Shown here in pieces: positions 1 to 64,000 of a stretch of DNA of 64,000 nt. Every line of letters begins with the position of its first letter. Within the stretch, counting starts at the first letter, position 1. The position numbers and the translations under genes are program-made. The stretch is from Chloroflexota bacterium (GTDB lineage Bacteria; Chloroflexota; Anaerolineae; Anaerolineales; Villigracilaceae): assembly GCA_016235425.1 (NCBI GenBank), contig JACRLC010000010.1, positions 62,001 to 126,000 of the forward strand, written 5' to 3'. A model generated the notes under the pieces. It had not been told where the DNA came from. It made no database searches and saw nothing but the letters and a program-made list of their open reading frames with translations.

Positions 1-401
1 TCCGCCCGGCTGCGTTCCGCTTTGTTTTGGGCGTCGCTGATTGCCCGTTTGACCGCCGGGGCAAGGCGTGACAGCTTTTGTTTTAGAACGTAATCCGTTG
101 CCCCTTCGGTGAGGGCCTGGATGGCGGCATCCTCTCCCATGGTCCCGGAGATGAAGATAAAAGGTATATCGGGAGCTTCCCTTCGGGCAAAGTGCAGGGC
201 AGACATGCCGTCGTATCCCGGCAATTTGTAATCTGCCAGGATCAGGTCAAATCCGCCTTTAGGCAGGGTCTTCTTATACTCCCCGGCAGTTTGGGTCAGC
301 GTGATCGCGCAGGGAACTCCCGCAGATTCCAGGGTCGCTTGAACCAGTTCCGCGTCCAACAGGTTATCTTCGAGATGCAGGATATTTATTGGAGTTTCCA
401 T
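1..401 (-). CDS. Response regulator receiver protein, N-terminal part (runs off window)
   Basis: Partial gene; the stop lies beyond position 1. Translating the minus strand from the ATG at 399-401 gives a CheY-like receiver domain with an acidic pair near the start (LEDN, residues 10-13), a phosphoacceptor Asp at about residue 57 (ILADYKLPG), the SGT motif and the conserved Lys near residue 96. An Arg/Lys-rich helix follows as the window ends, so a PAS or kinase output domain may follow outside. It is the last visible gene of the minus-strand signalling operon, 49 bases after the GGDEF gene. No good ribosome binding site was seen before the ATG. The receiver assignment is firm; the output is unknown. 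Confidence 0.8.
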   Translation of the reverse strand, partial: METPINILHLEDNLLDAELVQATLESAGVPCAITLTQTAGEYKKTLPKGGFDLILADYKLPGYDGMSALHFARREAPDIPFIFISGTMGEDAAIQALTEGATDYVLKQKLSRLAPAVKRAISDAQNKAERSRA

Positions 402-450
402 GATTTTTATTTGCCATTTCGGCCATCAGAGGGCATCTTACTCCTGTTGC

Positions 451-2397
451 TCACTCTCTTTTTTTGCCTTGTTTTTCGCGATACATGCGGTCATCGGCTT
501 CCTTGAGGGCCTGGGTCAGCGAGTCGCCCAGGTTTGCAGTTGAAACGCCGATGGAGAGACTCAGCGGATATCCCTCGCTGTCATCGTTGTGAGAAGCCAG
601 TGTTTTACGAACGCGTGCCAGGATGCGGTCTGCAACGGCGGTCTGTGTTCCAGGCAGCAGGACGGAAAACTCATCGCCGCCGACCCTGGCCGCCGTATCC
701 TCGGCGCGGAAGGCCGCGGACAACACACGCGCGGTGCGCTGTAGCTGCGCGTCGCCGGCCGCGTGGCCGTAATTGTCGTTGATGACCTTCATTTCATCCA
801 CGTCAACGATCACAACGCTTATCGGGAATTGCCTGCTTCGTTCGAGCCTTGCCAGTTCTTCGTTGAAATAGGCGCGGTTGTAAAGGCCGGTGAGCGCGTC
901 GTGCGTACTGGCATATTCGAGTTTCTCCTCGGCTCGTTTGCGCTCAGTAATGTCGGTCACGGAGACGATGACCTTTGCGAGGGTATCTTCATATCCCGGC
1001 ATCGCATACCAGCGCAGGCTGATGGTCAGTTCATCGCCGCCCAGTGTGCGGTTTGTCCCTTCCCACTCAAATTCAGTTTTTCCCTCCGCGATGTTGACCA
1101 ATTCGGCCCGAAAGCTTTCGAAGGAATCATCGCTCAGTATCAGGCGCAGGTTTTTTAGAAGGGCCGCTTTGTTTTCGGCTCTATATAGTTTCAGGGTCGC
1201 GTTGTTCACGTCAACGATCCTGATCTCTTCCGCGCACGCAACCACCACGTCCGGGTGTTTTTCGAGATAGGCTTGGAAGTCGGTGACGCCCTGTCTTTGT
1301 AGGTTCTCAAGCCGCCTTTTGACCGCTGAAAAGTCCTCCTCCCAAAGTGAGACAGGCGAATCTTCGAACAGGCCTCGATAACGTTCCCTGCTCTCGTGCA
1401 GCGCATCCTCGATCTGTTTGCGCTCGGTGATGTCGCGGTAGTTGATGACGATTGCCTCCACGTTTGGCTCATCGAGCAAATTGGCGGCAGTGCCTTCCAT
1501 CCAGTGCCAGGAGTTATCCCTGTGCCGGTAGCGCAGGCTGGCGGCCACGCTCGAGGCGGGAATGCGAAGGAGTTGATTCAACATACCCGCCGCCAGGTGG
1601 ACATCGTCCGGATGGATCCAGTCAATCAGGTTACGCCCAACGTTCTCTCCGTTTGTATAGCCCGTAATTCGATCTGTGCTGGGACCGGTGTAGGTGATCG
1701 TTCCCCCGGCGTCGAGCAGAAGGATTGCATCTGAAGCGTTCTCAATCAGGGCGCGAAAACGTTTTTCACTGCTGGATAGATCCTGGGATTGCCGTTCGAT
1801 TTGTTCCAAATCCTGTTCATTAACCCTGGCGGCCGCCAGCGCCAACCCGCCTACAAGCAGGACGAGACGAAAGACATCAAAAACATGTCCCTTGTCCAGG
1901 TCTGGCAGGAAAATCGGGAACAGGGCAACCCCGGCCAGGGTAATAACCAACACCAGAATTGTTGCGCGAAAGGAGAGCAACAGACTGCTTAGCACTACCC
2001 CCAGAATAAGAAAGCTTGGCAGTGTAGTCGCATCCGGATGGATAATTTCTGTGGCATAGACTGCGAGAAGAATGGTGCCAATGGTCATCCACGCGGCCAG
2101 TGTGTAATAATGGGTACGGCTGATGCCATAGGCAATGGCGAGGAAGAGAATGCCGGTGAACGACGCATGATAGATTTGGGACTGAACGCGTTCAAACTCT
2201 GGCAATTGGCTCCTCAATGGTGTCAAAAGAATGACCAAAACACCCAGCGGTATAAGAACGAGCAAAAGTGAGGAGAGCAGGCGCGCGCGGCGGCGCTGCC
2301 CAAGCTCACGAATTAGGGCATGCGGCCTTGTAAGTCGGTCCCAAATTTTGGCTGTCACGGATTCTTGTGTCTCGTCCAGGAAAGAACTAATAAACAT
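451..2397 (-). CDS. Membrane PAS-PAS-GGDEF protein (probable diguanylate cyclase)
   Basis: 648 aa if started at the ATG at 2397, which has AGGAGG nine bases upstream; an in-frame start seven codons earlier lacks this. Residues about 35-200 hold six hydrophobic segments, followed by a PAS domain (about 220-335), a second divergent PAS (about 340-485) ending in the usual DITERKRAEEKL linker, and a C-terminal GGDEF domain. The signature GGDEF is intact at about 573-577, with an RxxD inhibitory site exactly five residues before it, so it should make cyclic di-GMP and be product-inhibited. It lies downstream of a receiver and a histidine kinase in one operon, suggesting a shared sensory input. Substrate and signal are not visible. 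Confidence 0.88.
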   Translation of the reverse strand: MFISSFLDETQESVTAKIWDRLTRPHALIRELGQRRRARLLSSLLLVLIPLGVLVILLTPLRSQLPEFERVQSQIYHASFTGILFLAIAYGISRTHYYTLAAWMTIGTILLAVYATEIIHPDATTLPSFLILGVVLSSLLLSFRATILVLVITLAGVALFPIFLPDLDKGHVFDVFRLVLLVGGLALAAARVNEQDLEQIERQSQDLSSSEKRFRALIENASDAILLLDAGGTITYTGPSTDRITGYTNGENVGRNLIDWIHPDDVHLAAGMLNQLLRIPASSVAASLRYRHRDNSWHWMEGTAANLLDEPNVEAIVINYRDITERKQIEDALHESRERYRGLFEDSPVSLWEEDFSAVKRRLENLQRQGVTDFQAYLEKHPDVVVACAEEIRIVDVNNATLKLYRAENKAALLKNLRLILSDDSFESFRAELVNIAEGKTEFEWEGTNRTLGGDELTISLRWYAMPGYEDTLAKVIVSVTDITERKRAEEKLEYASTHDALTGLYNRAYFNEELARLERSRQFPISVVIVDVDEMKVINDNYGHAAGDAQLQRTARVLSAAFRAEDTAARVGGDEFSVLLPGTQTAVADRILARVRKTLASHNDDSEGYPLSLSIGVSTANLGDSLTQALKEADDRMYREKQGKKRE

Positions 2398-2454
2398 CAC
2401 GGGCCTCCTGATCGGCATCTCAGCGACTTGGTCCTTTTCACCACTTTCAGTTTC

Positions 2455-2907
2455 TTACTGCCCTCTCGTGTTATTTGGCGGAGGTTCGTTGATGAGCGCC
2501 CAGAACATACCGATCTCCTTGACTGCATCAACAAAATCCGTAAATTTGACGGGTTTGACAACGTAGGCGTTTACGCCGAGTTTGTAGCAAGTCTCCAGAT
2601 CATGGGATTCGCGCGAAGATGTGAGGATGACGACCGGGATGGTTTTCAGTTTCTCATCTGACCTGATTTGCCGTAGTACTTCTATGCCATCCATCTTTGG
2701 CATCTTAAGGTCGAGCAGGATTACCACAGGATTTCCGTTGGAGCGTTGTGCAAATGTTCCCCGGCGGTACAGGTAATCCAGGGCCTCGACACCATCGCGA
2801 ACAATCAAAATGCCGTTGGCAAGGTTATGCTCACTCAAAGCGCTGACAGTCAATTCTATGTCTTTGGGGTCGTCCTCGACCAGGAGAATACGTTTGATGG
2901 TCATCAT
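2455..2907 (-). CDS. Single-domain response regulator (Rcp1/CheY-like)
   Basis: 150 aa, receiver domain only. Acidic residues EDD at 11-13, phosphoacceptor Asp66 in the LLDLKMPKMDG motif, T/S in LTSS and Lys in the VVKPV motif are all present. The long insertion around residues 45-60 (YLYRRGTFAQRS) is typical of the Rcp1 branch, which pairs with phytochrome-like or PAS/GAF histidine kinases. GAGGAG lies five bases before the first ATG. The start overlaps the stop of the upstream kinase by four bases (ATGA type), so it is probably translationally coupled and is the likely phosphorylation target of that kinase. Confidence 0.93.
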   Translation of the reverse strand: MMTIKRILLVEDDPKDIELTVSALSEHNLANGILIVRDGVEALDYLYRRGTFAQRSNGNPVVILLDLKMPKMDGIEVLRQIRSDEKLKTIPVVILTSSRESHDLETCYKLGVNAYVVKPVKFTDFVDAVKEIGMFWALINEPPPNNTRGQ

Positions 2908-5603
2908 GGCAGCTCCTCTTCCGATGATTGCGGAAGCGAGAAGTAGAATGTTGCACCGCTGTCAATTTCTCCCTCTGCCCACGTTCTTCCGCCATGCCGG
3001 TTGATGATCCGGCGGACATTTGCCAGACCGATTCCCGTGCCTTCGAAATCCTCCGTCCTGTGCAGGCGCTGGAAAACCCCGAAGAGCTTGTCGGCATAGT
3101 TCATGTCAAAGCCGACTCCGTTGTCGCGGATGAAAATCGTAATCTCGGTTGGACTTTCCTGCGCAACGCCTATTTCGATCCTGGCATGACTACGCGGGCG
3201 GGTGAACTTTATTGCATTGGAAATAAGGTTGACCAATACCCCACGCAGCATGGCGCGGTCAGCCCGGACCTGGGGCAGGGTCCCGATTAACCACTGGATC
3301 TTCCTGTTTTCAGTTTCCGGTTTAAGTTCCTCGATCACTTCATTTGCCAACTCTGTGAGATCCACCCGTGTATTGACCATTTCACTGCGGCTCATCCGTG
3401 AGAACGAGAGCAGGTCGTCAATCAGGATTCCCATTTTTTTGGCGGAATCAGCTATGGTGTCCAGGTAGTGGCGGTTTTTTTCATCAAGGCTGATTCCCAT
3501 GTTTTTTTGCAGAAGTTCGACAAAGCCGTCTATGTGCCGCAGGGGAGCGCGCAGGTCGTGGGAAACGGAATAGGCGAAAGCCTCCAATTCCTTGTTGGCC
3601 GCTTCCAGTTGGGCAGTGCGATCAATGACACGCTGTTCCAGTTCTACATTGGCGCGTTTGATTTGATCGTGCAGGCGTGTGTTCTGAATGGCAACGGCGG
3701 CTTGCCCGGCCAATCCCTCCACCAGGCGGCGGTGTTCCTCCGTAAAAAATCCCGGCTCTGTTTTGTCAGCCGAATATAACCCGATCACCTGACGCCCCGC
3801 GATGATGGGGACGCCGAGCCAGCTGATGACATGCTCTGCGCCAGCGGGCCGTATCCACCCAGGATGGTCACGCGTATCTGCGATTATCAAGCTTTTTTGC
3901 GTGGCGACCACCTCTTTCAAGACGGGTGCTGTACGCACGTCAAACGTAATTTTTCGAGTCATGTCAATGTCGGTCCAGCGTTCGTAGCCGCGCAGTGCGG
4001 CAACGCGTAATTGAAAATCGCCTTCGAGCAGCGTCACGTTTGCGCTGTCATACGGAACAAGGCGGTTCAAGTATTGCAAAAGGTTTTGCAGGACATCGTC
4101 CAGGTTCAGCGTGCGGGACAGTGACTCATTTGCCTCACGGAGTATTTCAGCGATCTCGCGCGCCTTTTTCTCCGCTTCGAGCGAACGTGCGATTTCTTCC
4201 TCCGCACGCTTGCGCTCGGTGATGTCATGGGAGAATACGGCCACACCAATGACTGTGCCATCGCCCGCGGCAATGGGGTTGTGCGACACTTCGAAATACA
4301 ATCGCGACAGCTTTTCCTCGCCGGAATATGCAGACTCTACAAGATGCTCTCCTGCCAGCGCTCGATCCAGGTTTCGTTTTGCTTTTTCTCGATCTTCCGC
4401 GTTGGTCATGTAATCCCACAAGCTGTGACCGAGTTGAATTTCCACGTTGTAGATTGCCCTCATGACAGCGGCGTGCGCGCTGTTGAAACTGGTGTATCGG
4501 TATTCCCTATCCACGGAAAAAATCAACGCATCTGTGCTTTCGATGATGCTGTGCAGGGTGGAATACTGCTCCCGCCGCGTTTCATCCATCTGCTTGCGTT
4601 TGGTAATATCGCGCTGAATGCCAAAGTGACCGATGATCCTGCCTTGCCGATCGTGGATGGCAATGTATTCGCCCTCGATCCACATGGAGGTTCCATCCAA
4701 CTTGCGTTCGTCGCTTTCGAGCCGGATATTTCCTGCATCCAGAAAGCGCCGCCACAAATCCCGGCCATGCTCCAGGTTGTGTTTGAAGAAATCGTTTGGA
4801 GTGAGACCCATCATTTGCCCGCGCGTTGCGCCGTACTGTGCCAGCATCGCATCGTTGATTTGGGTAATGTGTTGGTGAGCAAAGACGTAATCCAGCATCC
4901 GCTCTTTATCCACGGTTTCGTCCCAGCGCACAGGTTCATCCAGCATCATGTAGAAACAGCCGTCAATCGTTTGGGAGAAAAACGCACGCAGTTCCTCCTC
5001 GCTTTTGCGAAGCGACTCTTCGGCCTGTTGATGCGCCGCGATTTCCCGGATAAGGTCCTCGTTGGTTCTTTTTAACTCCTCTGTCCGTTCCGCCACCCTG
5101 AGTTCCAATTCGCCGCGCGCCTTCCGCAACAAATCCCTCTGCAGGCGGTTTTCAAGCGAGATGGCTACATAGTTGGAGAGATTGCTGATGAAGGGTTTGT
5201 AGACGTTGAAGGCATCGGGATCGTCAATCCTGAATACAAAGAAGCCGAAATGATGCTGGCAGGAATCTATTGTATTGATTTGCATATTGGCCTGACCGGC
5301 CAGCATACACCTGATACCCATGCCGCGTGGACGAATCTCATTTTGCCCGGCGGTAATTTCCTGCAGGGTTTCACAGCCCGCGCAGAGTTCGTTCTCCATC
5401 TCCCCTTTCTGAAAGATCACGTTTTCGATGCAGACGCGGCAGGATGCGATCCCCGGAATGGCGAGTAGTGTCTCGGCAAAGAATTCGGCGATGCGGGTTG
5501 TATCGGGCAGGGCAAATTCAATGTTTTGCGCCGCCAGGATCTGCCCCAGCACGCGCGCATCGGCTTTTTGCCATTCCTTGTTTTCAATGCTATTCTTCTT
5601 CAT
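2904..5603 (-). CDS. Soluble hybrid sensor histidine kinase (Cys-rich N-terminus, PAS, PAS, GAF, HisKA, HATPase)
   Basis: 899 aa from the ATG at 5603, with GAGGAG about 12 bases upstream; a TTG two codons earlier is possible. No transmembrane segment is seen. The N-terminal domain (about 30-160) carries two CxxC motifs (Cys55/58 and 74/77). A coiled coil (about 165-205), PAS (215-335), PAS (345-470), GAF (495-645), HisKA with phosphoacceptor His near 682 (SVSHDLRAPLRHIDG) and a HATPase domain (NLISNAIKFT, DNGVGFDM, GTGIGLANV) follow. The HisKA subtype resembles phytochrome-like kinases, which fits the Rcp1-type receiver translated directly after it. First gene of the signalling operon. Confidence 0.93.
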   Translation of the reverse strand: MKKNSIENKEWQKADARVLGQILAAQNIEFALPDTTRIAEFFAETLLAIPGIASCRVCIENVIFQKGEMENELCAGCETLQEITAGQNEIRPRGMGIRCMLAGQANMQINTIDSCQHHFGFFVFRIDDPDAFNVYKPFISNLSNYVAISLENRLQRDLLRKARGELELRVAERTEELKRTNEDLIREIAAHQQAEESLRKSEEELRAFFSQTIDGCFYMMLDEPVRWDETVDKERMLDYVFAHQHITQINDAMLAQYGATRGQMMGLTPNDFFKHNLEHGRDLWRRFLDAGNIRLESDERKLDGTSMWIEGEYIAIHDRQGRIIGHFGIQRDITKRKQMDETRREQYSTLHSIIESTDALIFSVDREYRYTSFNSAHAAVMRAIYNVEIQLGHSLWDYMTNAEDREKAKRNLDRALAGEHLVESAYSGEEKLSRLYFEVSHNPIAAGDGTVIGVAVFSHDITERKRAEEEIARSLEAEKKAREIAEILREANESLSRTLNLDDVLQNLLQYLNRLVPYDSANVTLLEGDFQLRVAALRGYERWTDIDMTRKITFDVRTAPVLKEVVATQKSLIIADTRDHPGWIRPAGAEHVISWLGVPIIAGRQVIGLYSADKTEPGFFTEEHRRLVEGLAGQAAVAIQNTRLHDQIKRANVELEQRVIDRTAQLEAANKELEAFAYSVSHDLRAPLRHIDGFVELLQKNMGISLDEKNRHYLDTIADSAKKMGILIDDLLSFSRMSRSEMVNTRVDLTELANEVIEELKPETENRKIQWLIGTLPQVRADRAMLRGVLVNLISNAIKFTRPRSHARIEIGVAQESPTEITIFIRDNGVGFDMNYADKLFGVFQRLHRTEDFEGTGIGLANVRRIINRHGGRTWAEGEIDSGATFYFSLPQSSEEELP

Positions 5604-5609
5604 AAACAA

Positions 5610-5739
5610 AATCTCCTCGCGGCGATAAAGTACGCAGTTGGGATTGACTTCGGAAGCCGCCCTGCAAAGACCCTAAAAAACGAATGACGGCGCCGTTCGC
5701 GCAGGTTCCAAAAGAGACTCCCGAAGTCAATCTGAATTC
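5610..5739. other. Intergenic segment with inverted repeat
   Basis: Lies between two minus-strand genes. It contains an inverted repeat with arms ATTGACTTCGG (near 5642) and CCGAAGTCAAT (near 5721) about 70 bases apart. There is no clear U-tract, so it is either a dispersed palindrome or a weak terminator of the MEDS gene. Confidence 0.4.
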
Positions 5740-6378
5740 TCATCCGTGAGAGTGTTGCGGTGCGAACCCCTTGAGAAATTCCTCCGGCGGCATGTAGTAT
5801 GGATTCTGAACGATCCTGCCTTGCACTATCATCAGCGGATGCACCTTCAGCACATTCAGGAGCGTGGCCCCGTCGAAGCGGCGGGCATCGTACTGACAGA
5901 TGGGGGTAATGGGGTGCGCGTCATTGATCGTGTTTATTAATGCTTCATATTCCAACAGCCTCTCCGAGCCGGGGATTCCCTTGAGCGCCCACGACATCTC
6001 ACCGCTTGCCCGCGACCCGTGATAGCCCGCCTGGATTGCCTGGTCGTAACATCCGCTGAGCCGGGCCAGCATTTCGGAGGGTTCGAACCTCCCGGTTGGA
6101 TAATACACATCCTCCGCCTTGAACGTTTCAAACTCCCCGTTCCGTTTTTGGGAGGGAAGGTTCAACCCCGCCTCTTGTAACCAGGTTTCTATTTCCTTGG
6201 GTGTGGTCATATCGGCAAAGTAAAAAACCTGTTCTCCCAGCGTGAGACCCCTGGCAAGAAACTGGCCGATGATTATTTTGCGCTGCTCGTCGTTGTCATA
6301 GATCAGGCACATGTGTGTGCCTTCCAGGAAGTGCTCCCCCGTGAAACCCATGTCCACTTCTTTTCTTGGGTTGTTCAT
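5740..6378 (-). CDS. MEDS-domain sensory protein
   Basis: 212 aa, stand-alone MEDS domain (methanogen/methylotroph, DcmR sensory domain). The N-terminus GEHFLEGTHMCLIYDNDEQ, the segment LTLGEQVFYFADMTTPKEIETWL and the C-terminal CQYDARRFDG region match the family pattern. These proteins normally act as sensors or are fused to kinases and anti-sigma-type regulators; here no output domain is attached. AGGAGG lies just before the ATG. It sits 136 bases upstream of the histidine kinase operon in the same direction and may feed a signal to it; that link is inference from position. Confidence 0.82.
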   Translation of the reverse strand: MNNPRKEVDMGFTGEHFLEGTHMCLIYDNDEQRKIIIGQFLARGLTLGEQVFYFADMTTPKEIETWLQEAGLNLPSQKRNGEFETFKAEDVYYPTGRFEPSEMLARLSGCYDQAIQAGYHGSRASGEMSWALKGIPGSERLLEYEALINTINDAHPITPICQYDARRFDGATLLNVLKVHPLMIVQGRIVQNPYYMPPEEFLKGFAPQHSHG

Positions 6379-6717
6379 TTTGGCCTCCTTTCATGAGCCA
6401 AAACAAAAAATAAACCACCATCAACCCTCTTCCATTTCTGGAAAAGGAGATGGTGGATTCGAGAGAAACCTGCCTGTTTTTCTCCCCGCCGCTTGCGCGG
6501 AATGGTTCGTGTAGGCCATCGCGCCTCCTTATTACCAAAGGTAAAAGGTTTAAATTGGTGGGGGTGGATTCTGCCCGCCCGGGAATTTACTCCCGGGTTG
6601 CATTCTGTCTGTCAATATCATTATATATCCATCGCGCATCCTGTCCAATTACATTTTTGTGTAGTTCTTCGGGATTCACCGCGATGTTCGTCAAGTCTGC
6701 ACGCAGGGAGATAATGC
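6379..6717. other. Non-coding region with two hairpins
   Basis: No convincing gene on either strand. Two inverted repeats are visible: CCACCATC/GATGGTGG around 6417-6456, and CCCGGGA/TCCCGGG at 6578-6597 with a 6-base loop. Neither is followed by a T-run. This stretch should hold the promoter of the minus-strand MEDS gene. Confidence 0.45.
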
Positions 6718-7067
6718 TTGTTTAACGGTTGCAGGATGAGGGCATCGCACATAACCGTTTGGAAACTGTTTGGGAACACGCAGATGGAACTCGAACGCCT
6801 CTTTCCGGGTCTCACGCGGACCTTACGCCTGGTCCCGCTTCGATTGGGTGATCGCATCCTTGGGCTTTTTATGCTCGCCGAACTTTTTGCGGAACTCGAG
6901 GAAGCCTGCCTGCAATTATCCAGAACCGCCATCCTCGACACGCGGTATATAAACCGGCGCGCACGCAGGCAGAGGCGGTCGCTGAATTGAAAAAGAACGC
7001 CGGGGTGCAGTTCGATCCCTGCATTGTGAACGTCTTTCTTCAGGTTTTGAAGGATAATCACATATAA
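6718..7067 (+). pseudogene. Decayed GAF / HD-GYP protein remnant
   Basis: The stretch ending at the TAA at 7065-7067 encodes, in one frame, a peptide containing ELKKNAGVQFDPCIVNVFL, which closely matches the extreme C-terminus of HD-GYP phosphodiesterases (compare YLREQSGVLFDPKIV in the intact gene at 55334-58504). Upstream, in another frame (about 6780-6920), are residues resembling the end of a GAF domain (PLRLGDRILGLFMLAE). The catalytic HD and GYP core is missing between them and the frame shifts, so this is the scar of a deleted sensor phosphodiesterase, directly upstream of a GGDEF gene. Confidence 0.65.
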
Positions 7068-7122
7068 TAAGTAATCGCCCATTCGTGGGTGTGTTGCGCA
7101 GCCTCAGAACTTTTTGATAGTC

Positions 7123-9933
7123 ATGATCCGCAAAAACGATTCCCACACCGGTACGATCTTCAGCGGGCTGACCATTAACCGATTGCGCCTGGCCGCCATC
7201 CTTGTGTCCTTTGTCATTGTGGCTGCCTCAGTCGGTGTCACGCTCTGGGGGTTGGACGCGCAACAAAACGATGCGCTCCTGATCAACCTGGCCGGCCGCC
7301 AGCGCATGTTCATTCAGCAAATGACGCTGGAGGCGTTGGATATTCAAATTGCCGATAACCCGCTCAGCCGCAGAGCTTTGGAAGAAACCGCCGCTCTTTT
7401 TGAACAGACACTGACCGCCCTTTCCGAAGGCGGCGAGGTTTTTTATACCGAGGGGATAACCGTCACACTGCCGCCTCCCGATGCACATGATGCTGAAATC
7501 AGCGCACAACTCGAAATTGTGCGCGTCACATGGGACGAAATGCACCTGTCCGTTCGTGGTGTGTTGGAAAATGATACGGAAAGCGCGGCCTTTGCCGCTG
7601 CGCTGGCGAAAGTGGAGGAGCTGTCCCCGGTATTGCTCGCACAGATGGATGAGGCTGTGCGGTTGTATGAGGCCGATGCCAGGAGGAAAGTGGCCCTCGT
7701 ACGCGCAGTCCAATTCGTTTTTTTGGGAATGGCGGTCCTCATGCTGGTTTTTGCTTTTATTCTCATCGAACGCCGTATTCTGAATCCCATTTCCCTGCTG
7801 GATGACGCGGCGCGGCGCATTGGCAAAGGGGATTTGCGGACGCCCATTTCCATTTCCGGTTTGGGGGAATTGGATCGGCTGGCAAACAGCCTGGAGGAAA
7901 TGCGGCTCAAGCTAAAGGCCGCGGCGGAAACGCAGACCGCCCTGCTCGAACTCTCCTCTCACCTGCAGACCAGTGAAAACGAACGCAGGGTGGCCGAATA
8001 TGCTGTCGGGGCCGCCGCGTCCATTCTTCATGCGGATTTCAGTGCGCTGGTATTGCCCGACCCGAGGGGAAGGTTGATTGTCGAGGCTGTGCGCGGCTGG
8101 CCGGAAAATTATGCCGGGAATATGGAATTGGGGCGGGGCGGCGATTCACAGACCGGCTATACCATTCTTCATGGCCGCCCCATCTTTGTCGAAGATTATT
8201 CGATGGAAATGGCGTTTACCGTGCCGCAGATCGTATTTGATCATGGCATTGTTTCCGGCTTGAGCGCGCCGATGCTCATCGAAGGAAATGTGGTGGGAGC
8301 GATGCTGGTGCATTCGCGCAAGCGCCGCCGGTTTAGCGAGGATGAGATTCAAGTGCTGTGCTCGATTGCCAACCAGACGGCGGTGGCGTTGGAAAAGAAT
8401 CGCCTGATCCATGCCGAGGCCCGCCGCGCACAGGAGGCCGAAACCCTGCGCGAAGCCGGGGCCGTGGTCGCGGCCACCCTGCGGCAGGATGAGGCCATCG
8501 AGCGCATCCTGCAACAGTTGGCGCGCGTGGTTCCTTATGACAGCGCTTCGGTGTTGCTGCTGGGCGATGGCTATTTGGAAATCGTCGGCGGGCATGGTTG
8601 GGCCAATCCGGCGGAGGTGGTGGGTCTGCGTTTCCCGGTGCCTGGCAATAACCCGAATACCTCCGTCATTCAGGAGGGCCGCCCTCATATTTTGGGAGAT
8701 GCGCCTGCGGCTTTTACGGCCTTTCGTGATTCCCCGCACAGCCATGTTCGCTCGTGGCTGGGCGTTCCGCTGATCGTCGGCGAACGTGTCATCGGGATGC
8801 TGGCAGTGGATAATGTGATCCCCGATTTCTTCACTCCCAATCATGCGCGCCTGGCGGCGGCATTTGCGGATCAGGTGGGCATTGCCATCGAGAACGCGCG
8901 CTTATATGCCGAGACCGAGAAACACGCCGGACAATTACGCGCCCTGCGCGAAGCCGGTCATACGCTGACCTCCGACCTGCGGCTGGATGCCGTTTTGCGG
9001 ACGCTGGTGGAGATTGCCCGGAATTTGGTCGGTGTATCGTACGCGGCGCTGGCAGTGATGGATGACAATGGAAGCCTGGCCGAATTTTATACGGCCGGGT
9101 TGAGCGATTTGGAGAGGGTAAGAATTGGCGATCCGCCGAAAGGACTGGGCTTGTTGGGGGCATTGCTCCGTGAAGGAATTCCAATCCGTCTCACAGACAT
9201 GGGACGCGACCCGCGCTCCATTGGTTTTCCGCCCGGCCATCCACCGATGAAGGTTTTCATGGGCGTTCCAATTATCGTGCGGGGAAAAGTGATGGGAAGT
9301 TTGTACCTTACCGATAAAAAGGATGGACAGGTGTTTACCCGGGACGATGAAGACCTGGTTGTTGGGCTGGCCGCGGATGCCGCCATTGCCATCGAGAACG
9401 CGCGCATGTTTGGCAGGGTGGAACAACTGGCAATTACCGACAGCCTGACCGGCCTGCACAATCGCCGCCACTTCCTCGAACTGGCCGAATATGAGTTTCA
9501 ACGCGCCCGCCGCTACCGCCGTCCGCTGGCCCTGATCATGCTGGATATCGATCACTTTAAGCAGGCGAACGATACCTACGGCCACGCAATTGGCGATCTG
9601 GTTTTGCAAACCGTTTCCCGGCGCTGCCAGGAAACCCTGCGCTCCATTGATTTCATGGGCCGCTTTGGGGGTGATGAATTTGCGGTTCTCCTGCCGGAGA
9701 ACGATCTCGAAGGCGCGTATGCCGCCGCAGAACGCCTTCGCAAGTCTGTGGAGGAAATTTCCATTGCTGCGGATCATGGTGCAGTGGTGAGTACGATCAG
9801 CCTGGGGGTTGCGGCCATCAGTGATGATTGCCCCGACCTCAAGACCCTGCTGGGCCGCGTCGACGCGGCGTTGTACGCGGCGAAGGAAGCCGGGAGAAAT
9901 CAGGTGAGGAAGGCCGCGGATTTATCGGCGTAG
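7123..9933 (+). CDS. Membrane diguanylate cyclase with PilJ-type sensor, HAMP and GAF domains
   Basis: 936 aa from the ATG at 7123; an upstream TTG at 7114 is possible and neither has a strong ribosome binding site. Transmembrane helices near residues 20-42 and 190-215 flank a periplasmic domain beginning LINLAGRQRMFIQQM, the signature of the type IV pilus methyl-accepting N-terminal domain. HAMP (about 215-265), three GAF domains (about 275-430, 450-600, 615-765) and a GGDEF domain follow. GGDEF is intact at about 849-853 and an RSID inhibitory site lies five residues before it. It should be an active, feedback-inhibited cyclic di-GMP synthase responding to extracellular and cytoplasmic ligands. 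Confidence 0.9.
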   Translation: MIRKNDSHTGTIFSGLTINRLRLAAILVSFVIVAASVGVTLWGLDAQQNDALLINLAGRQRMFIQQMTLEALDIQIADNPLSRRALEETAALFEQTLTALSEGGEVFYTEGITVTLPPPDAHDAEISAQLEIVRVTWDEMHLSVRGVLENDTESAAFAAALAKVEELSPVLLAQMDEAVRLYEADARRKVALVRAVQFVFLGMAVLMLVFAFILIERRILNPISLLDDAARRIGKGDLRTPISISGLGELDRLANSLEEMRLKLKAAAETQTALLELSSHLQTSENERRVAEYAVGAAASILHADFSALVLPDPRGRLIVEAVRGWPENYAGNMELGRGGDSQTGYTILHGRPIFVEDYSMEMAFTVPQIVFDHGIVSGLSAPMLIEGNVVGAMLVHSRKRRRFSEDEIQVLCSIANQTAVALEKNRLIHAEARRAQEAETLREAGAVVAATLRQDEAIERILQQLARVVPYDSASVLLLGDGYLEIVGGHGWANPAEVVGLRFPVPGNNPNTSVIQEGRPHILGDAPAAFTAFRDSPHSHVRSWLGVPLIVGERVIGMLAVDNVIPDFFTPNHARLAAAFADQVGIAIENARLYAETEKHAGQLRALREAGHTLTSDLRLDAVLRTLVEIARNLVGVSYAALAVMDDNGSLAEFYTAGLSDLERVRIGDPPKGLGLLGALLREGIPIRLTDMGRDPRSIGFPPGHPPMKVFMGVPIIVRGKVMGSLYLTDKKDGQVFTRDDEDLVVGLAADAAIAIENARMFGRVEQLAITDSLTGLHNRRHFLELAEYEFQRARRYRRPLALIMLDIDHFKQANDTYGHAIGDLVLQTVSRRCQETLRSIDFMGRFGGDEFAVLLPENDLEGAYAAAERLRKSVEEISIAADHGAVVSTISLGVAAISDDCPDLKTLLGRVDAALYAAKEAGRNQVRKAADLSA

Positions 9934-10079
9934 AGTCGGTTGGTAAACGGAGGCAGGATTGAGGTCCGTTTGGGAGGCGTTGTTTGGGAGGAGGGAAATC
10001 CGCGGCTTTGTGAATCGGTCATTGCGTAGTAAAATCCGCTGGGTAAGAGATTTTCAATTTACGTTTTCAAATAAGGGAT
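9934..10079. promoter_or_regulatory. Intergenic region expected to hold the cys promoter
   Basis: About 146 bases after the cyclase gene. I see no strong consensus promoter. An AT-rich stretch (10020-10080) precedes the candidate leader peptide and is the likely transcription start region. Confidence 0.3.
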
Positions 10080-10124
10080 ATGAAACTCATGTTGAACTGC
10101 ATCTGTATACGGCGGGGTCTCTAA
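10080..10124 (+). CDS. Candidate cysteine leader peptide upstream of cysK
   Basis: A 14-codon ORF, MKLMLNCICIRRGL, in the cysK 5' region. Two Cys codons separated by one Ile codon lie in the middle; a second ATG at 10089 would be better spaced from the AAGGG at 10073-10077. Its last codons (10112-10119, GCGGGGTC) are exactly complementary to GACCCCGC at 10178-10185, so translating to the stop would open the downstream structure. That is the layout expected of a ribosome-mediated cysteine attenuator. It is short enough to have arisen by chance. Confidence 0.4.
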   Translation: MKLMLNCICIRRGL

Positions 10125-10276
10125 ACCACCGCCTCTTCCCAAGAGATTAACGGCTGACTGCCGCATACGGTGGGCTTGACCCCGCATTCTTCCAGGAGTC
10201 GTCACAAACGACTCTGTGAATTGCGCCCATCGTTTGCAGTGCTGAAAATTTTTCAGCAGGCAGGCAGTCGTTTTTT
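10112..10276 (+). promoter_or_regulatory. Structured leader RNA of cysK with terminator-like 3' arm
   Basis: Exact pairings visible: GCGGGGTC (10112-10119) with GACCCCGC (10178-10185); CCACCG (10126-10131) with CGGTGG (10168-10173); hairpins CTCTT/AAGAG (10133-10145) and CGGC/GCCG (10151-10163). Further hairpins are GAGTCGT/ACGACTC (about 10196-10214) and GCTGAAAA/TTTTCAGC (10241-10257). GACTGCC (10156-10162) can instead pair with GGCAGTC (10263-10269), which is followed by a T6 run (10271-10276). This gives competing structures ending in a terminator-like form about 50 bases before cysK. Confidence 0.45.
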
Positions 10277-10323
10277 GTTATTTTAACCCAGGGCTGAGTC
10301 CCAAAATCCAAAGGAGCATTATC

Positions 10324-11271
10324 ATGAAAATCGCAGGCAGTGTTACGGAATTGATCGGCAATACCCCGCTCGTGCGTTTGAACCGCGTGACGAATGGGGC
10401 GGGGGCGGAAGTGGCGGCAAAACTTGAATTCTATAACCCGGCTCATTCGGTGAAGGACCGTATCGGCTTTTCAATGATCGATGCCGCGGAAAAGGCCGGC
10501 TTGATCAACAAGGATACGGTTCTCGTTGAACCGACCAGCGGCAATACCGGCATCGCGCTCGCCATGGTCGCTGCGGCGCGCGGCTATAAACTCGTCCTTA
10601 CCATGCCTGAAACCATGAGCAAGGAACGCCGCATGTTACTGCGCGCGTACGGCGCGGAATTGATCCTGACTCCCGGCCCGGATGGTATGGGCGGCGCGAT
10701 CCGCAAAGCGGAGGAACTCGCCGCGTCGGACCCGAAGTATTTCCTGCCTCAACAATTCAAGAATCCCGCCAACCCTGAGATTCACCGCCAAACGACCGCC
10801 GAGGAGATCTGGCGCGACACCGATGGAAAGGTTGATTTTCTGGTGGCGGGCATCGGCACAGGCGGGACGATCACCGGCGTGGGTGAAGTCATCAAAGCAC
10901 GCAAGCCGTCGTTCAAGGCTATCGCGGTCGAGCCGGATGCTTCGCCGGTTCTTTCCGGCGGTGCGAAGGGACCGCACCCCATTCAGGGGATCGGCGCGGG
11001 GTTCGTGCCGGATGTTTTGAACACTCAAATCTACGATGAAATTATCCGCGTCAAAAACGATGACGCCTTTCAGACCGCCCGCCGAATGGCGCGCGAGGAG
11101 GGCCTGCTTGTGGGCATCTCCTCCGGCGCGGCGACGTGGGCCGCGTTGCAGGTGGCGAATCGCCCTGAAAACGCGGGCAAGTTGATCGTGGTGATCATCC
11201 CGTCTTTTGGCGAGCGATATTTGTCAACGCCGCTGTTTGCAGATTTGGCTGAGGCTCAACCGTCTGTGTAG
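10324..11271 (+). CDS. cysK: Cysteine synthase A (O-acetylserine sulfhydrylase)
   Basis: 315 aa, usual family length. PLP enzyme converting O-acetylserine and sulfide to cysteine. The PLP lysine is Lys44 in HSVKDR, the phosphate/substrate loop SGNTG is at 72-76, and the glycine-rich [11 protein letters not shown] loop follows near 180. AAAGGAG lies eight bases before the ATG. It is followed at about 250 bases by cysE, which makes its substrate. The long structured leader suggests control by sulfur or cysteine supply. Confidence 0.96.
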
Positions 11272-11332
11272 GAGAATTTGCCACTGGGTCATGGAAATAC
11301 CTAATGTTGCAGCATCTGTCATCTCCTTTGGC

Positions 11333-11432
11333 GGGACGCTGATTCACGCTGACACCTGCACGTGCGCCAGGTGCAAATGCAAACGCAGATTTTCCCTTTT
11401 GAATCAGCGAAATCAGCGTTATCTGCGTCCAA
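11333..11432. repeat. Dispersed inverted repeat between cysK and cysE
   Basis: A palindromic element with outer ends GGACGC and GCGTCC, arms rich in CTGATTCACGCTGA and AATCAGCGAAATCAGCG, and an inner hairpin CACCTGCACGTGCGCCAGGTG-like core. It resembles non-coding miniature repeats and splits cysK from cysE without any coding potential. Confidence 0.55.
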
Positions 11433-11521
11433 AAGTCTGACTCAGAAAAAGAGTTGCACGTTGTGTAGAGATATAAAAAACATGACTCTGTGGTTGGTCT
11501 CACTTTGAAAGAGAAAGCATT

Positions 11522-12217
11522 ATGTTCAAGACAATTCATGACGATGTTCAATCCGTTTTGGACCGCGACCCGGCGGCGCGCAACGTTCTCGAAGTCCTGT
11601 TGTGCTATCCCGGTTTGCACGCCATTTGGGCGCACCGCTTGTCTCACAAGTTTTGGAGAGGCGGATTCAAACTTATTGCCCGCTGGATTTCGCAGATAAC
11701 GCGAAGCATCACCGGCATCGAGATCCATCCCGGCGCGACGATTGGCCGTAATTTCTTCATTGACCATGGCATGGGCGTCGTCATCGGTGAGACTGCCGAG
11801 GTCGGTTCCAACGTCACGCTTTACCACGGTGTCACTTTGGGCGGCACGAGCCTGCATAAGGTCAAGCGGCATCCCACGCTGGAAGACAATGTGGTTGTGG
11901 GCGCGGGGGCCAAGGTGTTGGGTGCGATCACGATTGGAGCCAACAGCCGCATCGGCGCGAACGCGGTGGTGGTGAAATCCGCGCCGCCCAATTCGGTCAT
12001 TGTTGGCGTGCCGGGACAAGTCCTGCTTCGCAGTCACGAACACGCGCCCATTGATCTCGATCACAACCTTTTGCCGGATACGATTGGCGATACGGTTGCC
12101 GCATTGGTGCAGCACGTTGAAGAACTCGAAAAAAGATTGAACGGACACGCTCCGCATTCACCTGCCCTGCACATGCCTGAACATGGGATTTGGCATGGTG
12201 AGGATTTCGCGATCTAG
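11522..12217 (+). CDS. cysE: Serine O-acetyltransferase
   Basis: 231 aa. Acetylates L-serine with acetyl-CoA, the first step of cysteine synthesis. The N-terminal alpha-helical domain is the short form (about 70 residues), followed by a left-handed beta helix of hexapeptide repeats from [11 protein letters not shown] to NSVIVGVPG. The catalytic His/Asp region [12 protein letters not shown] and the HGVTLGG motif are intact. The C-terminus extends past the helix by about 50 residues and could dock into CysK. It follows cysK in the same direction and is closed by a strong terminator. Confidence 0.95.
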
Positions 12218-12391
12218 CAGGCTGTCGGAGAGCAGTGCATCGCCAGAAAAAAGCCAGTTTGAACCGCAAAGAGCGCACACCTGCCCTGGCGGGCGGTGCC
12301 AGGGAAGAACGCGAAGTTTTAAGGTTTTCTTGGCGTTCTTAGCGGGCTTCGCGGTAAAAAGTGCCCATCGCTGGGGTTCTCCGACAAACTG
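12217..12391. repeat. MITE-like element with imperfect terminal inverted repeats
   Basis: The ends GCAGGCTGTCGGAGAG (12217 on) and TCTCCGACAAACTGCC (ending 12391) are imperfect inverted copies sharing TGTCGGAGA. The interior contains CGCAAAGAGCGC, a GCCCTGGCGGGCGGTGCCAGGG hairpin-type core and CGCGAAG motifs. No ORF with family resemblance is present. Confidence 0.5.
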
Positions 12392-12428
12392 CCAGCGATT
12401 TGATTTGAAAATCCAAATCATTTTTCAA

Positions 12429-12460
12429 AAGCATCTGGCTCAATTGCCAGGTGCTTTTTT
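12429..12460 (+). terminator. Intrinsic terminator after cysE
   Basis: AAGCATCTGGC / GCCAGGTGCTT stem (one wobble pair) with a six-base loop, followed by TTTTTT. Confidence 0.85.
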
Positions 12461-12496
12461 GTACGGCTGGTGGGGGGCCGGATCGCCGGTTGGTAC

Positions 12497-12547
12497 TTGA
12501 CAGATATAGTTCTTTACAGTAATATATCTATATAGATATATTACTGT
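12497..12547 (+). promoter_or_regulatory. Promoter with 32-bp palindromic operator (PadR)
   Basis: A consensus -35 TTGACA (12497-12502), 17-base spacer and -10 TAATAT (12520-12525) are present. A perfect 32-bp palindrome (12516-12547; half-site ACAGTAATATATCTAT) covers the -10 box and start site. A PadR repressor is encoded four genes on in the same operon; members of this family bind AT-rich dyads of this kind. The likely logic is autorepression relieved by a ligand. Confidence 0.85.
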
Positions 12548-12575
12548 TTAGTTCCCTTTGCCAAAGGAGAAGCGA

Positions 12576-13037
12576 ATGAACCTTTATCCCATTCTCAAGT
12601 ATATTCACGTGCTTTCGGCCATTACGGCTTTTGGAGCAAATATCACTTACGCCCTGTGGCTGACTCGTTCCACGCAGAAGCCTGAACACCTGGTTTTCAC
12701 CCTGCGGACGATCAAAATCATGGACGATTGGATCGCCAATCCAGCCTATGTTCTGCTTTTCCCGACAGGTTGGTGGATGACTTCCATCGCAGGTTGGCCG
12801 CTGACCATGCCGTGGATTCTGACCGCGCTGATTTTGTACGCGGTGGTGTCGGTGGTGGGACTGGGCGTGTACACTCCCACACTTCGCAAGCAGATCACAC
12901 TGGCTGAGAGCGTTGGCCCGGATGCGCCCGAATACAGGAAGATCGCGACGCGTTCCATTGTGATTGGTATGGTGATCAATGTCCTCGTCCTCATCATCAT
13001 TTTCCTGATGGTGACCAAACCCGCATTGTGGGGATAG
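12576..13037 (+). CDS. DUF2269 family membrane protein
   Basis: 153 aa from the ATG at 12576, preceded by AAAGGAG. Four hydrophobic segments: about 5-27, 55-77, 81-103 and 130-150. The start NLYPILKYIHVLSAITAFGA with a membrane His and the internal PAYVLLFPTGWWM pattern match DUF2269, a family of unknown function often found with regulators. First gene of the PadR-controlled operon. Confidence 0.75.
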   Translation: MNLYPILKYIHVLSAITAFGANITYALWLTRSTQKPEHLVFTLRTIKIMDDWIANPAYVLLFPTGWWMTSIAGWPLTMPWILTALILYAVVSVVGLGVYTPTLRKQITLAESVGPDAPEYRKIATRSIVIGMVINVLVLIIIFLMVTKPALWG

Positions 13038-13047
13038 AAGGAAACCC

Positions 13048-13434
13048 ATGAAATACGCAACTACTCTGCTTTGGATCACTGTCGCCCTGTTCCTGGCCTT
13101 CGGGCTGGGGTTTATTCTCGTCCCCGCTTTCTTCTCTCAATTGATCACGGGCGCGTCTCCCTCCACCTCAAGCGGACTCGCTGACATGCGCGCCACGTAT
13201 GGCGGAATCAGCCTCGGGCTGGCGATATTTTGGGGATGGTGCGCCCGCGGACGGAACACGCAACACGCTGGCTTGCTCTCATCCCTGCTGGTTCTCTCTG
13301 CCGCTGCATTTGGCCGCCTCATCGGCATGATCGTGGACGGGACGCCCAACGTCTTTATGTTCGTTTTGTTCGCGGCGGAAGTTTTGTTTGCCGCGTTGGT
13401 TTTCGCCGCGTTGAAAAAGATCGAAACAAAATAG
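13048..13434 (+). CDS. DUF4345-like four-helix membrane protein
   Basis: 128 aa with four hydrophobic helices. The segment DMRATYGGISLGLAIFWGWCA and the pattern GRLIGMIVDG resemble DUF4345, a small membrane family of unknown function. GAAGG precedes the ATG; it starts ten bases after the DUF2269 gene and ends eight bases before padR, so it belongs to the same transcript. Confidence 0.7.
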   Translation: MKYATTLLWITVALFLAFGLGFILVPAFFSQLITGASPSTSSGLADMRATYGGISLGLAIFWGWCARGRNTQHAGLLSSLLVLSAAAFGRLIGMIVDGTPNVFMFVLFAAEVLFAALVFAALKKIETK

Positions 13435-13442
13435 GAGTCCCT

Positions 13443-14012
13443 ATGCCGCTTACTCACGCCATTCTCGGCTTTCTCGAATACCAGCCCATGACGGGTTACG
13501 ACCTGAAAAAATATTTCGATCAGTCGGTGACTCATTTTTGGTCGGCTACGCAGAGTCACATTTACAAGGCGCTCGAAAACCTGGAAAAGGAAGGACTGGT
13601 CGAGTCGGAGATCATCCCGCAGGAGGGGAAGCCCAATCGAAAGCAGTACCAGATCACGGCGGCGGGAAGAGCCGAACTGCGCCGCTGGGTGACAACGCCC
13701 CTGCCGTTGGATATCCCGCGTGAAGCGTGGCTCATTCAAATCTTCTTCGCGCATGGCATCACCAACGAAGAGATCGCCCACCTGTTTGAAAAACGCATCG
13801 AGGATATTCGCACTTACCTGACCAAGTGCCGGATCGCGCAGGCGCACATTGACGAGAACTATAAACAGGTCGGTATCGAACGTCTGCGGGAACTCTGGCA
13901 ATTGACGCTCGATTACGGCACGGACTATTACGAACACGAAATCGAGTGGCTGGAAAAAACATTGACGCGTGTTCGCAAACTGCCCGCGTTGGAATTACCC
14001 AAAGGCTCATAA
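13443..14012 (+). CDS. PadR family transcriptional repressor
   Basis: 189 aa from the ATG at 13443 with AGGAGT upstream; longer in-frame extensions run into the preceding gene. The N-terminal winged helix begins LTHAILGFLEYQPMTGYDLKKYF and continues HIYKALENLEKEGLVESE, the PadR signature. The C-terminal half is the helical Vir_act_alpha_C-type dimerisation/effector domain. It probably binds the 32-bp palindrome at 12516-12547 and controls its own operon. The ligand is not evident. Confidence 0.92.
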   Translation: MPLTHAILGFLEYQPMTGYDLKKYFDQSVTHFWSATQSHIYKALENLEKEGLVESEIIPQEGKPNRKQYQITAAGRAELRRWVTTPLPLDIPREAWLIQIFFAHGITNEEIAHLFEKRIEDIRTYLTKCRIAQAHIDENYKQVGIERLRELWQLTLDYGTDYYEHEIEWLEKTLTRVRKLPALELPKGS

Positions 14013-15196
14013 TGTCAAAAGCGGTCTTTTTTAGTTTGCCAGCACATGGTCATGTCAACCCGTCCCTTTCCCTGGTTGATGAATTGGTCAAACGGGGGGA
14101 GCAGGTCATTTATTACACCAGCCCCGAGTTCAAACACAAGGTCGAGCAAACCGGGGCGCAGTTCCGCGATTACGGAGAAAAGCTGGAATCGTTGAACAGG
14201 GAGTTGGAGGGGAGGCAGGGAAACCTGATCTATCTTTCTGCCTGCTTTTTGCGGATGTGCCAGGTTATCATCCCCGAAACGCTTGCCCTACTGAAAACAG
14301 ACCGCCCCGATTACATAATCTATGATTCCATGGCAATTTGGGGCAGGATTATCGCGAAGAAAATGAACCTGCCCGCAGTTTGTTCCATCACCACTTTTGT
14401 TATGGGAGAGGGACAACTACCCAACCCACAGATCCTGCTTTCGCTCATCAAAGACATGGGATCCATCAGGCAATTCAACGACCTTTCCAAACAGGTTGCC
14501 GCAGAATTCAATATTACGCCGATCCGCCTGAAAGAAATGTTCACCAACGAGGCGGATTTGAACATTGTTTACACGTCAACATTCTTTCAACCCAATGCCC
14601 ATCAAATTGAAGGAAATTACAAGTTCATCGGACCATCCATTGCCGCCAGAAATGAAAGAGACAACTTTGATTTTCCTGAAAACAAACCGCTGGTCTATAT
14701 TTCGCTGGGAACCGTTTTCAACAACAATCTTGAATTCTATAACGAATGTTTTAAAGCCTTTGAAAATACCGGATACCAGGTTGTTCTATCGGTTGGAAAG
14801 CAGATTGACATTGACGCTTTGAAAAATATTCCCGCCAATTTCATCGTCCGCCGCCATGTGCCTCAACTGGAAGTTCTGCAAAAGGCGAGTCTGTTCATCA
14901 CTCACGGAGGCATGAACAGCGTGAACGAAGCGCTCTTTTTTGGCGTGCCGCTGATCGTGATCCCCATGTCTGTCGACCAGCCCATCGTAGCCAGCCGCGT
15001 AAGAGAACTGGGCGCGGGAATCTATCTTGAAAAGAGAAAAGCAAACCACAGGAATTTGAAAAAATTCTCGGGGCTAATTCTTGCTGACGAGCGTTACAAA
15101 AACAACAGCAAGGTGATTGGCGACTCGTTCAGAAAATCTGGCGGACATCGCCAGGGTGTGGACGAAATTTTTGCCTACAAAAATCTGCACCCATGA
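14012..15196 (+). CDS. MGT-type glycosyltransferase (GT1, macrolide/UGT-like)
   Basis: 394 aa from the ATG at 14012, which overlaps the padR stop by one base. The N-terminus AVFFSLPAHGHVNPSLSLVDEL holds the acceptor His of GT1 enzymes. The C-terminal donor site motif HVPQLEVLQKASLFITHGGMNSVNEAL is the family signature, and PMSVDQPIVA completes it. It should transfer a sugar from an NDP-sugar to a small hydrophobic acceptor. Homologues act on macrolides or carotenoids. The CrtI-like enzyme next door makes an isoprenoid acceptor possible but unproven. Confidence 0.9.
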   Translation: MSKAVFFSLPAHGHVNPSLSLVDELVKRGEQVIYYTSPEFKHKVEQTGAQFRDYGEKLESLNRELEGRQGNLIYLSACFLRMCQVIIPETLALLKTDRPDYIIYDSMAIWGRIIAKKMNLPAVCSITTFVMGEGQLPNPQILLSLIKDMGSIRQFNDLSKQVAAEFNITPIRLKEMFTNEADLNIVYTSTFFQPNAHQIEGNYKFIGPSIAARNERDNFDFPENKPLVYISLGTVFNNNLEFYNECFKAFENTGYQVVLSVGKQIDIDALKNIPANFIVRRHVPQLEVLQKASLFITHGGMNSVNEALFFGVPLIVIPMSVDQPIVASRVRELGAGIYLEKRKANHRNLKKFSGLILADERYKNNSKVIGDSFRKSGGHRQGVDEIFAYKNLHP

Positions 15197-15317
15197 AAAA
15201 TTCAGTGCTGGAAAAAACTTGCCGCTTATTCGCAAAGTGACGGTGCCGGAATTGCCAAAATCATAGATTGCAAAATTCCCTCACCCAATTCTCGCCCAAA
15301 AGGAGGCGGAGAGCATC

Positions 15318-17384
15318 ATGTTTCAAGTATTTCTCGGTTTTATTCCCTGGATCATCTACTGGAGTTTCTCAGGCCCCGGCCTGTGGACTCCCGCCATTCT
15401 CGGCGGCCTCGCAGCCGCGATAGGTTTGGTCACGTGGCGCTGGGTCAAACGCAAGCGCGATGTCAAAGCAATGGAAGCGGTCACGCTTGGTTATTTCACC
15501 ATCCACGCCATCGCCACGCTTGGACTCGGCCTGTCGTTTTTCAAAGATTACGGCTTCATCCTCAACGGCCTTACGCTGGCAGGCATGGCCTGGGGCACGC
15601 TCATCGCGCGCTCGCCGTTCACGTACCAATACGCGCGTGAAAGCTGGCCGCGCGAATTTTGGAGCAGTCCCATCTTCCTTGCAACCAACCAGATCATCAC
15701 CGCGGTGTGGGGCGTGATCTTCCTCGTCAACGCGGGGTTGGGCGCGCTCAGCCTGGCGCTTCCTCAGTACAGCATCCTGCTCAACGCGGTCATCGCCAAC
15801 GTGCTCGTCGGCGCGGGCATTGCGTTCTCCTCGCTATTTCCCAATTGGTTCCCGAACTTTGCCATTCAACAGCAAATCAATGCGCGCGAACCCTACAAAT
15901 GGCCTGCCCCAAAATTCAACGGTCGCCCGGCGGCGGAGAACGAACATGACGTGGTCGTCATCGGTTCGGGCATCGGCGGTCTCACAGCCGCGGCCCTGCT
16001 TGCCAAACGCGGACTCAAGGTCGCTGTTTTCGAGCAACATTTTCTCGCGGGTGGTTTCTGCACTTCCTGGGAGCGCGGCGTCCGCCGCGGGGATGAGCGT
16101 TTGACCTATATTTTTGACGCGGGCGTTCACGACGTCAGCGGTTTGGGCGAGCGCGGCCCGATCCGCAACGTGATGCGGCAACTCGACATCGAGGAGGAGG
16201 TGGACTGGCGCCGGATGGATCACGAATACTTTTTTAACGGGACCCACCTCCGCGTCCCGCGGGACCCGAAGCTGTTCACCGCCAAATTGGGCGAAATCTT
16301 CCCCTCCGAATCTGACTCCGTCAAATCCTTCTTCGAGGAGATTGAATCCGTTTACCGCGAAATGTATACCGACATCGAAAAGACCGGCGGCGTTCCCACC
16401 AGCCCGCGCACCGTCGAAGAGATGATGGCTTATCCTGCCGCGCATCCGCACGCCTTCAAATGGATGGAGCGCCCGTTCGGTGAAATGCTGGACACGTATT
16501 TCAAGGACGCGCGCCTGAAGGAATTTCTCTCCGCGCTGACAGGCTACCTCACCGACGACCCGAATCAATTGACCGTGGGCGCGATGGCCCCGATCTTTGG
16601 CTATTATTTTGACGGCGGGTATTATCCCGGAGGCGGCTCGCAAAAATTTGCGGACGCGCTGGTGAGCGCCATCGAAGCCAACGGCGGCAAAGTCCATTTG
16701 CAGACTCCGGTCAAGCGCATTGTGATGGAGAGCGGACGCGCTGTTGGAATCGAACTTGGCAATGGAAAAATCCACCGCGCCAAAGCCATCGTCTCGAACG
16801 CGGATTTGAAGCGCACGTTTTTGGATTTGGTCGGGCGCGGGCATTTGCCCGGAGAATTCGCGCACAAGATCGAAGAAACAAAACCATCCACCTCGGCGTT
16901 CATGGTCTTCCTTGGCGTGGACTTTATGCCCGACATCGAATCCATCGGCATGGTGGATGAGATCGGCGTCATGGTTCCGTCGAAAGTGGATCCCGCACTT
17001 GCGCCGCGCGGCCACGCCGCGGTGACGCTGATCAAGCTTATCTCTCAGAACGAAGCCGCCGGCTGGGATCGCAAAGCCAAAGGTTACAACCAACGCAAAC
17101 GCGCCTACGCTGATGAAATGATCGCCGCCGCGGAAAAGGCCATCCCTGATTTGAGCAGGCACATTGTCTATCGGCAGGAGGCAAGCCCGCGCACCTTCGA
17201 GCGTTATGCCTGGACGACGGCTGGTTCCATCTACGGCCCCGCGTGGGATTCGCACCATCCGCCGCTCAAATCGCCTGTGCCGAATTTGTATCTCGCGGGT
17301 TCGAGTGTTTTCCCCGGCCCCGGCGTGGAGGCCGTTGTCATCTCCGGCGCGCTGGCCGCGGATGCGATCTGCAACGAAAACTGA
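15318..17384 (+). CDS. Membrane-fused FAD oxidoreductase (CrtI / retinol saturase-like)
   Basis: 688 aa; AGGAGG precedes the ATG. Residues 1-170 contain five to six hydrophobic helices, unlike usual CrtI proteins. From about 210 a Rossmann FAD site begins (VVVIGSGIGGLTAAALLAKRGL, then the acidic residue in VFEQH). The amine-oxidase/phytoene desaturase fold ends with the motif GPGVEAVVISGALAADAI. Family enzymes desaturate, isomerise or saturate polyene chains. The fused membrane domain may hold a lipid substrate. Sits between the glycosyltransferase and NmrA genes on one probable operon. Confidence 0.85.
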   Translation: MFQVFLGFIPWIIYWSFSGPGLWTPAILGGLAAAIGLVTWRWVKRKRDVKAMEAVTLGYFTIHAIATLGLGLSFFKDYGFILNGLTLAGMAWGTLIARSPFTYQYARESWPREFWSSPIFLATNQIITAVWGVIFLVNAGLGALSLALPQYSILLNAVIANVLVGAGIAFSSLFPNWFPNFAIQQQINAREPYKWPAPKFNGRPAAENEHDVVVIGSGIGGLTAAALLAKRGLKVAVFEQHFLAGGFCTSWERGVRRGDERLTYIFDAGVHDVSGLGERGPIRNVMRQLDIEEEVDWRRMDHEYFFNGTHLRVPRDPKLFTAKLGEIFPSESDSVKSFFEEIESVYREMYTDIEKTGGVPTSPRTVEEMMAYPAAHPHAFKWMERPFGEMLDTYFKDARLKEFLSALTGYLTDDPNQLTVGAMAPIFGYYFDGGYYPGGGSQKFADALVSAIEANGGKVHLQTPVKRIVMESGRAVGIELGNGKIHRAKAIVSNADLKRTFLDLVGRGHLPGEFAHKIEETKPSTSAFMVFLGVDFMPDIESIGMVDEIGVMVPSKVDPALAPRGHAAVTLIKLISQNEAAGWDRKAKGYNQRKRAYADEMIAAAEKAIPDLSRHIVYRQEASPRTFERYAWTTAGSIYGPAWDSHHPPLKSPVPNLYLAGSSVFPGPGVEAVVISGALAADAICNEN

Positions 17385-17403
17385 AAATCCAAAGGAATCA
17401 TTC

Positions 17404-18285
17404 ATGGCAACCAATCCCATTCTCGTCATCGGCGGGACAGGCATGTTGGGCAAGCCCGTAGCCCGGCAACTCAAGGCCGATGGATTCAAAGTCCGTTTGC
17501 TTGTGCGCAACCCTGAAAAGGCAAAGTCAATGCTTGGCGATGGATACGAAATCGTCAAAGGCGATTTTGAAGATGCGGCGTCGCTCAAGTCCGCGCTCGA
17601 AGGCTGTGACGGAGTCCACATCAGCATCAAGGGTGGCCCAAAGGATGCGGACTTCGACCGCGTGGAACACCAAGGCACACGTCTCATTGCCGAAGCCGCA
17701 AAGTCCGCGGGTGTGGGACGCGTGACGCTTATCTCATCCTATGCCATCAGCGCGGAAAAAGCCGATACACCCGAAAGCCGCGCCAAATTCAAGGGCGAAC
17801 AGGCGCTCAAAGCCAGTGGCGTGCCGTACACCATCTTCCGCTGTACGTGGTTCATGGAAACCCTGCCGCTCTTCGTTCAGGGCAAGCAAATTTCGCTGAT
17901 CGGGAATCAAGTCCATCCCTTGCATTGGATCGCGGCAGAAGATTACGCGCGCATGGCCTCGTGTGCTTATCAAAAGGAAGAAACGCTCAACAAGGAACTT
18001 TACGTCTTCGGCCCCGAAGCGTACACGATGGGCGAGGCGATGAAAACCTATACTGGGATTGCCGCGCCGGGTGTGAAGATCGCGCCGATCTCCACGCGGA
18101 TGTTGTCTGTGCTTGGGTTGTTGTCTTTCAACACGGAATGGAAAAGCATGGCTGCTTTGATGGGCCACTACGAACGCCACGGCGAGGATGGCTCGCCTGA
18201 GGAAGCAAATCGCCTGCTTGGAGCGGCGAGGATCACGCTCAAAGAATGGTGTGAAAAAATAGGTAAGGACTCCAAAGTCTCCTGA
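17404..18285 (+). CDS. NmrA/SDR-a family NAD(P)-binding protein
   Basis: 293 aa from the ATG at 17404 (AAAGGAA upstream), 19 bases after the oxidoreductase. The atypical SDR dinucleotide site ILVIGGTGMLGKPVARQL is at residues 5-22, followed by LLVRNPEKA. No canonical YxxxK catalytic pair is clear, as expected for NmrA-like sensors or reductases. Its last codons (Asp-Ser-Lys-Val-Ser) and stop lie inside a dispersed double-hairpin repeat, so the native C-terminus may have been altered by insertion. Confidence 0.85.
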   Translation: MATNPILVIGGTGMLGKPVARQLKADGFKVRLLVRNPEKAKSMLGDGYEIVKGDFEDAASLKSALEGCDGVHISIKGGPKDADFDRVEHQGTRLIAEAAKSAGVGRVTLISSYAISAEKADTPESRAKFKGEQALKASGVPYTIFRCTWFMETLPLFVQGKQISLIGNQVHPLHWIAAEDYARMASCAYQKEETLNKELYVFGPEAYTMGEAMKTYTGIAAPGVKIAPISTRMLSVLGLLSFNTEWKSMAALMGHYERHGEDGSPEEANRLLGAARITLKEWCEKIGKDSKVS

Positions 18286-18321
18286 CTTTGGGGTCGAAAG
18301 TCGGGAGATTTTCGACTCCGC
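18267..18321. repeat. Double-hairpin repeat, copy 1 (contains NmrA stop codon)
   Basis: Begins GGACTCCAAAGTCTCCTGA and ends TTTTCGACTCCGC: two adjacent hairpins. Further copies at 41190-41246 and 52615-52673 align along the whole length. The stop codon of the upstream gene lies within it. Confidence 0.85.
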
Positions 18322-18347
18322 TATTTCAATGCCAAAGGATAAAAAAC

Positions 18348-19073
18348 ATGGACCCAACTCAATCCAAAAAGAACAGCCCGTGGTTTTTGTTATGGTTTCC
18401 GCCTGTGTTGTTCTTTCTCGTTATCGCCGCTTTCTCGATTTATTACGGCGCGCAGGCGCAGGGCGATGCAAACGTTATCGCGGAGAAGACCGCCGCGGCG
18501 ACGCCGTATATCCTGCTCGCCGCGCAACTGATTTTGCTGGGCACGCAGTTCGCCGTGTTCCGCCGTCAGGGGGTGAGCCTGCGCGATTTGGGCTGGCAGG
18601 CTTTAGGTCCGCAAGAGGCGTGGAAGGAATTACTCCTCGGCGCGGCCATCGGCGCTCCGATGGGCTTCCTGTGGATATACGTCCTCGAGCCGGTTTTGTC
18701 CAACATCCAAAGCACGTTCGGGGATTACGTCCCTGCGGGATCGTTGTTCCCCGCGCTGGGAGCGGCCATCCTTCCGTTCGCCATCGCGGACGTGGTGCTG
18801 GCTCCGTTTGTGGAGGAAAACATCTACCGCGGCTTCGGCTTGATCAGGCTGGTGCCGCGCTTTGGCAAGGTGGGCGGGGTGGTGCTCACCAGTATCTTCT
18901 TTGGGCTTTTGCACTGGTCGGGCGGATTCTGGTACATGCTGACCACGGCTGTCATCGTGGGCGTGCCGTTCGCGATTTTGTACATTCGGCGCGGGAATAT
19001 CATCGCTCCCTTCGGCGCGCACTTCGCGTTGAATTTGGTTGAGACAGTTTTGCTCTGGCTAATGGTGAAGTAG
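18348..19073 (+). CDS. CPBP family intramembrane metalloprotease (CAAX/Abi type)
   Basis: 241 aa from the ATG at 18348. Hydrophobic helices near 13-33, 55-72, 95-115, 130-150, 175-190 and 200-235. Motif 1 EENIYRG (EExxxR) is near residues 158-164 and the motif 2 FFGLLH follows near 185-190, giving the glutamate and histidine metal ligands of this family. Members process prenylated proteins or peptides or confer self-immunity. Last gene of the PadR operon and followed by a terminator. Confidence 0.9.
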   Translation: MDPTQSKKNSPWFLLWFPPVLFFLVIAAFSIYYGAQAQGDANVIAEKTAAATPYILLAAQLILLGTQFAVFRRQGVSLRDLGWQALGPQEAWKELLLGAAIGAPMGFLWIYVLEPVLSNIQSTFGDYVPAGSLFPALGAAILPFAIADVVLAPFVEENIYRGFGLIRLVPRFGKVGGVVLTSIFFGLLHWSGGFWYMLTTAVIVGVPFAILYIRRGNIIAPFGAHFALNLVETVLLWLMVK

Positions 19074-19095
19074 GATTTCACCAACATAAAGTCCA

Positions 19096-19121
19096 AGCCT
19101 GGAGCAATCCGGGCTTTTTGC
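19096..19121 (+). terminator. Intrinsic terminator after CPBP gene
   Basis: AGCCTGG / CCGGGCT imperfect stem with a short loop, followed by TTTTTG. Confidence 0.7.
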
Positions 19122-19125
19122 GCTC

Positions 19126-19171
19126 TTGACAATTTAGTAAAAATATACTAAATTAGTAAAGTTATACTAAA
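19126..19171 (+). promoter_or_regulatory. Promoter with tandem TetR-type operators
   Basis: A -35 TTGACA at 19126-19131 is followed 17 bases later by TAAATT (19149-19154). Two 20-bp dyads of the same form, TTTAGTA-n6-TACTAAA (19133-19152) and ATTAGTA-n6-TACTAAA (19152-19171), overlap by one base and cover the core promoter. A TetR regulator is the second gene of the operon and is the likely ligand-controlled repressor. Confidence 0.8.
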
Positions 19172-19223
19172 AATTTGTTACCTAAATTTCGGCAGATATT
19201 TTCAAAACCGAATAGGAGAGAAA

Positions 19224-20162
19224 ATGAGAATATTTGTATATGGCGCTGGTGTGCTTGGAAGTCTGTACGCCGCCAAATTGCAGGAGGCCGGTAATGACGT
19301 AACCATTCAGGCCCGCGGCAAACGGTTGGATGAAATAAAAACGAGAGGCATTATTCTTGAACATACTTTGAAACGCGCCATCACCGTTACGCAGGTCAAG
19401 GCTGTTGAAAGATTGGAACCGGACGAAGTTTACGGCCTTATCCTGGTCCTCATGCGCCGAAACCAGGTGACCTCCACCCTGCCCGCGCTTTCGGCTAACA
19501 AACGCTCTCCTTCGGTTTTGTTCATGGTAAACAATTCGTCAGGATATGAAGAATGGATTCAGGCCGTAGGACGCGAGCGTCTTTTGACGGGTTTTGCGGG
19601 AGCGGGAGGCAGCCGCAAGGATGGGGTGGTGCATTACCACATCGTGTCAGGCCGCTTACAAACCACCACTATTGGAGAAATTGATGGACAAATAACTCCC
19701 CGCGTCAAGATGCTTGCCAATTTGTTCCAACAGGCTGGTTTTCCGACGACCATCAGTTCCAACATGCTGGCGTGGCAAAAATATCACGTCGCCTGGGTAA
19801 GTCCGATTGCGAACGCTTTGTACATGGCGGGCGGGGATGGTCGTCAATTGGCGCGGCGGGCTGAGATTGTGGAGTTGATGATTGATGCGGTGCGTGAAGG
19901 TTTCAAGGTTCTTAAAATGCAAGGCTTTCCCGTGACGCCTTCCATGATCGGTTTGTTGGAGACGCTTCCGAAGCCATTCCTGTTGTTTGTCTTGCGTCAG
20001 TGGATGCGGACGGAGCATTTCGATATCGTGGCAACCCGTCATGCCATGGCGGCTTCCGATGAAATGCGATATCTCTCGGATGAGTTTCAACGCGAAGCGC
20101 AGACCGTCTCAATGCAGACGCCGTCCCTAAACCGTTTGCGTGATTGCTCTGCGCAACAGTGA
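19224..20162 (+). CDS. Ketopantoate reductase (PanE/ApbA) family oxidoreductase
   Basis: 312 aa; AGGAGAG precedes the ATG. The N-terminal NAD(P) site is RIFVYGAGVLGSLYAAKLQEAG. A C-terminal helical ApbA-like domain follows. The fit is to the broad family; typical PanE catalytic Lys in the ...K.. helix is plausible at LAWQKYHVAW. The TetR-type promoter and the neighbours (nitroreductase-like, DUF2867) suggest a stress or xenobiotic role rather than pantothenate synthesis. Confidence 0.8.
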   Translation: MRIFVYGAGVLGSLYAAKLQEAGNDVTIQARGKRLDEIKTRGIILEHTLKRAITVTQVKAVERLEPDEVYGLILVLMRRNQVTSTLPALSANKRSPSVLFMVNNSSGYEEWIQAVGRERLLTGFAGAGGSRKDGVVHYHIVSGRLQTTTIGEIDGQITPRVKMLANLFQQAGFPTTISSNMLAWQKYHVAWVSPIANALYMAGGDGRQLARRAEIVELMIDAVREGFKVLKMQGFPVTPSMIGLLETLPKPFLLFVLRQWMRTEHFDIVATRHAMAASDEMRYLSDEFQREAQTVSMQTPSLNRLRDCSAQQ

Positions 20163-20183
20163 AAATTTGAAGGTTAATTTCCC

Positions 20184-20798
20184 ATGTCCCCCAGAATTTA
20201 CAAACCATCCCAACAGACCCGCGCCCGCATCCTCCAAAAAGCCGTTGAGCTTTTCAACGAATCAGGCACGACTTCGGTCTCGATGAATGCGCTGGCCGAG
20301 TCGCTGGAAATCAGCGCGGGAAATTTGCAATACCACTACAAAAGCAGGGACGAAATCATCCGCGCCATTCTCGAAGAGATGTTTGTCGAGTTCGATGCGA
20401 TTTACGTGTTCGCCGAAGAGGAACCGTTTACGCTCGATACTTTGCGCCGCATCATGCGGGTCAACTTCGACCTGGTCTGGAAACACCGTTTCTTTTACCG
20501 CGAGTTTGCGGCCCTGCTTCGCAGCGACCCAATCCTTGCGCGCCGCTTCCGCGAGATTCAGGAGAAAAGACTCACAGACCAGGAAAATGTTTTTAAACGG
20601 GTGGCAGGCTCGGGCGGAGTCCGAAGCGTTTTGAGTCCAGAGGAACTCCGCAACGTTGTCCTCATCGGCTGGGTGTTGGTGCATTCCTGGTTGTCGTACG
20701 CCGAAAGTACGGGACAGAAAATTGATAACGCCGCGCTGGAACATGCGGTTGAAATCATGGTTCAGCATTACAAACCGTATTTGCAGGAGATACAGTGA
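20184..20798 (+). CDS. TetR family transcriptional regulator
   Basis: 204 aa. N-terminal HTH: TRARILQKAVELFNESGTTSVSMNALAESLEISAGNLQYHYKSRDEII, a full TetR signature (residues about 11-58). The C-terminal ligand domain resembles the TetR_C members with FDLVWKHRFFYREF. Likely represses the operon through the tandem dyads at 19133-19171. Its stop overlaps the next gene's GTG start (GTGA). Confidence 0.93.
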   Translation: MSPRIYKPSQQTRARILQKAVELFNESGTTSVSMNALAESLEISAGNLQYHYKSRDEIIRAILEEMFVEFDAIYVFAEEEPFTLDTLRRIMRVNFDLVWKHRFFYREFAALLRSDPILARRFREIQEKRLTDQENVFKRVAGSGGVRSVLSPEELRNVVLIGWVLVHSWLSYAESTGQKIDNAALEHAVEIMVQHYKPYLQEIQ

Positions 20799-21958
20799 AA
20801 TTATCCCGTCGTGATTTTCTAAAACTTGGCGGCGCAACTCTAATCGCCGTCGCAGGCGGAAGTGTGTTCCGCGTCGTTGACCAGGGCGTGTTCAGCGTGG
20901 GGCAGGGCGTTGCTTATGAGCCGTGGACAAACTGGCGCGATGCCGCGACCGCACCTGAGCGCATCGTGGCCGCGGGCATCCTTGCATCCAATCCGCACAA
21001 CTCGCAACCCTGGCTATTTCGCATCACCGACTCGGCCATTGACCTGTTCGCTGTTCCCGAACGGCAGATTGGCGTGATTGACCCGTTTCGCCGTGAGATG
21101 TACATCGGGCTTGGCTGTGCGATTGAAAACATGCGGCTCGCCGTCGAAGCAGAGGGATTCATCCCAACCATCCGCCTCATGCCCGACCCGACAACTGAGT
21201 CGCACGCCGCAAGCATTTCCCTCGCCTCAGCATTGCCCGTCACCTCGGACTTGTACACAGCGATTCCCAATCGTCACACCAACCGCGCCGCCTACGACAT
21301 GAACCGCGCCGTTGTGGAATATATTTTCGATGGAATCAATTCGCTCCTGACTGAAAGCAACGTCAGTTTGTTTTGGTTCAAAGACGAATCTGCCCGCTCA
21401 AAATTTGGGGAAGCCGCCATCGCCGCCGCCGAAGCCTTGATCGCCGACGAGCAACAAAGCATGGATAGTCATCTCTGGTGGCGGCATGATTGGGACGAAC
21501 TACAGGAATCCGCCGATGGCATCACGCTGGACGTGCAGGGACTCGGCTCGGTCATTACTCCGCTTGCCAAATTTATGCCAGATCTTTCGCGCCAGCAAAA
21601 TGATGAAGCATTCGTCAAAAACGTGCGCGAAGTAATGGTTCCTACTGCATCTGCATTTGGTATTCTCGCTGTCCGCGATGGCATGAACAACGTCCAGCGT
21701 TTGCAATGCGGACAAACCTGGCAACGCATCCATTTGTGGGGGACAACTCAAGACCTTGCCATGCAGCCATTGAATCAAATGTGTGAGCGCGTGGACAGGG
21801 AACACCAGCTTGGAATTGAGCCTGTGTTTGGGAAAGCCGTGGGCGCGTTGATCAACGATGACGGCTGGTACGCCATCATGCCGTTTCGCCTGGGGTATCC
21901 CACCGTGGAAGCATTGCTCAGTCCGCGCAGAGGATTGGATAAGGTAGTGCGACATTAA
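20795..21958 (+). CDS. Tat-exported nitroreductase-like flavoprotein (Acg family type)
   Basis: 387 aa from a GTG that overlaps the tetR stop by four bases. The N-terminus carries a twin-arginine signal (SRRDFLKLGGATLIAVAGGS). The core pattern ILASNPHNSQPWLFRI is the nitroreductase/Acg phosphate-binding motif, and NRHTNRAAYD occurs in Acg-like proteins. Probably an exported FMN-binding protein that reduces or sequesters flavin. Substrate unknown. Confidence 0.82.
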   Translation: MKLSRRDFLKLGGATLIAVAGGSVFRVVDQGVFSVGQGVAYEPWTNWRDAATAPERIVAAGILASNPHNSQPWLFRITDSAIDLFAVPERQIGVIDPFRREMYIGLGCAIENMRLAVEAEGFIPTIRLMPDPTTESHAASISLASALPVTSDLYTAIPNRHTNRAAYDMNRAVVEYIFDGINSLLTESNVSLFWFKDESARSKFGEAAIAAAEALIADEQQSMDSHLWWRHDWDELQESADGITLDVQGLGSVITPLAKFMPDLSRQQNDEAFVKNVREVMVPTASAFGILAVRDGMNNVQRLQCGQTWQRIHLWGTTQDLAMQPLNQMCERVDREHQLGIEPVFGKAVGALINDDGWYAIMPFRLGYPTVEALLSPRRGLDKVVRH

Positions 21959-21990
21959 TGTCGCACTACAATTTACAGAAGGAAAACACA

Positions 21991-22344
21991 ATGAAAAACT
22001 TACTGAAACTCGAAGAACTATTTATGTTCGGCCTTACCATCTTTCTCTTCTCGAAACTGGATTTCTCTTGGTGGTGGTATCCCGTGCTTTTGTTTACCCC
22101 CGACCTGAGCATGCTCGGTTATCTCGGTGGGACGCGCTTGGGGGCATTCACTTATAACTTCATCCATCACAAGGCGCTGGGAATCAGCATCTTTGTGGCG
22201 GGAGTCATTTTCGCAAACCAGGCATTGCAACTGGCGGGCTTGATCCTCTTCGGCCACTCCAGCATGGATCGGGTCTTGGGTTACGGATTGAAACATTCTG
22301 ATTCGTTCCAGCACACGCATTTGGGGATGATCGGTAAATCATGA
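21991..22344 (+). CDS. DUF4260 family membrane protein
   Basis: 117 aa from the ATG at 21991 (AGGAAAACA upstream). Three to four hydrophobic segments. The motif PDLSMLGYLGGTRLGAFTYNFIHHK and the C-terminal SMDRVLGYGLK are characteristic of DUF4260, small membrane proteins of unknown function with conserved His. Fourth gene of the TetR operon; overlaps the next gene by four bases. Confidence 0.85.
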   Translation: MKNLLKLEELFMFGLTIFLFSKLDFSWWWYPVLLFTPDLSMLGYLGGTRLGAFTYNFIHHKALGISIFVAGVIFANQALQLAGLILFGHSSMDRVLGYGLKHSDSFQHTHLGMIGKS

Positions 22345-22844
22345 AAATCACAAAAACAAGTCTCCCATCAATGTCATTGTTGAGCCATGTCCCGCGTGAT
22401 TACGTTGATAGTTATGCCATCGCGCTCGCTGGAAAAGACTTGACCATCGAGCAGGTCGGGAAATCTTTCTTCTCATCCGGCCCCGCGTGGGTGGAAGCGT
22501 TGTTCGCGCTTCGCAATAAAATCGCCGCGCTGGTTGGTTTGAAAACATCCGGCAAGGAAGCAGTCATCAACGATTTCAAATGTGAAGTATGCGAACGGGT
22601 TGGCCTGTTCAAGGTGTTCGACAAAAATGAATATGAAGTCATTTTGGGCGAGGACGACAAGCATTTGGATTTCCGCGTTTCATTGTTTCTCGATAAAACC
22701 GATAACATGCTCATCGTCTCCACCATTGTCAAAATTCACAATTGGCTGGGGACGTTGTATTTCCTGCCGGTCAAGCCGTTTCATAAAATGATTGTCCCGA
22801 CGATGGTGAAGGGGATGGCGCGCGAGCTTGGGGGTAGGTTTTAG
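22341..22844 (+). CDS. DUF2867 domain protein
   Basis: 167 aa. The N-terminal half contains DYVDSYAIAL and the C-terminal tail TIVKIHNWLGTLYFLPVKPFHKMIVPTMV is the typical DUF2867 ending, also found C-terminal to some NmrA-like reductases. The ATG overlaps the DUF4260 stop (ATGA). Function unknown; last gene of the TetR operon. Confidence 0.8.
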   Translation: MKITKTSLPSMSLLSHVPRDYVDSYAIALAGKDLTIEQVGKSFFSSGPAWVEALFALRNKIAALVGLKTSGKEAVINDFKCEVCERVGLFKVFDKNEYEVILGEDDKHLDFRVSLFLDKTDNMLIVSTIVKIHNWLGTLYFLPVKPFHKMIVPTMVKGMARELGGRF

Positions 22845-23013
22845 TATTGACGGTGAAATGCGCGGGGGAGATTCGCTAAATTTGGCGGAAGCAGATGAGG
22901 GCGCTGCACTGAGCCGTATCGAAGTGTCGGGGTGAGGCAGGCAGGGTTTAGTCATATTTAAAAATGGGTTATGATTGAGCGCAGTATTGTTAATATTTCA
23001 GGGAGAGTCTATT

Positions 23014-25392
23014 TTGAATCTTCAACATATGCGACCCCGGCGGCGTCATCGCCTTCGGCCAATGGTATGGATACTGCTTTGTGTAACCTTGCTTGCATTT
23101 ATCGGTATTGGGCGGGTGCGTGCCCAGGATCCGGGGAATGTGAGCCTGACGGCGCGGGCGGGGTTCGATGGTTATTGCAAAGAGGGGAGCTGGATACCGG
23201 TTAGGGTGACGGTGGAAAATAGCGGGGCGGATTTGAATGCGCGCATCCAGGTGGCTTCGCGGAGCAGTATGGCGGGCAGGTCCATTTATGCCGCCGACCT
23301 GGCGCTCCCTGGTTCTTCGCGCAAGGAACTGTTTTTGTATGTTTATCCCCAGAATTTTCTAAGCGCGCTGAATGTCAATGTGCTCGCGGATGGCCGCGAA
23401 CTGGTGAAGACCGAATTGAAGGTCACTTGCCTCACGGGGCAGAATCTGTTGTTCGGCCTGCTGGCGGATAATCCCTCCGCTTATCTCGCGTTGAACGATA
23501 TTCAGGTTGCGGGTGGTTTTGTGCGGGTGGCGCAGTTGGAAATAGCCGGCCTGCCAGACCAGGTGCAAGGCTGGGATGCGTTGGACGCGCTGGTTATCTC
23601 CGGCGTGGATACGGGAACGCTCACTGCCGGACAAAGACAGGCGCTGGCTTCGTGGCTGGCGGGAGGCGGAAAGTTATTTGTTGTGGGCGGGCCGAAGTGG
23701 CAGGCAACGGCTTCGGGACTTGAAGAATTCCTGCCCATTGATTTGAATGCGACGAGGGTTGTGGGGGGATTCTCTGAATTGCAGGCCTATGCCGGGGATT
23801 CCCTGCCGCTGGATGGGGAAGCGGTGGTTGCGGTGGGAAAAGTCGATTCCGGTGCGGATGTTCCTGTCGTTCAGGATGGCGTTCCTTTGATCGTCCAAAG
23901 TGACGTTGGGTATGGCAGGGCAATCTATTTTGCGGCGGATCCCGGTTTACAACCGTTGAGCGGATGGGAGGGAATCAAGGCTGTATATAACCGTTTATTG
24001 GGGAGCGATGTGCCCACACCTATATGGGCAAACCTGCAATGGGATACTTATTATGCAAATAATGCCCTTGCCACGCTTTCCGAACTTGCCATTCCATCCA
24101 CTTTGTTTGTTTGCTTCTGGCTTACGTTTTATGTGATCGTGATCGGGCCGGTTAATTACCTGGTGTTGAACCGCATCAAACGGCGCGAGCTGGCCTGGTT
24201 GAGCATTCCCATTCTGGTGGTCATTTTTACCAGTCTCGCTTATTTTTCGGGATTCTTTTATCGCGGCGCGCGCCCCATTTTGAATCGACTTGTCGTTGTT
24301 CAAGCCTCGGACAATTCCGGGCAGGCCCGCGTCAATGCGCTGGTCGGTTTGTATTCGCCGTCACGCGCGAAACACACCGTGGAGGCAGACAGCAGTTTCA
24401 TGTTCCATCCTTTCGTGGGCGGCGATGGAACCCTGCAGGCGGATAATAACTGGTTCGTCCTGCAACAGGGATCGAGGGTGTCCGTGCCCGACGTGCGCGT
24501 TGAGATCGGAGGGATGCAGGCCGTGGCCGCACAGGGAACCGTTCCGGCTCTCGCGTTCGAACATGACCTCGTTGTCAATATCGGCGCAAAGACTCCCACG
24601 CTCACGGGGACGATCACCAATACAAGCGCGTATGTCCTGAGGTCCGCTTTTCTGGTGACTTCGGGTGACTGGAAGCGCTTGGGTGATATTCCGCCGGGCG
24701 GCGTAAAGGATATTAACATTCAGTTGGTCCCCGGTACGGATGGGCCGAAATTCTATACCCTGAACGCATCCGATATTTTGGGTATGGACTATTACAGCAG
24801 TGACCTCGACGAAAAAGACCGGCGGCGAAGGGAACTGATGGACGCCGTATTTTCTTCGGGTTATGCCGTCAAAGAAGCCAACTGGGGTTTCTATTTGATG
24901 GGCTGGATCGAAGAGCCTTTGGCTTCCATCGGCTTGCAGGATAAAAAATTCGATGCAATTGATACGACGCTCTACATTCTGAAACTTTCGCCGGAGAATA
25001 AAGTTGAGAATGGCCAATTGTTATTGACGCCCAGCATGTTCATTTGGGAATCGTCGGTGGCAGGAAATTCGCCTTATTCCAACAATGGGATTCCCGCGGG
25101 CGGTTACACCCTGGATTTCAAGCCTGCGGTCCCGATCCGTTTCAGCGCGGTCAAATCGCTTACGCTCAACATTTCAAGTACTGCCATGCCGGGCGATGTG
25201 TATGTTTTTCTGTGGGATTTCGAGCGCGGTGATTGGGATCAAATCGGCAGTTTTATTTGGGGAGAGAATGACATTCCCGATCCATCGCGATACGTTTCCC
25301 CTGCTGGCGGGATCAGATTGAGAATAGATGGCAATCAGAATCAATGGATTCAACTGTCCGCATCGAACTTTACTCTTGTGGTGGAGCCATGA
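23014..25392 (+). CDS. Secreted/membrane protein of the MoxR-ABC cluster, unknown function
   Basis: 792 aa from a TTG at 23014 with GGGAGA seven to eight bases upstream; an ATG at 23029 lacks a site. A signal peptide (MVWILLCVTLLAFIGIGRVRA) precedes a beta-rich extracellular region (about 38-350) containing a glutamine-amidotransferase-like or Rossmann-like segment (LDALVISGVDTGTLTAGQ). Two transmembrane helices lie at about 365-425, then a second extracellular beta domain. Not a recognised named family. It directly overlaps the ABC ATPase start (ATGA), so it is probably part of the transporter complex. Confidence 0.7.
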   Translation: MNLQHMRPRRRHRLRPMVWILLCVTLLAFIGIGRVRAQDPGNVSLTARAGFDGYCKEGSWIPVRVTVENSGADLNARIQVASRSSMAGRSIYAADLALPGSSRKELFLYVYPQNFLSALNVNVLADGRELVKTELKVTCLTGQNLLFGLLADNPSAYLALNDIQVAGGFVRVAQLEIAGLPDQVQGWDALDALVISGVDTGTLTAGQRQALASWLAGGGKLFVVGGPKWQATASGLEEFLPIDLNATRVVGGFSELQAYAGDSLPLDGEAVVAVGKVDSGADVPVVQDGVPLIVQSDVGYGRAIYFAADPGLQPLSGWEGIKAVYNRLLGSDVPTPIWANLQWDTYYANNALATLSELAIPSTLFVCFWLTFYVIVIGPVNYLVLNRIKRRELAWLSIPILVVIFTSLAYFSGFFYRGARPILNRLVVVQASDNSGQARVNALVGLYSPSRAKHTVEADSSFMFHPFVGGDGTLQADNNWFVLQQGSRVSVPDVRVEIGGMQAVAAQGTVPALAFEHDLVVNIGAKTPTLTGTITNTSAYVLRSAFLVTSGDWKRLGDIPPGGVKDINIQLVPGTDGPKFYTLNASDILGMDYYSSDLDEKDRRRRELMDAVFSSGYAVKEANWGFYLMGWIEEPLASIGLQDKKFDAIDTTLYILKLSPENKVENGQLLLTPSMFIWESSVAGNSPYSNNGIPAGGYTLDFKPAVPIRFSAVKSLTLNISSTAMPGDVYVFLWDFERGDWDQIGSFIWGENDIPDPSRYVSPAGGIRLRIDGNQNQWIQLSASNFTLVVEP

Positions 25393-26351
25393 GCGCGATC
25401 ATCGAGATCAAGGATTTGACCAAGCGCTTCGGTTCGCGCACCGCCGTGGATAACATCAACCTGACCATCGAGAGCGGTGAGATCTTCGGTCTCGTCGGCC
25501 CCAACGGTGCGGGCAAGACGACGACCATGCGGATGCTGGTCACGTTGCTCAAGCCGGATCACGGCGGGATTCTCGTGGGCGGCAATTCGGTGCAGGATGA
25601 TCCGCGCGAGGTGCGCCGCCTGATCGGTTTCATGCCCGATTCCTTTGGCGTCTACGGCGACATGACCGTGAAGGAATACCTCGACTTCTTTGGCGCGTGC
25701 TATCACATCCCTCCCGCGCAACGCGCAAGCCTGATCAATGATCTGCTCGAACTGGTGGACATCTCGCACCGGCGGGATGACATGGTGGACACACTTTCCC
25801 GCGGACTAAAACAACGCCTCGGACTCGCCCGCGTGCTGATCCACGACCCGGGCATTCTCGTCCTCGACGAACCCGCCTCAGGACTCGACCCGCGCGCCCG
25901 CATCGAGATCCGCGAGTTGTTGGTTGAGGTGGCGCACCTGGGCAAGACGATCATTTTCTCCAGCCACATCCTTGCCGACGTGGCCGAACTCTGCATGCGC
26001 GTGGGCATCATGGAAGGCGGCAAACTGGCAGCTATCGGCACACTCGATCAGCTCAATGAAAAAGTCGTGCCGCATCGCCTGATTCGGATAGCCGTGCTCA
26101 AGCAGATCGAACCGGAGCAGGCACAGGCCGCTCTCGCGGCTTTGCCCGGCGTCGCCGCAGTCCGCCTTCAGGAGGGACTCGGTAACGGCGGATGGATCAC
26201 GTTTGAAACCGAATTCATCGGAAACGACGAAGCCCTGCATGGATTACTGACGGCTTTGCTCGAACAGAAAATCCCCGTTGTGCAATTTACCGAAGATACC
26301 CAAAACCTTGAAGAGGTCTTCATGCGCGCCACGCGAGGGATTGTTTCGTAG
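25389..26351 (+). CDS. ABC transporter ATP-binding protein
   Basis: 320 aa from the ATG overlapping the previous stop. Walker A GPNGAGKTT at 37-45, Q-loop region, signature LSRGLKQRLGLARVL and Walker B ILVLDEPASGLD are all intact, followed by the H-loop SSHILADVAEL. The C-terminal extension of about 100 residues is as in CcmA/NatA-type ABC-2 exporters. It pairs with the permease immediately downstream. Confidence 0.95.
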   Translation: MSAIIEIKDLTKRFGSRTAVDNINLTIESGEIFGLVGPNGAGKTTTMRMLVTLLKPDHGGILVGGNSVQDDPREVRRLIGFMPDSFGVYGDMTVKEYLDFFGACYHIPPAQRASLINDLLELVDISHRRDDMVDTLSRGLKQRLGLARVLIHDPGILVLDEPASGLDPRARIEIRELLVEVAHLGKTIIFSSHILADVAELCMRVGIMEGGKLAAIGTLDQLNEKVVPHRLIRIAVLKQIEPEQAQAALAALPGVAAVRLQEGLGNGGWITFETEFIGNDEALHGLLTALLEQKIPVVQFTEDTQNLEEVFMRATRGIVS

Positions 26352-26364
26352 GATAAGAACACTC

Positions 26365-27312
26365 ATGGAAAATTCAGCACCCGCAACGACACCCCCTGAA
26401 AAAGCCGCCAGCCGGTTCAATCTGTTTAATCGTATGATGGAAAACCCGGTCATCATGAAGGAACTGAGAGGACGCATGAGGAGCAGGCGGGCTTTTGTAT
26501 TGCTCACGGCTTACCTGGTGTTGATCAGCCTGTTTATCGGGATGATCTATACCCTGCTGGAAACCGAATCCTCCCTTTCGGCGTCCGACCCGGATTTTCG
26601 TCAAAATGTGGGGAAGGCCATTTTCAGCACGGTCGTCCTGATGGAGTTGTTGCTGGTCAGTTTTATCGGGCCGGGATTAACGTCCGGCGCGATCACCTCC
26701 GAGCGTGAGCATCAGACCTTTGATTTGTTGCGCACGTCCCTGCTTTCGGCGCGGTCATTGGTTCTGGGGAAATTAGGCTCAGCCTTCGTTTATTTATTTT
26801 TGCTGATTCTGACCGCACTGCCGATCCAAAGCCTGGCTTTTATCCTGGGTGGGGTGGGGTTGGCGGAAATGCTCATCTCCAGTTTGATGCTGGTGATCAC
26901 CGCAATCATGTTCTGTTCGCTGGGAATTTTCTTCTCCAGTTTCATGAAACGCACCCTCACTGCCACCGTGAGTTCCTATGCGGCCATTTTGCTGTCCTTT
27001 CTTATCCTTGTTGTGATCTTCTTCCTGGGAGCATATTTGGATACAGCGTCGTCTAATAGAAGCGCGGCCTACGTCAATACACTGACGATCCTTTTGTGGC
27101 TGTTGATCTCGACCAATCCCATGCTGGCGGCCATCATCAGTGAGGTCATTTTGATTGACGATCATAATCTTTATTACACGACAAATTCGCTTTTCGGGAA
27201 CAGCTCGCTCACCCTGCCGTCACCGTGGATTATTTATGTGGTGGTCTACGTAATCATCACCATCCTGATGGTACACTTTAGCATACGATTTGTGCAGAGA
27301 CCGGACAAGTAA
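26365..27312 (+). CDS. ABC-2 type permease
   Basis: 315 aa from the ATG at 26365. The cytoplasmic N-terminus ends with NPVIMKELRGRMRSRRAFVL, typical of gliding/ABC-2 permeases. Six hydrophobic helices follow. The motif SGAITSEREHQTFDLLRTSLLSARSLVLGK is the ABC-2 coupling region. Overlaps the following gene by one base (TAATG). Partner of the ATPase upstream; cargo unknown. Confidence 0.92.
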   Translation: MENSAPATTPPEKAASRFNLFNRMMENPVIMKELRGRMRSRRAFVLLTAYLVLISLFIGMIYTLLETESSLSASDPDFRQNVGKAIFSTVVLMELLLVSFIGPGLTSGAITSEREHQTFDLLRTSLLSARSLVLGKLGSAFVYLFLLILTALPIQSLAFILGGVGLAEMLISSLMLVITAIMFCSLGIFFSSFMKRTLTATVSSYAAILLSFLILVVIFFLGAYLDTASSNRSAAYVNTLTILLWLLISTNPMLAAIISEVILIDDHNLYYTTNSLFGNSSLTLPSPWIIYVVVYVIITILMVHFSIRFVQRPDK

Positions 27313-28892
27313 TGGCAACGATTACAGATTTATCCCAAACACTTTCGGGCTGGCTCCGCCGCCTGCGATTACAGCGGGCATTGACGTGGGGCCTGCGCGG
27401 CCTCGTCTTTGGGCTGGCGCTATCTCTGGTGTTGGGAGCGGCTGGTTTGTTTCAAGCGAAATTGCTGCGGGAGGAATTTTTAGCGCTGATCATCTCCTCG
27501 GCGATTTTTATTTCGCTCGTCATGGGCGTAGCCGCTTATCTTTGGCCGATTCAAAAAATCAAAGCGGCGCGTTATTTCGATCTTGCCTTCCGGCTGGGGG
27601 AACGAGTCAGTACCGCGCTTGAGTTAAGCCAGGATGGACTAAAAAGCTCCAGTGAATTGATTTGCCGCCAATTGGAAGACGCAATCAGCGCATCACGCAG
27701 GGTAAAGCCGGGCCGCGATCTTCCATTTCGTCTACAAAAAACCGAAGGCATTCTGGCGCTGGCGCTTGTTCTTTTGATAGGCGTGATTTGGTTCCGCGGC
27801 GAGACTTGGTTCCAGGCCGCGCGGCAGGCTCGCGTGATTCAGCAGGCAGTAGCTGAAGAGACCGCCCAGATCGAGGAGATCATTTCGCAAATTGAAAGCA
27901 ACCCGGCTTTGAGCGAAGAACAAAAGGAAATGCTCACGGCTCCATTGGAAGAAGCCTTGCAGGGACTCGAAGAAAATCCGTCGCTTGAAGGTTCGGTGTC
28001 CATGCTTTCCAGCACCGGCGAAAAGTTGGATGCGTTGTCCGAACCGCAGGCTGAACAAGTGGCGGAGGCTTTGAAGGAAGCTGGCAATCGTCTCGCGGAG
28101 GGACAGGGTAATCCGTTGCAATCTGCGGGCGAGAAATTAGCCGAGGGCGATTACGCATCCGCGGCCTCCGATTTGGCGAACCTTGACTTGAGCAATTTGA
28201 GCGCGGAGGAAACGCAGAAACTCGCCGACCAGTTGCAATCCGCGGCGGATGCGGTGCAATCAACGAATCCGCAATTGGCCTCCGAGTTGAATGATGCGGC
28301 GGAGGCGCTTCGCAATGGCGACACTGACGCGGCTCAGGAAGCGTTGCAGCGCGCGGCTGATTCCCTGGCGAAGACCGGGCAACAAATGGCTTTTTCGCAA
28401 ACGGCCAAGCAGGCCGCGGGACAGTTGGAGGAGGGCGCAGGGCAAGTCCTTGCCGCGGGAGGCGGACAATCTCCGAATAGTGGGACTGCTGGTGAGTCAA
28501 ATCAGGGGGGAGAGAATGCCGGTGAATCGGGATCAGGCAGCGGGTCGGAAGGAAGCGATGAATCCGCTTCTGGTGGAGATGCGTCAGATTCGCCCATCGC
28601 TCAAAATAACGGAGCCGGTGATGGGGGTGAGGTTCCTTATGAACAAATTTACGCGCCATCCTTGTTGGGCGGCGAAGGCGGGCCGGATGTGCAGCTTCCA
28701 ACAGATGGACAAGATGGGGAGACCATTGGCGAGGGGCAGACGACCGAAGCTCAGCCGGGGGAAAGCCTGGTTCCGTACAACGAAGTCTTTTCTCAGTACA
28801 ACGAGGCAAACCAGCGGGCGATTGAAAACGGATCGATCCCGTTCCAGTTTATGCAGATCATCAGAAATTATTTTGACTCGCTGAAACCGTAG
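27312..28892 (+). CDS. Membrane-anchored coiled-coil protein of the MoxR cluster
   Basis: 526 aa. Two hydrophobic helices near 28-52 and 60-80, another near 145-163 and then a long Ala/Glu/Leu/Gln-rich helical region (about 175-385) with repeated motifs such as QLQSAADA and LQRAADSLAK. A low-complexity Gly/Ser/Glu linker follows (about 390-440). The architecture resembles DUF4175-like proteins found beside MoxR and VWA genes, but the family call is tentative. Could act as a periplasmic or cytoplasmic scaffold for the VWA proteins. Confidence 0.65.
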   Translation: MATITDLSQTLSGWLRRLRLQRALTWGLRGLVFGLALSLVLGAAGLFQAKLLREEFLALIISSAIFISLVMGVAAYLWPIQKIKAARYFDLAFRLGERVSTALELSQDGLKSSSELICRQLEDAISASRRVKPGRDLPFRLQKTEGILALALVLLIGVIWFRGETWFQAARQARVIQQAVAEETAQIEEIISQIESNPALSEEQKEMLTAPLEEALQGLEENPSLEGSVSMLSSTGEKLDALSEPQAEQVAEALKEAGNRLAEGQGNPLQSAGEKLAEGDYASAASDLANLDLSNLSAEETQKLADQLQSAADAVQSTNPQLASELNDAAEALRNGDTDAAQEALQRAADSLAKTGQQMAFSQTAKQAAGQLEEGAGQVLAAGGGQSPNSGTAGESNQGGENAGESGSGSGSEGSDESASGGDASDSPIAQNNGAGDGGEVPYEQIYAPSLLGGEGGPDVQLPTDGQDGETIGEGQTTEAQPGESLVPYNEVFSQYNEANQRAIENGSIPFQFMQIIRNYFDSLKP

Positions 28893-28913
28893 GCGAGCTG
28901 CATCGGAGAGACC

Positions 28914-29891
28914 ATGACTGAAACGCTGTCTGTTGAGCAGTTCCATGAGGTTGCCAGCCGGATCGAGAGTGAAGTTGGGAAGGTGATCGTCGGGCAGTTC
29001 GACGTTGTGCGGCACGTGCTGGTGAGCATTCTTTCGGGGGGACATGTTTTATTGGAAGGCGTGCCAGGCTTGGGCAAGACCATGCTGATTCGGACTCTGG
29101 GCGAGGCGCTGGATTTGAAATTTTCCCGCGTCCAGTTCACACCGGACCTGATGCCTGCTGACATTCTTGGGACGGAGATTCTCGTAGACCAGGACGGGCG
29201 TCGTGAGTTTCGCTTCCGACCCGGGCCGCTGTTTGCCAATCTGGTTTTGGCGGATGAGATCAACCGCGCCACGCCAAAGACACAATCCGCTTTGCTTGAA
29301 GCGATGCAGGAAGGTTCCGTGACGGTGGCGCAACAGACGTATCGTCTCGATGAGCCTTTCTTTGTGCTGGCAACACAGAACCCGATTGAAATGGAAGGGA
29401 CGTATCCACTGCCCGAAGCGCAACTCGACCGTTTCTTTTTCAAGGTGAACGTGAACATGCCCGACGTGAAGGAGATGAGCGAAATCCTTGATCGCACCAC
29501 GGGGAAGGATGTCACCTCCGCCGGGCACGCGGCCAGCGGCGCGGACATCCTGCAAATGCGCGCGCTTGTGCGGGCGGTTCCGATTGCTTCTCACGTGAAA
29601 GAGTACATCGCACGCCTGATACTTGCCACGCATCCCGATGACCCGAAGGCTTCGCCGCTGGTGAAGAAGTATGTGCGCTATGGCGTGTCACCGCGCGGCG
29701 GGCAGGCGCTTGTGTTGGGCGCAAAGGTGATGGCGTTGTTTTCCGGGCGGTATAACGCGGCTTTTGAGGATATTCATGCCATCGCATCGGCGGCGTTGCG
29801 TCACCGTTTGTTGTTGAATTTCGATGGGCTGGCCGAGGGGATCAGCACGGACATGGTCATTGCCGAGTTGATGAAGGAAATGCCGCATTGA
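28914..29891 (+). CDS. MoxR family AAA+ ATPase
   Basis: 325 aa. Walker A GVPGLGKT at 49-56, Walker B LVLADEINRA, sensor 1 ATQNPIEMEGTYPLPEAQLDRF and the C-terminal lid domain. MoxR ATPases are chaperones that load metal or cofactors into, or remodel, VWA-domain partners; two VWA-type proteins and a DUF58 protein follow directly. 21 bases separate it from the coiled-coil gene. Confidence 0.95.
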   Translation: MTETLSVEQFHEVASRIESEVGKVIVGQFDVVRHVLVSILSGGHVLLEGVPGLGKTMLIRTLGEALDLKFSRVQFTPDLMPADILGTEILVDQDGRREFRFRPGPLFANLVLADEINRATPKTQSALLEAMQEGSVTVAQQTYRLDEPFFVLATQNPIEMEGTYPLPEAQLDRFFFKVNVNMPDVKEMSEILDRTTGKDVTSAGHAASGADILQMRALVRAVPIASHVKEYIARLILATHPDDPKASPLVKKYVRYGVSPRGGQALVLGAKVMALFSGRYNAAFEDIHAIASAALRHRLLLNFDGLAEGISTDMVIAELMKEMPH

Positions 29892-30153
29892 TAAGCACGG
29901 CGGGCACGAAGGGCACAAAGGAAAAACAACCACAGATATTTTGTTATAAGAGCAATCCGTTGGTTGAGTAGGCGGCGCTCGTCCGCCGTATCGAAGCCAA
30001 CAAGTAATATGAAAACGAATGATTGCATGAAATTGGTGGTCTCGATACGCCCCTCCAAAAACATTCGGGGCTGCTCGACCACCGATGGCTGGTTGAAATT
30101 TGAAAGTATCAGGTGGCTAGTTTCTTAGTGTAATTATTTTAGTGGAGTCCCAA
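29892..30153. repeat. Intergenic palindromic repeats between moxR and DUF58
   Basis: At 29959-30083 there are two hairpins: GTTGG...CCAAC enclosing GGCGG/CCGCC, and GGTGGTC...GACCACC. Both contain the dispersed motif GTATCGAAGCC or its complement GTCTCGATACG. 29892-29935 contains a GGGCACGAAGGGCACAAAGG fragment of another dispersed repeat. No gene is seen. Confidence 0.6.
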
Positions 30154-31035
30154 TTGATATTTGACGAAGCGACCCTGAGGAAGTTAAACCAATTGACCCT
30201 GGTTGCCTCGCGCGTGCGGACTGGGGCGATCAAGGGGGAACGACGTTCCTCACGGCGCGGCAGCAGCGTGGAGTTTGCCGATTATCGCAATTACACCCCC
30301 GGCGATGACCTCCGTCGTTTGGATTGGAATATCTACGCCCGCCATGAGCGTCCTTTCATCAAACTGCTCGAAGAGGAAGAGGACCTGGCCGTTCACATTT
30401 TGGTGGACGGTTCACGTTCCATGGGATGGGGCGAAGGCGATCAGCATAAATTCAATTATGCCCTGCGCCTCGCGGCAGGACTGGGTTCGATAGTCCTTGC
30501 TTCAGGTGACGTACTGACGGTTGGCTTCCTCCAAAACGGACGCGTCGCCGATGAATACGGCCCGTCACGCGGACAGGGCACACTCCCGCGCTTGTTCAAC
30601 TTCCTCGATGGGTTGGAAGCAGACGGTGAGACGGATTTGAACAGTTCACTGCGCGAATACACCATTACGCCGCGCCGACCCGGTTTGGCGATTCTGATTT
30701 CGGATTTGCTGGCAGATGGCGGCTATGAATCCGGCCTGCGTCAACTGCTGGGACGCGGCTTTGAGGCGGCGTTGATCCACATCCTTTCGCCGGATGAACT
30801 TGATCCGCCGCTGGCAGGCGACTTGCAATTGATTGATGTCGAAACGAATCAGACGCAGGACGTTTCGCTGGATAACAGTCTGCGAGAACGATTCGGCGCA
30901 AAGGCGCGCGCGTGGATCAGCTCGATCCAAAATGATTGCCGCAGGCAGGGAGTCCGCTATTTGGAGTTGACGACCAGCCTTCCCTGGGATCAGGCATTAC
31001 TGCTCGAAATGCGCCGCGCCTCCATTGTGAAGTAA
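30154..31035 (+). CDS. DUF58 domain protein
   Basis: 293 aa from a TTG with GTGGAG seven bases upstream; a GTG four codons earlier has no site. The motif GERRSSRRGSSVEFADYRNYTPGDDLRRLDWNIYAR is the DUF58 signature. A degenerate VWA core follows (ILVDGSRSMGWG, with the DxSxS metal site as DGSRS). Family members are partners of MoxR ATPases. Confidence 0.92.
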   Translation: MIFDEATLRKLNQLTLVASRVRTGAIKGERRSSRRGSSVEFADYRNYTPGDDLRRLDWNIYARHERPFIKLLEEEEDLAVHILVDGSRSMGWGEGDQHKFNYALRLAAGLGSIVLASGDVLTVGFLQNGRVADEYGPSRGQGTLPRLFNFLDGLEADGETDLNSSLREYTITPRRPGLAILISDLLADGGYESGLRQLLGRGFEAALIHILSPDELDPPLAGDLQLIDVETNQTQDVSLDNSLRERFGAKARAWISSIQNDCRRQGVRYLELTTSLPWDQALLLEMRRASIVK

Positions 31036-31063
31036 ATAACGGAACACGCAACAGAGGCTCAAC

Positions 31064-32959
31064 TTGCAATTTCTGAATCCGATTGCGTTATGGCTGGCCG
31101 CGCTGGCTATTCCCATCATTTTGCTCTACATGCTCAAACTACGCCGCAAACAGGTGCAGGTCTCTTCGACGCTGCTTTGGATTCAATTACTGCGCGATCA
31201 GCAGGCCAACACACCCTGGCAGAGACTCAGACGAAACCTGCTCCTCATTTTGCAGCTTATCATCCTGGCGGCGCTGGTTCTTTCGCTGGCGCGCCCGTCC
31301 ATCGAGACGCCCGCGATTGCCTCAGGCTCGGTCATTGTTTTGATGGATGCCTCCGCTTCGATGAACGCGACCGATGTTTCGCCGTCGCGTTTCGAGACGG
31401 CGCGCAGTACGATTCGCTCCCTGATTGATGGATTATCCGGCGATTCAAAAATGACGTTGATCCTGGCCGGTCAAACACCGCAGACGCTGGTCACGGCGGA
31501 GGGGGACAAGTCCCTGTTGAGGAAGGCTCTGGCTCAGGCGGAACCCATGCAAGGCAGTTCAGATTGGCAGGCGGCGTTTTCGCTGGCCTCCGCAGTTGCG
31601 CGTGGGAGTCAGGCTGAGTCCACGATTGTGATCGTCTCCGATGGCGGACTGCCGAAGACGGGACTGCCATCCTTGCCCGGCGAAGTGCGATACGTCCCCA
31701 TCGGATCATCGGACGATAATGTGGCGATCACCGCGCTTGCCTTGCGGCGCTCGGCGAGCAGTCCGCAGTTGTTCGCGGAAGTGACAAATTTCAGCGGCGC
31801 GCGCCGCGTTGTCTTGATCTCGTTTTACAAAGACGACGAACTGTTGGACGCCCGCCAGTTGGATTTGCCAGCCGGTGAAACTCAGGGCATGACGTTGGAA
31901 AATTTGCCAAACGCATCCGGTGTTTACAAGGCGCAGATTTCCAACTCTGCCCAAGGCAATTCACCGCTTGATTCGTTTGCCCTCGACGATGCCGCCTTTG
32001 CCGTATATCAATCCACCTCGGCGCGGCGCGTGCTCCTCGTCTCGAAGGGAAATCTTTTTCTTGAGCAACTGCTGGCGTCACTGCCGGGCATTCAACCCTT
32101 CCGTGCCCTGCCCGCGCAGAACGGCACGCTTCAAATCTCCAGCGATCCATTTGACCTTTACATCTTCGATGGTTTGATTCTCCCGGAGTTGCCCGCCGCG
32201 AATCTCCTGCTCGTGAATGTTCCAACCAATGAACTCTTCACCGTCGGCGAATCATTTGACGAGACGGGAAATGTCACGGTTGAGGATCACGCGCTCACCC
32301 GCTTCGTGGATTGGAGCAACGTCCACGTTTTGCAGGCGCAAAAAGTGCAAACTCCCGAATGGGCTGAAATGCTCGTCAATTCCGAGCCCGGCCCGCTGGC
32401 CTTTGCCGGTGAAACGGGGGGCCGCCGCGTCGCGGCCCTCACCTTCGACCTGCGCGAAAGCGACCTGCCGTTGCAAGTTACGTTTCCCATCCTCTTCTCC
32501 AACCTCATCAATTACCTCATCCCGCCCAACGCCTTCGACTCCACCCAATCCCTGCACGTGGGTGAACATTTGGAAATCCTCACACAACCCGGCGTGGAGC
32601 AGGTGGTCATCGCCTCGCCCTCGAACCAGGCATTTTCATTCACGCCGGGCGAGAACGTCATCACCTTCACCAAAACACAGGAACTTGGTTTTTACGCCGT
32701 CAATTTTCTTTCCAAAGATTCGAATTCGGCCGCGTACTTCGCCGTGAATTTATTCGACCCCATCGAATCAGACATTCGCCCGCAGGAATCAATTCAAGTT
32801 GGACAAACCGCCATCACGCCGGTCGTCTCCGAACAGGTTGGGTTGCGCGAACTTTGGCCGTGGCTGATTGGACTTGCGCTCGTCATTCTGATTCTCGAAT
32901 GGCAGATGTTTCATCACCGACAGTTACCTTTTCTTTTGACGAAGGTGCGTCGCACCTGA
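31064..32959 (+). CDS. BatA-like membrane VWA protein
   Basis: 631 aa from a TTG preceded by GAGG. N-terminal aerotolerance-type BatA domain with two helices (about 5-24 and 58-76), including FLNPIALWLAALAIPIILLYMLKLRRK. A VWA domain follows with the MIDAS DASAS at 95-99. The central part is beta-rich and a C-terminal helix (WPWLIGLALVILILEWQMF) anchors it. Probable substrate or partner of the MoxR ATPase and acting on the outer face of the membrane. Confidence 0.9.
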   Translation: MQFLNPIALWLAALAIPIILLYMLKLRRKQVQVSSTLLWIQLLRDQQANTPWQRLRRNLLLILQLIILAALVLSLARPSIETPAIASGSVIVLMDASASMNATDVSPSRFETARSTIRSLIDGLSGDSKMTLILAGQTPQTLVTAEGDKSLLRKALAQAEPMQGSSDWQAAFSLASAVARGSQAESTIVIVSDGGLPKTGLPSLPGEVRYVPIGSSDDNVAITALALRRSASSPQLFAEVTNFSGARRVVLISFYKDDELLDARQLDLPAGETQGMTLENLPNASGVYKAQISNSAQGNSPLDSFALDDAAFAVYQSTSARRVLLVSKGNLFLEQLLASLPGIQPFRALPAQNGTLQISSDPFDLYIFDGLILPELPAANLLLVNVPTNELFTVGESFDETGNVTVEDHALTRFVDWSNVHVLQAQKVQTPEWAEMLVNSEPGPLAFAGETGGRRVAALTFDLRESDLPLQVTFPILFSNLINYLIPPNAFDSTQSLHVGEHLEILTQPGVEQVVIASPSNQAFSFTPGENVITFTKTQELGFYAVNFLSKDSNSAAYFAVNLFDPIESDIRPQESIQVGQTAITPVVSEQVGLRELWPWLIGLALVILILEWQMFHHRQLPFLLTKVRRT

Positions 32960-33136
32960 CGGGAAGGAAGATTCCATTAAATTCAGTAAATCACGAATTT
33001 GTTTCGGAGCGCGGACTTTAGTCCGCTTTGGCCTCGAAGAATCGCAGACTGAAGTCTGCATTCCGTGCAATCTGTGATTTACTGAAATTGGAAAATCATA
33101 CGATTTGGATTACCCCATTTAGAAAGGTGCGACGCA
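32946..33136. repeat. Nested palindromic element between the two VWA genes
   Basis: Outer arms TGCGTCGCACC (32946-32956) and GGTGCGACGCA (33126-33136); middle arms TTCAGTAAATCAC (32982-32994) and GTGATTTACTGAA (33074-33086); inside are two perfect small hairpins, GCGGAC-TTTA-GTCCGC (33011-33026) and GCAGACTGAAGTCTGC (33044-33059). It is a composite of at least two repeat types; the outer type recurs near 36605-36690. Confidence 0.75.
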
Positions 33137-33173
33137 TCCGGTTCTTTCGACGCCTCAGGTTGACTCCGCTAAA

Positions 33174-36083
33174 ATGAGATTCATCTCCCCGTTGTATTTA
33201 CTGCTCCTCTTCCTCCTGCCGGTCATTGCCTGGGTGGGCTGGCCCTCCAAAGGTCCCGCGCGGAGGCGTGAAATTTTATCGCTGGCGCTGAGGCTGGTCA
33301 TCGCGTCCTGCCTGATCTTGTCGCTGGCCGGGATGGAAGTCGTCCGCAGAGGAGATGAATTGGCGGTCGTCTTTTTGGTGGACGTGTCCGATTCGATGCC
33401 GGAGCAGGCTGCCGCCGCCGAAGTGGAATATCTGCGGGCCGCGTTGGATTCAATGGGCCCCGACGATCAGGCCGCCATCGTGCTCTTTGGCGCGGACGCG
33501 TTGATCGAGCGCCCGATGTCGGTGAAGAGCGAACTGGGCGCGCTCACTTCGATCCCGGTCACAACGCAGACCGATCTTGCCGAGGCCATTCGCATGGGCC
33601 TGGCGCTGTTCCCACCCGGCGCGGCGCGGCGGATGGTGATCCTTTCGGACGGCGCGGAAACCACCGGCGACGCGCTCGCCGCGGCGGAATTCGCCGCCGC
33701 ATCCGGCGTGCAGATTGACGTTGTGCCGTTCATCAATCAAACGGGTGCGGAAGCATTGCTGACCGAAGTCAACGTGCCCACGCATTTGCGGCGGGGTGAA
33801 AAGTTTGACATCAACGTTTCCGTGCAAGCGACTGAGCCAATACGCGCTACTCTGCGCGTGCTTGCCGGGGATAACATTTTGTACGAGCAAGCACACGACC
33901 TGCGCCGCGGACTTCAAACGTTCAGCATCCCGCTGACTGCCGGTGAGCCGGGCTTCGTCAGTTACCAGGTGCAGATTGTGCCGGAGCAGGATTTCTTCTA
34001 CCAAAACAACCGGCTGGATACTTTTTCGCAAATCGAGGGCCCGCCGCGCATTTTGATGGTCGCACCCCCAGAGGGAGAGACGCTTCCCGGCGGCACAGCG
34101 CGCCCCGATGAAACTTCGAGTTTGCTGGGCGCGTTGGAAACGGCCGGGTTTTTCGTAAAGCTGGTCACACCCGCCTTCCTGCCTTCGGATTTGCCTGCGC
34201 TCGCGCAGTATGAATCCGTCGTGCTTGTGGACGTTCCCGCGCGCATGTTCAGCGTGAGCCAGATGCAAAACATTCAATCCTACGTGCGCGACCTCGGCGG
34301 CGGATTGGTCGCGGTTGGCGGCCCCACGAGTTACGGCGTCGGTGGTTACTACGGCACGCCGCTCGAAGAGTCCCTGCCCGTGGATATGCAAATCAAGGAC
34401 GAAAAGCGGCGTCCAACGCTTGCGCTCGTTTTTGTCATTGATCATTCAGGCAGCATGTCGGATGCAAGCGGAGGCGTGGTGAAACTTGAACTCGCCAAGG
34501 AAGCCGCGGCGCGCTCAGTGGAACTTCTCTTTCCCACGGATCGCGTTGGCGTGGTGGCGTTCGATGACGTGGCTTCGTGGACTGTCCCAATGACCGACCT
34601 CACGAACCTCGATGCGGTTGTCGGCGCAATTGGCAGCCTGCAACCCGGCGGCGGCACGGACATCATGGCGGGCTTGCAGGCAATGGCAACTGTCCTGCCG
34701 GGCGATCCGGCGAATGTCAAACACGTGATCCTGCTCACCGATGGCGGCGCAGACCCAACGGGAATCCCTGAACTGGTCGGGCGACTCAACACCGAAGATG
34801 GCATTACCCTCTCCGTCGTCGCAGTTGGAAGCGATGCCGCACCATTCCTCGTTGACCTTGCTTCCGTTGGCGGCGGCCGCTATCATTTTACGGCGGATGC
34901 TGGAAGCATTCCCACGATCTTCACCGAGGAGACAACGCTTGCGACGCGCTCCTACATCGTTGAGGAGTCTTTCTTCCCCAGCCTCGTCAACTCTTCGCCG
35001 ATTTTGGCCGGCATTGACACGGTCCCGCGTTTGCACGGTTATGTGGCCTCAAGCGCGAAAGACCTTGCCCAAGTCATCCTCGAATCCGACAAAGGCGATC
35101 CCATCCTCGCCGTCTGGCAATATGGTTTGGGCCGTTCGGTTGCCTTCACCTCTGATGCCACTGGACGGTGGGCAAGGGATTGGGTGCAAGGCGAAAACTT
35201 CGCCACCTTTTGGGCGCAGGCTGTTCGTTACACCATCGGCAATCCACTTGAAACACCGCTTGAAGTGACTGTCACATCGCAAGGGGAGCAGTCCCGGTTG
35301 AGCTTGGATGCGTATAGTCACAACGGGCAATTTCTGAACGGCTACCAAATCAACGCCAATATTGTTGATCCAAATGGCGGCATTCAATCCGTCTCATTGC
35401 AGCAAATTGCGCCAGGGCGTTACGAGTCCCAATTCACCCCCACCGCTCAAGGCGTTTACCTCATCCGTCTCAACGGCCAATCTGCGGATACTGGAAACGG
35501 CGAGGGATTCTCCGAAACGACCGGCTGGGCGCTGTCATATTCACCCGAATATCAACGCATCGAATCGGACCCGGACCTGCTCCTGCGTCTCAGCACGATC
35601 ACCGCTGGAAAAGTTGCCTCCTCCAACCCCGCCGACGCATTTTCCCACGACCTGAAATCTTCGCGCGCCTCGCGTCCCATCTGGCAATGGCTGATTCTGC
35701 TCGCGGCCATCCTTTTGCCTTTTGATATTGCCGCGCGAAGGTTGATCGTCACGCGGCAGGATGTGGCGCGCCTGCGCGAGTGGCTGATCAAAAAACTGAA
35801 CATCGGTCAACGCCGCGGCCTTGAGCCTGCCCAACGCAGTGAACGGATCGAGTCGCTTTTCAGGGCAAAGGATCGAGCCAGGGACGGAACACTTCCTACT
35901 TCAAAGCAACCCGAACCAATTGAAATATTGAAACCTGCTGAGACGATACAGCCTCATGTCGAGTCGGATGTTCAGGAAAAAGAAGTTGAACCAGAAATTT
36001 CATCCCCGCAAAAACCTTCGCCGCCAACAACAAAGACTTTGTTGGAACGTAAGAAAGCAAGTAGAAAAAAACGCGATGAATGA
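33174..36083 (+). CDS. Large membrane protein with two VWA domains and an amidotransferase-like domain
   Basis: 969 aa. Two N-terminal helices (7-23, 36-53) precede VWA 1 with MIDAS DVSDS at 70-74. Residues about 290-400 resemble the class I glutamine amidotransferase-like fold (FVKLVTPAFLPSDLPALAQYESVVLVD, VRDLGGGLVAVGG). VWA 2 has MIDAS DHSGS near 423-427. A beta domain, a single helix (IWQWLILLAAILLPFDIAA, about 841-859) and a charged tail follow. Many bacterial MoxR loci have this type of protein. The long charged Glu/Lys/Pro tail is cytoplasmic by topology inference. Confidence 0.88.
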   Translation: MRFISPLYLLLLFLLPVIAWVGWPSKGPARRREILSLALRLVIASCLILSLAGMEVVRRGDELAVVFLVDVSDSMPEQAAAAEVEYLRAALDSMGPDDQAAIVLFGADALIERPMSVKSELGALTSIPVTTQTDLAEAIRMGLALFPPGAARRMVILSDGAETTGDALAAAEFAAASGVQIDVVPFINQTGAEALLTEVNVPTHLRRGEKFDINVSVQATEPIRATLRVLAGDNILYEQAHDLRRGLQTFSIPLTAGEPGFVSYQVQIVPEQDFFYQNNRLDTFSQIEGPPRILMVAPPEGETLPGGTARPDETSSLLGALETAGFFVKLVTPAFLPSDLPALAQYESVVLVDVPARMFSVSQMQNIQSYVRDLGGGLVAVGGPTSYGVGGYYGTPLEESLPVDMQIKDEKRRPTLALVFVIDHSGSMSDASGGVVKLELAKEAAARSVELLFPTDRVGVVAFDDVASWTVPMTDLTNLDAVVGAIGSLQPGGGTDIMAGLQAMATVLPGDPANVKHVILLTDGGADPTGIPELVGRLNTEDGITLSVVAVGSDAAPFLVDLASVGGGRYHFTADAGSIPTIFTEETTLATRSYIVEESFFPSLVNSSPILAGIDTVPRLHGYVASSAKDLAQVILESDKGDPILAVWQYGLGRSVAFTSDATGRWARDWVQGENFATFWAQAVRYTIGNPLETPLEVTVTSQGEQSRLSLDAYSHNGQFLNGYQINANIVDPNGGIQSVSLQQIAPGRYESQFTPTAQGVYLIRLNGQSADTGNGEGFSETTGWALSYSPEYQRIESDPDLLLRLSTITAGKVASSNPADAFSHDLKSSRASRPIWQWLILLAAILLPFDIAARRLIVTRQDVARLREWLIKKLNIGQRRGLEPAQRSERIESLFRAKDRARDGTLPTSKQPEPIEILKPAETIQPHVESDVQEKEVEPEISSPQKPSPPTTKTLLERKKASRKKRDE

Positions 36084-36181
36084 AAGCTGGTGATTACCCA
36101 CATCTTTTACGCCCGCCAATTTCAGAGAAAAAAAGCAAAACCTCAGCCGCGGATTTCACGAATTTTCGCGAATTGGTTTTA

Positions 36182-36275
36182 AAAATCCGTGTGAATTAGC
36201 GAAATTTGCGGCAGAATGCTCTGGCTTAAAAATCCGTGTGAATTAGCGAAATTCGCGGCAGAATGCTCTGGCTTT
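36182..36275. repeat. 47-bp tandem direct repeat (two copies)
   Basis: The unit starting AAAATCCGTGTGAATTAGCG is repeated at a 47-base period, differing at one base (GAAATTTGCGG versus GAAATTCGCGG). Only two copies; no spacer-repeat alternation as in CRISPR. Confidence 0.85.
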
Positions 36276-36383
36276 GAGGCTTTGAATGTCGGATACGGAC
36301 TTGTGGGTAATCACCAGATGAAAGCTGTTGACAAAAATCACGCAGGTACATTTCATTTGGGTGTGTTTCATTTCAGTTGAAAC

Positions 36384-36438
36384 CGTCCCGAAGGTTGGCT
36401 AAAACGACCGAAATTTCCCCCACAAAACCTTCGGGACG
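36384..36438. repeat. CGTCCCGAAGGTT palindrome, copy 1
   Basis: Left arm CGTCCCGAAGGTT at 36384-36396, right arm AACCTTCGGGACG at 36426-36438. Identical arms recur at 38933-38987 and 51039-51092, with unrelated loops. Confidence 0.85.
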
Positions 36439-36742
36439 TTCTTTCTTTCAACTCATTTGAAACGCCCCCATTTCATTTCAGTTGAAAAAAGCCAAAGCAA
36501 CAATCCCGAAGGCGATGTGTTGAGCCTGTCGAAACAGATGCCATGTTCAGGAGAAACCTGTCACCCCTTCGGGGTTACGGAAGTCGAGTCAGGCCTCATT
36601 CGAGTGTGTCGCACCAGGTTTGATGGGAGAGTTTCAAGCGAAAACGAATCCCATTTAAAAGGTTTCATCTCAAAGGGCAGGTGCGACGCATGCCCTGATT
36701 TTGAATCTGCGTTTGTCAGCATCATCAGCGTCCAAATTCAGA

Positions 36743-37168
36743 TCACTCTTCCAAAAGCGCCCTCAACCCAAGCGCATACGATTTCCATCCCAGACCGACA
36801 ATCTTTCCCTTGCACACCGCCGAAATCATCGAAGCGTGACGAAACTCCTCACGCGCGTACACGTTCGATAAATGCACCTCGATCACCGGGATGCCAATCG
36901 CGGCAATCGCATCGCGTAACGCGATGGAAGTGTGAGTGAACCCGCCGGGATTGAACACCACGCCATTTGCCCACGTGCGCGCCTCCTGCAACGCGTCAAT
37001 CAGCGCGCCCTCGTGATTCGACTGCAAACATTTCACCTCCGCGCCAAACGATTTCCCCAGCTCAACCAGCTTCGTGTTGATGTCATCCAAGGTCATCGAA
37101 CCATAAAATTCAGGTTCACGTGTTCCAAGCAAATTCAAATTCGGGCCGTGCAAAATTAGGATTTTCAT
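36743..37168 (-). CDS. aroQ: 3-dehydroquinate dehydratase, type II
   Basis: 141 aa. Converts 3-dehydroquinate to 3-dehydroshikimate. Motifs: [17 protein letters not shown] with catalytic Tyr, [29 protein letters not shown] with the catalytic His region, and [16 protein letters not shown]. Last gene of the minus-strand aro operon, 127 bases after aroKB; the gap holds a dispersed repeat. Confidence 0.96.
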
Positions 37169-37184
37169 GATTCCTCCAATCTTA

Positions 37185-37294
37185 CGTCATTGCGAGCGAA
37201 GCGAAGCAATCCCCGATTAAACGGTGGAAATTCATTGATGAGGTTTATCCATTTTACAGGAGATTGCTTCGGGCTATTGCCCCTCGCAATGACG
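37185..37294. repeat. CGTCATTGCGAG palindromic repeat, copy 1
   Basis: Arms CGTCATTGCGAG (37185-37196) and CTCGCAATGACG (37283-37294), with inner GAAGCAATC/GATTGCTTC pairing. It lies between aroQ and aroKB. A second, more decayed copy is at 48656-48724. Confidence 0.8.
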
Positions 37295-37295
37295 G

Positions 37296-38858
37296 CTACT
37301 CCAGCACCTTCTCCAAATCCGCCACATCCACCAACTCCACTTTGCCAATCCCGGCGGGCAGAGCAAAACGAATAACGTTCATATCCTTCTTTTTGTCCAC
37401 TCTCATCGCATGGATGATTTCTTCGCGTGACAATTCTTTCGGGATTTGGACGGGCAGTCCCAACGCAGACAGAGACTCGGCTATCGCCTCAGATAACCCT
37501 TTGCCTGCCACCGTTAAACGTTCAGCCAGCTTCGCCTCAGCCACCATTCCCATGGCAACGGCTTCCCCATGCCTCAATTGAAATTTGCTGACAAGCTCCA
37601 CGGCATGTCCAACTGTGTGACCCAGGTTTAGCACAGCGCGCCGGCCTCTTTCATACGGATCATCCTCGATGACTTGTATCTTCACCGCCATCGCGCGCCT
37701 GACGATTTCTTCGAGATTCTCCTTCACCCAATCCAGGCCGCGCGCGCATAAATTGAATAATTCCGGGTCGGAGATGATGCCGTGCTTCACCACTTCGGCG
37801 AGGCCGGAAATCAGCTCGACTTCGGGCAGGGTCTTCAATACCTGCGGGTCAGCCAATACCAGTTTCGGCGCATGGAACGCGCCAATCAGGTTTTTGCCTT
37901 CGGGCAGGTCGAACCCCGTCTTGCCGCCCAGCGAGGCATCCACCATCGAGAGCAGTGTCGTCGGCACGCCAACCCAACTCACCCCGCGCATGAACGTGGA
38001 CGCGGCAAAGCCCGCCATATCGCCGATCACACCGCCGCCCAATGCAATGACCGTGCTTTTGCGATCCAACCCCGCTTCAAGGAATCCATGCCAGATTCGG
38101 TTGACGGTATTCAATGTTTTGTTCGCTTCCCCGGCAGGCACAGCCAATAATTTGGGATTTAACCCTCCCTCACGAAGTGACATCATTACGATTTCTGCAT
38201 GGAAGACGGCTACATTTTCATCCGTCACCACAATCGGTTTTTTCAGTCCGCGCGGCTTGAGCATTTCACTCAGTTGTTCAAGCCCGTGATTTTCTACAAT
38301 CGCATCGTAGGCGCTCATCGCGCTTAGGCGGTATCGCCCCACAGCGATTTGGGTCTGCCATGTGTTTTGGTGGGCGGCCTTCCCATCCACCTGCACACGC
38401 GAGGGGAAGGAGTTGTAATGCTCCAGTCTGCTTTCAAGCAGGGAGGCGAGTTTCTCGCTCAAATCCCCTGCCAGCAAGGGACGTTTATTTGGATCGGAGT
38501 TAAGCCGTTCCAATAAAGTATTCAATTCTGCCATGAGCAAAACGACCTTGCCATTGGTTTCCGCCATCTCGCGATTCTCATCGCGCAAAAGCGCGCCGCC
38601 GCCCAGGGCAATCACCGAATCCCCTTTTCCAGCGAAGGAGGAATTAGGGTTGAAAATGAGTTCCCGCAACGCGGCAGTTTCGAGATCACGGAAGGCCGTC
38701 TCGCCCTGTGTTTCCATGATCTGCGGAATGGACATCCCCGCGTTCGTTTCGATGACGCGGTCGAGATCAATGAATGGCAGCTTGAGATTGCGTGCAAGCG
38801 TCTTGCCGATGGTGGATTTTCCGGTTCCAGGTGGGCCGTAGAGGAAGATGTGTGACAT
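37296..38858 (-). CDS. aroKB: Shikimate kinase / 3-dehydroquinate synthase fusion
   Basis: 520 aa from the ATG at 38858. The N-terminal shikimate kinase (about 1-165) starts with the P-loop GPPGTGKSTIG and has LPFIDLDRVIE, GETAFRDLE and GGGALL. The C-terminal dehydroquinate synthase (about 185-520) has the NAD site ALGGGVIGDMAGFAASTFMRG, the VDASLGGKTGFDLPEGKN loop and Zn ligands in AEVVKHG, NLGHTVGHAVE and RHGEAVAMG. An in-frame start 17 codons earlier (38909) would add residues encoded by an intergenic repeat; neither start has a clear ribosome site. Confidence 0.95.
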   Translation of the reverse strand: MSHIFLYGPPGTGKSTIGKTLARNLKLPFIDLDRVIETNAGMSIPQIMETQGETAFRDLETAALRELIFNPNSSFAGKGDSVIALGGGALLRDENREMAETNGKVVLLMAELNTLLERLNSDPNKRPLLAGDLSEKLASLLESRLEHYNSFPSRVQVDGKAAHQNTWQTQIAVGRYRLSAMSAYDAIVENHGLEQLSEMLKPRGLKKPIVVTDENVAVFHAEIVMMSLREGGLNPKLLAVPAGEANKTLNTVNRIWHGFLEAGLDRKSTVIALGGGVIGDMAGFAASTFMRGVSWVGVPTTLLSMVDASLGGKTGFDLPEGKNLIGAFHAPKLVLADPQVLKTLPEVELISGLAEVVKHGIISDPELFNLCARGLDWVKENLEEIVRRAMAVKIQVIEDDPYERGRRAVLNLGHTVGHAVELVSKFQLRHGEAVAMGMVAEAKLAERLTVAGKGLSEAIAESLSALGLPVQIPKELSREEIIHAMRVDKKKDMNVIRFALPAGIGKVELVDVADLEKVLE

Positions 38859-38932
38859 GGATAAAATGTGAAGGATGAATGATGAAAGTAATTGGTAATT
38901 ATTCGACATTATCGGAAATAGTGTACGAGCAC

Positions 38933-38987
38933 CGTCCCGAAGGTTTCTTTCGGGTAATTTGGATATTTGACGGCAACCTTCGGGACG
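38933..38987. repeat. CGTCCCGAAGGTT palindrome, copy 2
   Basis: Arms at 38933-38945 and 38975-38987, identical to the other two copies. It lies between aroC and aroKB in the 190-base gap. Confidence 0.85.
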
Positions 38988-39048
38988 TTTTTCCCAATTA
39001 CCGATAAAGTCTATTTATAAACGGCTTGAGCTGGATTTGCAATCCAAC

Positions 39049-40227
39049 TTAAGGCCACCAGACGTGGGGTGTATCCTCCATTTGCAAATTCTCGAGGGTG
39101 GCTTTGCGAAGGGCTTCGAAGCGCGGCATCATTTCGTTCATTGAGTCGCCGCCGAGTTTTTCGATGAGCGCATCTGCAATAACAAATGCAGCCATCGCTT
39201 CAAGAATTGGAACTGCACGCGGGACGGGACAGAAATCGGAGCGTTCATATTTGGTGGTGGATTCTGATTTTAACGCCAGGTCAACTGTCGGCTGGGGAAG
39301 AAGCGTGGTGGCTATCGGTTTCATCGCGGCGCGGACGACGATGGGCCGTCCGTTGCTGATTCCGCCTTCGATGCCTCCGGCTCGATTGGAATTGCGAATT
39401 AGGGATTGCGAATTAGGAGTTGCGAGTGAGATTGCGTCCTGAACTTGTGTGCCGGATAAGCGCGCGTTTGCAAAGGCGTCGCCGACTTCCACGCCTTTGA
39501 TGGCTTGGACGGACATGATTGCCAGGGCAAGTTTTGCTTCGAGGCGTTTGTCCCATTGGGCGAAACTGCCGAGGCCGAGGGGCACATTCAGCGCGACGAT
39601 TTCCAGCACGCCGCCGAGGGTGTTTTTGCCGTGAATGGTCTTTTCGATTTCGGCGCGCATTCGATTGGCGGATGATTCGATGGGACAACGCACATCCGAT
39701 TCTTCGGCGCGGGTGAAGCGTTCTTCGTAAGGCATGTCGTCAAAATCGGTTTGTACTTCGCCGATGGATGAAACGTATCCGCCGACAATGATGCCAAATT
39801 GTGAGAGAAAATGCTTACACACTGCACCCGCCGCGACACGCATGGCGGTTTCGCGGGCTGAGGCGCGTTCGAGTGCGGGGCGCAAATCCCTGTAGCCGTA
39901 TTTGACTGCGCCTGTTAGATCTGCGTGGCCTGGGCGTGGAGCGGTCATCGGCTCGATGGCTTTGCCTTTCCATTTGACATGGTCGTCGTTTTGGACGAGC
40001 AATGCAATCGGTGCGCCCGTCGTTTCGCCTGCCATGACGCCGCCGAGGATTTGGACGGTGTCTTTTTCGATTTTCATCCGTCCGCCGGAACCATAGCCTT
40101 TTTGGCGGCGGGCAAGTTCGAGGTCAATAATGGATGCGGTGAGTTCTAGTCCGGCGGGAATGCCATCGAGGATGGCTGTCAAAGAGGGGCCGTGAGATTC
40201 TCCGGCGGTGAGAAAGCGTAGGGGCAT
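39049..40227 (-). CDS. aroC: Chorismate synthase
   Basis: 392 aa. Makes chorismate from EPSP using reduced FMN. The start MPLRFLTAGESHGPSL, the RxASARETA motif (ERASARETAMRVAAGAV) and AGGIEGGISNG are conserved. GGAG lies before the ATG. Residues about 267-280 (TPNSQSLIRNSNR) are encoded by a repeat of ATTGCGAATTAGG units in the loop before the AGG motif; overall length is normal, so the enzyme is probably active. Confidence 0.96.
   Translation of the reverse strand: MPLRFLTAGESHGPSLTAILDGIPAGLELTASIIDLELARRQKGYGSGGRMKIEKDTVQILGGVMAGETTGAPIALLVQNDDHVKWKGKAIEPMTAPRPGHADLTGAVKYGYRDLRPALERASARETAMRVAAGAVCKHFLSQFGIIVGGYVSSIGEVQTDFDDMPYEERFTRAEESDVRCPIESSANRMRAEIEKTIHGKNTLGGVLEIVALNVPLGLGSFAQWDKRLEAKLALAIMSVQAIKGVEVGDAFANARLSGTQVQDAISLATPNSQSLIRNSNRAGGIEGGISNGRPIVVRAAMKPIATTLLPQPTVDLALKSESTTKYERSDFCPVPRAVPILEAMAAFVIADALIEKLGGDSMNEMMPRFEALRKATLENLQMEDTPHVWWP
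39388..39430. repeat. Low-complexity repeat inside aroC
   Basis: Two direct ATTGCGAATTAGG units (and a third degenerate one) read in frame within aroC. The same style of ATT/AAT-rich repeat is found in intergenic gaps of the window. Confidence 0.7.
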
Positions 40228-40273
40228 GAAAGTCTCCAGTTTATTCAGACCTCAGACGATGGACGGTTTATGG

Positions 40274-41179
40274 TCAGTGGTCTACAGATGCGGCTAAAAT
40301 TTCACGCGGCGGGTTGTGACCCGTCCAAATCTCGAATGCGAGGGCGGCTTGTTCGATTAACATGCCGAGGCCGGTTGTGGCGGGTAACCCTTGCGAATGC
40401 GCGTCTTTTACCAGTTTGGTTTCGCGTGGATTGTAGACTAAATCGTAAATTACGGCGTTGGGAAAAGATAAATTCTCCGGCCAGGGAGATTGGTTTACGT
40501 TGGGAGTCATGCCGATGGGGGTGGCGTTTACCAAAAGGATGAAAGATGAAGGGTGAAGGATGAGGGAATCGTAATTTGTAATTTGTAATTTGTGTTGCGT
40601 CCCTTTGACTTCGCTCAGGGTGTAGTCGCGTGGTGCGTGTTGCGTGAAGAATGTGGCGAGTTGCCGGGCTTGTTCGATGCGTCGCGCGGCAATGGTGACG
40701 TTCCATCCGTCATTGGCTAAAGCATGTACCACTGCTCGTGCGGAGCCTCCCGCGCCCAAAACAAGAGCATTTTTCCCCCTCACCCCTAACCCCTCTCCCA
40801 AAAAGGGAGAGGGGGATTCTGCCAAAAATTTTTTCAAATCAGATAAAAATCCAGGAGCGTCGGTGTTGTCGCCGATGAGTTTGTCTTCGCGGAGATAAAT
40901 TGTGTTGACTGCGCCAACGGCTTTGGCAGTGGGTGTCAATTCATCGAGCAGGGGGATGACGTTTTGTTTGTGTGGGATGGTGACGTTGAGGCCGCGAATT
41001 TCTTTTGCTCGAACGCGATTGAGCAAATCCTTCAAGCCTTGCTTGTCATCAGGTGCGATGGGGAAGAGCGAGTAATCCCCTTCCAATCCGCAGGCGCGTA
41101 ACGCGGCGGTGTGGATTTTGGGTGAGAGAGAGTGGCCGAGGGGATAGCCGATGAGACCGAGTTTAAATGATGTTTGCAT
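40274..41179 (-). CDS. aroE: Shikimate dehydrogenase with two repeat-derived insertions
   Basis: 301 aa, longer than the usual 270-285. Reduces dehydroshikimate with NADPH. N-terminal SLSP, NVTIPHK with catalytic Lys, GDNTDAPGF and the Rossmann motif LVLGAGGSARAVV are intact. Residues about 122-135 (SPSPFLGEGLGVRG) come from a CCCTCTCCC/GGGAGAGGG palindrome and about 195-216 from an AT-rich repeat. Both are before or within surface loops and keep the frame. Confidence 0.93.
   Translation of the reverse strand: MQTSFKLGLIGYPLGHSLSPKIHTAALRACGLEGDYSLFPIAPDDKQGLKDLLNRVRAKEIRGLNVTIPHKQNVIPLLDELTPTAKAVGAVNTIYLREDKLIGDNTDAPGFLSDLKKFLAESPSPFLGEGLGVRGKNALVLGAGGSARAVVHALANDGWNVTIAARRIEQARQLATFFTQHAPRDYTLSEVKGTQHKLQITNYDSLILHPSSFILLVNATPIGMTPNVNQSPWPENLSFPNAVIYDLVYNPRETKLVKDAHSQGLPATTGLGMLIEQAALAFEIWTGHNPPREILAASVDH
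40532..40597. repeat. Low-complexity repeat inside aroE (second insertion)
   Basis: GGATGAAAGATGAAGGGTGAAGG units followed by three copies of TAATTTG. Encodes about residues 195-216 of AroE in frame. Confidence 0.7.
40775..40816. repeat. CCCTCTCCC/GGGAGAGGG palindrome inside aroE (first insertion)
   Basis: CCCCTCACCCCTAACCCC followed by TCTCCC-AAAAA-GGGAGA. A related copy spans the stop of a DAHP synthase at 43513-43546. Confidence 0.8.
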
Positions 41180-41189
41180 GGTAAAAATA

Positions 41190-41246
41190 GCGGAGTCGAA
41201 AGTCTCCAGACTTTCGACTCTCCAACGTCAGGAGACGTTGGAGTCC
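41190..41246. repeat. Double-hairpin repeat, copy 2 (contains aroA stop codon)
   Basis: On the minus strand it reads GGACTCCAACGTCTCCTGA and continues to GACTCCGC, aligning end to end with the copy at 18267-18321. It encodes the last residues Asp-Ser-Asn-Val-Ser and the stop of aroA and lies in the aroA-aroE gap. Confidence 0.85.
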
Positions 41247-42571
41247 GTAGTACGCAAAGTTTCTAGCACTTCGAAAAAATTAGGGAAAGTTTTTGAAACG
41301 CAGGATGGATTTTCAATCGTGACGCCGTCGAAACGCAGGCCGATGAGGGAGAATGCCATTGCCATGCGGTGGTCATTATACGTTTGAATGTTGGCAGGTT
41401 TGAAGGTTTGACACGGATAAATAGTCATGCCGTCTTCGTGTTCTTCCACGCGGACGCCGAGTCTCGCCAATTCAGTGCAGGTGGCGTGGACGCGGTCAGT
41501 CTCTTTGACGCGGGCGGAGGCGATGCCGCGGATGCGGGTGGGGGAGGATGCAAAGGGGGCGATGGCGGCGAGGGTTTGGGCGGTGTCGGGGATGTCGCGC
41601 ATGTCCACATCGAGGCCGCGAAGTTTGGTGGGGCCAGTGACCAGTATACAGTTATCGGTTTCTGAAATAGTGCATCCCATTTTTGCAAGCACATCGAGAA
41701 AAGCAATATCGCCTTGTTTTGAGTTGCGTGAAATATTCTCAACTTTTACTGTGCCGCCACAAATGGCAGGCGCGGCGAAGAAGTAGGATGCGGCGGAGGC
41801 GTCAGACTCAATGGCATAGGCAGGGGAAGATTGAGAATTAGAGATTGGAGATTGGGGATTGGAGATTGGTAATTGGTAAGTAGTAAGTGGGATGGAGAAA
41901 TGTTGGTAGGCGTTTCGTTTGGTTTCAACTCCGAAGTCGCGCATAATGGCGATGGTCATGTCCACGTAGGGTTTGGAGTTGAGGTCGGTAGAAACTTCTA
42001 TTTCGATAGGAGATTTGGCGTAAGGCGCGACCATCAGCAGGGCGGAGAGAAATTGGGAGGAGATATCGCCGGCGATTTTGGTTTTTCCGCCGGGGAGGCC
42101 GGAGGCGGTGATTTTTATGGGAGGGCAAATGGAAGGACGAAGGATGAAGGATAAAGGATGAATGTTTGCGCCCAGTTGCGTCAGAGACTCTATAAGGTCT
42201 CCGATTGGTCTTTCTCTCATCCGAGCGTCACCATCCAAAATGTATTCGCCATGGCCGAGGGTGAGGAAGGCGGAGAGGAATCTTGCGGCGGTGCCTGCGT
42301 TGCCGATGAAGAGTTCGGCTTTGCTTGCAGGGATTTTGCCGCCCAGCCCAGTGACGGTCATTTCGTGATTGGCTTCGTCGAGTTGGACATCGAAGCCGAG
42401 GGTTTGCAAGGCTCCGGCGAAGCAGCGCGAGTCGTCGGAGAAGAGGGCGTTGGTGAGGCGGGTGGTTCCTTTGGCGAGGGAGGCGATGAGCAAAGCGCGG
42501 TTGGTCAGCGATTTGGAGCCGGGGACGCGGACGGTGGCGTGGAGGGGGTGGGGGATGGGGATGATTTGCAT
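41228..42571 (-). CDS. aroA: EPSP synthase (3-phosphoshikimate 1-carboxyvinyltransferase)
   Basis: 447 aa, about 20 longer than typical. Joins shikimate-3-phosphate and PEP. PGSKSLTNRALLIA, NAGTAARFLSAFL, SSQFLSALLM, ESDASAASYFF and the C-terminal NDHRMAMAFSL with the PEP-binding Arg are intact. Residues about 137-148 and 228-248 are encoded by low-complexity repeats (GAAGGATGAAGGATAAAGG type and ATTGGAGATTGGGGATTGG type), and the C-terminal five residues by the double-hairpin repeat. The insertions sit in variable loops, so activity is likely. Confidence 0.95.
   Translation of the reverse strand: MQIIPIPHPLHATVRVPGSKSLTNRALLIASLAKGTTRLTNALFSDDSRCFAGALQTLGFDVQLDEANHEMTVTGLGGKIPASKAELFIGNAGTAARFLSAFLTLGHGEYILDGDARMRERPIGDLIESLTQLGANIHPLSFILRPSICPPIKITASGLPGGKTKIAGDISSQFLSALLMVAPYAKSPIEIEVSTDLNSKPYVDMTIAIMRDFGVETKRNAYQHFSIPLTTYQLPISNPQSPISNSQSSPAYAIESDASAASYFFAAPAICGGTVKVENISRNSKQGDIAFLDVLAKMGCTISETDNCILVTGPTKLRGLDVDMRDIPDTAQTLAAIAPFASSPTRIRGIASARVKETDRVHATCTELARLGVRVEEHEDGMTIYPCQTFKPANIQTYNDHRMAMAFSLIGLRFDGVTIENPSCVSKTFPNFFEVLETLRTTDSNVS
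41830..41889. repeat. Low-complexity repeat inside aroA (second insertion)
   Basis: Runs of GAGATTGG, GGATTGG and TAATTGGTAAG. Encodes about residues 228-248 of AroA in frame. Confidence 0.7.
42130..42163. repeat. Low-complexity repeat inside aroA (first insertion)
   Basis: GGAAGGACGAAGGATGAAGG and related units; the same unit type fills the tyrA-aroA gap at 42572-42605. Confidence 0.65.
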
Positions 42572-42666
42572 AAAGGATGAGGGCGGAAGGATGAAGGATG
42601 AATGGAACGTGCAGCGTATTGCGTGTTCCGTTGTGTATGTGTTTCCGTGTTTACTTGTCTGTGTGT

Positions 42667-43509
42667 TTATGTGGTGAATTTCTGGTATTTGTTTTGCGCT
42701 TCGTTCAAGATGGTTTCAAGTTTTGAAAAATCTTCCGATGCCAGCGCAATTTTGATTTCAGCTAGTTGTTGTTGAAGTTCTGAGATAGTGTTTAGGACAT
42801 TCTCGCGGTTGGATTGCAAAACTCCCAACATCATGGACGAGGATGTCCCTGCCAGCCTGCTGGTGGATTTGAAGCCTGGGCCGATGAATGAAGCCACATC
42901 CTCTGGCGTGGCAAGCGCGAGCGCGGAGGAGAGTAAAAATGGAAGATGACTTGTGGACGCAAGGATGTGGTCATGGTCGGTCGCGTCGAGGGTGGTGGCT
43001 TTTGCGCCGATGGCTTCGATGATTTGATGCGCGGCAGATAAGGCTCGCGGCGATGTCCGTTCCATCGGCGTGAGCAGGAATGGAGCGGCGTAGTAGAGAG
43101 TTCGTTCGGCGTTGGCGAGGGAGAGTTTTTCCTTGCCGCAGATCGGATGCCCGCCGATGGGATCGAAGCGTTCGGGCAGGCGGGACATGGATTCGACGAT
43201 TAATTTTTTGGTCGAACCCAAGTCCATGACGATGCAGGGGTTGGGGGTGTAGGTTGGTAATTTTTCCAGCAGGGTCAAAATCGCGGGGACGGGGGCGGAC
43301 AGGATAACGAGGTCAACTTCGAGGAGCAGGTTGGCGGGGTCGCTGTCAGCGCGGTCCACTATGTTTTGGGACAGGGCAAGCTCGAGTGTCGCGCGATGCG
43401 GGTCGATTCCGTAAAGCGCGGCGCATTTTCCGCGAAGTCCCAACGCGAGCGAGCCGCCCATCAATCCCAATCCGATGATTGCGATTTTGGACTCTGCGAG
43501 ATTAAACAT
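42667..43509 (-). CDS. tyrA: Prephenate dehydrogenase
   Basis: 280 aa. NAD-dependent oxidation of prephenate to 4-hydroxyphenylpyruvate for tyrosine. Nucleotide site IAIIGLGLMGGSLALGL at 9-25 and the conserved GGHPICGKE and STSHLPFLLSSAL motifs with catalytic His residues. No ACT or chorismate mutase domain is fused, so mutase activity must come from aroH. Its Shine-Dalgarno (GTGAGGG) belongs to the repeat that also ends the upstream DAHP synthase gene. Confidence 0.95.
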   Translation of the reverse strand: MFNLAESKIAIIGLGLMGGSLALGLRGKCAALYGIDPHRATLELALSQNIVDRADSDPANLLLEVDLVILSAPVPAILTLLEKLPTYTPNPCIVMDLGSTKKLIVESMSRLPERFDPIGGHPICGKEKLSLANAERTLYYAAPFLLTPMERTSPRALSAAHQIIEAIGAKATTLDATDHDHILASTSHLPFLLSSALALATPEDVASFIGPGFKSTSRLAGTSSSMMLGVLQSNRENVLNTISELQQQLAEIKIALASEDFSKLETILNEAQNKYQKFTT

Positions 43510-43512
43510 AAA

Positions 43513-43546
43513 CCCTCACCCTAGCCCTCTCCCAATGGAAGAGGGG
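43513..43546. repeat. CCCTCACCCTAGCCCTCTCCC repeat at DAHP synthase / tyrA junction
   Basis: Encodes the C-terminus (SPLPLGEG, stop) of the second DAHP synthase and the ribosome binding site of tyrA. Related to the palindrome inside aroE at 40775-40816. Confidence 0.75.
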
Positions 43547-44561
43547 ACGCGAGACGACGGTCAACCGCTTCGGCCACCGCCCGAACCTGCTTCACCATTT
43601 TGGCAAAGGCTTCGGGCGTGAGAGATTGGCGTCCGTCGGAAACAGCGTTGGCAGGGTCGTTGTGAACCTCGACGATGATGCCGTCTGCGCCTGCGGCGAT
43701 GCCCGCTTTCGCGACCGCCGCGACGTAAGCGGAGTCGCCAGTGGAATGCGAGGGGTCAATGATGACGGGGAGGTGCGTGAGTTTTTTGAGGACGGGGATG
43801 GCATTGATGTCGGTGGTGTTGCGCGTGGCTGTCTCGAATGTGCGGATGCCGCGCTCGCACAGCATGACGCGCGTGTTGCCGCCGCTGAGGATGTATTCGC
43901 TTGCCATGAGGAGTTCTTCGATGGTGGCGGACATGCCGCGCTTGAGCAGGACGGGCGTGCGCGTTTCGCCGATGGCGCGCAGGAGATTGAAGTTCTGCAT
44001 ATTGCGCGCACCGAGTTGGAAGACATCCACGTACTTTGTCATCATTTCAATTTGCGAAACGGCCATGACTTCGACCACAATGGGCATGCCCGTTTCGGCG
44101 CGGGCCTCCGCCATATATTTGAGGCCTTCTTCGCCGAGTCCTTGAAATGAATAGGGCGAGGTACGGGGCTTGAAGACGCCGCCGCGCAGGGCGTTCGCAC
44201 CCGCTTCGCGGACGGCGTGTGCGATGTCGAGCAGTTGCGAATGTGACTCAACCGCGCATGGCCCCGCGATAACCGCAATCTCTTCGCCGCCGACGGTGAA
44301 ACCGTCGAGCGGGAAGACGGAGTCGTGTTCGTGGAACTGGCGTGAGGCAAGTTTGTATGGCTGCGAAATGCGCTGAACGGACAGCACGCCTGGCAAGGCT
44401 TCGAAAATTTCCTTGGCAACGGAATGACTCTCGCCGACCGCGCCGATAATGGTCTGCTCAACGCCTTCGATGACGTGCGAGGAGAGATGTTGTTTTTCGA
44501 TTGCCGCGATTACATTTTCGACTTGTTCTTTGGACGCACCTGGGTGCATGATGATCATCAT
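43521..44561 (-). CDS. DAHP synthase, second copy
   Basis: 346 aa. Condenses PEP and erythrose-4-phosphate, the first shikimate step. An N-terminal ferredoxin-like regulatory domain (about 1-75, [17 protein letters not shown]) precedes the TIM barrel, which has [48 protein letters not shown] and DPSHSTG. The copy upstream is clearly paralogous; the barrels are very similar while the regulatory domains differ more, suggesting different feedback. The C-terminal eight residues derive from a repeat. Confidence 0.94.
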
Positions 44562-44587
44562 GGTAGTTATTCCTTTGTGTGTGTGAT

Positions 44588-44634
44588 GTAGGGGCGGCGT
44601 CCTGCCGCCCAGGGCGGGGAGATCCCGCCCCTAC
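44588..44634. repeat. GC-rich double hairpin between the DAHP synthase genes
   Basis: Outer arms GTAGGGGCGG (44588-44597) and CCGCCCCTAC (44625-44634), with inner GGCGG/CCGCC and GGGCGGG/CCCGCCC stems. It includes the stop codon of the first DAHP synthase. Could be a dispersed repeat or a processing or stabilising hairpin in the transcript. Confidence 0.7.
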
Positions 44635-45677
44635 TTCAATGGTTGATATTCTCCCTGGATAGTCGCCAGTCTTCGTCCCATAATCTGCGCGATTTGCCCA
44701 ACCTGCTTAACCATCTCTGCAAACTTTTCAGGCTTGAGCGATTGCTTGCCATCAGAGACCGCGTGCGCGGGGTTGGGATGGACTTCGACTATGAGGCCGT
44801 CTGCGCCTGCGGCAATGGCGGCGCGTGCAACCGCGGCGACGTAGTCCACGTGGCCGGTCGAATGGCTTGGGTCAAGGATGACGGGAAGATGTGTGAGATT
44901 TTTCAAAACGGGAATGGCATTGATGTCGGTGGTGTTGCGCGTGGCTGTCTCGAATGTGCGGATGCCGCGCTCGCACAGCATCACCTGTTTGTTTCCCCCC
45001 GCGAGGATGTATTCGGCGGACATCAGCAGTTCTTCAATCGTGGCGGAGAGTCCGCGCTTGAGCAGGACGGGAATTTGCGTCTCACCGATGACGCGCAGGA
45101 GATTGAAGTTTTGCATGTTGCGCGCACCGATTTGGAACACATCCACGTATTTGGACATCAAGTCCACCTGCACCTGTGACATGATTTCGACAACGATGGG
45201 CAGTCCTGTTTGGGCGCGGGCTTCGGCGAGATATTCGAGACCTTCTTCCCCGAGTCCCTGGAATGAATACGGCGACGTACGCGGCTTGAAGACTCCACCG
45301 CGCAATGCGGACGCGCCCGCCTCTTTCACCGCCTGGGCTGTTTCCATTATCTGGGAGCGACTCTCCACTGAACATGGCCCCGCGATGATGGCAATCTCGT
45401 CCCCGCCGACGGTGAATCCGTCCAACGGGAAGATTGAATTTTCGGGATGGAATTGCCGCGAAGCGAGCTTGAATGGCTGGGTAATGCGTTTGACCATTTC
45501 AACTCCGTCAAGCCCTTCGAATAACTCGGTCGGGATGCTGTGCGCTTCGCCGATTGCCCCAATAATAGTCGCTTCCACGCCCTGCGAGAGATGGACATTT
45601 AATCCTGCCGCTTTGACGTGTTCGATAACGTGCTCCACCTGTTGCGGGGTGGCGTTGGTTTTCATTATGATCATCAT
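44631..45677 (-). CDS. DAHP synthase, first copy
   Basis: 348 aa, same fold as the copy downstream: N-terminal ferredoxin-like domain (about 1-75), then the TIM barrel with [42 protein letters not shown] and [11 protein letters not shown]. All catalytic motifs are present in both. Differences in the regulatory domain (for example [15 protein letters not shown] against [15 protein letters not shown]) suggest separate allosteric control. It is 15 bases after aroH. Confidence 0.95.
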
Positions 45678-45692
45678 GGTGATTTCTCCTAT

Positions 45693-46064
45693 TTACTGCG
45701 CGGCGACCAAATCTGGCCTCAACTTTACCGCATCTCGTAAATACACATGCGTTATATCCGATTGCGGCGTGTCCGTGTTCCAATGGACAAGGACGCGAAT
45801 AACCTTCCGCAAACTTCCAGGCACGGGAATTTCCCTCGCGCACAACATCGGAACGAGTCCCCAGCCCATTTGACGGGCAGCCTGCGCGGGGAAGGTGGAG
45901 GCGAGATCGTCGGTCACGGTGAAGAGGGCGCTTCCCACGTCTTCGGGCCTCATGCTTTCATTTGCACCCAGAATTGCTTCAAGTAGTTCCCGCGTGGCTT
46001 CGAGAATTAATTCAGGTTCATCGGCTGAGACGGTTGTCGCGCCACGGATTCCACGGATTGGCAT
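45693..46064 (-). CDS. aroH: Chorismate mutase, AroH type
   Basis: 123 aa, the usual size of the monofunctional AroH class. Converts chorismate to prephenate. [20 protein letters not shown] at the start, [19 protein letters not shown], the C-A-R-E segment ([13 protein letters not shown]) and RVLVHWNT with the active-site Arg are conserved. AAGGAG lies before the ATG. First structural gene of the aro operon, downstream of a leader-peptide attenuator. Confidence 0.95.
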
Positions 46065-46140
46065 AGACGGCTCCTTGTTTTCCCTTCTCTCACTCGCGCT
46101 GAGCGAAGTCGAAGCGTGGGAGAGGGCGGATGAGGGGAAT

Positions 46141-46174
46141 AAAAAAAGAGCGAGGCCGTCTGGCCTCGCTCTTT
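46141..46174 (-). terminator. Attenuator terminator upstream of aroH
   Basis: Thirteen-pair stem AAAGAGCGAGGCC / GGCCTCGCTCTTT (46145-46157 and 46162-46174) with a four-base loop, followed on the minus strand by seven U. It lies between the aromatic leader peptide and aroH. No minus-strand gene lies upstream for it to terminate, only the divergent cbs gene. Confidence 0.85.
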
Positions 46175-46201
46175 ACGTGAACAGATTTATTTTCTGTCTA
46201 C

Positions 46202-46279
46202 TTAAGCGCCACCACCGGCAACCAGTTTCTGGAGGCCGTAATAAAAGTAAAACGCAAACCAACGAGTGGACTTAAGCAT
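46202..46279 (-). CDS. Aromatic leader peptide of the aro operon (attenuation peptide)
   Basis: 25 codons. ATG at 46277-46279, TAA at 46202-46204. Residues 7-14 are WFAFYFYY: one Trp, three Phe and three Tyr in eight codons, then GLQKLVAGGGA. Checked codon by codon on the minus strand. The promoter just upstream places the transcription start about four bases before the ATG, so translation is nearly leaderless and no Shine-Dalgarno is needed or seen. Ribosome stalling for lack of any charged aromatic tRNA should change folding of the following terminator at 46145-46174 and let transcription reach aroH. GGCCTC in codons 15-16 and GGTGGCGCTT near codons 23-26 can both pair with the terminator's 5' arm; which one is the antiterminator is not settled. 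Confidence 0.85.
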   Translation of the reverse strand: MLKSTRWFAFYFYYGLQKLVAGGGA

Positions 46280-46289
46280 GTTGGGCGCT

Positions 46290-46318
46290 ATTCTATGCGT
46301 GTCATGCAAATGCGTCAA
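46290..46318 (-). promoter_or_regulatory. Promoter of the aro operon leader
   Basis: Minus strand: -35 TTGACG (46313-46318), exactly 17 bases, -10 TAGAAT (46290-46295). Predicted start near 46283, four bases before the leader ATG. Confidence 0.85.
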
Positions 46319-46525
46319 GGGGCAAAATTCTCTGTGTTATAGCCCAAAATGGAAATGCCTCTTTTCGCCAAAGTTAATTTGTCCGCCTTTTTGAATTCAA
46401 TTGGGAGTCTTTTCGGTTCTCTCTGCTGGGAGAGCCATGTCGATTTTAAAATTGTCATACGAATTGTCCTGCACTGCCCTGCGGCTTATTTCAATAGTAA
46501 AATACCCTCAACCAAAGGAGAGAGA

Positions 46526-47938
46526 ATGACAGGATTACCAGAATCCAAAGATAAACGCGTATTTAACAATATCATAGGGGCAATGGGAAATACCCCGCTT
46601 GTGAAGCTTGAGCGGATCGCACGCGACCTGCCAGTTCCGCTTTATGCAAAATTGGAATTCATGAATCCCGGCGGCTCGGTCAAGGACCGGGTTGGCGCTT
46701 ATATTATCGAGCAGGCCGAGAAGAGGGGAGAGCTCAAGCCCGGCGGCACCATCGTGGAAGCCACTTCGGGCAACACCGGCGTGGGACTCGCCATCGCCGC
46801 CGCGCTCAAAGGATACAAGACCATCTTCGTCATGCCGGACAAGATGAGCAATGAAAAGATTTTGTTACTGCGAGCCTATGGGGCCAAGGTTGTCATTACA
46901 CCAACCGCGGTTGCGCCTGAAGACCCAAGTTCTTATTATGAGGTTGCAAAGCGCTTCGTGCGCGAAACGCCGAACGCAATTTTGGCAAATCAATATCACA
47001 ACCCGGACAACCCGAAAACTCACGAGATGAGTACCGGCCCTGAGTTGTGGGAGCAGACCGATGGCCGCGTGACCGATGTCATCATTGGCATGGGGACCGG
47101 CGGAACGATTTCGGGTGTTGGGCGCTTTCTTAAGTCGAAGAATCCCAATATCCAGATCGTGGGCGTGGACATCGAAGGCTCGATCCTCACAGAGATTTGG
47201 CAGAACAAGGGGAAAATTCCCGAAGGCGCATACCCCAAGACCTATAAAGTTGAAGGCATCGGCGAGGACTTTTTGCCCTCCGCCACGGATTTATCTATTG
47301 TTGACTGGATCGAGCGCGCCGGGGACCGCGAGTCTTTTTTGTGGGCGCGGCAGTTGGTGAGGCAGGAGGGGATATTCGCGGGCGGCTCGTCAGGGTCCGC
47401 GCTGGCGGGCGCAATGAAATATTGCCGCAGGCTGGGGCCTGAGCGATTGCCTGTTGTTATCTTTCCCGATTCGGGTTCGCGTTATCTCTCCAAATTCTAC
47501 GACGATAAATGGATGCGTGAGTTCGGCTTCCTCTCGATGGAGTTTGGCGAAATGTCATTGGGCGACCTTCTGATTGCCAAGCCAAACAAGTCCCTGCTCA
47601 CAGCCACGCTCGGCGATTCGATCCGCAAGGTGGTTGCCATCATGCACCAGAATGCTGTTTCGCAGATGCCGGTCGTCGGCGCAGATGGTTCGCTCGCCGG
47701 GCTGATCGAAGAAGTGGACTTGCTGAATCATATGCTCGAAAAACACGAACACAGCCAGGATGAAACCATTGACGCGCTCGTGCAGAATGCGGGCGCGGTC
47801 TTCCCGCCTGAAACTTCGCTCGAAGAAGCCATGCCGTCGCTCACCGCGGGCTATGCGTTGATCGTGGTGGAGCACAGCAAGCCAGCCGGGATTCTCACCA
47901 AAATTGACGTGCTCGATTATGTGGCGGGGAAGATCTAA
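46526..47938 (+). CDS. cbs: Cystathionine beta-synthase with C-terminal CBS domains
   Basis: 470 aa from the ATG at 46526 with AAAGGAG upstream; an upstream in-frame extension of 59 codons has no protein-like features. PLP Lys53 in GGSVKDR, SGNTG loop, GTGGTISGVGRFLK and GGSSGSALAGA are present. Residues about 335-470 form two CBS domains (LGDSIRKVVAIMHQNAVSQMPVVGADG). No N-terminal heme domain. Condenses homocysteine and serine (or acts as a cysteine synthase paralogue). CBS domains suggest nucleotide or SAM control. Confidence 0.92.
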   Translation: MTGLPESKDKRVFNNIIGAMGNTPLVKLERIARDLPVPLYAKLEFMNPGGSVKDRVGAYIIEQAEKRGELKPGGTIVEATSGNTGVGLAIAAALKGYKTIFVMPDKMSNEKILLLRAYGAKVVITPTAVAPEDPSSYYEVAKRFVRETPNAILANQYHNPDNPKTHEMSTGPELWEQTDGRVTDVIIGMGTGGTISGVGRFLKSKNPNIQIVGVDIEGSILTEIWQNKGKIPEGAYPKTYKVEGIGEDFLPSATDLSIVDWIERAGDRESFLWARQLVRQEGIFAGGSSGSALAGAMKYCRRLGPERLPVVIFPDSGSRYLSKFYDDKWMREFGFLSMEFGEMSLGDLLIAKPNKSLLTATLGDSIRKVVAIMHQNAVSQMPVVGADGSLAGLIEEVDLLNHMLEKHEHSQDETIDALVQNAGAVFPPETSLEEAMPSLTAGYALIVVEHSKPAGILTKIDVLDYVAGKI

Positions 47939-47984
47939 ATTCTGAAATTGCCTGCCCTGTCTGCAAAGTAATCTGCAGACAGAG

Positions 47985-48015
47985 AAAGAGGCCACCAGCA
48001 ATGGCGGCCTCTTTT
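47985..48015. terminator. Bidirectional intrinsic terminator between cbs and convergent gene
   Basis: AAAGAGGCC (47985-47993) / GGCCTCTTT (48006-48014) with T-runs or A-runs on both sides, so it can serve cbs on the plus strand and the small gene ending at 48038 on the minus strand. Confidence 0.8.
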
Positions 48016-48037
48016 GTTCTTCAGGAAGATGTCAAAA

Positions 48038-48334
48038 CTACAAATCGTCAAATTTGCTCAAATATTCTTCGTCGGTTTGATCTCGCGCGCCCAAGTAAGT
48101 CTTTTCATGCTCATTGAGCAATTCTTTAAGCAGACGAATTGCTTCGTCTCGGCTGTTGGGGGTTTTTCCGTATCGCCTGACAGCGTCCATTAATTCGTAG
48201 TGAATGCCGCTCCAGCCCGCGCCAGTGCCGCCCGACTGCACGCGATCATATGCTTCTCTGTAAAGTTCAGACAGGCGGTCGTACTCATCCAATGATGTTA
48301 TGGAGTTCTTTTTCGGTGATGAGTTCTGCGACAT
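48038..48334 (-). CDS. Small hypothetical protein
   Basis: 98 aa from the ATG at 48334 with AAAGGG upstream; a GTG two codons earlier is possible. Highly charged, predicted helical (LDEYDRLSELYREAYDRVQSG, AIRLLKELLNEHEKTYLG). No recognised domain. It overlaps the end of the upstream minus-strand gene by about 50 bases, so the two are translationally coupled. Confidence 0.7.
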   Translation of the reverse strand: MSQNSSPKKNSITSLDEYDRLSELYREAYDRVQSGGTGAGWSGIHYELMDAVRRYGKTPNSRDEAIRLLKELLNEHEKTYLGARDQTDEEYLSKFDDL

Positions 48335-48602
48335 TTTCACCCTTTAGCATTTCCAGATTTTTCTGTAGTTTGACTTTAAGCCGTTTGATTTCTTCCTGGA
48401 CCTGTTCCCACGTAGCGGGTCGAATGTCTGCATCGAAGTGGATCTCAGGAAAATTGCGCTGGAAGATATTCTTGACCAACAGTACCTGGTAAATTTTGCG
48501 CCCGCTATCCATCGTACCCTTGTCTTTCAAAACGCCTGTATAGATCAGAACATTGTTGAGATATAAGCCAATATAGTTGCCTGGCTTGAGGTTTTCGGGC
48601 AT
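48285..48602 (-). CDS. Small hypothetical protein, upstream partner
   Basis: 105 aa; GAGGAG lies before the ATG. The N-terminal half is predicted beta (NYIGLYLNNVLIYTGVLKDKG), the C-terminal half helical (WEQVQEEIKRLKVKLQKNLEMLKGE). No family recognised. A two-gene overlapping pair of small proteins resembles a toxin-antitoxin layout, but no motif supports that. Confidence 0.7.
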   Translation of the reverse strand: MPENLKPGNYIGLYLNNVLIYTGVLKDKGTMDSGRKIYQVLLVKNIFQRNFPEIHFDADIRPATWEQVQEEIKRLKVKLQKNLEMLKGENVAELITEKELHNIIG

Positions 48603-48655
48603 AGACGCTCCTCTCGGTAATATTGATTGCTATTTTACCTTATGTCTTGGTCAGT

Positions 48656-48724
48656 CCTGTAATGCAAGCCTGAAGCAATCTCGGTTATGTGAAGAGGATT
48701 GCTTCCCGAAGGCTCGCAATGACG
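48656..48724. repeat. CGTCATTGCGAG palindromic repeat, decayed copy 2
   Basis: Right half GATTGCTTCCCGAAGGCTCG plus CAATGACG is well kept (to 48724); left half GTAATGCAAGCCTGAAGCAATC is degenerate. Related to 37185-37294. Confidence 0.65.
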
Positions 48725-48810
48725 GTTCCGAAGTAACCTAGAACATATTTTCGGGTTATAAAAACTAGAAGATTGGCGCGTGCTGATCAACTTTAGAAAT
48801 GGAGGCTGAA

Positions 48811-49215
48811 ATGGATCTTGGTTCTGTCAACTGGCTGGCCGTTGTCGCCTGCGTCGTGGTCGCTATGATTAGCGGGTTTGTCTGGTATCACCCGAAGGTT
48901 TTCTTCCCTGCCTGGTGGGCCGGTATCGGCAAATCCGGCGAACCGGGCAACCCCAACCCGGTGATTTACGTTTACACGATCATTGCCGCATTCATTCAAG
49001 CGCTCTTCATGTCGTTCATCCTGGCTACGATGGGCAGTAACACCCTGGCGTCCGGCGTCACTGCCGGCTTCATGGTCTGGCTTGGATTTGTCGCACCCAC
49101 CAACCTCGTCAACAAACTCTTTGCCGGGCATGGCTTCAAAGTCTGGGCGATTGAAGCGGGCAACCATCTCGTCAATTTCCTGCTCTTCGGCGCGATCCTG
49201 GGCGCGTGGCAATAA
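48811..49215 (+). CDS. DUF1761 family membrane protein
   Basis: 134 aa from the ATG at 48811 with GGAGG seven bases upstream; that site overlaps an earlier ATG (48799), so the later start is preferred. Four hydrophobic helices: about 5-25, 50-70, 78-98, 110-132. WYHPKVFFPAWWAGIG and the final NFLLFGAILGAW match DUF1761, function unknown. A strong terminator follows. Confidence 0.85.
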   Translation: MDLGSVNWLAVVACVVVAMISGFVWYHPKVFFPAWWAGIGKSGEPGNPNPVIYVYTIIAAFIQALFMSFILATMGSNTLASGVTAGFMVWLGFVAPTNLVNKLFAGHGFKVWAIEAGNHLVNFLLFGAILGAWQ

Positions 49216-49233
49216 CTCCCATCGCAAAGTAAA

Positions 49234-49268
49234 ATAGGCGGGCGGCGCGAGTCGCCCGCCTATTCTTT
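49234..49268 (+). terminator. Intrinsic terminator after DUF1761 gene
   Basis: ATAGGCGGGCG (49234-49244) / CGCCCGCCTAT (49253-49263), then TCTTTTATT. Confidence 0.85.
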
Positions 49269-49283
49269 TATTCGGAATGTGCA

Positions 49284-50393
49284 ATGCGCCCAACCTATCT
49301 TCAAGTCAATCTCTCTCAGCTCAAACAAAATCTCGAATCCATCCGCGCGCACGCCGCGCCTGCAAAGGTCATGCCGATGGTCAAGGCCAATGCCTACGGT
49401 CACGGCGTGGATGGCGTTGCGCCGTTCATCGAACCATACGTTGATTATTTCGGGGTGGCCCTCGCTGAAGAGGGAATTCATTTGCGCCAGTTGGGAATCA
49501 GAAAACTGATTCTGGTTACAGGCGGGACTTTGCCCGAACAACTCCCGTTATTTTTTGAACACGACTTAATCCTCGCCGCCTCATCTTTGGACCTGCTAAC
49601 TGCCGCCGATAAACTGGCAGAATCCACCCGCAAGCGGCTCAAAGTCCACCTCAAGATTGACACGGGCATGGAAAGGGTCGGCGTCCGCGATTACGAGGCC
49701 GAGTCATTGTTGGAGAAATCGCTTGCGTGTAGAAACATAGATGTGGAAGGGATTTTTACACACCTCGCGAACTCAGAAGTGATTGACCGAAAATACTCGC
49801 TTATGCAACTGGAACGATTCCAGGAAGTTCTGCGATTTTATGAAAAGAGAAGTTTACCCATGCCGTTGAGGCACGTCTGTAATTCTGGCGGAATCCTGAA
49901 CCTGCCCGAAGCGCACTTTGACATGGTTCGTCCCGGTGTGTTGTTTTACGGAGTGTATCCGGGGCGCGAAGTGAATCGGGTCGTGGATGTGAAACCCGCG
50001 CTCACCTGGCGGTCACGTGTGGTTTTCAGCAAAATGACAATGCCCGGGCGGCCAGTCAGCTATGGGTCGTTGTGGCAGGCCGAAAGTCCCGCGCGAATCG
50101 TCACTATCCCGTGCGGTTATGCCGACGGGTATTTTCGTCGCATGACAAACCACGCGCGGGTCATCGTCAATGGGAGGAGGTATCCGCAGGTTGGGCGTAT
50201 CTGCATGGATCAGTTTATGGTCAATCTTGGCGAGGACAACGCTCAGGTGGGGGACGAGGTGGTTTTGCTGGGCGAGGGCATCACGGTGGAGGATCTGGCC
50301 AAATGGGCCGGCACGAACGAATACGAGGTGATGACGAATATCAGCGCGCGCGTGCCGAGGGTTTACATTGGCGGTGCGTCCACTCGCGCGTAG
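49284..50393 (+). CDS. alr: Alanine racemase
   Basis: 369 aa. PLP enzyme giving D-alanine for peptidoglycan. PLP Lys34 in MVKANAYGHG, the TIM barrel with KIDTGMERVG, and the second catalytic Tyr in PVSYGSLWQAE are present. GGRYPQVGRICMDQFMVNLG is the usual C-terminal motif. The hairpin just upstream isolates it from the DUF1761 gene. No clear Shine-Dalgarno. Confidence 0.95.
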   Translation: MRPTYLQVNLSQLKQNLESIRAHAAPAKVMPMVKANAYGHGVDGVAPFIEPYVDYFGVALAEEGIHLRQLGIRKLILVTGGTLPEQLPLFFEHDLILAASSLDLLTAADKLAESTRKRLKVHLKIDTGMERVGVRDYEAESLLEKSLACRNIDVEGIFTHLANSEVIDRKYSLMQLERFQEVLRFYEKRSLPMPLRHVCNSGGILNLPEAHFDMVRPGVLFYGVYPGREVNRVVDVKPALTWRSRVVFSKMTMPGRPVSYGSLWQAESPARIVTIPCGYADGYFRRMTNHARVIVNGRRYPQVGRICMDQFMVNLGEDNAQVGDEVVLLGEGITVEDLAKWAGTNEYEVMTNISARVPRVYIGGASTRA

Positions 50394-50431
50394 GGTACAA
50401 TTGGCGGGCATTTCCAAAGTTGAGGTGAAAC

Positions 50432-50974
50432 TTGAATCGGTATTTGAAAGATTATCTTATTTTGTTCGCCGTGGCGGGCGTCATTGTTGGATTGGATCAA
50501 TGGACGAAGTGGCTCGTGCGCGCGAACCTTCCGTTTCGCGGAACATGGTTACCTGATTGGTTAAGCTGGCTCAGTCCATACGCGCGCATCGTTCACTGGT
50601 ATAACAGTGGCGCGGCCTTTGGCATGTTCCAGAATGGGAACTTGATTTTTACGGTGCTGGCTTTCATCGTGATCGGCGCGATCATCTATTATTACCCGCA
50701 CGTGGAGGCCGGTGACTGGTCATTGCGGCTGGCGATGGGAATGCAGCTCGGCGGCGCAACTGGAAATTTGGTTGACCGCCTGGGCATGGGCAAGGTGACG
50801 GATTTTATTTCGGTAGGCACGTTCCCGGTTTTTAATATTGCAGATGCAAGCATCACGGTCGGGGTGGGTGTTTTGCTGTTGGGCGTGTGGTTGAAGGAGC
50901 GCTCCTTGAAAAAGGACGCTGAGACGCAACAGGACACGGGGAATGAGATGAGAGTATCGAGCGACGAGCAATGA
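50432..50974 (+). CDS. lspA: Lipoprotein signal peptidase, first copy
   Basis: 180 aa from a TTG (GAGGTG upstream). Four transmembrane helices. Conserved LDQWTKWLVR at 21-30, NSGAAFG at 58-64, GNLVDRL with catalytic Asp115 and FNIADAS with catalytic Asp138. The tail KERSLKKDAETQQDTGNEM and beyond is low-complexity and partly repeat-derived. A paralogue follows 145 bases downstream. Confidence 0.93.
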   Translation: MNRYLKDYLILFAVAGVIVGLDQWTKWLVRANLPFRGTWLPDWLSWLSPYARIVHWYNSGAAFGMFQNGNLIFTVLAFIVIGAIIYYYPHVEAGDWSLRLAMGMQLGGATGNLVDRLGMGKVTDFISVGTFPVFNIADASITVGVGVLLLGVWLKERSLKKDAETQQDTGNEMRVSSDEQ

Positions 50975-51038
50975 GATAAGAGCAACAAGTGATGTGCGGG
51001 AAGGCAATTCTTTTTGAGGTGACTCACCTTACGCAGAA

Positions 51039-51092
51039 CGTCCCGAAGGTTCTTGTAATTCAGGTTTGCCTTTTGCTAAAACCTTCGGGACG
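51039..51092. repeat. CGTCCCGAAGGTT palindrome, copy 3
   Basis: Left arm 51039-51051, right arm 51080-51092, identical to the two other copies. It lies between the two lspA genes. Confidence 0.85.
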
Positions 51093-51118
51093 ATGTGTAA
51101 CATCAATGAGGTAATATC

Positions 51119-51631
51119 TTGAACCGAGTTTTCAGGGATTATGCAATATTGCTGGGGCTGGCAGGGGTTGTGGTTGCACTCGATCAATGGACGAAGTGGC
51201 TGGTGCGGACAAACATCCCTTTTCAAGGCACATGGCTTCCTGAATCGCTCGAGTGGCTAAGTCCGTACGCGCGGATCGTTCATTGGTCAAATAGCGGCGC
51301 GGCGTTTGGATCATTTCAAAATGGGAATCCGGTGTTCATCGTGCTGGCATTCGTCGTGATCGGTGCGATCCTTTATTATTACCAGCGGGTCGAAGCAAAC
51401 GAGCGTTTCCTGCGGCTGGCGATGGGATTGTATATGGGCGGCGTCATTGGAAATCTGATTGACCGCTTGACGCTCGGCGAAGTCACAGACTTTATTTCCA
51501 TCGGGAATTTTTATATTTTCAACGCGGCGGATTCGGCCATCAATGTTGGGGTGGCTGTGTTGTTGATTGGGATGTGGATGAGGGAGAGGAAGAAGAAAAA
51601 GCAAGTTCCGGGAGGTGAGGATCAGCAATGA
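51119..51631 (+). CDS. lspA: Lipoprotein signal peptidase, second copy
   Basis: 170 aa from a TTG (GAGGTAA upstream). Catalytic Asp115 (GNLIDRL) and Asp138 (FNAADSA) fall at exactly the same positions as in the first copy, with no gaps over 140 residues; by hand count 96 of the first 140 residues match. Both appear active. An adjacent in-tandem pair suggests a local duplication followed by divergence. Confidence 0.93.
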   Translation: MNRVFRDYAILLGLAGVVVALDQWTKWLVRTNIPFQGTWLPESLEWLSPYARIVHWSNSGAAFGSFQNGNPVFIVLAFVVIGAILYYYQRVEANERFLRLAMGLYMGGVIGNLIDRLTLGEVTDFISIGNFYIFNAADSAINVGVAVLLIGMWMRERKKKKQVPGGEDQQ

Positions 51632-51703
51632 GTGAGAGAAATGAGTAACAAGTGATGAGTAACGAGTAATTGGTAAATAGTGATTGGAGATGAGCAACCA
51701 GAG

Positions 51704-52642
51704 ATGAGCGATCGAGTGGAAGTTTTTTCTTATGAAGAGGAGAAGGCGGGGCGGCTCGACAAGTTTTTGGTTGAGCGCCTGCCGGAGTTTTCGCGTTCGC
51801 GTCTGCAGGGGTTGATCGCAGATGGTCTTGTGGATGTGGATGACCAACCCGCTAAGAAGGCGGGACAGGCCATCGAGCGCGGACAAAAGATCATCGTGCG
51901 AATCCCGCCAGCCGCGCCGAGCGGTTTGATCGCAGAAGATATTCCGCTGGACATTGTCTTTGAAAATGGCGACCTGCTAGTGGTCAATAAACCTGCGGGA
52001 ATGGTCGTGCATCCTGCGGCGGGACATGCCTCCGGCACGCTGGTCAATGCCGTGTTGGGCTATGATCCTGATATCGAGGGCATCGGCGGGGAGGAGCGTC
52101 CCGGCCTGGTGCATCGGCTGGATAAGGAGACTTCGGGTTTAATTGTGCTGGCAAAAAACGACCAGTCTCATAACTGGCTGCAGGAACAATTCCGTTTGCG
52201 AAAAGTGGAAAAAACATATCTTGCACTCGTGGATGGCAGGCCGCCCACACCCACCGGCCGCGTGGAAGCCGCGATCGGGCGCGACCCAAGTCACCGCAAG
52301 AAGATGGCGGTTGTTTCCGAAAAGAAGGGCCGCGAAGCAATTTCAGAGTACAAGACGGTAGAGAATTTTACAGAACACACGCTGCTCGAATTTCATCCGC
52401 TCACCGGGCGCACGCACCAGATCAGGCTGCATTGCGCGTTTTTGGGATGTCCGATTGTGGGGGATGAAGTGTATGGAAGGAAGAATCCGTCCATTGAAAT
52501 TGGGCGGCATTTCCTTCATGCTTACAGGTTGAAAATCATACTGCCCGGAGAAACGCGGCCGCGTATGTTTGAGGCAGAATTGCCGGGGGAATTGCAGGGT
52601 GTATTGCAGCAGTTGCGGAGTCAAAAGTCTCCCGACTTTTGA
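51704..52642 (+). CDS. RluD-like pseudouridine synthase
   Basis: 312 aa from the ATG at 51704; a GTG at 51680 would add residues encoded by intergenic GATGAG repeats. An S4 RNA-binding domain (about 10-70: [23 protein letters not shown]) is followed by the RluA-family catalytic domain with the active Asp in [16 protein letters not shown]. Conserved [10 protein letters not shown] near the end. Its last residues (RSQKSPDF) and stop lie in the third copy of the double-hairpin repeat. Confidence 0.93.
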
Positions 52643-52673
52643 CATTCTCCAAAATCAGGAGATTTTGGAGTCC
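52615..52673. repeat. Double-hairpin repeat, copy 3 (contains rluD-like stop codon)
   Basis: Reads GCGGAGTCAAAAGTCTCCCG then a second hairpin ending GATTTTGGAGTCC. Its reverse complement aligns over the full length with the copy at 18267-18321, so relative to its host gene it is inserted in the opposite orientation. Confidence 0.85.
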
Positions 52674-52694
52674 GACTCTACAAGAGGAGAAATC

Positions 52695-53735
52695 ATGGAA
52701 TACATAGACCTTCGCTCTGACACCGTCACAAAACCTACGCCTGAAATGCGCGAAGCGATGGCAAAAGCCGCGGTGGGCGATGATGTTTACGGCGATGACC
52801 CAACCGTCAACAAATTGCAGGAAATGGCGGCGGGGATGCTGGGCAAGGAGGATGCGTTGTTTGTCCCTTCGGGGACGATGGGAAATTTGCTGGCGTTGCT
52901 GGTGCATTGCCAGCGCGGCGATGAAGTGATCGTTGGCAACAAGGCGCATATCTATCTCAATGAAGTGGGCGGGATGTCTGCATTGGGTGGGATTCATCCG
53001 TGCCCAATTCAAAATCAAGCGGATGGCACGCTGGCGCTGGACGACATTCTCGCGTCCATTCAGACCGAGGATGTGCATCACACCATTACGCGGCTGATCT
53101 GCCTTGAGAATACACAGAACGTCTGCGGCGGTGTTCCGTTGACGCCCGAATACACGCGGCAGGTGGGAGAGTTGGCGCGAAAGAATAACCTGTCCCTGCA
53201 CATTGACGGGGCGCGCATTTTCAACGCGGCGGTGGCGCAGAATGTGTCGGTGCGGGAGTTGGTGGACCCGGCGGATTCGGTCATGTTTTGCTTGAGCAAG
53301 GGATTGGCTTCGCCGGTCGGTTCGATGCTGGTTGGCACGAAGAAGTTCATTGCGCGGGCGCGTCATTTGCGGAAGATGCTTGGCGGCGGGATGCGGCAGG
53401 TGGGCGTGCTGGCCGCGGCGGGAATCATTTCGCTGGAGAAGATGATCGAGCGGCTGGACGACGATCATGCCCGGGCGAGGAAATTGTCTGATGGCCTGAA
53501 GCAGGTTCGAGGTCTGGTTTTGGACGCGGGTTCTCCATCCACAAACATGGTTTATTTCAATTTGTCGGATGATGTCCGCTTGAGTGAGAATCAAATCGTC
53601 GAAATGATGAATGAACGCGGGGTGTTGGTGGATTGGTCAGGCGTGCGCCGCTTTCGTCTTGTGACCCACTGTTGGATTGACGACCAGGCGGTGAAGCGCG
53701 CGGTATCCGCGCTCAAGGAAGTGCTGGCTCATTAG
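52695..53735 (+). CDS. ltaE: Low-specificity L-threonine aldolase
   Basis: 346 aa from the ATG at 52695 with AGAGGAG upstream; the upstream in-frame extension crosses the repeat and the previous gene. Fold type I PLP enzyme: [45 protein letters not shown] and the PLP Lys in [17 protein letters not shown]. Cleaves threonine and allo-threonine to glycine and acetaldehyde. Its stop overlaps the convergent GGDEF gene by four bases. Confidence 0.95.
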
Positions 53736-55330
53736 GTGTTTTTGTGAGGGGAAGTTCCGCCGGGTTGTTTGCCTTGTTTTTCGAACTGGTCCCAGTGACT
53801 TAGATCCGGCTCGACCTGGTTGCGGCCGCGTTCTTTGGCAATGTAGAGGCGGCGGTCGGCCAGGTCAATCAATTTAAAAATCTCGTCAGCTTCGACCGGA
53901 AATTCTGCAATTCCCTGGCTTATTGTCGGAGCCGGGATGGCTTCCTTTTTTCGATTTCTAAGCTGTACCTTGGACATGGTCTCGCGAATTCGGTTGGCTA
54001 CCTGCATGGCTTGCACGCCGCTGGTATCGGGCAGGGAGATGGCAAATTCTTCGCCGCCCCAGCGGCCGATCGCGTCGGAGTGTTTGACGTGACGCCGGAT
54101 CGTTTCGCATAATTTGGTGAGTATTTCGTCCCCTGCGAGGTGGCCGTAGTTGTCGTTATATTGTTTGAAATAGTCCACATCCAGCATGATCAGGCTGAGA
54201 TGTTGGTTTGATTTTTGGGTCGTTTCCGCCTGCTGTCGCAAAATTTTGATGAAATAACCATGGTTGTAAACGCCGGTGAGGCTGTCGACGTGGGCCTGCT
54301 CTTCCACCAGCGCGTGGCGAAGTGAATTATCGAGCGCCAATGCGGCGCGTTGCGCCATGTTCGACAACAGCTCCATATCACTGCGGTTGAAGGCATTTGG
54401 ACGGTAACATGCAATGGCAATGATGCCGTTGACGAATTCACCCTGCATGGGCACACCCATCCAGGAGAGACTGGTCTTTTGTTTTCCGATGATGACGGTT
54501 TTTACCCCGGCGAGATTCACGTCGCGGCGCAGGTCCGGCAGGAATAATCCCTTTCGGTTTCGCACGACCCAGCCGGATAAGGTCCCTTCCATGTTTGCGT
54601 GCACATCCTTGAAGTATTCCCCTTCATCGTAAAAAAGGTGCAGGGAAATTTCCTCCCCCTCAACCATCCCGACGTAGTATGTGTCTGCTTCGAGGGCGTT
54701 TTGAATGGCGGCATTCAACAGTGATGTAACCTGCTCGGTGTCGAGCGAAGAAGCGATCTGCCGGCTGAATTCGTTGACGATTTCAAGCCGGTTGATCTGC
54801 TGCCGCGACAAATATTTTAGCTGTTGGATTGTCTCGATGACAATCAGCGCAGCAATAATGAGGCTGAACTGTATTACCCGTTGATGGAGCTGGGTGAGAT
54901 ATTCAAGGTTTGCGATTGAGGAGATCAGGGTGGAACTCAGGACAATAAAGTAGGACGGGCCTCGTTCAGAGACAATGGAAGTGGAAATGGAAGCCACGAT
55001 CATCAATGCGCTGAGTTGAATCCACATTTCATCTGGCAGGATGATTGACAGCAAACCCAATGAGATACCGACCAGGATGGCATTGATCCACGCGTACAGC
55101 AATTTATTTTTTGACGTGGAAATATACAGCAGGTAGAAAAAGGAAAGGTAAAGATTGCCGACCACCCCGTATCCGATCAGGATGCCCTTTTGAAACATGG
55201 TCAGGGGATATTTCACCAATGCCGTGGTTATCGTAGCCAACAACATAAAGATCCCAGCCAGCACCGAGGGCAGAATTGAGATCAGGTGTTCCTGGGGGGC
55301 AAAGCCATCGTTTTTTGTTTTATCAGACAT
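53732..55330 (-). CDS. Membrane GAF-GGDEF diguanylate cyclase
   Basis: 532 aa. Six hydrophobic helices in the first 175 residues, GAF domain (about 195-345: [28 protein letters not shown]) and C-terminal GGDEF domain with GGEEF at about 425-429, a functional variant. At the inhibitory-site position the residues are KHSD rather than RxxD, so product inhibition may be lost. Transcribed three bases after the HD-GYP gene; synthesis and degradation of cyclic di-GMP are encoded together. Confidence 0.9.
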
Positions 55331-55333
55331 CGG

Positions 55334-58300
55334 TTAACCGGAAGCCAGCAGGTCAGCGGCCTGACCCTGCATAACCAGCTGTTCAAACAGAATGACGATC
55401 TTCGGATCAAACAGGACCCCGGACTGTTCGCGCAAATATTTGAGAGCTTCCTCCGCTGGGACTTTTTGCCGGTAGGGCCTGTTGCTGGTAAGGGCGTCGA
55501 ACGTATCCACAACCGCGAACAACCTCGCCAGGTGCGGAATGTCCTCCCCGCTGAGTCCGATTGGGTAACCGCTCCCATCCCAACGTTCCTGGTGGTAGCG
55601 GATGACGGGCAGTGTCTCCTGCAGGAAGGGAATCCCCTCCACAATCCGCGCGCCGATATCGGGATGCAGGCGCATGAGCTTCCATTCACTTTCATCCAGC
55701 GGCCCAGGCTTGTGCAGAATGGTATCGCTGATTCCAATTTTCCCAATATCGTGCAGGAGCGAACCACGCTCGAGCGCCTTCAATTCGTGATGGGGCAGTT
55801 CCATTGCCACTCCAAGTTTTCCCGCCAACTGGCTGACGCGTGTGCTGTGTCCTTCGGTCTCGCGGTCGCGCGCATCCAACGCGGACATCAGTGCGGCGAG
55901 TGTCTGGTCATAGGTAGCTTCGAGGGTATCGTACGCGTCCCTGATCTCACGCGCCTGGCGGCGGGATTCCACCAACAACAGCGAGCGTTCCAACGCAATC
56001 GCGGCCTGGTTGACCAGTGTCTGTAAGTCCGCAGGGCTGGCCGGTTTGTGTGACCGGTCTTCCGGGATGTTCATCCACAATGCGCCATATTTTCGGATGG
56101 GTGTTTGAATCGGCAGGCAGACGCGCGTGGCGGAACGTCCCTGGGAGAGATAGATCAACTGTCCCGAGTTCATTACCTGCCTGATCGTTTCCAGGGGATG
56201 GTTGGTTCCGGTATGAACGCCGTTGGCGTCCACTTCCACTTCCGCTTCGATCTTCCCATCGGATGTAAATAAGACGATGCCGGTGGATGATCCTTTGGCA
56301 AGTTTATGGGCTGTTTGCGCTATGTCGAGAGCCGCACTGCGTAATTCCTCGGCCTGAATGATCTGGTTGCTCAACCGGTACAGCAGGGATGTGGTACGCA
56401 GTGAGGCGCGTAATTCCTGCTGTAACCAGGTGCTTTCAAACGCGCCCGCGGCCTGAATGGAGAGCAGTTCCGACAGGGATTCATCGTTCTCGGTAAAGAA
56501 TACTTCATTTTGTTTCCCAAAGGCCAGGATGGTCCCAATGTTCAGGCGGTGCCAGCGAATGGGGATGGCAAGCATACTTCGCAGGCCGCCGTTATCGATT
56601 TCAAGGTGCGACGTGGCCGTATATTTCCGCACGTCCCGCACGCGGAACGGCTGTGCCGCGTGTAACGCGGCATGAACGAGAGCATCCGTTTCGCCTCCAT
56701 GTTGCAGGGAAGCAAGCAGGCGCGGGGCATAACCGGATGAGGCGCTCTGCATAAAGTCGCCCTCCTGGCCGAGTTGGATCTGGACATACGTAAACCGCGC
56801 CTGAAGAATTTGCCTTGCAATGGACGAAATTTCCCGCGCCGTGGCTTCCGGCTCGACCATTGCAGAAAGCAGACTGCCGGATTGGATCAACTCCATCAAT
56901 CGCTGGTGATAGCCGGAGCGTTCCCAGGCGCGTGTCAACTCAGAGGCGATGGCTTCGGTCAATGCAACGTCCACACTGCTGAAAGCATTGGCCCTTTCGC
57001 TATTGATTACGATTGTGCCGTTCACGTGCCCATTGAAGATCAGCGGGATGATGACGGCGGAGAGATTGTTCTCATTCTCAAAAAGGATGTAGTCGGCGTC
57101 CAGCCTGATATCGTTGATGATCTGTGTCTTTCGCTGGCGCACCGCGCGTCCGATGGCCCCCGCAGAGATATTCTGGCGATAACCCGGAGGGATCAAATTG
57201 GTCTGGCGCCCGGCCGCCGCAAGAAGCATGAATTCACGGCGATCCGATTCGTATATGTAAAGACTGACGAGTGAGCAGTTTATCGCCCGGTCGAGCGTAT
57301 TGACAGCCAGTTGCGCGGAGACGGGTTGGTCCAATTGATTTTCGAGCTGCTGACTTAGTTCGGCCAGGAGAGTCAACTGCGTGTTGCGCCGCTTTTCGAT
57401 GGACAGTTGACGCGATAACGAGTTGATCTGGTCCGATTGGGCGTTTACACGGACGCGCAGTCCGTCGCGAGTGAGGGCGAAAGGCTTCAAATATCGCGCC
57501 AGGCGTTCATCCCACGAGATCAGTCCCATATCCTGGTCTTGATCGAGAGGCGCATCCACAGGTTCCGTCAGTTGAGCCATCAAGCCGTTAATGGTCATGA
57601 GGGTCGTTGCAATCCCGTAATACATCACCACCGAGATCAGGAGGAAAAAAAGGAGTGCGGCTTCGCGCACCAAAAAACCAACCTGGTCCATGCCGATCAC
57701 CAACTGGTCGGTAAAGGCGAGCAGGGCGCTCAAAAAAATGAGCGTCATGAGTTGCACGGTGCTTCCGATCATGATGGCGCGCTTGCCTAAAATATCCCCT
57801 TCAGGAAGTGCAAGATTTTGCCACGGGAAAATATCCTCGAAGAGGATCACTGCCGTGAAAAGAGCGGGACCGATCAAGTGCGGGAGTAAGGGACCTGCAA
57901 AAAAAATCAGGCTCCAGGCCAGCCACGGGATCGCAGAAAGCCGGGAGAGAAGCCCGCTAAATTTCAGGCTGGGGTTGTAGAGAGAGACCGCCCCAATCCC
58001 CGCGCCTAATAAAAATGCACCGGCCAGCAGAGAACGAAAAGGCAATAACCGGGTGTATGAATGTTCGTGAAATGCGCCGATCGATAAAAGGAAGATTCCG
58101 CTTGCGACATTCACAAGAAAGGCGATGCCCTTCAATATTTCCCTGTCGTGAATCTTATTGCTCACAGGCGTGATGGGAATGGTTTGGGCCAGCCCCACAA
58201 AGATAAAAAGGATGCCTTCAACAAACAAGCCGGCCCGGGCAAATAGCCCGCCCAATAGAATAAGCAGTAAAACTGCAGAGCCTCTAATTAATATTTCGCG

Positions 58301-58504
58301 CCTGGCTTGCACCTGGATCGAGAACAACATCTGGCATGAAAGCGAGACCGTATAACATAGGATGCCCAGTGTATTGATCATCCATGCGGGTTGTCCTGCG
58401 AGAACGCTTTGGAAATGGCCCGGAATTAAAAGCAAACTCATCCCCATCATTATGAGGATGCCGGATGAGAGCGCATTTAGATTATTTGTCGATCGACTCT
58501 TCAT
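55334..58504 (-). CDS. Polytopic GAF / HD-GYP phosphodiesterase
   Basis: 1056 aa from the ATG at 58504; a GTG 15 codons earlier is possible. Nine or so hydrophobic helices in the first 310 residues, a coiled linker and three GAF-like domains (about 385-545, 560-700, 720-840). The C-terminal HD-GYP domain has HSTRVSQLAGKLG, LLHDIGKIGI, HPDIGARI and HQERWDGSGYP near 971-981. Family members hydrolyse cyclic di-GMP to GMP. First gene of a two-gene operon with the cyclase. Confidence 0.92.
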   Translation of the reverse strand: MKSRSTNNLNALSSGILIMMGMSLLLIPGHFQSVLAGQPAWMINTLGILCYTVSLSCQMLFSIQVQARREILIRGSAVLLLILLGGLFARAGLFVEGILFIFVGLAQTIPITPVSNKIHDREILKGIAFLVNVASGIFLLSIGAFHEHSYTRLLPFRSLLAGAFLLGAGIGAVSLYNPSLKFSGLLSRLSAIPWLAWSLIFFAGPLLPHLIGPALFTAVILFEDIFPWQNLALPEGDILGKRAIMIGSTVQLMTLIFLSALLAFTDQLVIGMDQVGFLVREAALLFFLLISVVMYYGIATTLMTINGLMAQLTEPVDAPLDQDQDMGLISWDERLARYLKPFALTRDGLRVRVNAQSDQINSLSRQLSIEKRRNTQLTLLAELSQQLENQLDQPVSAQLAVNTLDRAINCSLVSLYIYESDRREFMLLAAAGRQTNLIPPGYRQNISAGAIGRAVRQRKTQIINDIRLDADYILFENENNLSAVIIPLIFNGHVNGTIVINSERANAFSSVDVALTEAIASELTRAWERSGYHQRLMELIQSGSLLSAMVEPEATAREISSIARQILQARFTYVQIQLGQEGDFMQSASSGYAPRLLASLQHGGETDALVHAALHAAQPFRVRDVRKYTATSHLEIDNGGLRSMLAIPIRWHRLNIGTILAFGKQNEVFFTENDESLSELLSIQAAGAFESTWLQQELRASLRTTSLLYRLSNQIIQAEELRSAALDIAQTAHKLAKGSSTGIVLFTSDGKIEAEVEVDANGVHTGTNHPLETIRQVMNSGQLIYLSQGRSATRVCLPIQTPIRKYGALWMNIPEDRSHKPASPADLQTLVNQAAIALERSLLLVESRRQAREIRDAYDTLEATYDQTLAALMSALDARDRETEGHSTRVSQLAGKLGVAMELPHHELKALERGSLLHDIGKIGISDTILHKPGPLDESEWKLMRLHPDIGARIVEGIPFLQETLPVIRYHQERWDGSGYPIGLSGEDIPHLARLFAVVDTFDALTSNRPYRQKVPAEEALKYLREQSGVLFDPKIVILFEQLVMQGQAADLLASG

Positions 58505-58658
58505 GTTTCGCAAAGGATAGCATAAGAAGCGGTTTTTATCTACCTTCACGGCAAAATTGCATTTTTGATTTCTGTTATAATCCGCCTGCCGGATGGAACC
58601 GTTCCTGTGGGGATGTGGTTCTTCTGTGCCGAAAATTATTCCTGACAGGTTATCGATA

Positions 58659-59495
58659 ATGCAGACATATATCCCCCTTGCTCAAATTGATGAAGCCGCG
58701 CAGGAGGTTCGGAAACGGACCTTACATAAACCGCGCATTGCCATCATTCTCGGCTCCGGCCTGAACGGTTTGGCTGATTCCGTTCAAAAAGCCGACCTCA
58801 TCCCTTATGGCGACCTTCCCCATTTTCCCGTTTCAACGGTGGAAGGCCACGCCGGGCGTTTCGTCATCGGCGAATTGGAGGGGCAGACCGTGCTCGTGAT
58901 GCAGGGCCGCATCCATTATTACGAAGGCTACAGCATGGCGCAGGTCACCTTGCCCGTGCGCGTGATGCAGCGCCTGGGAATTGAAACACTCATCGTGACC
59001 AACGCCGCGGGTGGCGTACATCCGGATTTTCAGCCCGGCGACGTGATGTTGATCACGGATAATCTCAATCTTATAGGTATGTCCGGTTTGAATCCTCTCA
59101 TGGGGCCAAACCTCGATGAAATCGGTCCGCGCTTTCCAGATATGAGCCAGGCATACGACCGCGGCTTATGCGAGCTTGCGCGCAAGGTGGCAAAAGAATC
59201 CGGCGTCCAATTGCGCGAAGGCGTATACGCCGGCTTGAGCGGACCTTCGTTTGAATCCCCCGCGGATTTGCGTTTTCTAAGATTGGCCGGTACGGATGCA
59301 GTCGGCATGTCCACGGTCCCGGAAGTGATCGTTGCCCGTCACGGCGGGATGCGTGCGTTGGGACTGTCGGGCATCAGCAATAAAGCCAACCTGGATGGGT
59401 CCACCGTCACCACGCACGAAGAAGTGATCGAAGCTGGAAAAGTGATTACGCCCAAGGTCGAGAAAATTATCCGCGGTGTATTGCGCGGAATGTAA
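58659..59495 (+). CDS. punA: Purine nucleoside phosphorylase, trimeric type
   Basis: 278 aa from the ATG at 58659; in-frame extension upstream lacks support. Phosphorolysis of inosine and guanosine. AIILGSGLNGLAD phosphate loop, GRIHYYEGYS, TNAAGGVHPDF, GLSGPSFESPAD and VGMSTVPEVIVARHGG, then the ISNKAN motif with the purine-contacting Asn, are all family-typical. AGG lies about ten bases before the ATG. Confidence 0.94.
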   Translation: MQTYIPLAQIDEAAQEVRKRTLHKPRIAIILGSGLNGLADSVQKADLIPYGDLPHFPVSTVEGHAGRFVIGELEGQTVLVMQGRIHYYEGYSMAQVTLPVRVMQRLGIETLIVTNAAGGVHPDFQPGDVMLITDNLNLIGMSGLNPLMGPNLDEIGPRFPDMSQAYDRGLCELARKVAKESGVQLREGVYAGLSGPSFESPADLRFLRLAGTDAVGMSTVPEVIVARHGGMRALGLSGISNKANLDGSTVTTHEEVIEAGKVITPKVEKIIRGVLRGM

Positions 59496-59515
59496 GTGAT
59501 TTTGCCAACCCATAC

Positions 59516-60196
59516 ATGACAGATATTTACAGGTTCCTCGCCTCCAACGAGGCGCTGATCTATATCCTTCTGGCGATAGGAGGCCTGTTTGCTTTTCGTT
59601 GGTTGTGGAAATCCTGGCGCGAATGGCAGATGTCGGTCTATAAGTTGGAGCGTGAGTTTTCGACGCGCCGCCTGGGTCAGTCTGCGGCGGTTTCGATTTT
59701 GATCGCTATTCTGTTTTGTGTCGAGTTCTTCATCGCCTCTTTTATCATACCCGGCCTGCCTGCCGATGTTTTTCTTTCGACCCCCACACTCGACCTGCTC
59801 GCCACACCTACCGGCACGCTGTCACCGGAGATGATGACTCAATTTGCCGCCCAGCCTCCGCCGGTTGCGGGGGCGAGTACGGCAGGCTGTGTTCCGGACC
59901 AGGTCATGCTGACATCACCTGAACCCGGCGAAGAAGTACAAGGAACCGTTGAATTGATTGGAACGGTTAACGTCTCAAATTTTGGGTTCTACAAATATGA
60001 GGTTGCCGCACAGGGCAGTGATACCTGGGCTACAATCTCCGCAGGACGCGAGGCCAGGATCAATGGTTCGCTTGGCCTTTGGGACACCACCGCCTTGACG
60101 CCCGGCGATTATCAGTTGCGCCTCGTCGTGACCGATAACCAGGGAAAATCCCTGTCTCCCTGTGTTGTGCCTGTGCGTGTCAAAGCGCAGGAATAA
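59516..60196 (+). CDS. Membrane-anchored protein with C-terminal beta domain
   Basis: 226 aa. Two hydrophobic helices (about 12-30 and 57-78) precede a Pro/Thr-rich linker and an Ig-like or fibronectin-like extracellular domain (about 125-224: VMLTSPEPGEEVQGTVELIGTV, then YKYEV). The domain resembles those C-terminal in cell-wall-associated proteins. No named family recognised. It follows PNP by 20 bases. Confidence 0.7.
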   Translation: MTDIYRFLASNEALIYILLAIGGLFAFRWLWKSWREWQMSVYKLEREFSTRRLGQSAAVSILIAILFCVEFFIASFIIPGLPADVFLSTPTLDLLATPTGTLSPEMMTQFAAQPPPVAGASTAGCVPDQVMLTSPEPGEEVQGTVELIGTVNVSNFGFYKYEVAAQGSDTWATISAGREARINGSLGLWDTTALTPGDYQLRLVVTDNQGKSLSPCVVPVRVKAQE

Positions 60197-60264
60197 AATT
60201 TTTGGACACGAGGTAGTTATACTGCACCTGCCATGCAAACAAATAATCTGATTATGGATGCCTG

Positions 60265-60804
60265 ATGCCTGATTTGCAAATTCGTCCCACCGTTGCCACG
60301 GACCTGCCGCGTTTGATGGGCATGGACCATTCCACCAGCAGTGATTCGGTCTGGCAATTGGAATTGCGCCGGGATGGCGGGCAGATCACCGCCGCGTTTC
60401 GCGAAGTGCGTTTACCGCGTAAAACGTCGCTCTCTTATCCTCATAACCCGTTCGCACTCGCCGATGACTGGGTGCGTAAGTCCATGATGTACACGGCGCT
60501 GATGGGGCCGGATCCGGTCGGCTACGTCAGCATGTTGGAGCGCGGGACGGCCTCCTCGGTCTGGGTCACGGACCTGGTGGTTGATGCGCCGCGGCGTCAT
60601 CAAGGGGTGGCAGGCGCCCTGTTAGCCGCCGCGCAGGATTGGGCGCAGGAAAGATCGCACCGCCGCCTGATCCTGGAAATGCAATCGAAAAATGTCCCGG
60701 CCATTCGCCTGGCGCAAAAGTTTGGTTTTGAATTCTGCGGGTATAATGACCATTATTATTTGACCCAGGATGTTGCCCTGTTTTTTGCAAAGGCATTAAA
60801 ATAG
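60265..60804 (+). CDS. GNAT family N-acetyltransferase
   Basis: 179 aa. Acetyl-CoA site motif A is present: VTDLVVDAPRRHQGVAGALLAAAQDWA, with a following motif B region (AIRLAQKFGFEFCGYNDHYY). The N-terminal part DLQIRPTVATDLPRLMGMD is typical of the family. Substrate unknown. Confidence 0.9.
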   Translation: MPDLQIRPTVATDLPRLMGMDHSTSSDSVWQLELRRDGGQITAAFREVRLPRKTSLSYPHNPFALADDWVRKSMMYTALMGPDPVGYVSMLERGTASSVWVTDLVVDAPRRHQGVAGALLAAAQDWAQERSHRRLILEMQSKNVPAIRLAQKFGFEFCGYNDHYYLTQDVALFFAKALK

Positions 60805-60862
60805 ATCAGTGATTACGGCGTGAGCCGCTTTACAAACATTCGTTTTTTACTGGAAGGGCTTC

Positions 60863-62779
60863 ATGATTAACGGTTGGACGGACAGTGTGCTGGCGGGGAT
60901 CCAGACGCTCAACCAGATTTTGACGGCTGGAATTGCGATCACGGCATTTTCGCTATTCCTTTACGCGCTTTCATTCAACCTGCGTGACCGCGTGGCGCGG
61001 TCGTTTGCCATTATCCTGTTGTGCGTCGTCGTGGTGTTCACCGCCGAAGCATTGCAGGATAAATCGCTTTCCACAGCGGGGATGGACCTGTTCCTGCGCC
61101 TGCAGTGGTTTGGAATTGTATTTCTTCCCGCGGCGTATTTGCATCTTTCAGACGCCCTGCTGGTCACAGCCGGGCGTCCTTCGCGCGGACGCAGGCGTAT
61201 TGCCGTGCGCGGCATTTATGCCGTCTCCTCATTTTTCCTTATTCTCCTTGCATTTGGATATTTGCTCGGCCCGATCGTGCTGGATGGGAAACCCGCCCCT
61301 CATCTTGAACGAACAATGTGGACCGAGATCTTTACCCTCTATTACGCGGGCATAATGGTTTGGGCCGGGATCAATTTTTCGCGTGCCTACTCGCGCATGT
61401 TGACCCGTTCGGGCCGCCGCCGCATGTTGTATCTCATGGCGGGCGCCACCGCTCCTGCGCTTGGTTCGTATCCGTATTTATTATTCGGTTCGAGCGTTGC
61501 CGCAGAACACCCCTATTTATTTTGGGGCATAGCGACGGTGATCAATTTGCTCGTGGGCGCTTTGGTAATTGTCATGGCGTATGCCGTTGCCTTCTTCGGC
61601 GTCTCGTGGCCGGACCGTGTGGTGAAGAGCCGCCTCTTCAAATGGATCATGCGCGGACCTGTGGTTGCCTCCGCCGCGCTCGGCCTGATGACCGTTGTGC
61701 GCCGCACTGGTGATTTGCTCGGTTCCCCGTACAATGCCTTTGTGCCGTTCACGGTTGTGGCGACCGTTTTATTGCTCGAACACGCGATCACTTTTGCCGC
61801 ACCCTTGTGGGAACGCTGGCTCTTCTTCGGGCGTGACCGCGTCGAATTGCAATTATTCCAGAACGTGGAAGAACGCCTGCTCACACGCGGAGATTTACAG
61901 CAGTTTTTGGAAGCCGTGCTGGCCGCCGTGCGCGACCATCTCCAATCTCCCTCCGCTTTTGTGGCCGCGATTGACGAGGAGGTCTTGTCCCTGATCGTGG
62001 TGGCGGGGAATCGATCCATGCTCGATCAGGAAAGTCTAACGGAGGCCCTGAACCACGTGAATGGCGATGAACGCCGCGAATTCCTGTGGGGCAACTTCTG
62101 GGTCCTGCCCTTGCACCAACGCAAACGCGCAGACATGGACCGTGATGAAGTCCCGCCTTTGCTTGGCCTGCTTGGCGTAGCGCGCCGCAATAACCAGCAA
62201 GGCATGGAACGCGACCAGCGCGAAGCGCTTTGGCTGCTTGCAGACCGCGCCGCGCTCGCGCTCGAAGACCGCCAACTGCAAAACCGCGTGTTCAACTCCC
62301 TCGCTGACTTGCAGCCCAAGGTGGAAATGCTCCAGCGTTTACGCGCCGCGGGACGCTATGACAGCCGTGCCAGCCTGCTTGCCGAGCAGCTTCCCGAGGA
62401 AGCCGATCTTGCCAACTGGGTAAAGGACGCACTCACACATTACTGGGGCGGACCGAAGCTAACGAACAATCCCCTCATACATTTACAGGTTGTCCGCGAA
62501 ATGGTGGACGAGAACGACGGGAACGCGGCCAATGCCCTGCGCGCCCTGCTTCGTAAAGGGGTGGACCAGGTAAAACCTCATGGGGAGCGCCGTTTTACAA
62601 CCGAATGGATCTTATACAACATTCTTGAAATGAAATTTATCGAGGGACGCAAAGTGCGCGATGTGGCATCCCGGCTGGCAATGTCGGAAGCCGACCTGTA
62701 TCGCAAACAACGCGTGGCGGTGGAGGCTGTCGCCAAAGCGATCCTTGAAATGGAAACTCAAACTCAGCAAGTGCGTTAG
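60863..62779 (+). CDS. Polytopic membrane protein with GAF-like region and C-terminal helical domain
   Basis: 638 aa. About eight or nine hydrophobic helices in residues 10-310 (for example AGIAITAFSLFLYALSF, VINLLVGALVIVMAYAVAFFG), similar to the sensor part of 7TM histidine kinases. A GAF-like domain (about 330-475) follows. The last 70 residues form a possible helix-turn-helix (KVRDVASRLAMSEADLYRKQRVAVEAVAKAIL), with no kinase, GGDEF or HD motif. It may be a membrane-bound regulator. The S1 gene follows closely. Confidence 0.65.
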   Translation: MINGWTDSVLAGIQTLNQILTAGIAITAFSLFLYALSFNLRDRVARSFAIILLCVVVVFTAEALQDKSLSTAGMDLFLRLQWFGIVFLPAAYLHLSDALLVTAGRPSRGRRRIAVRGIYAVSSFFLILLAFGYLLGPIVLDGKPAPHLERTMWTEIFTLYYAGIMVWAGINFSRAYSRMLTRSGRRRMLYLMAGATAPALGSYPYLLFGSSVAAEHPYLFWGIATVINLLVGALVIVMAYAVAFFGVSWPDRVVKSRLFKWIMRGPVVASAALGLMTVVRRTGDLLGSPYNAFVPFTVVATVLLLEHAITFAAPLWERWLFFGRDRVELQLFQNVEERLLTRGDLQQFLEAVLAAVRDHLQSPSAFVAAIDEEVLSLIVVAGNRSMLDQESLTEALNHVNGDERREFLWGNFWVLPLHQRKRADMDRDEVPPLLGLLGVARRNNQQGMERDQREALWLLADRAALALEDRQLQNRVFNSLADLQPKVEMLQRLRAAGRYDSRASLLAEQLPEEADLANWVKDALTHYWGGPKLTNNPLIHLQVVREMVDENDGNAANALRALLRKGVDQVKPHGERRFTTEWILYNILEMKFIEGRKVRDVASRLAMSEADLYRKQRVAVEAVAKAILEMETQTQQVR

Positions 62780-62793
62780 AGAAGGAGGCCTTA

Positions 62794-63777
62794 ATGGTTG
62801 GCCAAAAGAAAAAAATGGAAAACCCGATGCCCCACATTGATGATGGCTGGTGGGCCTCGGTACTGGCAGAAGAGGGTCGTTATGCACCTCCCCAGCCGGT
62901 TCGTCAGGCAGGCAAGCCCGAGGTCCGTGTTGATGCGGATGCTTCGGCCTCGTCTGCTCCAAGCAAACCGCCTGCAGATTGGACTCAGGTCAAGGATTTG
63001 TATCTGCGCGACCAGATCGTCAGCTTGGATGTCACCGGCTATAACCGCGGCGGCCTGCTCGTGGAAGGCAGCGGTTTATATGGCTTCGTGCCCTTCTCCC
63101 ATCTGGTGGATTTGGCGGGGAAAAGCGAAATCTCCGAGCGCGAGCACGATCTCGAATCCTTTGTGGGGCGCACCCTTCGATTGAAAGTGATCGAGTGCGT
63201 GCCTGAGGACGGGCGCATCGTGTTCTCTGAGCGCGCCGCGCAGGCCGAACCCGGCAAGCGCGCCGAACTGTTCGGCTCACTGCACCCGGGCGAGCGCGTG
63301 AAAGGCACGGTCACGAACATCACCGATTTCGGTGTCTTCGTTGACCTGGGCGGTGTGGAAGGATTGATCCACATCTCCGAACTTTCCTGGGGACGCGTCA
63401 TTCACCCGAATCAGATCGTGAAGATGGGACAGGCCATCGAAGTGCAAGTGCTCGATCTTGCGCCCGAACGATGCCGTGTGGCGTTGAGCCTGAAACGACT
63501 CCATGCCAACCCGTGGGAATCTGCCATCACAGATTTTCCCGAGGGAAGCGTTGTGCCGGCGACCGTCACAAGCGTGGTTTCGTTCGGTGCATTCGCAAAA
63601 CTCGACGCCGGTGTGGAAGGTTTGATCCATGCTTCCGAAATACCGCTGGCGGATGGCCAATCAGTGAAGGACCTGGTCGCCGAAGGCCAGGCGATTCAAG
63701 TACGCGTTCTTCACGTGGACGCCTCGCACCAACGCATGGGTCTCAGTATGCGCTTGAACGGAGAAGGAAGCCAGTAA
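62794..63777 (+). CDS. S1 RNA-binding protein (three S1 motifs)
   Basis: 327 aa; AGGAGG precedes the ATG. Three S1-type OB domains: about 65-135 (VSLDVTGYNRGGLLVEGSGLYGFVP), about 165-235 (VKGTVTNITDFGVFVDLGG, then VEGLIHISELSW) and about 245-318 (VPATVTSVVSFGAFAKLDAG, then VEGLIHASEI). Resembles short ribosomal protein S1 homologues (RpsA-like), which help initiation on some mRNAs. The acidic residues and the short N-terminus are typical of Gram-positive-style small S1 proteins. Confidence 0.88.
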   Translation: MVGQKKKMENPMPHIDDGWWASVLAEEGRYAPPQPVRQAGKPEVRVDADASASSAPSKPPADWTQVKDLYLRDQIVSLDVTGYNRGGLLVEGSGLYGFVPFSHLVDLAGKSEISEREHDLESFVGRTLRLKVIECVPEDGRIVFSERAAQAEPGKRAELFGSLHPGERVKGTVTNITDFGVFVDLGGVEGLIHISELSWGRVIHPNQIVKMGQAIEVQVLDLAPERCRVALSLKRLHANPWESAITDFPEGSVVPATVTSVVSFGAFAKLDAGVEGLIHASEIPLADGQSVKDLVAEGQAIQVRVLHVDASHQRMGLSMRLNGEGSQ

Positions 63778-63801
63778 CGTCAACTCGTTGCCTGAACTCC
63801 C

Positions 63802-64000
63802 ATGTCCGAATCCCGCCGCGATCATAAACAACACGATATGCAAAATGATCCGCCCGCCAACCGTTGGCTGGATCGTTTTGCGCGTTTCAACCTGCACTTT
63901 GGCCGCTTCATGCGTGACGCCGCCGGGGTGCTTCTGCTTTCGTTTGCACTCATGTCCCTGCTTGCAGTTTGGGGCGTTACCCGCGGCGCGCTCCTCACAC
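63802..64000 (+). CDS. N-terminus of probable FtsK/SpoIIIE DNA translocase (partial)
   Basis: The ATG at 63802 opens a frame that runs off the window. The first 66 codons read a polar N-terminus and then FGRFMRDAAGVLLLSFAL with a hydrophobic helix and GVTRGALLT, which resembles the first membrane segment of FtsK-like proteins. No catalytic part is visible, so the call rests on the N-terminal pattern only. Confidence 0.5.
   Translation, partial: MSESRRDHKQHDMQNDPPANRWLDRFARFNLHFGRFMRDAAGVLLLSFALMSLLAVWGVTRGALLT

Follow-up and report, generated by a model that had tools for sequence, protein, structure and literature searches.

The region upstream of aroH in the 64-kb stretch of DNA analysed here (hereinafter designated the window) is best explained as a classical ribosome-mediated transcription attenuator, in which a near-leaderless leader peptide very probably senses the charging of tRNAs for Phe and Tyr and, secondarily, for Trp. 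Every feature of the attenuator and of the operon behind it lies on the minus strand. The initial annotation had proposed an aromatic leader-peptide attenuator at this locus, and the sequence and its comparison with relatives argue for that reading: the ORF, its aromatic codons and the terminator are conserved, the promoter keeps its position, the two strands of the putative antiterminator (regions 2 and 3) change together, and the end of the leader appears to be constrained as RNA.

The predicted promoter comprises a –35 hexamer, TTGACG (46313-46318, minus strand), identified by sequence scan and order-level conservation, and a –10 hexamer, TAGAAT (46290-46295, minus strand; sequence scan), separated by a 17-nt spacer, the latter lying 10 nt before the leader ATG. 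The leader ORF (46202-46279, minus strand; ATG at 46279, TAA stop ending at 46202), recognized by ORF reading and by comparison with relatives, is near-leaderless, lacks a Shine-Dalgarno (SD) sequence and encodes the 25-codon peptide MLKSTRWFAFYFYYGLQKLVAGGGA, whose translation places the control codons W7, F8, A9, F10, Y11, F12, Y13 and Y14 at 46238-46261 (minus strand). Both the promoter TTGACG-17-TAGAAT and a 25-codon peptide with WFAFYFYY at residues 7-14 are present on this strand as the initial annotation described them, and so is the 13-pair stem with a U tail that it had placed before aroH: the intrinsic terminator AAAGAGCGAGGCC-AGAC-GGCCUCGCUCUUU spans 46174-46145 (minus strand; 13-bp stem, 4-nt loop, –24.1 kcal/mol) and is followed by a U-tail at 46144-46139. 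Consensus scans are weak evidence by themselves, as the 1001 bases scanned hold two promoter-like sites (1.0 expected) and four terminator-like sites (1.3 expected). The leader RNA folds at –57.3 kcal/mol compared with –35.8 kcal/mol for its shuffles (z = –5.9), beating all 200 of them, and a whole-genome search of the assembly (5.0 Mb, 109 contigs) returned a single copy of the leader peptide.

The operon downstream encodes a chorismate, Phe and Tyr pathway, all on the minus strand: the monofunctional chorismate mutase aroH (45693-46064; TIGR01796, 146.5 bits), two DAHP synthase copies (44631-45677 and 43521-44561), a prephenate/arogenate dehydrogenase (tyrA, 42667-43509), the 3-phosphoshikimate 1-carboxyvinyltransferase aroA (41228-42571), the shikimate dehydrogenase aroE (40274-41179), the chorismate synthase aroC (39049-40227), a shikimate kinase/aroB fusion (37296-38909) and the type II 3-dehydroquinate dehydratase aroQ (36743-37168). 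These assignments come from NCBIfam, with tyrA resting on matches below the curated cut-offs, and they agree with the claim of aroH plus eight more aro/tyr genes when the shikimate kinase/aroB fusion is counted as one gene. Among the 80 named loci that were fetched, 41 were picked for their downstream length; aroH, DAHP synthase and tyrA lie on the same strand in all 41, joined by aroA in 40, aroE in 38, aroC in 37, aroKB in 37 and aroQ in 33, and the gene order is identical wherever the genes are present. Contig ends account for some of the absences (L189 and L191); within 10 kb, L193 is without aroA onward and L240 without aroE onward. The two DAHP synthase genes in the window are adjacent paralogues directly after aroH (43521-45677, minus strand), and some relatives probably carry one copy and others two, as judged only from a tyrA offset of about 1.5 versus 2.6 kb. 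AroH is missing from eight genomes of the family (G007, G012, G013, G015, G020, G026, G029 and G034), and in none of the eight does this DAHP synthase have a convincing homologue, with very weak matches in four and no match in the other four, so that loss of the leader may go along with loss of the pathway. These genomes may belong to aromatic amino-acid auxotrophs or to users of other enzymes.

The leader accompanies aroH across the class. The closest named relatives are mostly metagenome-assembled genomes (MAGs) of Anaerolineales and other Chloroflexota. In the relatives' set, AroH occurs in 46 of 61 genomes, our own included, and a short ORF with at least 4 aromatics in 9 codons lies upstream of aroH in 44 of the 46; at that cut no leader is seen in the remaining two. 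Class-wide, AroH is found in 203 of 298 genomes, from which upstream stretches were fetched for a chosen sample. In the two sets together, 99 of 120 upstream stretches contain an ORF in which W, F or Y makes up 6 or more of 9 codons; the controls yield none among the 120 reverse complements and at most 3 positives among 355 other stretches of 450 nt, one of these positives possibly being the true leader of L055. The start of aroH was placed by an RG.RG motif that is absent from 4 of 79 loci in one set; placing these four by coordinates (three positive) brings the count to 102 of 124. One locus (L071) was unused because it comes from the same genome as L036, and another with only 80 nt upstream (L058) stands outside the 120. 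Among the 80 named loci, the 4-of-9 cut yields an ORF in 69, including a weak wrong pick in L244, and the 11 without a leader divide into six with less than 300 nt upstream and five with full upstream sequence. Dropping leaders with fewer than 5 of 9 aromatics and merging identical ORFs reduced 191 leaders to 171 distinct ones (L055, L092, L120 and L122 lie outside this set). The initial annotation had named a comparison of related genomes as one way to check its proposal, which missing conservation in close relatives would have refuted; the ORF, its aromatic codons, the terminator, the promoter and the near-leaderless start are all conserved there.

Outside the class, ten of 48 loci examined carry a clear leader, and these ten are all of the sampled loci from families f80, f83, f90, f113 and f115. 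The remaining loci are without one, except for a doubtful case (L164) and a leader that falls below the 5-of-9 cut (L179); one sampled locus (L172) has only about 211 nt upstream. Two of the 53 phylum-level loci lack the placing motif and are leader-negative by coordinates, and L140, which has two such motifs, is leader-negative at the right place. In three carrier genomes outside the class, a tblastn search of about 10 kb recovered aroH and a DAHP synthase and not the rest of the operon. Cultured carriers of the leader include Anaerolinea thermolimosa IMO-1, Bellilinea caldifistulae GOMI-1 and Leptolinea tardivitalis YMTK-2. Three AroH-bearing records stand out by their labels: AroH of L187, labelled Herpetosiphon sp., is 87% identical to that of the window and stands behind an Anaerolineales-type leader, and those of L261 and L264, both labelled Planctomycetes, are 61% and 59% identical. 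All three are possibly misnamed or mixed MAGs.

The promoter and its spacing to the leader are conserved as well. A sigma-70-like promoter scoring at least 8.5 is found in 88 of 98 order-level leaders compared with 11 of 192 control windows. Of these 88 promoters, 82 have TTGACN at –35, 80 a 17-nt spacer and 62 TAGAAT at –10, and in 65 the –10 box lies exactly 10 nt from the ATG. The same pattern that detects an SD-like sequence before aroH in 88 of the 98 loci (94 with a wider pattern) detects one before the leader ATG in only three. Because the promoter-to-ATG spacing is kept and the SD is missing, the near-leaderless start appears to be conserved, in agreement with the initial annotation, which had predicted one from the window, where the ATG stands 10 nt past the –10 box without an SD.

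The control codons point to a device that primarily reads Phe and Tyr. Both codon types are present in all 164 distinct terminator-bearing leaders, and Trp codons in 77. In an alignment of 92 order-level leaders by their final control codon, F or Y fills the last four control positions in 80, 90, 91 and 85 leaders, with F and Y interchanging between positions from leader to leader; Trp favours the first control position, with 32 of 92 leaders having it at –7 and few at any other site. Aromatic residues average 6.8 of 9 in frame and 1.5 in the other frames, a contrast flattered by the choice of windows in frame. The combined Trp, Phe and Tyr sensor of the initial annotation is thus borne out in its Phe and Tyr codons, and Trp appears to be an optional addition.

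The terminator is found in 164 of the 171 distinct leaders and in 8 of 171 shuffled sequences. A reverse-complement control, positive in 122 of 171, was set aside in favour of shuffles; it is uninformative because terminators with an A-run, a stem and a T-run are symmetric. The stop-to-terminator distance is 17-38 nt in all but two leaders (47 and 72 nt), and the two arms change together: the matched pairing averages –20.9 kcal/mol and the swapped pairing –11.1 kcal/mol, with the matched arm better in 164 of 164. Seven leaders have no detected terminator, including both from family f83 (L166_G476 and L169_G358), and the aromatic leaders of this family possibly have a different, perhaps translational, output.

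Alignment-based folding with RNAalifold of 87 leaders predicts the terminator alone and no alternative pairing, and alternative pairings were therefore probed by swapping partners between species. Region 2, GCCGGUGGUGGCGCUU (46204-46219, minus strand), extends up to the stop codon and would serve as both the 3′ strand of an upstream hairpin (P1, or 1:2) and the 5′ strand of the antiterminator; its partner, region 3 (46155-46171, minus strand), is made of the terminator 5′ arm and loop. In the window, the predicted duplex has 13 bp in three blocks, GCCG/CGGC, UGGU/GCCA and CGCUU/GAGCG (–20.8 kcal/mol). Across leaders, mean energies are –20.9 kcal/mol for matched, –17.7 for species-swapped and –15.4 for shuffled partners. 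The own partner is better than a swapped one in 132 of 164 cases (p = 3e-15), in a pooled test that mixes in between-clade swaps and, like the p-values of its subsets, takes no account of ancestry. The subsets give 43 of 58 for the class (p = 3.9e-5), 6 of 8 for the phylum (p = 0.039) and 52 of 98 for the order (p = 0.0075), the last being weak because the antiterminator is too invariant within the order. With the terminator 5′ arm alone as the partner, the matched pairing is better in 111 of 164 (p = 9e-7). Control windows show no such preference, with 77 of 153 upstream (p = 0.33) and 61 of 164 in the spacer.

The initial annotation had hesitated between two antiterminator strands, preferring GGTGGCGCTT at codons 23-26 over GGCCTC at codons 15-16. 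The swap tests bear out its preference, and they extend it, as GCCGGUGGUGGCGCUU pairs beyond GGTGGCGCTT with the terminator 5′ arm plus the loop. GGCCTC was rejected as the main antiterminator: across 92 leaders its type of segment averages –6.4 kcal/mol compared with –19.2 kcal/mol for the stop-proximal segment, in windows of unequal length (9 nt versus 23 nt). Contiguous pairing of 6 bp is found for 35 of 92 GGCCTC-type and 52 of 92 stop-proximal segments, which beat their own shuffles in 71 and 89 cases, respectively. The GGCCTC pairing may play a side role.

Folding places hairpin 1:2 at 46216-46238 (minus strand; CGGC-CU-CCAG-AAA-CUGG-UU-GCCG, –11.0 kcal/mol). Its ACGG..CCGU pairing is present in 65 of 92 order-level leaders and absent from 27, and its region beats shuffles in folding in 85 of the 92. 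TAC accounts for 75 of 77 final Tyr codons but for 86 of 232 Tyr codons elsewhere, a bias that a need for ACGG to pair with CCGU in this hairpin would produce. The end of the leader is also retained as RNA across reading frames: 44 leaders translate the motif GCCGUUGGYGGCGCUUAA, give or take small variations, in the ..AVGGA frame, ending at the stop, and seven in a different one (..LPLVALK), so that 7 of 51 motif-bearing leaders retain the region-2 RNA despite a different peptide. These observations suggest that the peptide tail is conserved for its RNA and the aromatic run for its codons. A further frame-shifted tail, outside this count, is seen in the L055 (G168) leader, MLKSARWFAYFYFTAPNRLPLAALK.

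From this arrangement we infer the start of transcription, the stalling of the ribosome, the timing of the switch and the response to amino acids. Transcription would start just a few nucleotides short of the leader AUG, the near-leaderless codon at which translation would begin. With tRNA-Phe and tRNA-Tyr charged, the ribosome would reach the stop codon and cover region 2, allowing the terminator 3:4 to form. A ribosome stalled in the control run would leave region 2 free to pair with the emerging region 3 as the antiterminator 2:3, which takes the terminator 5′ arm and loop, so that RNA polymerase would read through into aroH. Without translation, hairpin 1:2 would hold part of region 2 and termination would be favoured, at least in this species. 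The predicted output is that tRNA charging sets the transcription of the whole chorismate, Phe and Tyr operon.

We modelled this sequence of events in four leaders (those of the window, L006, L031 and L147) by folding what remains of the RNA once the stretch under the ribosome is taken out. For the window, as long as region 4 has yet to be transcribed, antiterminator pairing peaks with the ribosome at codons 12-17 and all but vanishes once it stands anywhere from codon 22 to the stop. Hairpin 1:2 competes when the ribosome is at codons 6-11, and L006 behaves alike; in both, the competition is seen with the ribosome at codon 10 or earlier. In L031 and L147 the antiterminator forms even with the ribosome near the start, and hairpin 1:2 hardly competes (2 of 4 modelled sequences), so that an untranslated leader is not predicted to terminate in these two. 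Once region 4 is included, the terminator is the favoured equilibrium fold of the full-length RNA in all four, implying that the decision must be made co-transcriptionally, as in classical attenuation. The locus combines a short ORF rich in codons for the end products of the pathway, an intrinsic terminator between the leader and the first gene and, by computation, a terminator-excluding antiterminator that a ribosome standing on the stop codon masks.

T-boxes also regulate amino-acid genes by tRNA charging and are present in the same genome, where eight RF00230 matches have E values below 1e-9, one of them over the gathering score. They precede ileS, a pheS-like gene, thrS, trpE (identified from PF04715), serS, a TrpB-like gene and two less certain genes; one candidate is L265 (G000:C100:68185-68542, minus strand). 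T-box elements contain no leader ORF and each reads one tRNA. The attenuator locus differs in having a leader ORF and no RF00230 match, and Rfam searches at gathering and relaxed thresholds found nothing convincing at the leader, all matches in the window being sub-threshold; likewise, no Rfam match falls on the attenuator in L005, L242, L253, L260, L147 or L094. In Anaerolinea thermolimosa IMO-1, a T-box over the gathering score lies about 7 kb upstream of aroH (L242:2779-3078, plus strand). The trpE match in our genome scores 76.9 bits against a cut-off of 93, and in the alignment UGG is read at its specifier position. Trp thus seems to be under its own control, which fits an optional Trp codon in the leader. 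No short ORF with more than 3 of 9 aromatics was found upstream of this genome's pheA and trpE. In Dehalococcoides, T-boxes have been reported before ileS, trpE and trpB-like genes (PMC2494555).

An equal-weight sensor of Phe, Tyr and Trp, as the initial annotation proposed, would be in keeping with a pathway that supplies all three amino acids and with the Trp codon seen here and in 77 of 164 leaders. It appears rather unlikely, as the other 87 leaders have no Trp, as Trp stands mostly at the first control position, where the window model leaves hairpin 1:2 competing, and as trpE and the TrpB-like gene of this genome have T-box matches of their own, although below the gathering score. A further alternative keeps the same RNA switch and changes its trigger. 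In TnaC and Erm leaders the peptide itself stalls the ribosome, and an RFYFAYYFYG-like peptide could likewise arrest it on a small molecule. The order-level leaders do have a recognizable motif, with R before the run in 56 of 92 and G after it, the latter being part of the anchor used. F, Y and W nevertheless interchange at most positions, the run varies in position and length, the residues that follow it are wholly different in the frame-shifted leaders whose RNA is constant, and other families have mainly aromatic richness in common, which makes arrest by the nascent chain very unlikely.

Finally, the ORF could be an unregulated translation spacer before a constitutive terminator that lowers expression without sensing. 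The preference of the full-length fold for the terminator in all four modelled sequences is compatible with such an arrangement; it would leave unexplained the frame-specific aromatic codons (6.8 of 9 versus 1.5, with windows chosen in frame), the co-change of the antiterminator strands and the narrow stop-to-terminator spacing, and we consider it exceedingly improbable.

This class of mechanism is known. The E. coli trpL and pheL leaders follow a four-region logic and start from an SD sequence, and the ilvGMEDA leader provides multivalent attenuation. The locus described here is like trpL and pheL in its control-codon ORF and its competing antiterminator and terminator, and differs in its target, since each of these leaders senses a single amino acid for one branch and the present one precedes the common pathway. 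With ilv leaders it has mixed control codons in common, for aromatic and not branched-chain amino acids. What appears new is the phylum, the whole-pathway target, the universal mix of Phe and Tyr codons and the conserved near-leaderless start. We found no report of a leader-peptide attenuator from Chloroflexota in the open-access literature searched; the survey by Lopatovskaya et al. 2010, which reportedly treats attenuators in bacteria, could hold predictions for this phylum.

The control-codon ORFs of E. coli trpL and pheL are named in the portion of PMC11802643 available to us, which also relates that the Corynebacterium glutamicum aroR-aroF leader, with Phe-Tyr-Phe, acts by ribosome-mediated attenuation and responds to Phe and not to Tyr (Neshat et al. 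2014). This is probably the closest precedent, by a resemblance that would be functional only: an aromatic leader peptide likewise precedes an operon with a DAHP synthase gene, in another phylum and with a shorter aromatic run, and the part of the account available to us does not name a whole shikimate operon. For C. glutamicum ilvBNC, an extract of PMC11857589 describes several amino acids of one pathway in one control region. For Streptomyces lividans, the accessible part of PMC8079986 reports attenuator leader peptides, trpL included, whose transcripts lack a 5′ UTR; these belong to Actinobacteria, and the leaders listed there are leu, trp, ala, ilv, met and thr, with Phe, Tyr and shikimate leaders not among them. 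The initial annotation had called the near-leaderless start and the mixed sensing unusual; the start and the mixture of Phe and Tyr codons are conserved here, and with S. lividans, ilv and aroR each has precedents.

The attenuator is conserved across the class of the window and five sampled families of other Chloroflexota classes, and in the order of the window it sits above the whole shikimate operon. A broader reading, plausible if slightly on the doubtful side, is that an ancient Chloroflexota attenuator uses a near-leaderless mini-ORF to sum the charging of Phe and Tyr, and optionally Trp, tRNAs, acting as an OR gate over the shikimate operon amid single-tRNA T-boxes, and that the leader is kept where a T-box cannot serve. 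The attenuator would also give leaderless translation a part in regulation in Chloroflexota. The locus is a natural setting in which to ask how a single RNA integrates scarcity of several amino acids, and why one operon is entrusted to a leader read by ribosomes in a genome that has T-boxes.

Two observations concern the flanks of the leader. The divergent neighbour (46349-47938, plus strand) is a cystathionine beta-synthase-like gene. The start listed for its ORF probably lies further upstream than the true one, since at about 46527 there is an ATG preceded by a purine-rich region. On the other side, between the terminator and aroH, the stretch at about 46094-46121 has three further copies in the genome (23-28 nt at 96-100% identity) and is probably a dispersed repeat.
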